Below, in pieces: positions 1 to 32,493 of a stretch of DNA of 32,493 nt. The notes below the pieces were generated by a model. It ran no database searches. It was not told the DNA's origin and worked only from the letters and a program-made list of their open reading frames with translations. How positions within the stretch are numbered: position 1 is the first letter of the stretch; each line of letters begins with the position of its first letter. Source of the DNA: Methanoregula sp. (GTDB lineage Archaea > Halobacteriota > Methanomicrobia > Methanomicrobiales > Methanospirillaceae); NCBI RefSeq assembly GCF_003170075.1, contig NZ_PMZU01000054.1, positions 1 to 32,493 of the forward strand, in the 5' to 3' direction. The position numbers were made by a program, and so were the translations under genes.

Positions 1-113
1 ATAATCAGAAGAAAAAAGCAAACAAAAATAGATTTGACCCATTCTCTATTTTGTTTACTCATATTACCAAGTGTTCAATCTGTCAAGGTGATATAAAATA
101 GTATTAATTGATT

Positions 114-1205
114 TTATTTTGTTGCTGCCAACCCTATCATTATCATCCAGCGGTTGCCAGTTAAGTCCAGCGGGATACCAGCCAGTTGTGCCGGGGTTAA
201 TCCACCGATGCCTTGGTGTGGCCGGATGTAGTTATAGTATGTCTGCATCCCAGCCGCGAAATCCTCAGCACTGATCTCGCTGTCAAGTGACCGGAATATC
301 TTTGTCCTTTCACGGAAGGTTCCGTTAAGTCGTTCAAGGATGTTGTTGTTCGGCTTTGTCTCGAAGTCTTTTAACCTCAGGTGCGGATTCTGGATTCTAC
401 CAAGTCCCATGTATTCCGCCTTAACCGCTCGTCTGTATGCCGGTAATCCGTCAGTGACAATTGCATCTGGCCGGACTTCGGTGATCTCCTTTGCCTTGGC
501 AAGCGGTTTGCGTGCGTCCTTGACGTACCGGGTTTCAGTGACTTGGCAGGCAAGGAGGTAGCGCGTCTTGGCATCCATCAGATTCCAGATCCACTGATAG
601 TACTTCTTCTCACCTTCTTTTTTGATGAACACCGTCGTCTCATCACAGTGCCAGATGTTCCCGACATCGGCTTTGTACTTCTCGGCATATTTGCTGAGGT
701 GTTTCAGGTACTTGTGGATCCAGCGGATAACGGTGGTGTGAACGACAGCAATATTATGGAATTGCTTAAGATGATCCACGATCTTCCGGTCTGATAATCC
801 CTTGAAGTAAAGATCGAGAGTAAGGGTAATCGTTTCAGGGGAGTGCTTCATCCGGCAGAATCCCTTATCAACAACAAAGGTGTGGTTGCAATCTTGGCAT
901 ACGAACCGCTGAACCGTCCCGTACCTGGTTTTTCTAATCCCCCACTTTCCAACATTCGTGGATTTACAGGACGGGCATGTGATCATCGGTTCCACCGTTT
1001 CAATGTCTGTGGATTTGCTTTGCTCCTGTACCTCTCCAGCTATTTTTAATGATAACTGGATGGCGTGAATATGTTTACAGATAACATTTCTCGTCGTGTG
1101 ATCGGGACAGGTACAAGACCATGCGGCCTGCCCACGCTGTTGGGCGTGGCGGTCTTTGTAGGTGCGGGCCACGTGGTAGTATGCGTCAATGCTCTGCGAA
1201 CGCAC
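114..1205 (-). CDS. SWIM-domain DDE transposase (IS6/IS240-like)
   Basis: This is a DDE transposase that would cut and join IS ends. From the GTG at 1205 the 363 residues hold, in order, a SWIM zinc finger (C31, C33, C43, H45 in CTCPDH...CKH), a zinc ribbon (CPSC at 77-80, CQDC at 103-106), a helical DNA-binding part, and an RNase H-like catalytic core with D188 (HCDET), D252 (TDGLPAY) and E291 (NNILERLNG), ending in the usual YNYIRPHQ stretch. The GTG is not a convincing start: the SWIM domain begins upstream, the frame stays open, and a well-placed ribosome site precedes an ATG at 1301. That longer frame is broken by one TAG (1272-1274). The family call rests on the catalytic core and zinc ribbon; the exact IS family is uncertain. 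Confidence 0.85.
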   Translation of the reverse strand: MRSQSIDAYYHVARTYKDRHAQQRGQAAWSCTCPDHTTRNVICKHIHAIQLSLKIAGEVQEQSKSTDIETVEPMITCPSCKSTNVGKWGIRKTRYGTVQRFVCQDCNHTFVVDKGFCRMKHSPETITLTLDLYFKGLSDRKIVDHLKQFHNIAVVHTTVIRWIHKYLKHLSKYAEKYKADVGNIWHCDETTVFIKKEGEKKYYQWIWNLMDAKTRYLLACQVTETRYVKDARKPLAKAKEITEVRPDAIVTDGLPAYRRAVKAEYMGLGRIQNPHLRLKDFETKPNNNILERLNGTFRERTKIFRSLDSEISAEDFAAGMQTYYNYIRPHQGIGGLTPAQLAGIPLDLTGNRWMIMIGLAATK

Positions 1206-1301
1206 GTCCCACTCATCCTTGTCGGTCTGGATGATGGTATCAGGCTGGCTCAGGATTGCGAGACCCCTTAACTATCTTGGGTCGGTGATTTGTTTTATCA
1301 T
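1206..1301 (-). other. 5' extension of transposase with in-frame TAG
   Basis: Reading on from the transposase on the minus strand, ATG at 1301-1299 is preceded by GGAGAGG and opens the same frame. The first ten codons read MIKQITDPR then TAG (1272-1274), followed by LRGLAILSQPDTII and then a DEWDVRSQS segment that fits the start of SWIM domains in related transposases. The only defect is this amber codon, so the gene is either freshly inactivated, read through, or started downstream. Confidence 0.75.
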
Positions 1302-1337
1302 TTTTAACCTCTCCTTTACTTACTTATTATACATTAT

Positions 1338-1411
1338 AATACGTTTTGATACATAATAAACCTTTTGGATACAAATGGATTGAAAAGTATTAAGTAGGTT
1401 GAAAACGTATT
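1338..1411. repeat. 10-bp inverted repeat pair
   Basis: AATACGTTTT at 1338-1347 is matched by its exact reverse complement AAAACGTATT at 1402-1411, with 54 bp between. The right arm ends 16 bp before the start of the small AbrB-type gene. It could be an operator for that protein or part of the insertion-sequence end. Confidence 0.5.
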
Positions 1412-1427
1412 GTTTAGTGTGGTAAAC

Positions 1428-1574
1428 ATGGTTCAAATGCACTCTGCTACATTGAAAGTAATCCAAGGTGGACGGATTACGATCCCCACGGAAGTGCGGG
1501 AATTGGAGAACATCCAAGAAGGCGATTACGTCAAAGTGACGATTGAGAAAATCGAGAGGCAAAAGAACCAGTAA
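1428..1574 (+). CDS. Small AbrB/SpoVT-type DNA-binding protein
   Basis: A 48-residue protein from ATG 1428 to TAA 1574. It carries the swapped-hairpin AbrB/MazE signature: a short strand, then GGRITIPTEVRELENIQEG, then a closing strand DYVKVTIEKIE and a basic tail. Proteins of this fold bind DNA as dimers and are often the antitoxin or autoregulator of a toxin pair. No toxin gene follows: the next 77 bp hold nothing and the next gene is on the other strand. It is therefore an orphan, possibly cut from a pair when the neighbouring insertion sequence arrived. No strong ribosome site is seen, so it may be read from a short leader. Confidence 0.7.
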   Translation: MVQMHSATLKVIQGGRITIPTEVRELENIQEGDYVKVTIEKIERQKNQ

Positions 1575-1651
1575 GCGCGAGATCAACCGCGAGGCACCAG
1601 TTATGATGAAATGCACCCAACAACCGACAACGCACCAGAACCTCTAAAAAA

Positions 1652-2575
1652 TTAGTCGCCCAGCATGTCGAGGAGCTCGAAACCGTCCGCGATATGGTGG
1701 AGGCGCTCCTCGCCGATGACAAGTGTCCGCCCGATCTTTTTTTCGTGGTGGTAATCGGTAATGATACACATCGCCTGTTTCTTTGCGATCTTCGAGAGGT
1801 TGCTGATGAGTGCAGCCCTTTTCACCACCTTCTGCGCCGTGCCGTAGCCGGTGAGGATCGTGTGCTTGTCGAACGTGAGGAGTGCCTGGAACGGTGCGCC
1901 CCGGAGCGTGTGGAGCTGCATCCCGAGCTGTTCGAGGAACTCGATGGGTATGCTGGAGTCGTGCCGTTTATAAGTGGTCTCTCGCCCGGCGCCTGCCGGT
2001 TCGCTGCCGACAAGATCGATGGACTCGACCACACCGGTATTAAAGAACTCCTCGATCCTGATCGCAACCTCGAGCGTCGTCCCCATCCCGCTCTCGTACT
2101 TGCTGATCGTGCGCCGGGACACCCCGAGCACCTGTCCGAGGTCGCCAAGCGACATGTTGCGCCGCTCGCGGAGCTCCCGCAGGGCGTCGCCGTTGATGTT
2201 CACGTACAGCCCGCCGGGCGACGCGTAGACCAGCGGGGGGATCTTCTCGACAAAATAATCGTACAGCGTCGCGATGCTGATCGCATAGATGCCGTACCTG
2301 ACATAGACCGCCCCCCGTTCGAGTTCGGCTTCGCGGGCGCGTTCACCCACGATCAGGGGCACTGCACCCAGATGCCGGGCGATCACATCGAGATCGAACG
2401 CAGCTTCCTCGCTTACCGAATCGATATGAGTCACGACTTTTATCACGAGCAGAGTCCCGTTGTTGCGTGCGATGAGGTCGAAACTCCTCGGGCGGAGAAT
2501 AAACTTCTCGGATACCTCGAACCCCGCCGAGATCATCACGCTGGTTACCAGCTGGAGCTGGCGTTCCTGGGACAT
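1652..2575 (-). CDS. COG1395-type HTH transcriptional regulator
   Basis: A 307-residue archaeal transcription regulator of the COG1395 type. ATG 2575 (MSQERQLQLV) is chosen because a TATA box lies about 30 bp upstream and the protein has the family's usual length of a little over 300 residues; the longer open frame upstream runs antisense through tiaS. Residues 1-125 look like the nuclease-like N-terminal domain of this family (SFDLIARNNG, LLVIKVVTH). Residues 131-178 form an XRE-type helix-turn-helix (LRERRNMSLGDLGQVLGVSR, then RTISKYESG). The C-terminal part is the conserved domain of unknown role. It is divergent from tiaS with only 43 bp between starts. The regulated genes cannot be told from sequence. 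Confidence 0.85.
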   Translation of the reverse strand: MSQERQLQLVTSVMISAGFEVSEKFILRPRSFDLIARNNGTLLVIKVVTHIDSVSEEAAFDLDVIARHLGAVPLIVGERAREAELERGAVYVRYGIYAISIATLYDYFVEKIPPLVYASPGGLYVNINGDALRELRERRNMSLGDLGQVLGVSRRTISKYESGMGTTLEVAIRIEEFFNTGVVESIDLVGSEPAGAGRETTYKRHDSSIPIEFLEQLGMQLHTLRGAPFQALLTFDKHTILTGYGTAQKVVKRAALISNLSKIAKKQAMCIITDYHHEKKIGRTLVIGEERLHHIADGFELLDMLGD

Positions 2576-2601
2576 GCAGTTACAAATGGATGGAGCGTGC
2601 C

Positions 2602-2614
2602 CATATATTAATAT
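2602..2614 (-). promoter_or_regulatory. TATA box for the COG1395 regulator
   Basis: ATATATTAATATA lies in the 43-bp gap between two divergent genes. On the minus strand its centre is about 33 bp from the regulator ATG, giving a leader of only a few bases. On the plus strand it is too close to the tiaS ATG (about 11 bp), so tiaS should use a promoter inside the regulator gene. Confidence 0.55.
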
Positions 2615-2618
2615 AGAC

Positions 2619-3845
2619 ATGCTGATCGGTATTGATGACACAGATTCACCGGCGGGAATGTGCACCACGTATCTCGGCGCGGTACTGGCCCGCCGGCTGA
2701 TCCGTGAGCACATGCGGGTACGGGAGGCACGGCTCGTCCGGCTTAACCCGAACGTGACGTTCAAAACCCGGGGGAACGCAGCGATCGCTCTTGATGTGGA
2801 GGGCGACCCGGAGCATGCGTTTGCACTCGCATGCGGCATCGTTGAGGAACTTGCCGATTTCTCCTGCGAGAAGACAAACCCCGGGGTTGTCGTAGCAGAG
2901 AAACGGCCGGACCCGGCGTTTTACCGGAAGGCAGTGACGGATTTCTGCGAGATCGATGAGGCCGTTGCCGTTCTCGAAGCGGCGGGCGCCCGGTACAAGG
3001 GTTGGAAGAACCGGCGCGGCCTTGTCGGGGCGACCGCAGCGGTCGCAAGCGTCTTTGCCGATGCGACCTACGAGATCCTTGCGTACCGCGAACCGGCCCG
3101 GTGGGGCACGCCCCGGGAGGTTGACAGGGAGAGCCTCTTTGCCGCAGAGGAGGAGACGTTCCCGCACACGTGGGATACCGTGGATGTTGCGAACCAGGTC
3201 GTGGTCTGCGTGCCGCACACACCGGACCCGGTCCTCTTTGGCATACGGGGCGAGAGCCCGGCGTGGGTGATGGCGGCCCGCTCGTTCATCGAATCCGAGA
3301 AACCGGCGCTCGAACAGATCTGGGTGACGAACCAGGGGACCGATGCCCACCTCGTCCCCGGGACATGCGGCGCATTGCGTGAAGGGATCTCGTACCGGGT
3401 GTGGGGCGTTGTTGCCGGCCGGCCGGCAACCGGGGCCGGTGGGCATGTCTCATTTATGATCCGGGATGACGATGCGGAGGCCCGGTGCATGGCATATGAG
3501 CCGACAAAAAATTTCCGGGACACAGTAAGGGCGCTGGTGCCGGGCGATGAGATTGTCGCTGTCGGGAGTTACAAGAAAGGGAGCATCAACTTAGAGAAGA
3601 TGTGCCTTGTCTCACCAGCACGGGATCTCCGGATAACGGCACCGCAGTGCACCGCGTGCAACAAACGCATGACGAGCGACGGGAAGGGCAAGGGGTTCAA
3701 GTGCCGTAAGTGCGGGGCACATGCGATGGATCCCGAAGTGCAGGAAATTTCCCGGATGCTCACTGCCGGCTGGTACGAGGTACCGCCGACCGCCCGCAGG
3801 CACCTCGCAAAACCGCTGTGCAGAGGGGCGCCGGAGATCCCGTGA
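2619..3845 (+). CDS. tiaS: tRNA(Ile2) 2-agmatinylcytidine synthetase TiaS
   Basis: TiaS attaches agmatine to C34 of tRNA-Ile(CAU), using ATP, so that the tRNA reads AUA codons. It is an archaeal enzyme. The 408-residue protein begins with the conserved MLIGIDDTDSPAGMCTTYLG, which fixes the start at 2619 even though the open frame extends upstream. A central catalytic region follows (KGWKNRRGLVGATAAVAS), then an OB-like segment, then a C-terminal zinc ribbon from about residue 344 (CTACNKRM...CRKC). Length matches the family. A T-run directly after the stop may end the transcript. Confidence 0.95.
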   Translation: MLIGIDDTDSPAGMCTTYLGAVLARRLIREHMRVREARLVRLNPNVTFKTRGNAAIALDVEGDPEHAFALACGIVEELADFSCEKTNPGVVVAEKRPDPAFYRKAVTDFCEIDEAVAVLEAAGARYKGWKNRRGLVGATAAVASVFADATYEILAYREPARWGTPREVDRESLFAAEEETFPHTWDTVDVANQVVVCVPHTPDPVLFGIRGESPAWVMAARSFIESEKPALEQIWVTNQGTDAHLVPGTCGALREGISYRVWGVVAGRPATGAGGHVSFMIRDDDAEARCMAYEPTKNFRDTVRALVPGDEIVAVGSYKKGSINLEKMCLVSPARDLRITAPQCTACNKRMTSDGKGKGFKCRKCGAHAMDPEVQEISRMLTAGWYEVPPTARRHLAKPLCRGAPEIP

Positions 3846-3852
3846 TTTTTTT
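3846..3852 (+). terminator. T-run terminator after tiaS
   Basis: Seven T residues follow directly on the TGA stop of tiaS. Short T-runs act as archaeal terminators. The next gene begins about 135 bp on. Confidence 0.45.
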
Positions 3853-3986
3853 AAAACATACGCGGTCACGGTAAGAGGGCTCCGGTCTTTGAAGAAAAAA
3901 TCCGCATTCAGGAAAGCATATTGCCCGCCCGTTCATTCTTTTTTAATCAAAACCTGTGCCAAACAGGTTTTGCAGAGTGAGAAGGC

Positions 3987-4445
3987 ATGAAAGGAAAACA
4001 ACCGGAGTATCTCCGCAGCGGGGGGAAGGCGTGTGCAGAGAAGATGGGCTACCACTGGGCGGAAAATTCCGATCTGAAACTCCCGTTTGACGGCCTGATG
4101 TACCGGGAGACGGTGATGGTGGCCGTGAAATTAAAAAAGGTCCGGTACGGGATCGATGATGACTGCATCATCGAACAGAAATTTCCGGATGATGTCGCGG
4201 CACTCCGCACTCTTCCCCTTTCGCCGTACGTGCTCCGCGAGCTCTGGATACGGACACAGAATGAGCGGGCGTACCGGCGGTTCTATGTCCTCGCCGACAC
4301 CACCGCGGAGATTGAGGAGAACACAAAAGAAGGGTACCGGAACACTCATTACCGGGAGGCGTACTGGAAGAAGGCACCATACCGGGTCGACATTCCTCTT
4401 CACAATGAGGAGGGGGATGATACCTCAAGTCAGAAAACCCCGTAA
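3987..4445 (+). CDS. Hypothetical protein, possible nuclease-like fold
   Basis: A 152-residue soluble, charged protein that I do not recognise. ATG 3987 is preceded by GTGAGAAGGC, a weak ribosome site. Residues 30-52 (LKLPFDGLMY then VMVAVKLKKVRYG) resemble the D...xxK core of PD-(D/E)XK nucleases, but the acid before the lysine is absent, so an active nuclease is doubtful. A helical middle (ALRTLPLSPYVLRELWI) and a polar tail follow. It stands alone between tiaS and the toxin pair, which is on the opposite strand, with a hairpin just after its stop. Confidence 0.65.
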   Translation: MKGKQPEYLRSGGKACAEKMGYHWAENSDLKLPFDGLMYRETVMVAVKLKKVRYGIDDDCIIEQKFPDDVAALRTLPLSPYVLRELWIRTQNERAYRRFYVLADTTAEIEENTKEGYRNTHYREAYWKKAPYRVDIPLHNEEGDDTSSQKTP

Positions 4446-4450
4446 AACGC

Positions 4451-4467
4451 TCCGTTTGCCAAACGGA
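4451..4467 (+). terminator. Hairpin after the hypothetical gene
   Basis: TCCGTTT-GCC-AAACGGA forms a perfect 7-bp stem with a 3-base loop, 5 bp after the stop of the upstream gene. It is placed to end or stabilise that transcript. Confidence 0.4.
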
Positions 4468-4595
4468 CGACCCCTATTTCCAGCTGGAGTGGAAATGATG
4501 TCCACGCCCATGCAAAAGTCAGAGGAAAAGAACGCTTTATTAAAACAGGGGAAGTATTGAGGTTTTTGAACCTGCAATACAGACGCTTTCCGGCG

Positions 4596-4612
4596 CCCCC
4601 TTTTTTGGGGGG
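4596..4612. terminator. C5-T6-G6 hairpin in convergent gap
   Basis: CCCCC TTTTTT GGGGGG can fold on itself and gives a U-rich loop on the plus strand. It lies between the hypothetical gene and the 3' end of vapC, in a 248-bp gap with no other gene, so it is a plausible terminator. The same design recurs between cooS and nuoE. Confidence 0.35.
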
Positions 4613-4693
4613 ATACCAAAGGCCGTGCCCGAAAATAACTGCCGCCCGGGGGCTTCTGTGGCCGTATTTTTGAAGATCACCCCGGATGATGAT

Positions 4694-5083
4694 TTATACG
4701 TCGATCGTTTCCTCAAGACCGGCGAAGTGCCGGTCCCCGGTAAGGATTTTGAGGTGGTGGATCCGTGCGGTCGCAAGGATCAGGCAGTCCACAGCCCCCA
4801 TCCCAGAGCCCGCCCGTTTCTGTCCGGCCTTGATCCTGCCGGCGGCAATGGCTGTCTGCCGGTCTACGGGAAGGACTTCGGCATGGGCGGTAATGGTGGC
4901 AAGAAGGGCGGCAGTTTTTTCTTCACCAGAGAGATCGCCCAGCCGGTACTGGAGTTCGTACAGGGTCAGCACGGAGATCGCCTGCGGGGAATGTTTTTCA
5001 AGGCTTGCAAGCGCCCGGTGCCCCCACGGGCTGCCGGAAAAAATCTCCATCCACGAATAGGTGTCGATGAGGATGCCGGTCAT
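4694..5083 (-). CDS. vapC: PIN-domain toxin, VapC-like
   Basis: A 129-residue PIN-domain ribonuclease, the toxin half of a VapBC-type pair; family members cut tRNA or rRNA. The four acidic residues that bind metal are visible: D7 (LIDTYSWMEIF), E43 (TLYELQYRLG), D99 (GAVDCLILATA) and D117 (ILTGDRHF). Length is normal. Its ATG overlaps the stop of the antitoxin gene by 4 bp (ATGA), so the two should be translated together. The target RNA cannot be read from sequence. Confidence 0.88.
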   Translation of the reverse strand: MTGILIDTYSWMEIFSGSPWGHRALASLEKHSPQAISVLTLYELQYRLGDLSGEEKTAALLATITAHAEVLPVDRQTAIAAGRIKAGQKRAGSGMGAVDCLILATARIHHLKILTGDRHFAGLEETIDV

Positions 5084-5379
5084 TCCTCATCTTCCTTTTG
5101 GACTTCCCGGTCATGGTCGCGGTACACGGCTCCCATATCAAGATCAGGCAGGATCCCAAAAAGGGAACCGAGCGGTTTTACCGGGATCAGTTCGATGTGC
5201 CCTTGTGTTTCCCGGACCACAAACCGGTCGGCACCGTAATGCTCCCGGATTTTTTTGGGGAGGACCATGCGCCCTGTCGTGTCGATGGTCACAACAGGAC
5301 CGGATGCATATTCTGCCGCAGGTTCGCTGACGCCCGGGACCCGGGTACGTCTCCCGTGCGGCCAAGTTGTATGTTTCAT
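5080..5379 (-). CDS. vapB: AbrB-type antitoxin, VapB-like
   Basis: A 99-residue antitoxin. ATG 5379 is chosen because a GGAG lies upstream and because the longer open frame runs antisense through the methylase gene. Residues 28-65 are the AbrB DNA-binding hairpin (VVTIDTTGRMVLPKKIREHY). Residues 66-99 are the acidic, flexible tail (ending QKEDEE) that in this family wraps the PIN toxin. The first 27 residues are an unusual basic extension. It overlaps vapC by 4 bp. The repeated GGCAAAA boxes upstream suggest autoregulation. Confidence 0.85.
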   Translation of the reverse strand: MKHTTWPHGRRTRVPGVSEPAAEYASGPVVTIDTTGRMVLPKKIREHYGADRFVVRETQGHIELIPVKPLGSLFGILPDLDMGAVYRDHDREVQKEDEE

Positions 5380-5410
5380 ATCCCATTCTCCACAGGACAA
5401 TGCAGCGTAT

Positions 5411-5463
5411 GGCAAAATAAAATTTTTGGCAAAAATAAAAAAAATGGCAAAATTATTGCAATG
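5411..5463. promoter_or_regulatory. Iterated GGCAAAA boxes upstream of vapBC
   Basis: GGCAAAA occurs at 5411, 5428 and 5446, with a related TTGCAA at 5456, in a very AT-rich stretch upstream of vapB. Spacing of the full copies is 17 and 18 bp. In the vapB direction each reads TTTTGCC. Such arrays fit an operator bound by several AbrB-type dimers and overlap the probable promoter and the 3' end of the methylase-like gene. Confidence 0.5.
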
Positions 5464-7840
5464 AAATTTTTGTCCGCTGATTGGTTGGTAGAGCGGAGCC
5501 TTCCACCACCGCAATCTCATCGACCGACAGCCCGTAGATCCCGTACACCAGCGAATTGATCTGCCGGTCGGTCGAGTCGATCTCCTGAGCGATGATCCGT
5601 TTTTCCTCTTCGGACGCTGCCAGACCAAGGTGCCGGTGCAGGTTAAGCATCCCGGTCACGAGCGCGACCATCCGGTCGTGCCGGACCATATCGTCCGGGT
5701 CGTCAAAATCCGGGATAGAGACCGGGAACCGGCCAAGGATCTTCCCGGGCCGGCTGTCATCTGCTGTGCCTGTCTCCTCGACGAAACTGCGGAGCATGAA
5801 CGCGGCGAGCCGGCTGTTGAGAATTCCCAGCAGGTACGGGCTCCCGGACGGGATGATACCGGTGTGCCCGCCGACCACTGCCCGGCTGCTGCCGAGGGTG
5901 AAACGTGGCGGGAACACCCGGGCTGAAAAAATAATCCGGTCTTTCTCCTGCCGCCTCATTTCCAGGTCGCAGGCAACCTCCCACCAGTAATCGCCCTGCG
6001 ATGGCCGGTCTTTTAAGAGTGCCTCGTGCTCTTTGAGGTGGCGGGCGATGCCCGGGTGCCTCTTCTTCAGCCATCGCCACGCGTGGCCGGCAGCCGCGGG
6101 ATGCCGGTCAGTCCAACCCTGCGGGATGAAAATACAGTACTTTTCAGGGATCAAAACATGATACCTCCCGATCACTTCCCCGTCAACATACGGAAGTATC
6201 AGGTTTTTGCACCGCGGGTCTTCGTGGATCAATTGCTTTCGCTGACTCTCTTCGATCACGAGCACGACTTCCGGTTCGATCGCAATACCGCACCGGATCT
6301 CCCCGAGCATGTAATCCTCAAGCGGCGTCCCGGCCCGGGAAATTTTTTTAATCAGCTGTTCCTTTCTCGTGTCGCGGAATGTCCAGCCCCTGCCAGAAAG
6401 AGTCTGCTGATCGACAGGAAATCCCGGGATTTCCCTCACTTCGGCTGCACCCCCGTAAGCCGCGCCGGTCAGGGATAACCCCGTAAGCCGCACGACAAAC
6501 GGATGCAAGGGCGGAGTATTTGTGAGCCGGAGAAAACAGGAGCCGTCATCAGCACCACCGGCAATCACGATCTCGTCGATCTGCCGGGTGAGCAGCAGTT
6601 CCCGCAACGGTGCGCCGGACTTTGCGTGGAGCCACCGGTCCCCGGTCACGGAGCCGAGCACCCCCCGGGGCTGCATGAGTACGAGACCCTTTTCGATAAA
6701 AAACGCGGAGGACGAGACCCCTGCGTCGTAAACTGCAAAATGCCGCTGGAAATACTGCTGGAGCCATTCACGTGCCGGCACCGGCCTTTCGGGCGGGCAG
6801 CAGATCACCACATCGAACCCGCCGGGCACAAGGATCTCCCCGAAATGTTCCTGCCAGTCAAAAGACCGTAGGGCATGGCGTTCCCGGGCCGGGCAGAAGG
6901 CCCACGATTCATCATCCGCAATTTCAGGGCCGATAAGCGCATTCCCGCACCGGATCGTGCCCGAAAGAATCCGGATCAGGTCACGGAATACCGCGAAAAA
7001 ACCGTCGGGGGGAGTCCCGGCATCTTCCCCTTCGCAGGCCGCAAGAGCAAGCAGCATCCGGGTAGCCGCCACCGCATGGGGATCGAGGTCGAGACCGTGA
7101 ATGGTATACCGCAGGAGATCGGCCCGCTCCGCAAACGTGAGCCGTTTTCCCCCATGAAATTTGAGGAGATACCGGTACGCAGCGATCAGTGCACGGCCGG
7201 CCCCGCACGCGGGATCGATGATGCGCAGCGGGAGCAGCTCGTCCGGGGATCGGCCGGCAAGAGCGGCGGCAAGGGTCTGTTCAACCGCATAATCCAGAAA
7301 CGCCGGGGCGGGAGTGGCATGACCGACGCCGGCATCCGGCCGGTCGACAACGATCGCCTGATGGGCGGCCGACCGCCGGATCGTGCGGGAAAGGTACCGG
7401 TCGAAGACACCAGCGGTCTCTTCAAGGGAGATCCGGGAGAAATCGTACGGCCGGTCCGCAGACAGGAGCCGGACGGCGATCGCCTTTATTACCGGATCAT
7501 CGATCGCGGGACGTTTTCCGAGAATCTGTTTGTGGCGGGCAGTCGCGTACAGGTCTCCCTCCGGATCAGCCCAGAGATCACCAGCATCCGCGAATAATTC
7601 TGCACGCCGGCAATCGCTCTCCTCAGCGATAAGGATTTCCCTGAGCCTCCCTCGGGGGATGAAACCCCGGTCTTCTGCGATGGCAAGAATGACAAAAGAA
7701 AAAACAACCCGGTGTGCTGCAAGCGTGATCTCTCCGCTCCGTATCCCGATATTGTTGCGGGCCACGCTCCGGGCGAGCTGTTCGCGCCATGTACAGAGAT
7801 CGCCATAAAATGCCGTCTCCGGACCGGGCAAAGCAGACAT
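5453..7840 (-). CDS. Eco57I/TaqI-like adenine methylase homologue, degenerate motif IV
   Basis: A 795-residue relative of the N6-adenine methylase half of type IIG restriction enzymes (COG1002). ATG 7840 is chosen because GGTGA lies 9 bp upstream; the frame is open to a TTG at 7903. Residues 1-180 are a helical N-terminal region without a visible nuclease motif. Motif I, which binds AdoMet, is intact (RIIDPACGAGRALIAA, about 206-221) and is followed by HGLDLDPHAV. Motif IV should read NPPY but is CPPE (VVICCPPERP, about 344-353), so the two residues that hold the flipped adenine are lost. The C-terminal part resembles the TaqI-like specificity domain (PYLLGILNSRLAAFMLRSF). It may be an inactive methylase kept for DNA binding, or a decayed restriction system. 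vapBC follows on the same strand. Confidence 0.8.
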   Translation of the reverse strand: MSALPGPETAFYGDLCTWREQLARSVARNNIGIRSGEITLAAHRVVFSFVILAIAEDRGFIPRGRLREILIAEESDCRRAELFADAGDLWADPEGDLYATARHKQILGKRPAIDDPVIKAIAVRLLSADRPYDFSRISLEETAGVFDRYLSRTIRRSAAHQAIVVDRPDAGVGHATPAPAFLDYAVEQTLAAALAGRSPDELLPLRIIDPACGAGRALIAAYRYLLKFHGGKRLTFAERADLLRYTIHGLDLDPHAVAATRMLLALAACEGEDAGTPPDGFFAVFRDLIRILSGTIRCGNALIGPEIADDESWAFCPARERHALRSFDWQEHFGEILVPGGFDVVICCPPERPVPAREWLQQYFQRHFAVYDAGVSSSAFFIEKGLVLMQPRGVLGSVTGDRWLHAKSGAPLRELLLTRQIDEIVIAGGADDGSCFLRLTNTPPLHPFVVRLTGLSLTGAAYGGAAEVREIPGFPVDQQTLSGRGWTFRDTRKEQLIKKISRAGTPLEDYMLGEIRCGIAIEPEVVLVIEESQRKQLIHEDPRCKNLILPYVDGEVIGRYHVLIPEKYCIFIPQGWTDRHPAAAGHAWRWLKKRHPGIARHLKEHEALLKDRPSQGDYWWEVACDLEMRRQEKDRIIFSARVFPPRFTLGSSRAVVGGHTGIIPSGSPYLLGILNSRLAAFMLRSFVEETGTADDSRPGKILGRFPVSIPDFDDPDDMVRHDRMVALVTGMLNLHRHLGLAASEEEKRIIAQEIDSTDRQINSLVYGIYGLSVDEIAVVEGSALPTNQRTKISLQ

Positions 7841-7958
7841 CCCCGTTTCACCGCACGGGCTTGCTTCGGGACACCCCATGATGGTAGTACTCGGCGCGGT
7901 CAAAACAAGAATGTTGCCGGGCCGGGTGGGGAGATACCGGGCTAAATAAAGGATTGGA

Positions 7959-9404
7959 TCAGATTACCGTGATGCTTTCTGCGGCATCACCCGATGGCTC
8001 TTTTGCCCTGACCCCGAGCATCAGCACGATCCCGATCACTTCGAGCACCATGCAGAACAGGAACACCATATCGAACGCACCCGCAAGTTCCCCCGGGTCG
8101 ATCAAATGGGCGGAATACTCGGCAAGTTTTGGCCCGGCTGCGACCATGGCAATAAGCATGACGGTCGCGACACCGAGCGACGACCCGAGGTTGGTCATCA
8201 CCTTGACAAGGCCGCTTGTCGACCCGCGGTCCTTCACTGGGCATTCACCCATCACTGCGCTGTTCAGGGGCGAGAATGCAACACCGGTGCCGGCCCCTAA
8301 TAGGAAGAGGTAGATGCAGACATGGCCCACGCTCGTTTGCCCAGAGATCGTCGAGAGAAAGAACAGCGCAACCGCACAGAGCGCAAAACCGGTGATGATG
8401 GGTTTTTTTGTCCCTATCACGTCCGAGATCTTCCCGGCAATCGGGGCGGTGACGATCATCCCTACGGGAAGCGCGAGCAGGATCGTGCCCGCGTTGTCGG
8501 TCGGGATCTTCTTGACAATCTCTAAGTAGAACGGCATGATGACCATGACGCCGCTCATCGCCATCTGGATGAGCAGAACGCAGACGTTCTGGAGTGAGTA
8601 CGCACGGTTGGAGAACAGGGAGATATTGACAAGCGGCTCCCCGGCCCGGCGTTCCTGCAGGTAGAACAGGAGCCAGAAGATCGCCGAGATAACGAGCGCC
8701 GCGATGCCCATAACCGGCTTTGTGCCCTGCAGCGTGGTCAGGCCAAAGATCAACGTACCAAGCGCAACAAACACGAGAATGATGCCCCCGTTGTCCATCT
8801 TTGCCGAAGGGGAAACCGGGGCGAGGCGGGGGATGATATGCATGCCGAGAATGATTGCAATGATCCCGACCGGGAGGTTGACAAAGAAGATGTACTGCCA
8901 GGAAAATGCACTGGTCAGAAACCCGCCGACGACCGGCCCGAGTGCGGCCCCGAGCATCGTAAACATCGCGACGATACCCAGTGCCTGTCCCCGCAGGGAG
9001 GTGGCAAGGTACGACGTGACCATGACCGCCCCGAGAGCGCAAATGGCGGCACCGCCCACTGCCTGTACCATCCGTGAAATAATAAGAATGCCAAGCGACG
9101 GCGAGAGCCCACAGAGAAGGGAGCCCATGGTAAAAAGGGCAAAGCCGCCGATGAATACGCTCCGGTACCCTTTCATATCCCCGAGACGCGAAGCCGCGAG
9201 CAGGAGGCTGACAAGGATAATCAGGTACGCGTTGAGCACCCATGAGACGGCGACCGTGGAGACATCGAAGAATTTTGCAATCGAGGGAAGGGCGATATTC
9301 ACAATCGTCGCGTCGAGGCCGGCCATAAACGAGCCGAGCGCAACGACAATCACGATCAGCAGGTCTTTTGAGGACATCCTGGCGGGGGCGGAAGATTCAG
9401 CCAT
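7959..9404 (-). CDS. DHA2-family MFS drug exporter
   Basis: A 481-residue inner-membrane proton-coupled exporter of the 14-helix DHA2 group. ATG 9404 (MAESSAPARMSSKD) gives the family's normal N-terminus; the open frame upstream is not membrane-like. The first helix carries the DHA2 signature (GLDATIVNIALPSI), followed by RLGDMKGYRSVF (motif A region) and GAALGPVVGGFL (motif C of exporters). The last helices end near the C-terminus at KEPSGDAAESITVI. It stands alone, divergent from the next membrane-protein gene. The substrate is unknown; drugs or other toxic compounds are typical. Confidence 0.9.
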   Translation of the reverse strand: MAESSAPARMSSKDLLIVIVVALGSFMAGLDATIVNIALPSIAKFFDVSTVAVSWVLNAYLIILVSLLLAASRLGDMKGYRSVFIGGFALFTMGSLLCGLSPSLGILIISRMVQAVGGAAICALGAVMVTSYLATSLRGQALGIVAMFTMLGAALGPVVGGFLTSAFSWQYIFFVNLPVGIIAIILGMHIIPRLAPVSPSAKMDNGGIILVFVALGTLIFGLTTLQGTKPVMGIAALVISAIFWLLFYLQERRAGEPLVNISLFSNRAYSLQNVCVLLIQMAMSGVMVIMPFYLEIVKKIPTDNAGTILLALPVGMIVTAPIAGKISDVIGTKKPIITGFALCAVALFFLSTISGQTSVGHVCIYLFLLGAGTGVAFSPLNSAVMGECPVKDRGSTSGLVKVMTNLGSSLGVATVMLIAMVAAGPKLAEYSAHLIDPGELAGAFDMVFLFCMVLEVIGIVLMLGVRAKEPSGDAAESITVI

Positions 9405-9482
9405 GATTTTTGTTCCTTTGGTATGAATGATACTCCCCGGCCCTGATAATGGTTTCAGATGGCACTCCGGCCTGAAACGTGC

Positions 9483-9492
9483 ATATTTTAAT
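9483..9492 (-). promoter_or_regulatory. Possible TATA box in divergent gap
   Basis: CATATTTTAAT on the plus strand (TTAAAATATG on the minus) is the only TATA-like sequence in the 133-bp gap between the exporter and the membrane-protein gene. It could serve either. Confidence 0.3.
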
Positions 9493-9537
9493 CCCGACCT
9501 GCACGAACAGGAATCGTGAACACACGGGATCACTTCC

Positions 9538-10098
9538 ATGGCACGCAACAACGATATAACAACAACGAGCGGCACGGCATCGTTCAAATCCGTCGCCCAG
9601 ATCTACGATGGGGACGACCCGTCACCGGAAGAGAGCCGGGATCTCTCGGATCGTGCGGAGGACCGGATCTTCCACGCGATACTTGCCGTCCCAAAAGAAT
9701 TCCGGGCCGACCTGTGCAGGGACCTCATCATCCGGGCACCGGCACAGGAGCTGATGCCCGATCGGCAGGCCGCGATCATTTCCGCGATTCGGTCGCATTT
9801 CCGGTGTCGTGCGGATGAGGTGCAGCGGGATATGAAACTGACCCGGAGGGTCGGCATAAGGGAGTGCCGGCTTACCGTCGCGGTCTGCGTCCCCTCATTT
9901 ATCGGCATCGCGGTCTGTTCCCAGTTCAAGGGTGATCCACTCGTGGAAGTGATCGAGAACGTACTCGTGATCTTCTGCTGGATCACGATCTGGCAGCCGT
10001 TCCAGTCGCTCGTATTCGACCGGTGGACGCAGAAAGAGACCGCGAAGGTTTACCGGAAGATTGCGGAGATGGAGATCCGCGTCGTTCCCACGGGATAA
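9538..10098 (+). CDS. Uncharacterised membrane protein
   Basis: A 186-residue protein I do not recognise. Residues 1-105 are soluble and charged, mostly helical (ESRDLSDRAEDRIFHAILAV). Two hydrophobic stretches follow, about 110-130 (LTVAVCVPSFIGIAVC) and 138-158 (VIENVLVIFCWITIWQPFQS), then a short basic tail. The topology looks like a two-helix hairpin with both ends on the same side. ATG 9538 is the first start in frame; TTCC and no clear ribosome site precede it. It is divergent from the exporter and convergent with the DedA gene. Confidence 0.7.
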   Translation: MARNNDITTTSGTASFKSVAQIYDGDDPSPEESRDLSDRAEDRIFHAILAVPKEFRADLCRDLIIRAPAQELMPDRQAAIISAIRSHFRCRADEVQRDMKLTRRVGIRECRLTVAVCVPSFIGIAVCSQFKGDPLVEVIENVLVIFCWITIWQPFQSLVFDRWTQKETAKVYRKIAEMEIRVVPTG

Positions 10099-10142
10099 AT
10101 GACTGAAAACCGGTGGGTTCTTATAGTAAAAAAAAAGTGGCT
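10099..10142. terminator. Convergent terminator region
   Basis: The 44-bp gap between two convergent genes holds GGTGGGTTCTTATAG followed by a run of nine A residues, which is a U-run when read from the minus strand inside the DedA transcript's end. Confidence 0.35.
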
Positions 10143-10817
10143 TTATTCCACCTTCTTCTCCGTTCCCTTCTTCATCGCTACAAAAATACCGGCAAAGACT
10201 GAGACGAGCGCCACAAATGAGACCGCGATGATCGCGTAGACAATGAGGGTAAAGTTGTCCTGCACGATCGGGAGGTTCCCGACAAAGTAACCGACCAGCA
10301 AAAAGAGGCCCGACCACATCACGCCGCCAATGACGTTGTAGCCAAGGAACCACACGTAGCGCATCCGCCCGACACCGGCAAGGAACGGGGCGAAGGTCCG
10401 GATAAAGGGCATGAACCGGGCGATGACGATCGTAAACCCGCCGTATTTCTCAAAATATTTCTGCGTCTCGTCAAGGTGCTCCTGTTTTACCGGGGAATAT
10501 TTCCACGCAAGCACTTTCATCTCGAAGGTATGACCGATCCAGTAATTGGCCGTATCGCCGAGCACGGCCGCGAGGATCATCGTTGCGAGCAGGATCCAGA
10601 TGTTGAGCATGCCGGCCGCCGCAAGGGCTCCTGCGATAAAAAGGAGCGAGTCACCCGGGAGGTACGGCGTGACCACGAGACCGGTTTCACAAAAGATGAT
10701 GATGAAGAGGAGGACGTACGTCCACATCCCGTACTGCTGAAGGATCACCGGGAGGTACTTGTCAAAATGCAGTACCACATCGAGAATATTGAACGGGAGA
10801 ACCATGTACAGGATCAT
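10143..10817 (-). CDS. DedA-family membrane protein
   Basis: A 224-residue integral membrane protein of the DedA/SNARE-associated family, whose members act in lipid flipping and membrane homeostasis. The signature after the first helices is clear: FCETGLVVTPYLPGDSLLF (about 42-60), and later GDTANYWIGH, YFEKYGGFTIVIARFMPFIR and FAPFLAGVGRMRY, which hold the conserved glycine, arginine and proline residues. Length is normal. ATG 10817 is used; a second ATG four codons on (10805) is possible. Confidence 0.92.
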   Translation of the reverse strand: MILYMVLPFNILDVVLHFDKYLPVILQQYGMWTYVLLFIIIFCETGLVVTPYLPGDSLLFIAGALAAAGMLNIWILLATMILAAVLGDTANYWIGHTFEMKVLAWKYSPVKQEHLDETQKYFEKYGGFTIVIARFMPFIRTFAPFLAGVGRMRYVWFLGYNVIGGVMWSGLFLLVGYFVGNLPIVQDNFTLIVYAIIAVSFVALVSVFAGIFVAMKKGTEKKVE

Positions 10818-10947
10818 TTGAACCGGGAGCGTTAAATGGGTTTTTACGGGAATTTTTTACTGCCTGAAGCACGAAACCCATGGCAGTCCCGCAGTCCGGA
10901 CCCGGGAGGAACGGGGGTTCTGATGGGGGCAATATCCACTGACCGAC

Positions 10948-10965
10948 GGAGGACCGGGGTCCTCC
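10948..10965. promoter_or_regulatory. 18-bp palindrome upstream of deoxyhypusine synthase
   Basis: GGAGGACC-GG-GGTCCTCC has perfect 8-bp arms and a 2-bp centre. It lies in the 207-bp divergent gap, about 26 bp before the TATA-like AATATCATT (10992-11000) of the next gene. It could be an operator or a hairpin. Confidence 0.4.
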
Positions 10966-11024
10966 AAACACAGTTATCAGCCCGAAGCGCCAATATCATT
11001 GCAGCATACGGGGAAGGAACAGCG

Positions 11025-11969
11025 ATGACACACCAATGCGATGAACCGGTCACCCAGATGCACCTCAAACCGGCCATGACCGTCGGCGAACTGGTCAATG
11101 CGATGGGCAAAGCCGGGGCGTACAACGGCGGCTCGCTCTACCATGCGGCAGAGATCTACGAGCAGATGCTGCGGGATAAAGACACGACAAAATTCTTCGG
11201 TCTCGCCGGCGCAATGGTGCCGGCCGGCATGGGGGGGATCGTCTCCGATCTCATCAAAGACGGCCACATCAACATCCTCGTCTCGACCGGCGCAAACCTT
11301 ACGCACGATATCATCGAAGCAATCGGCTGCCACCACTTCCACGGCACCGCGTTCTGCAACGATATCGAGCTCAGGCACGACGAGATCAACCGTATCTACG
11401 ATGTCTATCTTCCAAATGAAGCCTTCGAACACTTTGAGACGTTCATGCAGGGTGTGTACGGCGAACTCGAACCCGGCAGCAAAGTCTCAATCTCCGGGCT
11501 CCTCCGGCACATCGGCCTGCACTTAAAGACCGGCATCCTTGCGACCGCGGCACAAAAGGGGATCCCGGTCTACTGCCCGGCTGTGCAGGACTCGATGGTC
11601 GGCCTCCAGTACTGGCTCTTCTCGCAGACAAACACGGTAACCGTGGACGCGTTTGCCGATATGCCGGCGCTCCTTGACATCTGCTTTGCAACAAAAAAGG
11701 CCGGCGCCCTGCTCGTAGGAGGGGGCGTGCCGAAGAATTTTATCCTCCAGAGCATGCTCATGACCCCGAACGGTTTTAACTACGCGATCCAGCTCACCGG
11801 GGACCGGCCGGACCTTGGCGGGCTCTCGGGCGCGACGCTTGACGAGGCCCGGTCGTGGGGTAAGATCACTGAGGATGCAAAGGCCGTGACCGTGTATGGC
11901 GATGCAACCATCACGCTCCCGGTCCTCGTCGCGGCCGTGATGGAGCGGCTAGAGCCATGCCTGACCTGA
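11025..11969 (+). CDS. dys: Deoxyhypusine synthase
   Basis: This enzyme moves the aminobutyl group of spermidine onto a lysine of translation factor aIF5A, using NAD, the first step of hypusine formation. The 314-residue protein starts at ATG 11025, preceded by GGGGAAGGA; the open frame upstream runs through the promoter region. Family motifs are present: FFGLAGAMVPAGMGG (58-71), VSTGANLTHD (86-95), and the active-site lysine K237 in LVGGGVPKNFILQ. The gene overlaps pyrF by 13 bp, so the two form an operon. Confidence 0.93.
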   Translation: MTHQCDEPVTQMHLKPAMTVGELVNAMGKAGAYNGGSLYHAAEIYEQMLRDKDTTKFFGLAGAMVPAGMGGIVSDLIKDGHINILVSTGANLTHDIIEAIGCHHFHGTAFCNDIELRHDEINRIYDVYLPNEAFEHFETFMQGVYGELEPGSKVSISGLLRHIGLHLKTGILATAAQKGIPVYCPAVQDSMVGLQYWLFSQTNTVTVDAFADMPALLDICFATKKAGALLVGGGVPKNFILQSMLMTPNGFNYAIQLTGDRPDLGGLSGATLDEARSWGKITEDAKAVTVYGDATITLPVLVAAVMERLEPCLT

Positions 11970-12604
11970 TCCTCGCGCTGGATATAACCGAAAAGAAACG
12001 GGCGCTTCGCGTCGCACACACCTGCGCCCCTTACCTTGACGCGATCAAGATCGGGTACCCGCTCGTGCTTTCGGCCGGCCTCGGAATCGCCGGGGAACTC
12101 GCCCGGGAAGGCCTGCCGCTCATCGCTGACTTCAAGGTCGCGGATATCCCGAACACGAACCAGCTCATCTGCGACCAGGTCTTCGCTGCCGGGTTCTCCG
12201 GGATCATCTGCCATGGCTTTCCCGGCATGGACTCGGTGAAAGCCTGCGTGGCCTCCGCCCGTGCGCATAAAGGGGAATGTTATGTGGTCGTCGAGATGAG
12301 CCATCCGGGGGGAAAGGAGTTCTTTGCCGGCGGGATCGCAGAGCAGATTGCCTCGAACGCGATCATCGCGGGTGCCGACGGGATCGTCGCGCCGGCCACC
12401 CGGCCGGACCGAGTCAGGGTCCTGCGCGGGTTTATCGGCAACAAGAAGATCCTCTCCCCGGGGATCGGGGCGCAGGGCGGGGATGCGGATGCGGTAGCCT
12501 CGCTCGTTGACGGCATTATCGTGGGCCGGTCGATCTACGAAGCACCGGATCCTGTGGCCGCGGCACAGTCCTACGCGCACCTTCGCAGGGACAAAAAAGC
12601 ATAA
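11957..12604 (+). CDS. pyrF: Orotidine 5'-phosphate decarboxylase
   Basis: PyrF removes CO2 from OMP to make UMP, the last step of pyrimidine synthesis. The 215-residue TIM-barrel protein shows the substrate-binding K31 (DAIKIGYPL), the catalytic D-K-D array (LIADFKVADIPNTN; D58, K60, D63), and the phosphate-binding loop LSPGIGAQGGDA with IIVGRSIYEA near the end. Length is right for the archaeal form. It starts inside the end of the deoxyhypusine synthase gene and has no ribosome site of its own that stands out. Confidence 0.95.
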   Translation: MPDLILALDITEKKRALRVAHTCAPYLDAIKIGYPLVLSAGLGIAGELAREGLPLIADFKVADIPNTNQLICDQVFAAGFSGIICHGFPGMDSVKACVASARAHKGECYVVVEMSHPGGKEFFAGGIAEQIASNAIIAGADGIVAPATRPDRVRVLRGFIGNKKILSPGIGAQGGDADAVASLVDGIIVGRSIYEAPDPVAAAQSYAHLRRDKKA

Positions 12605-12690
12605 ACAAATCCTGTTTTGCGACCCGATCCTCCGGTGCGCGCCAGTAAGTACCGCGAATGCGATATTACCTTCAGGGCACGTTCTAAAAA

Positions 12691-12697
12691 TTTATTA
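12691..12697 (+). promoter_or_regulatory. TATA box, leaderless transcript
   Basis: TTTATTA, preceded by an A-rich BRE-like stretch, is centred 26 bp before the ATG at 12720. Transcription should therefore start at or next to the start codon, giving a leaderless mRNA. Confidence 0.55.
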
Positions 12698-12719
12698 AGC
12701 CCTTCTGCAATGTAGTAGT

Positions 12720-13082
12720 ATGGATTGGAGTGCAGAGCAGCGGAAAATTACAGAAAAATACAAGAAACTCGACGATATTCCTGAAACCGAGCGCAAATAC
12801 AAGTGCCATACCTGCCATCTCATCGTGGACCAGAACCCGTGCCCGAACTGCGGGGAGACCAAACTTGAGATCATGTGCCCGCTCGATAACTGCCACTGCA
12901 TGCATGAGATGATCTCCGGGATCGAGTATTGCCCCCTCTGCGGCAAGCCCGTCTGCCCCGAGTGCGGTTCCCATGATGTCGTCCAGATCAGCCGGGTGAC
13001 GGGGTACCTGCAGGACGTCTCCGGGTGGAATGCCGGCAAGCAGCAGGAACTCAAAGACCGCAAGCGCTACTCCGTTGCATGA
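12720..13082 (+). CDS. Stand-alone NrdD C-terminal (glycyl radical) domain protein
   Basis: A 120-residue protein that matches only the C-terminal end of anaerobic ribonucleotide reductase NrdD. The last third holds a zinc site (C71, C74, C79, C82 in CPLCGKPVCPECGS) and the glycyl-radical loop ISRVTGYLQDVSGWNAGK with G95 as the radical position, then KDRKRY as in NrdD. The first half adds more cysteine pairs (C29/C32, C41/C44, and C53, C58, C60). The ten-stranded barrel that does catalysis is missing. It may be a spare radical domain, a partner of a split reductase, or simply a zinc protein that kept the motif. Its stop overlaps the start of cbiZ, so they share a transcript. Confidence 0.75.
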   Translation: MDWSAEQRKITEKYKKLDDIPETERKYKCHTCHLIVDQNPCPNCGETKLEIMCPLDNCHCMHEMISGIEYCPLCGKPVCPECGSHDVVQISRVTGYLQDVSGWNAGKQQELKDRKRYSVA

Positions 13083-13975
13083 GATATTATCTCGATTCTG
13101 ATACTCTTTTTGTCCGCGGTGCGTTCCGCGCCGCAAGCACCGGTATCTCCGGCGGTATCCGGAGCGCCTCCACCCTCTTTAACCACACGGTTCCGGCCGA
13201 CTGGAGCCATGCTGAACCGGCAAAGGAGATCGAGCTCATCGCTGCTGCGGCCGGTGCCGGCAGGGACGTGCTGGGGCTTCTTACCGCCGTCCCGATCCGG
13301 AACCTCTGCGTGCTCCAGTACGATTTTATCACGGTCTTTGTGACCGCCGGCATCCGGCAGGAGCCGGCCGGAGCGAACGGTGCGGGGACGATCAACATCA
13401 TCGCGTACAGCAGCGAGGGGATGGAAGATTCGGCGCTGCTCGAAACGATCATGGTCGCGACCGAGGCCAAGACCGAGACCATGCTTGCCGCGGGCAGAGT
13501 CTCCGGCACCCCCACCGATGCCGTGATTGCCGCGTGCGAAGGGAGCATTCGGCACCGCTATGCCGGCCGGATCACGGAGCCGGGTCGGCGGGTACGGGAC
13601 GCGGTGCTCAAAGGAGTACCTGAAGCCCTCCGCCGCTACGAAAGCGGCTCGCTGAATGTGGAGCCGGCGTTTTTCATCTACAGCCGGTTCCAGGGAGAGC
13701 ACTGGGTGGAATGGTCGCCCCACAACTGCCCCTACTATCCCTGCCATTTCCCCGGCCAGCGCTGCGACTTCTGCTACTGCCCGTTTTACCCGTGCAAGAA
13801 CGAAGAGCTCGGCGAATGGTCAGATAGCTTATCAAACGGCCGGGTCTGGAACTGTTCGGGCTGCACCCTGCTGCATGAGCCGGCCGTTGCCGACTACCTG
13901 AAACAATATCCTGAAGCGCCGCTCGCGGAACTGGTGCGCTATAAAGAGAAACAAAAAAAGTGTTTTATTCCTTGA
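13079..13975 (+). CDS. cbiZ: Adenosylcobinamide amidohydrolase CbiZ with Cys-rich tail
   Basis: CbiZ cleaves the side chain of salvaged cobinamide to cobyric acid, letting archaea reuse incomplete corrinoids; methanogens need B12-type cofactors for methyl transfer. ATG 13079 overlaps the upstream stop (ATGA), and MRYYLDSDTLFVRGAFRAAS is a normal N-terminus. Residues 1-190 are the CbiZ domain (GTINIIAYSSEGM, VSGTPTDAVIAAC). Residues 210-275 are a fused cysteine-rich module (HNCPYYPCHF, CDFCYCPFYPC, WNCSGC) of the small cysteine-rich type seen next to cobalamin genes, with about ten cysteines, probably binding zinc or an iron-sulfur cluster. The fused 298-residue form is longer than plain CbiZ. 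Confidence 0.88.
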   Translation: MRYYLDSDTLFVRGAFRAASTGISGGIRSASTLFNHTVPADWSHAEPAKEIELIAAAAGAGRDVLGLLTAVPIRNLCVLQYDFITVFVTAGIRQEPAGANGAGTINIIAYSSEGMEDSALLETIMVATEAKTETMLAAGRVSGTPTDAVIAACEGSIRHRYAGRITEPGRRVRDAVLKGVPEALRRYESGSLNVEPAFFIYSRFQGEHWVEWSPHNCPYYPCHFPGQRCDFCYCPFYPCKNEELGEWSDSLSNGRVWNCSGCTLLHEPAVADYLKQYPEAPLAELVRYKEKQKKCFIP

Positions 13976-14159
13976 TCCCGAGTGCCTTGAGAAGCTCGGT
14001 CAGAGGAATGCCGTGCGCTTCCGCTGCTTCACGGATGGTCTCGCCGCGGGCGATTGCGCACCCGACACAGCCCATGCCAAACTTGAAGAGGGCTTCGGTC
14101 GCGTCGGGCTTTGCCTGAAGAAGATCATAGATTGTAGAGTCTGCGGTTAATTCAGCCAT
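13965..14159 (-). CDS. DUF1858 domain protein
   Basis: A 64-residue DUF1858 protein, related to the N-terminal part of ScdA-type iron-sulfur repair proteins. The family pattern is clear: STIYDLLQAKPDATEALFKFGMGC then VGCAIARGETIREAAEAHGI, with C-x2-C at C31/C34. The role is unproven; redox or iron-sulfur handling is the usual guess. It is convergent with cbiZ and overlaps its end by 11 bp, and divergent from rpa. A TATA-like TTTATG (about 14185-14191 on the minus strand) would give a short leader. Confidence 0.88.
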   Translation of the reverse strand: MAELTADSTIYDLLQAKPDATEALFKFGMGCVGCAIARGETIREAAEAHGIPLTELLKALGIKE

Positions 14160-14195
14160 ACTACACTTAGTTCCCGTGCGGGGACATAAATCTCA

Positions 14196-14210
14196 CCATC
14201 GCGGCGATGG
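14196..14210. promoter_or_regulatory. 15-bp palindrome between DUF1858 gene and rpa
   Basis: CCATCGC-G-GCGATGG has perfect 7-bp arms around one base. It lies just upstream of the TATA-like box of the DUF1858 gene and about 40 bp before the rpa TATA box, so it may be an operator acting on one or both. Confidence 0.4.
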
Positions 14211-14249
14211 CCAACCGGCAAACGTTCACTTTCGCAGCGCACGGTACGC

Positions 14250-14258
14250 AATATATAC
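14250..14258 (+). promoter_or_regulatory. TATA box of rpa
   Basis: AATATATAC is centred about 41 bp before the rpa ATG, predicting a leader of some 15 bases that holds the ribosome site TTGGAGATG. Confidence 0.55.
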
Positions 14259-14294
14259 CATGATAAGATCCGATATACCCTTGGAGATGTATGT

Positions 14295-15548
14295 ATGGAT
14301 TATTCCGAAGTAACAGAGAGAATCTCCCGTAAGTTTTCCAAAAGCGGAAAAGAGATCGACCGCCAGAAAGTTGAAGGCAAGCTGCGCCGGCTCATCGACG
14401 AATTCGGCGTCCAGCCCTCAGAGGCGGAACGCAGTGTCTCAAACGAACTGGCAAAGGAATTCAACATCCCGGCCGCAGGTTCCAGCGGAGGGACGGGGGC
14501 AGGCGCGGGCGGCGCGACCGAGCAGAAGGCGATTGCTCAGGCACAGCCCGGCGACTGGGTGACCCTTGAAGGGAAAGTTGTTTCCCTTGCCGCGCCCGCA
14601 TCCCCGGCCATCGCCCAGAGCGGGATCATTGCCGATGAATCGGGCGGGATCCGGTTTGTGGTCTGGGCGAAGTCCAATGCGCTGAAGATGAAAGAGGGTG
14701 CATGGTACCGCATCGAATCGGCCGTGGTGGACGAATACAAAAATATCCCGAACCTCAAGGTGCATTCGGGGACCACGATCACGGAAATCGAAAAGACTGA
14801 TCCGCTCATCCCGGAACCGTCGCCGATCCGGGATCTCCGGCCCGGTATCGGGAGCGTCCGCGCAAAAGTGATCCAGGAATGGGAAGTCACGCACGACCGT
14901 ATGCTCCAGTCCGGCCTGCTGGGCGACGAGACCGGCACGGTCAAGTTCGTGATCTGGAAAGAGCCAGGCAAGGAAAAACTCGCCGTGGGCACGGTCTACT
15001 CGGTCTTCTATGCGCAGGTGGACGAGTATAACGAACGGCTCTCGCTCAACATCACGACCGCGACGATCATGCAGGAGGAAGGAGATATTGTCACGGCAAC
15101 TGGCGGCGATGTGGAGATCCGGGGCGCCATCGTACATATCGCACCCGGCTCCGGGATCATCAAGCGCTGCCCGGTTCCGGGATGCAATCGTGCCCTCTCC
15201 CGGCAGAACTACTGCCCGATCCACGAGATCCAGCCCAATTTTGTCTACGACCTGAGGATCAAGGGCTGGCTTGACGATGGCGAGAAGACGCACAACATTC
15301 TCTTAAAGCGTGACGTCGTGGAAGCGCTGACCGGGATCAATCTCGACCAGGCAAAAGAGATCGCGGAGAACAACCCGCTTGGGATGGACGAGGTCTTTTT
15401 GCAGATGCGGGACAAGGTGCTCGGCCGGTACGTGGCCTGCAAAGGCCGCGAGATCGAGAACCGGCTGCTCGTGAATACCTGCGAGCGGATGCACTTCGAG
15501 AGCGGGGAGCATGCAAAGCTCCTGAACCGGGCCGGGGGTGCACCATGA
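14295..15548 (+). CDS. Replication protein A, single-strand DNA binding
   Basis: The archaeal RPA large-type subunit, which coats single-stranded DNA in replication, recombination and repair. The 417 residues hold a helical N-terminus (1-60), a glycine-rich linker (SSGGTGAGAGGATE), an OB fold near 80-170 (DWVTLEGKVVSLA...GGIRFVVWAKS), a second near 185-275 (SVRAKVIQEWEVTHDRM, GTVKFVIWKEPG), and a third near 275-380 that carries a zinc finger (CPVPGCNRALSRQNYCPIH). GGAGATG precedes ATG 14295. Its stop overlaps the start of the next gene, the usual pairing of archaeal rpa with its accessory gene. Confidence 0.93.
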   Translation: MDYSEVTERISRKFSKSGKEIDRQKVEGKLRRLIDEFGVQPSEAERSVSNELAKEFNIPAAGSSGGTGAGAGGATEQKAIAQAQPGDWVTLEGKVVSLAAPASPAIAQSGIIADESGGIRFVVWAKSNALKMKEGAWYRIESAVVDEYKNIPNLKVHSGTTITEIEKTDPLIPEPSPIRDLRPGIGSVRAKVIQEWEVTHDRMLQSGLLGDETGTVKFVIWKEPGKEKLAVGTVYSVFYAQVDEYNERLSLNITTATIMQEEGDIVTATGGDVEIRGAIVHIAPGSGIIKRCPVPGCNRALSRQNYCPIHEIQPNFVYDLRIKGWLDDGEKTHNILLKRDVVEALTGINLDQAKEIAENNPLGMDEVFLQMRDKVLGRYVACKGREIENRLLVNTCERMHFESGEHAKLLNRAGGAP

Positions 15549-16144
15549 GCGGAACGGCACCGGAGATGGGCCGGCGGGACGGGAGTTTCGAGCGCGAGCC
15601 GGCACGTCGGGTCTTTGCGAGCGAACTGAGGGAGTGCCGGTACCAGTTCAAGGATGGCGAGGACGAGAAGAGCCCCACGTTCGTGCTCCTCCCGACAGGA
15701 GAGCGCAGCAACCGGATCTTCATTGTTGGCACGCTGACCGAGAAGACCCGGCAGGGCGAGCAGAACATCTTCTACCGGGGCCGGGTGATCGACCCGACCG
15801 GTACCTTCTTTATCATGGCGGGAAGCTACCAGCCCGAGGCGATGCAGCAGCTCGCAAAGATCGAGACACCTGCATTTGTCGCGGTCATCGGGAAACCGAA
15901 CCTGTACCAGAAGCCGGATGGTTCGTATCTCGCCTCGGTCCGGGTCGAAGCGATCACGGTCGTGGACAAGGACACCCGGGATCTCTGGGTGCTGGACACG
16001 GCCGCCCACACGCTCGACCGTGTCGATGCACTCGCAACCAGCACGAGCCCGGACATCGTCAAAGCAAAGGAGCAGTATCCCAGTGTTGATCCGGCGGTGT
16101 ACCGGAAGATGGCCTACGATGCGCTGGCGCAGATCAAGATGTAA
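15545..16144 (+). CDS. RPA-associated protein (COG3390-type)
   Basis: A 199-residue protein, with an OB-like core (RIFIVGTLTEKTRQGEQNIF then YRGRVIDPTGTFFIMAGSY), of the kind found directly after rpa in many euryarchaea, where it associates with RPA. Its ATG overlaps the rpa stop by 4 bp, so expression is coupled. The C-terminal end has a helical segment (AVYRKMAYDALAQIKM). Length and context fit the family well. Confidence 0.9.
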   Translation: MSGTAPEMGRRDGSFEREPARRVFASELRECRYQFKDGEDEKSPTFVLLPTGERSNRIFIVGTLTEKTRQGEQNIFYRGRVIDPTGTFFIMAGSYQPEAMQQLAKIETPAFVAVIGKPNLYQKPDGSYLASVRVEAITVVDKDTRDLWVLDTAAHTLDRVDALATSTSPDIVKAKEQYPSVDPAVYRKMAYDALAQIKM

Positions 16145-16172
16145 TTTTTTTTAAACCTGACTTTTTTTAAAG
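16145..16172 (+). terminator. Double T-run after the rpa operon
   Basis: TTTTTTTT directly follows the stop and TTTTTTT lies some 12 bases on. This is a strong archaeal-type T-run terminator and separates the rpa pair from the CO dehydrogenase region. Confidence 0.5.
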
Positions 16173-16226
16173 AATTGAATGATTTAAACCATATTTTGTG
16201 ACCGTAGCCCTTGATATTCCTATGGA

Positions 16227-16369
16227 GCGATAAACGCCGCCGCCCCCGAAGGGACACCCCCGCGGCGGATCAATAAAAAATTACACCTCCCTCGCCCAGC
16301 GAGGCCCCGACGAGGCGGCCGAGCGACCCCGAAGGGGTGGGAACCCTTCTCGTTTTTTGAAATATCCGG
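16227..16369. repeat. Structured noncoding element, copy A
   Basis: A GC-rich element that recurs at 23193-23344 in the same orientation. Three inverted repeats line up in both copies: CCGCCGC...GCGGCGG (16237-16243 with 16260-16266), CCTCG-CCCAG-CGAGG, and ACCCC-GAA-GGGGT. The central part ACACCTCCCTCGCCCAGCGA is identical in both. No convincing gene is encoded on either strand. It may be a noncoding RNA, a nonautonomous mobile element or a repeat family; strand of action is unknown. Confidence 0.65.
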
Positions 16370-16634
16370 TCAACACCCCGGTCCCCCTCCACAGTGAAGG
16401 CCCGACAGGGACCTAGCAAATCCATTACGCGCCGGGGATTGTTCCGGTTTCTGGTGAACCTGATGTCGTTTCTGACAGGCCGGGGCCGGAATCCCGTGGA
16501 CCACGTGGGTGTCCAATGGTAGAGCAGGTTGCCCCGTACGTAACCTCTTATACGGTGAACTAATAATACCACAATATCCAAAACCGCCACTGACCGTGAC
16601 GGGATCGGGGAGGAAAGTATCGGAGGAAGGATCT
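16370..16634 (+). promoter_or_regulatory. Upstream region of the CO dehydrogenase operon
   Basis: About 265 bp without a gene. A TATA-like CTCTTATACG sits at 16545-16554, which would put the transcript start near 16575 and leave a leader of about 60 bases ending in GGAGGAAGG before cooF. GC-rich short inverted repeats such as CCGGGG/CCCCGG-type words occur further left, but no clear operator stands out. Confidence 0.35.
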
Positions 16635-17240
16635 ATGCAAACGGTTTTTGTCCGGCCTGAACTCTGTGTCTGTTGCAGGCATTGTGAAGTTGCATGTGCG
16701 GTGGAACACTCACAGAGCAAAACAATTTTTGGCGCAATCGGCGAAGAACGAATTTCCCAGCCGCGCATTCACGTTGAACCCGGGATTGACTACCTGGCTT
16801 TCCCGAACCGGTGCCGGCATTGCGATCCGGCGCCGTGCATGCAGGTCTGCCCGACAGATGCACTGGTCCGGGACAAACCCACCGGATCGGTGATTGTGCA
16901 GTACCCGTTGTGTATCGGCTGTGCGGTCTGCGCCATGGCCTGCCCGTTTGGGATCATTACGTTTCACCGGGTTTCTCAGATTTCGGCCGACCGTGATGTC
17001 AACGCCAAGTGCGACAACTGCATCGAACGGCAGAAAGCCGGGAAGATCCCTGCCTGTGCGGAAGCCTGCAAGACCGGGGCGCTCGAATTCGGCGATGCAA
17101 ACGATCTCATCCGCGTGAGCAGGAAGGATTTCACCCTGCGGATGCTCAAATCCGAAGGAACCGATGTGGAAGTACCACGGATACCGGAGAATGTCCGGGC
17201 GTTCAGGGCAATCTTAAAAGAACTTGCCGAAATGTCCTGA
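16635..17240 (+). CDS. cooF: CooF-type four-cluster ferredoxin
   Basis: An electron-carrying protein that takes electrons from CO dehydrogenase. The 201 residues hold four [4Fe-4S] motifs: C11/C14/C17/C21 (CVCCRHCEVAC), C60/C63/C68/C72 (CRHCDPAPCMQVCP), C93/C96/C99/C103 (CIGCAVCAMACP) and C126/C129/C141/C145 (CDNCIERQKAGKIPACAEAC). This is the HycB/CooF layout. ATG 16635 is fixed by GGAGGAAGG eight bases upstream; the open frame before it is not conserved-looking. It begins the operon and lies 24 bp before cooS. Related ferredoxins serve formate dehydrogenases and hydrogenases, but the neighbour settles the assignment. Confidence 0.9.
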   Translation: MQTVFVRPELCVCCRHCEVACAVEHSQSKTIFGAIGEERISQPRIHVEPGIDYLAFPNRCRHCDPAPCMQVCPTDALVRDKPTGSVIVQYPLCIGCAVCAMACPFGIITFHRVSQISADRDVNAKCDNCIERQKAGKIPACAEACKTGALEFGDANDLIRVSRKDFTLRMLKSEGTDVEVPRIPENVRAFRAILKELAEMS

Positions 17241-17264
17241 TAGGGAGATGAGGAGGGAAAAATC

Positions 17265-19157
17265 ATGATAAACAATTTGCCGGAAGCTCAGAAAATTGTC
17301 AAGAACCGTATGCTTGACCGGGCCGATCAGGAAACAGCTATCAAGGCAATGGACGACGGTGTCGAGACTGTCTGGGACCGTTTCGCCAGCCAGCAGCCGC
17401 AGTGCGGCTTCGGGAACCTCGGCGTCTGCTGCAACCGATGTGCCATGGGGCCCTGCCGTACCGAGCCGTTCGGGAAAAAACCGACCCGGGGTGTCTGCGG
17501 TGCGGAAGCCGATCTCATTGTCGCACGGAACCTGCTTGACGATCTTACCACCGGCGCTGCCGCCCACTCGGATCACGGGCGCGAAGTCGTCGAGGCAATG
17601 CTTGCGACCTCGGAAGGCCGGGCACAGGGGTACCAGATCCATGATGAAGGCAAGCTGCACGTGGTCGCGACAGAGTATGGCATAAAAACGGCCGGCCGGA
17701 AAAAAGAAGAGATCGCCGGCGAGCTGGCCCGGGCGCTGCTCGAAGAGTACGGGACGCTGAAAAACAGGATCCAGATGACCGAGCGTGCCCCTCAGAAAAC
17801 CAAAGACGCTTGGAAGAAGGCGGGGATTATGCCCCGCAGTGTCGACCGCGAGATCGTGGAGGCGATGCACCGGATCCACATGGGCGTCGATTCGGATTAC
17901 ACAAACATCCTCCTGCACGCGATGAGAACGGCCCTTTCCGACGGGTGGGGCGGCTCGATGATGGGAACCGATGCCTCCGATATCCTCTTTGGCACCCCGA
18001 CGCCGCTGAAGGCATGGATAAACCTTGCGACGATCAGCAGGGACAAGGTCAATATCGTCCTCCACGGGCACAACCCGGTCCTCTCCGATATGATCGTGAA
18101 GGCGGCAGCGGACCCGGGTCTCGTGAAGCGTGCAAAGGACGCCGGCGCAGCGGGTATCAACCTCGCCGGGATGTGCTGTACCGGGAACGAACTCCTCATG
18201 CGGCATGGCATCCCCCTTGCCGGCAGTTTCTTCGATCAGGAACTGGTGATTGCGACCGGGGCAATTGAGGCCATGGTGATCGACTACCAGTGCATCTTCC
18301 CCGCGGTAACCCAGACGGCCGGCTGTTACCACACAAAAGTCGTGACCACCAGCCGGAAGGCGAAGATCCCGGGCTCAATCTACAAGGAGTTCCGGCCGGA
18401 GAACGCCTACGACACCGCAAAGGAGATCATCGGACTTGCCATCGACAACTTCGCGAACCGGAACCCGGACCGGGTCAGGATCCCGGACAAGCCGATGCAG
18501 CTGATGTCGGGCTTCTCGGAAGAAGCGATCCGAAAGGCACTCGGCGGGACGTACAAGCCGCTGATCGATGCCATCGTTGCCGGGAAGATCAAGGGGGCCG
18601 TAGGTATTGTCGGCTGCAACAACCCGAAGATAAAGCAGGACTACGGCCATGTCACGCTGGCAAAAGAGCTGATCAGGCGGGACATTCTCGTGGTCGAGAC
18701 CGGGTGTGCCGCGATTGCATGCGGGAAGGCGGGCCTGCTCGTCCCCGAAGCCGCGGACATGGCAGGACCCGGGCTCAAGTCCGTCTGCAACGCGCTCGGC
18801 ATCCCGCCGGTGCTCCACATGGGCTCCTGCGTTGACTGCTCGCGCATCCTCGTGCTTGCCGCAAACATCGCAAAGGAACTCAATGTCGGTATCAGCGATC
18901 TTCCGCTGGGAGGAGCCGCACCCGAATGGTATTCGCAAAAAGCGATCTCGATCGGGACGTACTTTGTTGCATCGGGCGTCTACACAGTCCTTGGCATCGC
19001 ACCCAAGATTTTCGGGAGCAAGAACGTGGTAAACCTGCTTGCCGCCCAGCTCAACGGGGTCGTGAACGCGACGTTTGCAATAGAGCCGGACCCGGTAAAA
19101 GCCGCAGACCTTCTCGAAGCAGAGATCAACCGGAAGAGAAAGGCGCTTGGGATCTAA
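17265..19157 (+). CDS. cooS: Monofunctional Ni carbon monoxide dehydrogenase CooS
   Basis: CooS oxidises CO to CO2 (and can run backwards) at a Ni-Fe-S centre. The 630 residues are the usual length of the homodimeric bacterial-type enzyme, distinct from the CdhA subunit of the acetyl-CoA decarbonylase complex. Cluster D ligands C47 and C55 and cluster B ligands C56, C59, C64 and C78 have exactly the spacing known for the family. Candidates for the active C-cluster are H269 (LHGHNPVLS), C304 or C305 (AGMCCTGNEL), C343, C451 (GCNNPK), C481 and C522 (HMGSCVDC); K559 (SQKAISIGTY) is the expected acid-base lysine and H101/H104 (HSDHGRE) the proton path. A segment after C481 is about nine residues shorter than in the well-studied enzyme. 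AGGAGGGA precedes ATG 17265. Confidence 0.95.
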   Translation: MINNLPEAQKIVKNRMLDRADQETAIKAMDDGVETVWDRFASQQPQCGFGNLGVCCNRCAMGPCRTEPFGKKPTRGVCGAEADLIVARNLLDDLTTGAAAHSDHGREVVEAMLATSEGRAQGYQIHDEGKLHVVATEYGIKTAGRKKEEIAGELARALLEEYGTLKNRIQMTERAPQKTKDAWKKAGIMPRSVDREIVEAMHRIHMGVDSDYTNILLHAMRTALSDGWGGSMMGTDASDILFGTPTPLKAWINLATISRDKVNIVLHGHNPVLSDMIVKAAADPGLVKRAKDAGAAGINLAGMCCTGNELLMRHGIPLAGSFFDQELVIATGAIEAMVIDYQCIFPAVTQTAGCYHTKVVTTSRKAKIPGSIYKEFRPENAYDTAKEIIGLAIDNFANRNPDRVRIPDKPMQLMSGFSEEAIRKALGGTYKPLIDAIVAGKIKGAVGIVGCNNPKIKQDYGHVTLAKELIRRDILVVETGCAAIACGKAGLLVPEAADMAGPGLKSVCNALGIPPVLHMGSCVDCSRILVLAANIAKELNVGISDLPLGGAAPEWYSQKAISIGTYFVASGVYTVLGIAPKIFGSKNVVNLLAAQLNGVVNATFAIEPDPVKAADLLEAEINRKRKALGI

Positions 19158-19159
19158 AA

Positions 19160-19192
19160 CCCCCTCTGGAAGTTTTTTGTTTTTTTGGGGGG
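19160..19192 (+). promoter_or_regulatory. C5...G6 hairpin with T-runs between cooS and nuoE
   Basis: CCCCC (19160-19164) can pair with GGGGGG (19187-19192). The loop holds two T-runs (TTTTTTG TTTTTTT). The G-run also ends 4 bp before the nuoE ATG and is the only candidate ribosome site. The structure could partly end transcription after cooS or hide the start of nuoE, setting different levels for the two halves of the operon. Confidence 0.4.
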
Positions 19193-19196
19193 CATC

Positions 19197-19685
19197 ATGG
19201 AGGAAAAAACACTCGAAGAGATTATCGCCCGGTACGATTCGCCGACAGGAAAAGTTCTGGGTATTCTTGGCGATATCCAGCGCAGCGAAGGATACATTCC
19301 CCGCGAAACGCTGGAGATGCTCTCGGTAAAAATTGACGTACGCATCTCACAGCTCTACAGCATTGTCACGTTCTATTCGTTCTTCAGCCTGAAACCGGTT
19401 GGAGAGCACGTGATTACGATCTGCATGGGAACCGCCTGCCATGTAAGGGGTGCAGTTGGGGTCCTCGATGCGCTTGAGAGCCTGCTCGACATCCACGGCG
19501 ACACCACAGAGGACGGAAAATTCTCGGTCACCACAAAAGACAACAAATTCACGGTCGAGATCGCCCGGTGTTTCGGGGCATGCAGCATGGCGCCGGTCCT
19601 CCAGATCGACGGCACCCTCTACGGGTACGCGAACCCGGATACTCTGCCGGCCATCCTTGAACAGTATGGGTGGAGGGCAGCATGA
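19197..19685 (+). CDS. NuoE/HndA-like [2Fe-2S] subunit
   Basis: The small thioredoxin-fold iron-sulfur subunit of NADH dehydrogenase and bifurcating hydrogenase modules (NuoE, HoxE, HydC, HndA). The 162 residues show the helical N-terminus (KVLGILGDIQRSEGYIP, RISQLYSIVTFYSFFSLKP) and the four cluster ligands C76, C81 (CMGTACHVRGA), C125 and C129 (CFGACSMAPVLQID). ATG 19197 is used; a TTG at 19185 is also in frame. The stop overlaps the start of the NuoF-like gene, so translation is coupled. In a methanogen such a subunit without complex I points to an acquired NAD(P)-linked module. Confidence 0.92.
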   Translation: MEEKTLEEIIARYDSPTGKVLGILGDIQRSEGYIPRETLEMLSVKIDVRISQLYSIVTFYSFFSLKPVGEHVITICMGTACHVRGAVGVLDALESLLDIHGDTTEDGKFSVTTKDNKFTVEIARCFGACSMAPVLQIDGTLYGYANPDTLPAILEQYGWRAA

Positions 19686-21367
19686 CCGGAGTTTTTGATC
19701 GCGCCGCGGGAGAGGTGGCCGGGCAAAAAAAGATCCTGCCCGGAAAACCCCGGATCGCGGTCGGCCTTGCCACCTGCGGCATCGCGGTGGGCGGGGAAAA
19801 AGTCTACGAACGGTTACAGGAGATTATCAAAAAAACCGGTGTCGATATCAGTCTTGCCAAGACTGGCTGTATCGGCTACTGCCGGGAAGAGCCACTGGTC
19901 AACATCACGATCCCGGGAAAACCGCTGGTGATCCTTCACAAGGTGACGGAGGAGGACGCGGAAGGGATTGTGGAAGCCGTGAAGAAAGGCACCGTGCCGT
20001 ACAAAAAGGCGCTCTGCCGGGTGCCCTCGTGGGACCATGTGACCGGCACCGTTATCACGTACGGGAACGGATTTGACGAAATACCGCTCTACGCCGATAT
20101 CCCGTTCTTTAAGCACCAGAAAAAAGTGATCCTCCGGAACGCCGGCTTCATCAACCCCGAGGATATCGATGAATACCTTGCGGTGGGCGGGTATGCCGCA
20201 GCAGAGCAGGCTCTGACAAGGATGGACTCCGAGACCATCATCTCCGAAGTGGAAAAATCCGGGCTCCGGGGCCGGGGCGGCGCCGGTTTTCCCACGGGCA
20301 TGAAATGGCGGATCACCCGGGATGCGCCGGGAGCGGCAAAGTACATTATCTGCAATGCCGACGAGGGCGATCCCGGGGCATACATGAACCGCAACGAGAT
20401 GGAGAGCGATCCCCACATGCTCATTGAAGGCATGATCATCGGGGCCTATGCGATTGGGGCAAAGGAGGGCCTGATCTATATCCGGGCCGAGTACCCGCTT
20501 GCCATCAGGAGGCTTGTGCACGCCATCGGCGAGGCCCGGGCCTTGGGGCTCCTCGGGAAAGATATCATCGGGGCCGGATTTGATTTCGATATCCGGATCG
20601 CGACCGGTGCCGGTGCATTCGTGTGCGGCGAATCCACGGCCCTTGTCGCATCGATCGAGGGGCGGACCGGCCGGCCCCACCCCCGTCCTCCCCGGCTCAC
20701 GGATCCCGGCGGGGGGCTCTGGGGCATTCCCTCGGATCTCAACAATGTCGAGACATGGTGCAATATCCCGGTTATCATCAGAAACGGGAGCGGCTGGTAC
20801 GCGAAGATCGGGGCGGAAAAAAATGCCGGCACCAAGGTTTTCTCGCTCGTGGGAAAAGTCGACCGGGTCGGTCTTGTCGAAGTCCCGCTCGGGACATCGT
20901 TAAACACGATCGTCTGTGACATTGGAAACGGGGGCGCTCAGGGAAAAAAGGTAAAAGCCGTCCAGACCGGCGGACCTTCCGGCGGCTGTATCCCGGTCCG
21001 GCTCTTTGATACACCGGTGAATTATGAAAGCCTCAATGCGGTCGGTTCGATCATGGGCTCCGGGGGGATTGTCGTGATGGACGAAGACACGGACATGGTC
21101 GATATCGCCCGGTATTTCATCAACTTTGCAACCGGTGAATCCTGCGGGAAATGCGTCCCGTGCCGGGAAGGACTCCGGCACACACTCATCCTGCTTAACC
21201 GGCTCATAGCCCGGAAGGGAACGGCAAAGGACCTTGAAACGCTCGCGCTGCTGGCCGATACGATCAAAAACACGTCGCTGTGCGGCCTCGGGCAGTCTGC
21301 ACCAAACCCGGTCCTGACCACATTGGCGTATTTTAGGGAAGAATACGATGCGCTGGTGAAACCATGA
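19682..21367 (+). CDS. NuoF/HndC-like NAD(P)H- and FMN-binding subunit
   Basis: The flavin subunit where NAD(P)H meets the iron-sulfur chain. In 561 residues: an N-terminal thioredoxin-like [2Fe-2S] domain of the HndC/HydB kind (TCGIAVGG at 31-38, GCIGYC at 62-67), the FMN/NADH fold (GLRGRGGAGFPTGMKW at 194-209; ICNADEGDPGAYMNR; AGAFVCGESTALVASIEG), an SLBB-like part (VQTGGPSGGCIP), and a [4Fe-4S] site C488, C491, C494 and C534 (CGKCVPCREG...CGLGQSAPNP). The two extra C-terminal [4Fe-4S] clusters common in HydB/HndC are absent: the chain stops about 27 residues after C534. GGAGG precedes ATG 19682, which overlaps the nuoE stop. Confidence 0.93.
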   Translation: MTGVFDRAAGEVAGQKKILPGKPRIAVGLATCGIAVGGEKVYERLQEIIKKTGVDISLAKTGCIGYCREEPLVNITIPGKPLVILHKVTEEDAEGIVEAVKKGTVPYKKALCRVPSWDHVTGTVITYGNGFDEIPLYADIPFFKHQKKVILRNAGFINPEDIDEYLAVGGYAAAEQALTRMDSETIISEVEKSGLRGRGGAGFPTGMKWRITRDAPGAAKYIICNADEGDPGAYMNRNEMESDPHMLIEGMIIGAYAIGAKEGLIYIRAEYPLAIRRLVHAIGEARALGLLGKDIIGAGFDFDIRIATGAGAFVCGESTALVASIEGRTGRPHPRPPRLTDPGGGLWGIPSDLNNVETWCNIPVIIRNGSGWYAKIGAEKNAGTKVFSLVGKVDRVGLVEVPLGTSLNTIVCDIGNGGAQGKKVKAVQTGGPSGGCIPVRLFDTPVNYESLNAVGSIMGSGGIVVMDEDTDMVDIARYFINFATGESCGKCVPCREGLRHTLILLNRLIARKGTAKDLETLALLADTIKNTSLCGLGQSAPNPVLTTLAYFREEYDALVKP

Positions 21368-22212
21368 CACAGGGAAAGACCGGTACGGAACTTGCAGAGC
21401 CGCCAAAAAAACCGGTGACGGTCTCCATCAACGGGAATGCGTACCGGGCGGACGAGGGGGAGTGTCTTTTAACCGTTGCAGAACGCGTGAAAATCCCCAT
21501 TCCCCATTTCTGCTTTGAACAGTCGCTCGAACCGTACGGCGCCTGCCGGCTCTGCATGGTCGGGGTTGTCCACCACGGGAAGACCGTGATGGAGACGGCC
21601 TGCACCCTGCGAGCAAAAGAAGGCCTCACGGTCCTGACCGATACACCGGATATCGTGAAGTACCGGACCATCCTCTTCGAGCTGTACCTCGCCGAAGCAC
21701 CCAAATCTGCGGTCGTAAAGGAGATGGCCGCCCGGTACGGCGTGACAAAGACGCGGTTCCTGAGAAGGGTCGATACCGGCGACCCGCTCGGTGGCGCCTG
21801 TATCCTCTGCGGGTTATGCGTCCGGGTCTGCAACGAGATCATGGGTGCCGGCGCAATCAACTTCATCAACCGCGGCCCGTACACCGTGGTCAACACGCCC
21901 TTTACCGAACCGAGCCGGGACTGTTACGGGTGCGGTGCCTGTGCGGCCGTCTGCCCGACGCATGCAGTCAGTCTCGAAGACCGTGGCGGTGAACGGATCC
22001 TGCACTCATGGAGCGAGACAAAAGTTCCGTTGTCGCAGTGCGTGTCGTGCGGGAAGTACTTTGCGCCGGCGGCACTCGAAAAATCCGTGCTCTCCCGGAT
22101 CGAGCCCCCGCTGCGGGACGATCTCGAGGGACTCTGCCCGGCCTGCCGGGCAAAAAAGCTGGCGAAAAAAGAGATCCTTGCAGCAACGGGAGGAGATCCG
22201 GGCGATGCCTGA
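21364..22212 (+). CDS. HoxU/HndD-like iron-sulfur subunit without H-cluster domain
   Basis: An electron-wiring subunit of 282 residues, resembling the N-terminal part of HydA/HndD or HoxU. In order: a plant-type [2Fe-2S] domain (C50, C61, C64, C80; PYGACRLCMVGV), a linker, two [4Fe-4S] sites (C146/C149/C152/C156 in CILCGLCVRVC and C187/C190/C193/C197 in CYGCGACAAVCP), and a tail with two C-x2-C pairs (C226/C229 in CVSCGKYF, C258/C261 in CPACR). The His-Cys3 cluster found in HoxU and NuoG is missing, and so is the hydrogenase active-site domain. It overlaps nuoF by 4 bp and cooC by 8 bp. The likely job is to link CooF/CooS to the flavin subunit. Confidence 0.85.
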   Translation: MTQGKTGTELAEPPKKPVTVSINGNAYRADEGECLLTVAERVKIPIPHFCFEQSLEPYGACRLCMVGVVHHGKTVMETACTLRAKEGLTVLTDTPDIVKYRTILFELYLAEAPKSAVVKEMAARYGVTKTRFLRRVDTGDPLGGACILCGLCVRVCNEIMGAGAINFINRGPYTVVNTPFTEPSRDCYGCGACAAVCPTHAVSLEDRGGERILHSWSETKVPLSQCVSCGKYFAPAALEKSVLSRIEPPLRDDLEGLCPACRAKKLAKKEILAATGGDPGDA

Positions 22213-23095
22213 AAGCCGGGCAGAGCGGGAGAAGATCCTTGGTGTCGCCCATGCGATCGAGCGGAGCACGCACAAGGAACCGGAGAGAGGGTTCCGCGTC
22301 ATCATCACCGGGAAAGGCGGGGTGGGAAAGACCACCATCACGGCACTCTTGTCCCACCTCCTCTCAAAAGACGGCTTTACCCTTCTTGCGGTTGACGAGG
22401 ACCCGCAGATGAACCTGCCCTATGCTCTCGGCGTGCCAAAAGAGCAGGGCGACGCGGTGGTCCCGCTCACCAAAAACCTCGATTATGTGGAAGAGAAGAC
22501 CGGCGCCCGCCCGGGTGCCGGCTGGGGATCTCTCCTCAGGCTCAACCCGGATGTTTCCGATGTCGTCGAACGGTTCGGGATCAAAGGCCCCGGTGGCATC
22601 AGCATCCTTGTCATGGGAACGGTCGTGGCGCCGGCGACCGGGTGTCTCTGCCCTGAAAATGCGCTCCTTGAGGCGATCGTCCGGTACATCAACCTGCGGG
22701 AACGGGAGGTCATTCTCATGGATACGCAGGCCGGCGTGGAACACTTCGGCCGGTCGCTCGCACAGGGATTCGACCAGGCAGTCCTTGTCACCGACCCGAC
22801 GTTCAACGCGGTACAGGTAGCCCTGCATGCAGCACGACTCGCAAGAGCCCTCGGGATTCCCACCCGCCATCTCGTCATCAACCGGGTCCGCTCGGAAAAT
22901 GATATTAAAAAAGTCCGGGGGCTCATTGCCGGTTCGGAAGATCTGTTCACGGATCAGGTTGTCCTGCCCTACGACGAACAGCTCATCGAGTGCGAGCCAG
23001 GCGTGGAACCGCTCCTTGCCGGACCGGCAGTGTCGCCGTTCGTTGAGGGTGTGCGAACGCTCAAAGCGACACTTGTGCGGTTCGGGACACCATAA
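22205..23095 (+). CDS. cooC: CooC-type nickel-insertion ATPase
   Basis: A MinD/ParA-like P-loop ATPase that helps load nickel into CooS. The 296-residue protein starts at ATG 22205 inside the end of the previous gene. It has the deviant Walker A GKGGVGKTT (36-44), the switch segment AVDEDPQMNLPYALG, and the C-x-C pair C147/C149 (GCLCPENALLEAIV) that binds the metal at the dimer face in CooC. MDTQAGVEHFGRSLAQG follows, as in the family. Its place as the last gene of the operon with cooS makes the assignment firm. No Ni-binding histidine tail is seen. Confidence 0.92.
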   Translation: MPESRAEREKILGVAHAIERSTHKEPERGFRVIITGKGGVGKTTITALLSHLLSKDGFTLLAVDEDPQMNLPYALGVPKEQGDAVVPLTKNLDYVEEKTGARPGAGWGSLLRLNPDVSDVVERFGIKGPGGISILVMGTVVAPATGCLCPENALLEAIVRYINLREREVILMDTQAGVEHFGRSLAQGFDQAVLVTDPTFNAVQVALHAARLARALGIPTRHLVINRVRSENDIKKVRGLIAGSEDLFTDQVVLPYDEQLIECEPGVEPLLAGPAVSPFVEGVRTLKATLVRFGTP

Positions 23096-23192
23096 AATCC
23101 GTTTGTCATGAAAAATTTGAAATCTGCCAACGCCGGATTACACAAACTAAAAAATTGATGGTTGAGTGAACTGTTTCTCTCTTTTCAAAATT

Positions 23193-23344
23193 GCGATGAG
23201 TGCCGCCGTTCCTTAAGGGACGTCCCCGCGGCGGCTCACATGCAGAACCCGGTACACCTCCCTCGCCCAGCGAGGCCCAGATGAGGCTGCCTTTTCGACC
23301 CCCACCGGGGGGTGAGAAACCTCGTAATTTTTCAAAATATACCG
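23193..23344. repeat. Structured noncoding element, copy B
   Basis: Second copy of the element at 16227-16369, same orientation, starting 97 bp after cooC. The first stem is GCCGCCG...CGGCGGC (7 bp), the middle CCTCG-CCCAG-CGAGG is unchanged, and the third stem has grown to ACCCCC...GGGGGGT. Loops differ while stems stay paired, which argues for a conserved fold. It ends with the shared TTTT-rich, AAATAT-containing edge. Confidence 0.65.
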
Positions 23345-23619
23345 TATACTCCCTTGCTTATGCGGCCAATCTCCCAGCCCTGCTCAAACGGATGAAGGAG
23401 ACTGGGATCTTCGGCAATCTGGACATTTCCACGATTCGAAAAAGATCTCGCTTGTCGTGTCGGGACAGGCATGTTCACATCCAGGTACACCGGCTGGCTC
23501 GTGCGGTGAAGAAAATCAAAATAACCCGACTTTTTCGTCCGCACCAAACCATTGAGCGCCAGTCCCTGACTTAAAGACTGTCAAAGGGCTTCCGGTAAAA
23601 AAGAGGCTGAAATTTTCCC
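23345..23619. other. No recognised feature
   Basis: About 275 bp between the repeat element and the 3' end of the ABC permease gene. A minus-strand open frame of 71 codons (23332-23547) starts with TTG, has no ribosome site and runs into the repeat; I do not support it as a gene. Nothing else is recognised. Confidence 0.5.
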
Positions 23620-24828
23620 TTATTCATGCCGGAGTGCATCGATCGGGCTGAGGTTTGCCGCATGCCACGCCGGATACAACCCGCAGAGAAGACAGATGAT
23701 GATCCCAAACCCTACACCCTCAACAACCGACATCATACTTGTAACCGTAAAGAGGTACTGGGTGGTCTTGAACATCAGGGCACTTATCGCGTAGCCGGCA
23801 ATGAGACTGATGAAACCCCCGATCAGGCTCCCGACGATTCCGATAATAGCGGCCTCGTAGATGAACATGCTCATCACCTCTTTTTTCTGGGTGCCGATAC
23901 TGCGCATGATCCCGATCTCTTTGATCCGCTCGTTGACCGACATCATCATGATATTGAAGATGGAGACACCGGCGACAATCATCGAGATCCCGCCAATGGC
24001 CGTAACAAAGGTCGTGACCGTGCCAAACGTCTCGTAGATGGATGCAAGCGTCGCCTTGCTGTCGATCACGCTCACGGTCTTGTCCTTGGTGTTCCGGTTA
24101 AGCTGCTTCTCAATCGTGGTCTTTACACTGGCAGTATCGCCGCTCGTTACCTTGACCACTACTTCGTTGTACTCGTTCTGGTCGTTGTAGGTGTTCTCGA
24201 ACCAGTCCTTGGTCGCCACAATGGCATTATCGGTGCTGATATCGAAACTCATCCCCCGTTCCTTGATAATACCGGTGACCCGGAGCGCCCCGTACTCGCC
24301 GTCTTTACCAATGGAAATTCTCGACCCGACCTTGAGATTATGATCTTTTGCAAAGGTCGATCCTACGAGGCAACCGGAATTCCCGTTGCTGTAGTCGCCG
24401 GATTCGAGATCGGGAAGCAGGTCCTTTGTCTGGTCTGTTGGCAGGCCGTAGATCATCGCAACGATGTCGTCGCTGCCCACCCCCACTTTCATGTGCTCCG
24501 ATGTCGAGTGGACCGGGATCGCCACGTTCGGGGCGACCGCACGTTTGATCTGCTGGTAATTCTGGTCGGTAAGTTTTAAGTCGGCCGAGCTTCCTCCGCC
24601 ACCCCCGCCGCCCATACCCATACCGCCGCCACCGGCGTACGGGGTGACAATCACGCTGTCCCCGACAGATGAGAGACTCGCGGAAACCACCTGTACCACG
24701 CTGTTCCCGAGGATCCCCATGGATGCGATGGCAACAACACCGATGATAATCCCGAGCATCGCAAGGGTCGAGCGCAGCATGTGGATCCGGATGTTCCGTT
24801 TCGAAATCTCCCAGAATATCGTGCTCAT
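23620..24828 (-). CDS. MacB-like ABC transporter permease (copy 1)
   Basis: A 402-residue FtsX/MacB-type membrane subunit. One N-terminal helix (MLRSTLAMLGIIIGVVAIA, about 18-36) is followed by a glycine-rich stretch (about 65-80), a large outside domain to about residue 265, and three C-terminal helices with the FtsX pattern (FNIMMMSVNERIKEIGIMRS, then IGTQKKEVMSMFIYEAAIIG). It ends in ANLSPIDALRHE, typical of the family. Such proteins do not form a channel but pass force from the ATPase to an outer partner, for export of peptides, lipids or drugs. The ATG overlaps the ATPase stop by 4 bp. Confidence 0.92.
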   Translation of the reverse strand: MSTIFWEISKRNIRIHMLRSTLAMLGIIIGVVAIASMGILGNSVVQVVSASLSSVGDSVIVTPYAGGGGMGMGGGGGGGSSADLKLTDQNYQQIKRAVAPNVAIPVHSTSEHMKVGVGSDDIVAMIYGLPTDQTKDLLPDLESGDYSNGNSGCLVGSTFAKDHNLKVGSRISIGKDGEYGALRVTGIIKERGMSFDISTDNAIVATKDWFENTYNDQNEYNEVVVKVTSGDTASVKTTIEKQLNRNTKDKTVSVIDSKATLASIYETFGTVTTFVTAIGGISMIVAGVSIFNIMMMSVNERIKEIGIMRSIGTQKKEVMSMFIYEAAIIGIVGSLIGGFISLIAGYAISALMFKTTQYLFTVTSMMSVVEGVGFGIIICLLCGLYPAWHAANLSPIDALRHE

Positions 24829-25496
24829 TGCGCAATTCTCCCGTCAACAATCCTGATGATCCGATCCGAATATTCGGCTATGTGGGGATCATGCGTGACA
24901 ATGATGATGGTCGCACCTTTATGGTGCAGCTCGGTCATGAGCTCCATGATGCTTGCCCCGGTCTTTGAATCGAGGTTCCCCGTAGGTTCATCACAGAGGA
25001 GGATGTCGGGATCATTAATGAGTGCCCGTGCAACGGCAACACGCTGCTGCTGGCCTCCCGAAAGCTCGAGCGGGGTGTGGGTATAGAACCGTTCCTCAAG
25101 CTGGACGGCCCGGAGCACTTCGATCGCTTTTTTTTCATCGACCTGTTTCTGTGATTTGAGCATCTGGGGAAAACTGACGTTCTCGATGATATTTAAGAGG
25201 GGAAAGAGGTTGAAGTACTGGAAGATGAACCCGATGCGGTCCCTTCGCAGGTTGGTGAGTTCGACATCGCTCATGTCATGGACACCAATCCCGCTGATGA
25301 AGATATACCCTGTGGTGGGGGTGTCAAGGCAGCCCATCATGTTCAGGAGTGTGGACTTGCCCGAACCCGACGGCCCCATGATCGAGATGAACTCCCCGCG
25401 TTCCACGGTAAAGGAGATGTGATCGAGGGCCGTCACATCCCCGGCTTTGAGCGGGTAGATTTTTACGACATCCTTAAACTGGATTACCGGAACCAT
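24825..25496 (-). CDS. MacB/LolD-type ABC ATPase (copy 1)
   Basis: A 223-residue ATPase driving the adjoining permease. Walker A is GPSGSGKST (41-49), the Q-loop FIFQYFNLFP, the signature LSGGQQQRVAVARAL, Walker B ILLCDEPTGNLD and the H-loop VTHDPH. ATG 25496 (MVPVIQFKDVVKIYP) gives the same length as copy 2; the open frame upstream overlaps the previous gene and is not used. Copy 1 has a tyrosine (GYIFISG) where copy 2 and most relatives have an acid (GDIFISG). Confidence 0.94.
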   Translation of the reverse strand: MVPVIQFKDVVKIYPLKAGDVTALDHISFTVERGEFISIMGPSGSGKSTLLNMMGCLDTPTTGYIFISGIGVHDMSDVELTNLRRDRIGFIFQYFNLFPLLNIIENVSFPQMLKSQKQVDEKKAIEVLRAVQLEERFYTHTPLELSGGQQQRVAVARALINDPDILLCDEPTGNLDSKTGASIMELMTELHHKGATIIIVTHDPHIAEYSDRIIRIVDGRIAQ

Positions 25497-25506
25497 GGCC
25501 GGGGCC

Positions 25507-26700
25507 TCACTGTTTTTTGATCCGTCTGGTGTAATAGTACCAGCCGCCGGCTGCGAGAATGACAATGAGGATAATTCCCGGGAAGAGGAGCGGGTTCCCC
25601 TGCTGGTTTGCGGTATCAGTCAGTGCTGCACCAAAGATGCCGACATCCTGCTGGGACGAGATGACATTCCCGTCCGAGTCCTTATAGGATACCTGGATTG
25701 GTACACTGACCGTGTTGTTTGCTGCCGTGAAAGTTACTTCAAAACTGCCAAAATCGTCCGGCTTAAGTGCACCGATCACGTAGGACCGGTACGGGTCCTG
25801 GGGAGTCGCCGGGAATAATGCCGTAACCGTCACACCATTTGCTGTCGTGAGGCCGGCGTTTGTCACATCTCCGGTAACGTGATAGACCCCGTCGGTGAGT
25901 TTCACCTCAACATTGCTGACCTTGGGAGTTGCCTGTTTCTTGTCGGTCCCAAACGTTACCGGTAAGGATTGGGTAACTGAGTGGTGGTTGTCCCCGTTGT
26001 CATATTTCACCGTCATGATGAGAACGGACTCGGTATCCGGGGTGACGGAAAATGTCGCATTTATGGCAGAATTTGCGCCAAGCCACCCAAGGTACTGCTC
26101 CGATGGGGTTATTGTCGTCCCGTTCCCGACTACGTCAATGATGACATTTTTTACATCGTTTTGCCGGGGGTTGGCAATCTGGACGGTGATCGTATCTTTT
26201 TTCCCAGCGGTGAAGGTATCCGGTGTGCTTATGACACTCAGTATAATGGGCGTATTGTCAACCTTGACCGGAGTACGGTAATACAGGCTGTCCGCATCCC
26301 GGAAACCAAGAGAGAACGTCGGGTAATACGTACCGTCCAGCTTATCGGTCATAACGTTAAACACGTACGTCCGGGTCTGGAGCGGGCCGACATTGGACGA
26401 AGAATCGTACGAGCCGCTGGTGAGACGGATATCATTATCGCCAAACGTCGCATGGTTGAACATGACGCCGTCGGTGGTATTGCCGGTATTGGTATTGCCG
26501 TTGGTGACGGCAAAGGTCACCGTTGCGGTATCCCCGGTGAAAAGAACGGCAGGGTCGATGGTTATATTGGATACGTATACTCTTCCTGCAGCAGTAATCG
26601 AATCCGTTGTTGTGTAACCACTCACCGGAAGGACGAGCGCTCCGAATACCACAAGAAGGAACATGAATAGTACAAAACCGGTTCGGGTGCTGCGGGGCAT
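25507..26700 (-). CDS. Anchored extracellular protein of the ABC unit (copy 1)
   Basis: A 397-residue exported protein of the COG1361 S-layer-like kind often found with MacB-type transporters in methanogens. ATG 26700 (MPRSTRTGFVLFMFLLVV) starts a signal peptide ending near GALVLPVSGY. Beta-rich, CARDB-like repeats follow (ITVQIANPRQNDVKNVIIDV; YHVTGDVTNAGLTTANGVTV), with asparagine-rich glycosylation-type sites, then one C-terminal membrane helix (LLFPGIILIVILAAGG) and a basic tail (YYYTRRIKKQ). It probably sits outside the cell, anchored by that helix, and gates or receives the exported substrate. It lies 10 bp before the ATPase gene. Confidence 0.87.
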   Translation of the reverse strand: MPRSTRTGFVLFMFLLVVFGALVLPVSGYTTTDSITAAGRVYVSNITIDPAVLFTGDTATVTFAVTNGNTNTGNTTDGVMFNHATFGDNDIRLTSGSYDSSSNVGPLQTRTYVFNVMTDKLDGTYYPTFSLGFRDADSLYYRTPVKVDNTPIILSVISTPDTFTAGKKDTITVQIANPRQNDVKNVIIDVVGNGTTITPSEQYLGWLGANSAINATFSVTPDTESVLIMTVKYDNGDNHHSVTQSLPVTFGTDKKQATPKVSNVEVKLTDGVYHVTGDVTNAGLTTANGVTVTALFPATPQDPYRSYVIGALKPDDFGSFEVTFTAANNTVSVPIQVSYKDSDGNVISSQQDVGIFGAALTDTANQQGNPLLFPGIILIVILAAGGWYYYTRRIKKQ

Positions 26701-26741
26701 ACACCGTGCCCCTTTTCCCAAAACACCCTGCCTCCTTTCAA

Positions 26742-26787
26742 ACAATATATCCCGGATTCCATGGCCATTTACAAAGCGGTTATATAA
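26742..26787 (-). promoter_or_regulatory. Tandem TATA boxes of ABC unit 1
   Basis: On the minus strand CTTATATAACC (26778-26788) and GGATATATTG (26743-26752) lie 80 and 47 bp before the ATG at 26700. A GGAGG follows the second. Two start sites are possible. Confidence 0.45.
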
Positions 26788-26838
26788 GAACATTCGCGCA
26801 TCCTCGGTTCTGCAGTTTCCTTCTGCATATAGTTCCAC

Positions 26839-27721
26839 TAATGTTTTACCCGGAGCTTAAAAAAGGTCTTATAGAGGAGCGCGCCATTCGGGATATCTTC
26901 GGGGTCGCCACAAGCCTAGTAATCAGTATGCCGTTAGCAGAACCGAAAAAATACCGTGACGGGGCCGGTTATGTAATGAGATAGAGATGCAAATCGTTTT
27001 ACCGGATCGTATATGCCACGGATTGGGGGGATTCAGGAATTTCGTCCCCGGGGCCGGAACGACAGAGGGGGAGAGGGTACTTCTGGCTGATCATACCAGC
27101 AAGGAATTACCCCCGGCGTGTCCTCGAAGGAAGGGAGGGCGCAAAAGTGCAAGGAGATTGCCATTGTACACTTGCCCGCTCCTGCCTCACCGGTATTCCG
27201 GTAAGGATTCACTACCTCCTTATAGGGGCCATCGCCATGTACCGGCGATTGTTCCCGGGTATGACGTTCCTGAATTGCATTTTTGTCCTGCTATGTAATC
27301 CCGCAGCATCTCATCAGATCCTGGAAAATTTCGTCCCCGGATACCCAACGGTAAAAGGCAGATCCTGTATGCGAATGCGAGTGCCTGATGCGACGGTGAA
27401 TATAATCTGTATGGCATGATCAATGACGGCAATGAGGATCGGTGAATCTCGGTCCAGTGCGGGTGGGGCACTGGGGTACGGTGGCATTGGATCCTCCGCA
27501 ACGAGCAGGGCTGTTTGCAGTCCGGCCGACCTCGCTGGCATGGAAATATTCTCCGGGTATGGCGTCTTCTGGATCGTCTCGGGTCTTGGCATCGTTCACT
27601 CAATAAATCACACACAAACCACCCCGGCGATTTATAGCATGGTAAGGATCTCCTGTTCTGGAATTTTAGAGGTAAGAAATCTTCTCCATCTATTTCGGAG
27701 AGGATCCCCTACATCATGGAA
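26839..27721. other. Long stretch without a recognised gene
   Basis: About 880 bp. Open frames are short, lack ribosome sites and look unlike proteins; the best is 26841-26984 (47 codons, plus strand, MFYPELKKGLIEERA...). A 14-bp word AATTTCGTCCCCGG occurs twice, at 27038 and 27327. G-rich runs (GGGGGG, GAGGGGGAGAGGG) and a few short inverted repeats (ACCGGTATTCCGGT near 27190) are seen. It may hold decayed genes or an unrecognised RNA. Confidence 0.45.
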
Positions 27722-28120
27722 CTAACATGGCTTCAGAATGCCACAATCACGGGCATGGGCCTGCAGCAGCCTCACGTTCAGCATCATGGCACGGGCCTCC
27801 TCCATTTTCTGTTCTTTAATGTCCGCGAGAATCTCCGCAAATGGCTTTGCGGGCCGGAAGCTCTTCACCGGCCGTCCTTTTGTCCCACCCTGGACAGCAC
27901 GGCATGATATCCAGGTTCTGTTGAGCAGGTATGTAGTCGCAAGACTGACTTCAGGTTGGCGGAGATTTGCCCCGCACTCAATATCTCGTATCGTGGATTC
28001 CGGTTTTGATAGCAGGTACACAAGTACCTTGGAAAAGGATCTCTTGAATCCAAGTTCTACGAGAAGATCTATTACGGTCTCATCATCTTCTGTGAAATAG
28101 GTAATTTCTCTAAGTTCCAT
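27722..28120 (-). CDS. Winged-helix transcriptional regulator
   Basis: A 132-residue DNA-binding protein. Residues 20-80 form a winged helix (FKRSFSKVLVYLLSKPESTI, then LRQPEVSLATTYLLNRTWI) ending in a basic wing (GGTKGRPVKSFRPAK). Residues 85-132 are a helix that probably pairs two subunits (ILADIKEQKMEEARAMMLNV). It resembles the small TrmB/ArsR-like regulators of methanogens. It is last in line after the second ABC unit, the MATE gene and a small gene on the same strand, 63 bp behind the latter, and may control the exporter cluster. The ligand is unknown. Confidence 0.82.
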   Translation of the reverse strand: MELREITYFTEDDETVIDLLVELGFKRSFSKVLVYLLSKPESTIRDIECGANLRQPEVSLATTYLLNRTWISCRAVQGGTKGRPVKSFRPAKPFAEILADIKEQKMEEARAMMLNVRLLQAHARDCGILKPC

Positions 28121-28183
28121 ACTGGCATTCGCCTAGCACTTTATCGTAATTTTCCTCCATCTCATCACTCTCCCATTACCCGG

Positions 28184-28342
28184 TCATGCTTGGCGCGGTT
28201 CAACAGTGTTGAGGATTTTGGCAATGACCCGGGCGCTGTCTTGGCATTTTTGGGATCCCCCCTCCTCAAGAACCTGCAGATGCCTGCGTATTTCGCTGAT
28301 TTCATCAGATGTAATGATGACCCAGTGGTTACTATGAGACAT
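28184..28342 (-). CDS. Small protein of unknown function
   Basis: A 52-residue soluble protein from ATG 28342: MSHSNHWVIITSDEISEI, then a helical stretch RRHLQVLEEGG and KCQDSARVIAKIL. A strong ribosome site (GGGAGGTG) lies six bases upstream, inside the end of the MATE gene, which it overlaps by 11 bp. Co-translation with the exporter is likely. I do not recognise the family. Confidence 0.65.
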   Translation of the reverse strand: MSHSNHWVIITSDEISEIRRHLQVLEEGGSQKCQDSARVIAKILNTVEPRQA

Positions 28343-29768
28343 GAGGGGCACCTCCCGGTTTCTGGGCTTCCAGTTTTGACAGGTATATCCACACCCAGAA
28401 AAAGGCAAACAACCCCCCGGCTATTTCCCCAGCCACCATGCCCCACCAGATCCCGGTCTCGCCCATACCGAAGATGAACGTGAACAGGCATGCAAAGAGA
28501 ATGGCAAATACCAGGCTTCGCATGATAGTCAGGAACAGCGAGGTCGGCCCTTTCCCCACACCCTGAAGGACTGAAGACGAGATAAGCCCCAGCGGCACGA
28601 AGGGATAAAACAGGCACATGACCTGGATGAACGCGGCAATTGTCGGGTAGAGATGCGCCCCCTCCTGCGAATACGAGAATATCGCGGCGATCTGGTAGGC
28701 AAATACCCAGGTGATCGTGCTTACGCAGAGTGCAATCAGTACGCCAAACAAGATCGCAAACCGATGAGTTTCCCGGATCCTGTCAATATGCCGGGCCCCG
28801 TACGCTGCACCTACCACAGAAACGACCACGGTCCCGGTTGCAACGACCGGGACGATCCCAAACGATACGACCCGAAAGCCCACCGAAAAGACGGCGACCG
28901 CATCGGTGTTTGCTACGAGAACCAGCATCAGGTTGAGAATAATACTTAAGATCGACATCGCAAGATACTCGACACTGGCCGGAATCCCGACGGTCAGGAT
29001 ATCCTGTGCCGCACTCCGGCACGGTGCAAAGATCCGCCACGAGAGGCAGACGTACAGGTCTTTTTTGACAAAGAACCAGTACAGGAGCACCGCGGTTACT
29101 GCTGCAAGGGAGATGACCGTCCCCCAGGCCGCCCCGGCAATTCCGAGGCCCAGACCATAGATGAGGATCGGGTCGAGGATAATAGTTAGGATGGACGCCG
29201 CGACCATAGCGTACATTGTCCTTCTGGCATCGCCCTCCGCCCGCAGGATCCCGTACGCGGCATTGACAAAGATGATAAAAAACGTGCCGCCGAAGATTAC
29301 CTGTCCGTATGATGTGGCAAGACCCGCTGTTGTCCCGGCACCAAACAAGATCGCGATGGGCCCGGCAAAAATAACAAGGGGGATTGTAAGGACGAAAGAA
29401 ATAATGACCGCAATAACAATCCCGTGAAGGGCAGTGTTACTCGCGCCGTTCCGATCGCCGGCACCAATTTTTCGTGCAATCGCTGATGTTGCACCTGCCC
29501 CTATACCCGTGCCCAGGCCGAGAAGGATCATAAACATGGGGCTTATGAACCCGACTGCTGCAAGAGCATCGGAGCCCAGCCCTGCGACCCAGATTGCGTT
29601 TACCACGTTGTAACTGGACATCAGGAGCATGGCGATGATCAGCGGTCCTGACAGGTTCAGGATTGCCTTTTTCGGATTGCCGGTCAGGATTTCGACGCCA
29701 TCGGTCGTGTCCGTGCGACACCCGGTTACGGGATCTTTTTTCTTTGGCTGAAAAAAGGGAATGCGCAT
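28332..29768 (-). CDS. MATE-family multidrug exporter
   Basis: A 478-residue polytopic membrane protein of the MATE group, which exports drugs or cationic metabolites using sodium or protons. About twelve helices in two related halves are visible; the family's first-helix pattern is GNPKKAILNLSGPLIIAMLL, followed by NAIWVAGLGSDALAAVGFI and GTGIGAGATSAIARKIGAGD. ATG 29768 is preceded by GAGGAATAA and lies 7 bp after the stop of the upstream ABC permease, so it belongs to that transcript. Copy 1 of the ABC unit has no MATE gene behind it. Confidence 0.92.
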   Translation of the reverse strand: MRIPFFQPKKKDPVTGCRTDTTDGVEILTGNPKKAILNLSGPLIIAMLLMSSYNVVNAIWVAGLGSDALAAVGFISPMFMILLGLGTGIGAGATSAIARKIGAGDRNGASNTALHGIVIAVIISFVLTIPLVIFAGPIAILFGAGTTAGLATSYGQVIFGGTFFIIFVNAAYGILRAEGDARRTMYAMVAASILTIILDPILIYGLGLGIAGAAWGTVISLAAVTAVLLYWFFVKKDLYVCLSWRIFAPCRSAAQDILTVGIPASVEYLAMSILSIILNLMLVLVANTDAVAVFSVGFRVVSFGIVPVVATGTVVVSVVGAAYGARHIDRIRETHRFAILFGVLIALCVSTITWVFAYQIAAIFSYSQEGAHLYPTIAAFIQVMCLFYPFVPLGLISSSVLQGVGKGPTSLFLTIMRSLVFAILFACLFTFIFGMGETGIWWGMVAGEIAGGLFAFFWVWIYLSKLEAQKPGGAPHVS

Positions 29769-29775
29769 TTATTCC

Positions 29776-30981
29776 TCATTCATGCCGCAGCGCATCGATC
29801 GGGTTGAGGTTTGCTGCCTGCCATGCCGGATACAACCCGCAGAGAAGACAGACAATAATCCCAAACCCGACGCCCTCGACAATCGACTGCATGCTCGCCA
29901 CGGTAAAGAGGTACTGGGTGGTACCGAGCATCAGGGCACTGACAGCATAGCCAGCAAGGAGACTGAGGAGCCCGCCGATCAGGCTCCCCACGACACCGAT
30001 AATGGCAGCCTCGTAGATGAACATGCTTATCACCTCCCTTTTCTGGGTACCGATGCTGCGCATGATCCCGATCTCCTTGATCCGCTCGTTGACCGACATC
30101 ATCATGATATTGAAGATGGAGACCCCGGCGACAATCATTGAGATCCCACCAATGGCCGTAACAAAGGTCGTGACGGTGCTAAACGTCTCGTAGATGGTCG
30201 AGAGTGTTGCCTTGCTGTCCGTCACGGAAACCGTCTTTTCTTTGATGTTCCGGTTGAGCTGCTTTTCGATGGTGGTCTTTACATCGGCAGTGTCACCGCT
30301 GGTAACCTTGACGACCACTTCGTTGTACTCATCCTTGTCGTTGTAGGTATTCTCAAACCAGTCCTGTGTCGCAACGATGGCGCTGTCAGTACTGATATCG
30401 AAACTCATTCCCCGTTCCTTGATAATACCGGTAACCCTGAGCGTACCGTACTCGCTGTCCGTACCAATGGAAATCCGCGACCCGACTTGGACATTATGAT
30501 CTTTTGCAAAGGTCGATCCCACAAGGCATCCGGAGTTCCCATTGCTGTAGTCACCGGATTGGAGATCGGGCAGCAGGTTTTTCACCTTGTCCGTCGGGAG
30601 ACCGTAAATGGTCGCCACGATATCGTCGCTGCCAACCCCGACTTTCATGTGCTCTGATGTGGAATGAACGGGAATCGCCACGTTCGGGGCGACCGCCCGT
30701 TTAATCTGCTGGTAATTCTGGTCGGTAAGTTTTAAGTCGGCCGAGCTTCCTCCGCCACCACCACCCATCCCCGTACCGCCACCACCGGCGTACGGGGTGA
30801 CAATCACGCTGTCCCCAACCGAAGAGAGACTCGAGCTGATCTCCTGCGTCATGCTGTTCCCGAGGATCCCCATGGACGCGATGGCGACGACACCGATGAT
30901 AATCCCAAGCATCGCAAGGGTCGAGCGCAGCATGTGGATCCGGATGTTTCGTTTCGAGATCTCCCAGAATATCTTGCTCAT
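29776..30981 (-). CDS. MacB-like ABC transporter permease (copy 2)
   Basis: A 401-residue paralogue of the gene at 23620, with the same single N-terminal helix, outside domain and three C-terminal helices. It is one residue shorter in the glycine-rich stretch, which reads GGGGTGMGGGGGGSS here. Differences gather just after the first helix (MTQEISSSLSS against VVQVVSASLSS) and in the last third. It ends ANLNPIDALRHE. The start overlaps the ATPase stop by 4 bp. Confidence 0.92.
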   Translation of the reverse strand: MSKIFWEISKRNIRIHMLRSTLAMLGIIIGVVAIASMGILGNSMTQEISSSLSSVGDSVIVTPYAGGGGTGMGGGGGGSSADLKLTDQNYQQIKRAVAPNVAIPVHSTSEHMKVGVGSDDIVATIYGLPTDKVKNLLPDLQSGDYSNGNSGCLVGSTFAKDHNVQVGSRISIGTDSEYGTLRVTGIIKERGMSFDISTDSAIVATQDWFENTYNDKDEYNEVVVKVTSGDTADVKTTIEKQLNRNIKEKTVSVTDSKATLSTIYETFSTVTTFVTAIGGISMIVAGVSIFNIMMMSVNERIKEIGIMRSIGTQKREVISMFIYEAAIIGVVGSLIGGLLSLLAGYAVSALMLGTTQYLFTVASMQSIVEGVGFGIIVCLLCGLYPAWQAANLNPIDALRHE

Positions 30982-31649
30982 GCTGCAATTCTCCCGTCAA
31001 CAATCCTGATAATCCGCTCCGAATATTCGGCTATGTGGGGATCGTGCGTGACAATAATGATGGTCGCACCCTTATGGTGCAGCTCGGTCATGAGCTCCAT
31101 GATGCTTGCCCCGGTTTTTGAATCGAGGTTCCCCGTAGGTTCATCGCACAGGAGGATATCCGGATCATTAATGAGCGAACGCGCAACCGCAACACGCTGC
31201 TGCTGGCCTCCTGATAACTCGAGCGGGGTGTGGGTATAGAACCGTTCCTCAAGCTGGACGGCACGAAGGACTTCGATCGCTTTTTTTTCATCGACCTGTT
31301 TCTGGCTTTTGAGCATCTGGGGAAAACTGACGTTCTCGATGATATTTAAGAGGGGAAAGAGGTTGAAGTACTGGAAAATGAATCCGATGCGGTCCCGCCT
31401 CAGGTTGGTGAGTTCGACGTCGCTCATGTCGCGGACACCAATCCCGCTTATGAAGATATCCCCGGTGGTCGGGGTGTCAAGGCAGCCCATCATGTTCAGG
31501 AGTGTTGACTTGCCCGAACCCGACGGCCCCATGATCGAGATGAACTCCCCGCGTTCCACGGCAAAGGAGATGTGATCAAGGGCCGTCACATCTCCTGCCT
31601 TGAGCGGGTAGACTTTCACCACGTCCTTAAACTGGATTGCCGGAACCAT
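30978..31649 (-). CDS. MacB/LolD-type ABC ATPase (copy 2)
   Basis: A 223-residue ATPase with intact Walker A, Q-loop, LSGGQQQRVAVARSL signature, Walker B and H-loop. By eye it differs from copy 1 at eight positions (4, 13, 30, about 64 and 73, 157, 212 and 223), mostly conservative. Both copies should therefore be active and could swap partners. ATG 31649 matches the start used in copy 1. Confidence 0.94.
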   Translation of the reverse strand: MVPAIQFKDVVKVYPLKAGDVTALDHISFAVERGEFISIMGPSGSGKSTLLNMMGCLDTPTTGDIFISGIGVRDMSDVELTNLRRDRIGFIFQYFNLFPLLNIIENVSFPQMLKSQKQVDEKKAIEVLRAVQLEERFYTHTPLELSGGQQQRVAVARSLINDPDILLCDEPTGNLDSKTGASIMELMTELHHKGATIIIVTHDPHIAEYSERIIRIVDGRIAA

Positions 31650-31660
31650 GGCCTGTAGCC

Positions 31661-32493
31661 TCACTGTTTTTTGATCCGTTTGTTGTAGAAGTACCAGCCA
31701 CCGGCTGCGAGAATGACAATGATGATAATCCCCAGGAAGAGGAGCGGGTTCCCCTGCTGGTTCGCGGTATCGGCCTTTGCACCGGAAATGCCGACATCCT
31801 GCTGGACCGAGATGACATTCCCGTCCGAGTCCTTATAGGATATCTGGATTGGTACACTGACCGTGTTGTTTGCTGCCGTGAAAGTTACTTCAAAACTGCC
31901 AAAATCGTCCGGCTTAAGTGCACCGATCACATAGGATCGGTACGGGTCCTCTGGGATCGCCGGGGATAATGCCGTAACTGTCACACCATTGGCGGTTGTG
32001 AGGCCGGCGTTTGTCACATCTCCGGTAACATGATAGACCCCGCTGGTGAGTGTCACCTCAACATTGCTGATCTTGGGGGTTGCCTGTTTCTTGTCGGTCC
32101 CAAACGTTACCGGTAATGACTGGGTAACTGAGTGATGGTTGTCCCCGTTATCATATTTTACCGTCATGGTCAGGACTGATTCCGTATCCGGGGTAACAGA
32201 AAACGTCACATTTGTGGCGGAGTTTGCGCTGAGCGCACCGAGATACTGGCTGGAGGGAGTTACCGTTGTCCCGTTACCGGTTGCTTCAATGATGACATTT
32301 TTTACATCGTTTTGCCGGGGGTTGGCGATCTGCACGGTTACCGATTCCTTCTTTCCCTGCGTGAACGTGTCCGGCTTGCTTATAACGCTCATCATAAGGG
32401 GGGTATTGTCCACTTTTACCGGCGTACGGTAATACAGGCTGTCCGCATCCCGTAAATTAAGAGAGAACGTCGGGTAATACGTACCGTCCAGCT
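31661..32493 (-). CDS. Anchored extracellular protein of the ABC unit (copy 2, partial)
   Basis: The C-terminal 276 or so residues of a paralogue of the gene at 25507; the reading frame stays open to the right edge, so the signal peptide lies outside the window. An ATG-like codon at 32413 is internal and not the start, because the residues upstream (LDGTYYPTFSLNLRDADS) match copy 1. The same beta-rich repeats and C-terminal helix (LLFLGIIIIVILAAGG) with basic tail (YFYNKRIKKQ) are present. Copy 2 has a short gap in the linker before the helix (ISGAKADTAN against IFGAALTDTAN). Confidence 0.87.
   Translation of the reverse strand, partial: LDGTYYPTFSLNLRDADSLYYRTPVKVDNTPLMMSVISKPDTFTQGKKESVTVQIANPRQNDVKNVIIEATGNGTTVTPSSQYLGALSANSATNVTFSVTPDTESVLTMTVKYDNGDNHHSVTQSLPVTFGTDKKQATPKISNVEVTLTSGVYHVTGDVTNAGLTTANGVTVTALSPAIPEDPYRSYVIGALKPDDFGSFEVTFTAANNTVSVPIQISYKDSDGNVISVQQDVGISGAKADTANQQGNPLLFLGIIIIVILAAGGWYFYNKRIKKQ

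What the first reader, a model, noticed from the sequence alone, without database searches (positions are those of the whole stretch)
12720..13082. Glycyl-radical domain of NrdD encoded as a separate 120-residue protein
The protein ends with a zinc site and SRVTGYLQDVSGWNAGK, the radical loop of anaerobic ribonucleotide reductase, but has no catalytic barrel. It also carries two further cysteine groups at its N-terminal half. It could act like a spare radical domain that repairs damaged enzyme, or be a split-off subunit. It is read from a leaderless-looking promoter together with cbiZ, a cobalamin salvage gene, which is suggestive because B12-dependent and radical reductases are alternatives.
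Basis: partly seen in the sequence, partly recalled or inferred. Interest (0 to 1): 0.55.

Follow-up and report, generated by a model that had tools for sequence, protein, structure and literature searches.

The report
Anaerobic DNA-precursor enzyme in two pieces
In an order of methane-making archaea, the enzyme that makes DNA building blocks without oxygen appears to be built from two separate proteins, one holding the reaction chamber and this small one holding the radical, which would be a new arrangement for an essential enzyme.

Summary
The 120-residue ORF is the zinc site plus glycyl-radical loop of class III ribonucleotide reductase (NrdD). The same genome's only nrdD, on another contig, is a complete catalytic barrel that stops where the radical domain should begin. 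The split is order-wide (Methanomicrobiales): of 150 genomes, 121 carry barrels and 122 the stand-alone protein; one genus lost both. Truncated barrels form one clade against 16 fused homologues. The radical glycine and 11 of 12 Cys/His ligand candidates are unchanged in 113 of 113 distinct small proteins. Eleven genomes at least 90% complete have no class I/II reductase, so the two pieces must be their dNTP supply. No pyruvate formate-lyase-like client exists in 33 of 34 genomes tested. Best reading: an obligate two-polypeptide class III enzyme whose radical is made by NrdG on a separate subunit. The cbiZ pairing is real and order-wide, but persists where class II is absent, so the B12-switch idea is not supported. 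Outside the order, six genomes carry a stand-alone radical domain beside intact fused NrdD: candidate NrdD spare parts. No biochemistry was possible.

The parts
12720..13082 (+). stand-alone NrdD glycyl-radical domain protein (120 aa)
   Evidence: orthologue in 122 of 150 order genomes
12691..12698 (+). TATA element TTTATTAA at -29 to -22 from the ATG; leaderless promoter
   Evidence: position and A/T conservation in 105 loci; transcription start inferred, not measured
12804..12851 (+). N-terminal Cys group C29/C32/C41/C44, probable zinc ribbon; absent from the fused NrdDs read here
   Evidence: 113 of 113 conserved; metal binding inferred
12876..12905 (+). second Cys group C53/C58/C60/H62
   Evidence: C53, C60, H62 in 113 of 113; C58 in 109 of 113; metal binding inferred
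12930..12965 (+). GRD zinc site C71/C74/C79/C82
   Evidence: 113 of 113; Pfam NRDD C-terminus
12990..13040 (+). glycyl-radical loop SRVTGYLQDVSGWNAGK, residues 91-107
13002..13004 (+). codon of the radical glycine G95
   Evidence: G in 113 of 113 distinct sequences
13079..13975 (+). cbiZ (adenosylcobinamide amidohydrolase plus Cys-rich domain), overlaps the GRD stop codon by ATGA; neighbour, probably not part of the enzyme
   Evidence: Pfam CbiZ E 9.6e-34; within 100 nt downstream in 87 of 99 loci

Best explanation
It is the radical-bearing subunit of a class III (anaerobic) ribonucleotide reductase that has been cut into two genes. The large subunit (728 aa in this genome, on another contig) carries a weak ATP-cone match and the catalytic barrel with its cysteines and ends after the last barrel segment. 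The small subunit carries the zinc site and the glycyl-radical loop, plus a new N-terminal zinc-ribbon part that probably docks it on the barrel. NrdG2, a radical-SAM activase encoded at a third locus, makes the radical on G95; the loop is then inserted into the barrel, where it generates the thiyl radical on the active-site cysteine, and a glutaredoxin-like protein encoded directly upstream of nrdD supplies electrons. Shown: the split, its age, the complementary domain content, conservation of the residues, co-loss, and genomes in which no other reductase is detectable. Inferred: physical assembly, radical formation on the small protein, order of activation and docking, the reductant.
For: Own genome: one nrdD ending at NRDD position 510 and this protein covering 508-562; no other NRDD match. 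Order: 126 of 150 genomes have an NRDD match; five of these have only weak, domain-sized ones (completeness 62-85%), leaving 121 with barrel matches; 122 of 150 have the full stand-alone protein plus one fragment at a contig end; barrel without small protein in 3 (G038, G139, G086; 71, 84, 93% complete); neither in 24, all of genus g24. All 45 order rows read to the stop lack the GRD, all 26 outgroup rows have it (a few rows are repeat fetches of one gene). Truncated barrels are one clade, 41 against 16 fused, SH-aLRT 100. Barrel cysteines 185, 411, 414, 415, 453 are kept in 42 of 42 split and 16 of 16 fused rows, while the fused zinc cysteines are gone from the split barrels (position 702 is C in 6 of 42, 716 in 0 of 42). 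NrdG2 is over cut-off in 26 of 28 genomes tested, the two below being g24 genomes without NrdD. No PF02867 match in 16 of 150; 11 of these are at least 90% complete and all 11 have both pieces; no monomeric class II match in any of the 11. One is a complete chromosome, CP121470.1 (L157 = G113 by coordinates). PFL-like enzymes in 1 of 34. Glutaredoxin-like gene upstream of NrdD in 55 of 67 loci. In P. copri NrdD the core domain ends at 671, the GRD is 676-739, is expected to move as a rigid body and is disordered with dATP (PMC11226230, abstract and passages).
Against: No physical interaction or radical was shown. The two genes are not linked (for example G017, G093 and G113, single-contig genomes; 17 kb apart in G069), so operon logic gives no support. 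The complex could not be modelled; the small protein alone folded with moderate confidence, part of the radical loop below pLDDT 50, and fold searches were uninformative. Most order genomes also have a class I/II-type reductase (134 of 150), so there the split enzyme may be dispensable. G001 has a divergent complete NrdD-like ORF of 569 aa in addition.
Confidence: 0.86

Rival explanations
1. Spare part: the small protein replaces the radical domain of oxygen-cleaved NrdD, as YfiD/GrcA does for pyruvate formate-lyase.
For: Small autonomous GRD with an extra N-terminal part; stand-alone copies coexist with intact fused NrdD in G208, G216, G228, G265, G279, G302. In two of the four g62 loci a desulfoferrodoxin (superoxide reductase) gene lies nearby.
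Against: In this genome and in the order there is no intact NrdD to repair, apart from the divergent extra ORF of G001.
Confidence: 0.06
2. The small protein serves another glycyl radical enzyme, not NrdD.
For: It is not next to nrdD.
Against: PFL-like family in 1 of 34 genomes tested; its domain is the NrdD type, Pfam NRDD and TIGR02487; lost together with NrdD in genus g24.
Confidence: 0.02
3. The two halves are joined after translation by split inteins or by RNA trans-splicing into one chain.
For: Inteins are suggested by NRDD matches broken up inside very long NrdD frames in the order.
Against: The barrel ends with a short variable tail of about 27 residues and the small protein begins with about 60 residues of Cys-rich sequence; no intein family match on either. 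The small protein has its own ATG and promoter.
Confidence: 0.03
4. The truncated NrdD is a decaying or repurposed protein and the small protein a zinc-ribbon regulator.
For: Most order genomes also have a class I/II-type reductase (134 of 150).
Against: Eleven near-complete genomes have no other detectable reductase; the radical glycine and its flanking residues are invariant across the order.
Confidence: 0.03

Closest known systems
Class III ribonucleotide reductase NrdD (T4, E. coli, Prevotella copri, archaeal fused NrdD such as L113)
   Same: Barrel cysteines, zinc site plus RVTGY loop, NrdG2 activase, glutaredoxin-like partner gene.
   Different: Radical domain on a separate polypeptide encoded at an unlinked locus, with its own 60-residue Cys-rich N-terminus.
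YfiD/GrcA and T4 Y06I, spare parts of pyruvate formate-lyase (PMC8683613, passages read)
   Same: Autonomous small protein carrying a glycyl-radical loop that acts on a barrel in trans.
   Different: NrdD-type, not PFL-type domain; obligate here because the partner has no such domain. That paper says spare parts are validated only for PFL and may exist for other enzymes.
Split class II NrdJa/NrdJb (PMC9669993, PMC3267527, passages read)
   Same: A reductase catalytic chain divided into two polypeptides.
   Different: Different class; [quoted passage not shown]
Phage split nrdA (Aeh1) and fragmented phage nrdD (PMC3653736, passages read)
   Same: Reductase gene in pieces.
   Different: Tied to homing endonucleases, introns or inteins where the cause is known, and local to single phage lineages; here one ancient split at a domain border, unlinked genes.

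Membership tests
Class III ribonucleotide reductase (NrdD), as a two-chain enzyme | Catalytic barrel with active-site cysteines | tested here: met
   Large subunit NRDD 1-510, E 2.9e-134; Cys 185/411/414/415/453 in 42 of 42. Met by the partner, not by the small protein.
Class III ribonucleotide reductase (NrdD), as a two-chain enzyme | Glycyl-radical loop with invariant Gly | tested here: met
   G95 in 113 of 113
Class III ribonucleotide reductase (NrdD), as a two-chain enzyme | Zinc site of cysteines before the loop | tested here: met
   C71, C74, C79, C82 in 113 of 113; metal not measured
Class III ribonucleotide reductase (NrdD), as a two-chain enzyme | Radical domain at the C-terminus of the same chain as the barrel | tested here: not met
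   Separate genes; hence filed as a variant
Class III ribonucleotide reductase (NrdD), as a two-chain enzyme | NrdG radical-SAM activase in the genome | tested here: met
   TIGR02495 over cut-off in 26 of 28, own genome included
Class III ribonucleotide reductase (NrdD), as a two-chain enzyme | Glycyl radical formed and NTP reduced | not testable with these tools
   needs EPR and an assay
YfiD/GrcA spare part | PFL-type glycine radical domain | tested here: not met
   Pfam scan at E up to 0.1 gives NRDD and zinc-ribbon-type families only
YfiD/GrcA spare part | An intact client enzyme in the genome | tested here: not met
   No PFL-like match in 33 of 34; own NrdD lacks its GRD

The most novel reading that the evidence does not exclude
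A glycyl radical enzyme that is obligately two-subunit: the radical lives permanently on a separate, exchangeable protein, so an essential reductase could be switched off or repaired by swapping or degrading a 14-kDa radical subunit. Stand-alone NrdD radical domains beside intact NrdD in sister lineages would be NrdD spare parts from which the obligate system evolved, by loss of the original domain from the barrel.
Probability: 0.55. Interest if true: 0.85.

Novelty: new variant of a known kind. Interest (0 to 1): 0.74.

Why it matters
In the glycyl radical enzymes that I know of, the radical is part of the catalytic chain; a lineage that has carried it on a separate protein since the ancestor of an order gives a natural two-part system to study how the radical is made, docked and protected. 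It bears directly on the question, raised in PMC8683613, whether radical-domain proteins acting in trans exist for glycyl radical enzymes other than pyruvate formate-lyase. It also matters for annotation: a length filter of 400-1100 residues, as used in PMC9531940, drops the small subunit, and an NrdD without radical loop would look broken.

Tried and rejected
Structure: the small protein was folded with 38 rows (pLDDT 71, pTM 0.53, residues 102-114 below 50); Foldseek gave no match at E up to 0.001 and VIA-align no Z above 2.5, mostly small zinc-binding domains; NrdD was not listed, which shows nothing, as the loop may not fold without the barrel.

GRD tree on 39 columns: stand-alone proteins as one clade not rejected (p-AU 0.715) but unresolved. 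The first barrel tree, with four divergent paralogues, left the root region open; it was rebuilt without them. Rows dropped: L025, L082, L096, L116, L118-L121, L123, L124, L128, L136, L137, L142 (intein-broken, partial, duplicate or divergent).

Excision of the GRD gene between pyrF and cbiZ in genus g24 could not be tested: cbiZ there has no DHS or PyrF match within the roughly 1.5 kb fetched on each side. Neighbours of the outgroup stand-alone genes are not conserved: desulfoferrodoxin in 2 of 4 g62 loci; an mvhD-fdhA-fdhB run beside one of two g83 copies. Phage search: 9 records, partial matches; six are annotated as anaerobic reductase, three carry no annotation. Paper searches for a split or stand-alone NrdD radical domain; listings read, plus passages in PMC9669993, PMC9531940, PMC11528403, PMC2795772, PMC3653736, PMC3267527, PMC8683613, PMC11226230 and a term search of PMC2686161; none of what I saw reports it, but most subscription journals are not in the library.

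Full report
What is there. Window 12720-13082 encodes a 120-residue protein. Its residues 68-117 are the C-terminal end of class III ribonucleotide reductase, Pfam NRDD positions 508-562 of 562, E 2.3e-14, with the radical loop SRVTGYLQDVSGWNAGK and the GRD zinc site C71-C74-C79-C82. The best PDB relative is the anaerobic reductase 8p23, matching over about its last 40 residues. The first 60 residues carry two further Cys groups not found in the C-termini of the fused NrdDs read here.

The partner. The window's genome (1.92 Mb, 77 contigs, 97% complete) has exactly one other NRDD match: a 728-residue protein on another contig that covers profile positions 1-510 and ends ...GYFAFTRDLTVSLRQFREYRPDKKTISQWAPTDIPAKA. 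Fused relatives continue at that point through a zinc site into RVTGY or RITGY. In Prevotella copri NrdD the core domain ends at residue 671 and the radical domain is 676-739 (PMC11226230, passages), so the split falls at the natural domain border. The gene directly upstream of the large nrdD encodes a glutaredoxin-like protein, present upstream in 55 of 67 nrdD loci.

How widespread. In 150 genomes of the order, 126 have an NRDD match; five of them have only weak, domain-sized matches (62-85% complete), which leaves 121 with barrel matches. The stand-alone protein is found essentially whole in 122 of 150, 63-93% identical outside the window's own genome, plus one fragment at a contig end. Three genomes have the barrel but not the small protein (71, 84, 93% complete). 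Twenty-four have neither, and all belong to one genus (g24). Named relatives from a genome scan are all Methanomicrobiales or undetermined Euryarchaeota bins: Methanoregula, Methanolinea, Methanospirillum, Methanoculleus, Methanofollis (80 kept of 229 confirmed loci). Every order barrel read through to its stop lacks the radical domain (45 rows), every outgroup barrel has it (26 rows). The truncated barrels form one clade, 41 rows against 16 fused, SH-aLRT 100. One split, older than the order's families, explains this.

Is it functional. Radical glycine G95, the four GRD zinc cysteines, C29, C32, C41, C44, C53, C60 and H62 are unchanged in 113 of 113 distinct small proteins; C58 in 109. In the barrels the cysteines at 185, 411, 414, 415 and 453 are present in 42 of 42 split and 16 of 16 fused rows, while the fused zinc cysteines have gone from the split barrels, as expected if the small protein now supplies that site; Cys685 is new, 42 of 42 split and 0 of 16 fused. 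The activase NrdG2 is over cut-off in 26 of 28 genomes tested, the other two being g24 genomes without NrdD. The strongest test: 16 of 150 genomes have no class I/II-type catalytic match (PF02867); 11 of these are at least 90% complete and each has both halves of the split enzyme, and none of the 11 matches the monomeric class II model. One, G113, is the complete chromosome CP121470.1, Methanoregula sp. SKADARSKE-2 (coordinates agree). In reverse, 23 of the 24 genomes of g24, which lack NrdD, have PF02867; the exception, G141, is 79% complete. No pyruvate formate-lyase-like enzyme is found in 33 of 34 genomes, G121 being the exception, so NrdD is the only plausible client in nearly all.

Expression context. 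The small gene sits in a conserved order deoxyhypusine synthase - pyrF - GRD - cbiZ - OB-fold protein across families of the order; cbiZ follows on the same strand within 100 nt in 87 of 99 loci and farther away in the other 12. Upstream of the ATG a TATA element sits at -29 to -24 in 105 loci, which fits leaderless transcription. The cbiZ pairing is kept in genomes without class II reductase (L065, L075, L076, L077, L157), so it is not explained by alternation of B12-dependent and radical reductases.

Related stand-alone proteins. Outside the order most NrdDs are fused, but four genomes of one genus (G208, G216, G228, G265) and two of another (G279, G302) encode a stand-alone protein with the same zinc site and loop, and an N-terminus with partly related Cys positions, in addition to intact fused NrdD. 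G233 has a copy that looks decayed. These are candidate spare parts for NrdD and suggest that the free domain came first and that the barrel of Methanomicrobiales lost its own copy later; the 39-column tree neither rejects nor shows one origin.

Judgement. The split, its age and the complementary content are shown; assembly, radical formation in trans and docking by the N-terminal ribbons are inferred. I found no report of a stand-alone NrdD radical domain in the papers searched. The nearest statement is in PMC8683613, which says such proteins are validated only for pyruvate formate-lyase and may exist for other enzymes.

Noticed in passing
L129, L130, L131, L132, L133, L134: Stand-alone NrdD radical-domain proteins beside intact fused NrdD outside the order; one (L134:3983-4522) is in a run with mvhD, fdhA and fdhB, two (L130, L132) lie near a desulfoferrodoxin gene.
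   Followed up: partly
L135:3843-4127: In G233 a copy of the stand-alone protein that looks decayed: the loop is followed by an unrelated end after GW.
   Followed up: no
L083, L122 (G001): One order genome has, besides the split pair, a divergent complete NrdD-like ORF of 569 aa (RVSGYLE loop).
   Followed up: no
L001, Cys685 of the large NrdD: A cysteine near the C-terminus present in 42 of 42 split and 0 of 16 fused barrels; possible interface residue.
   Followed up: no
G004, G040, G084, G116 and other genomes: NrdD frames of 1170-2008 aa with NRDD broken at profile positions about 53 and 260, as expected of inteins, in several families of the order.
   Followed up: no
L096 (G034): Two near-identical copies of the truncated nrdD about 15 kb apart in one genome.
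   Followed up: no
window 23620-25565 and 29776-31664: Two near-duplicate modules that read like ABC transporters (permease plus ATPase), each preceded on the minus strand by a similar extracellular-type protein (25507-26838, 31661-32413).
   Followed up: no
window 17265-23095: A run that looks, from the ORF translations only, like carbon monoxide dehydrogenase, NADH-dehydrogenase/hydrogenase-type subunits and a CooC-like ATPase.
   Followed up: no
genus g24 of family f6: All 24 genomes examined lack NrdD and the small protein, and the two tested lack an NrdG2 over cut-off; a clean natural knockout of class III.
   Followed up: partly
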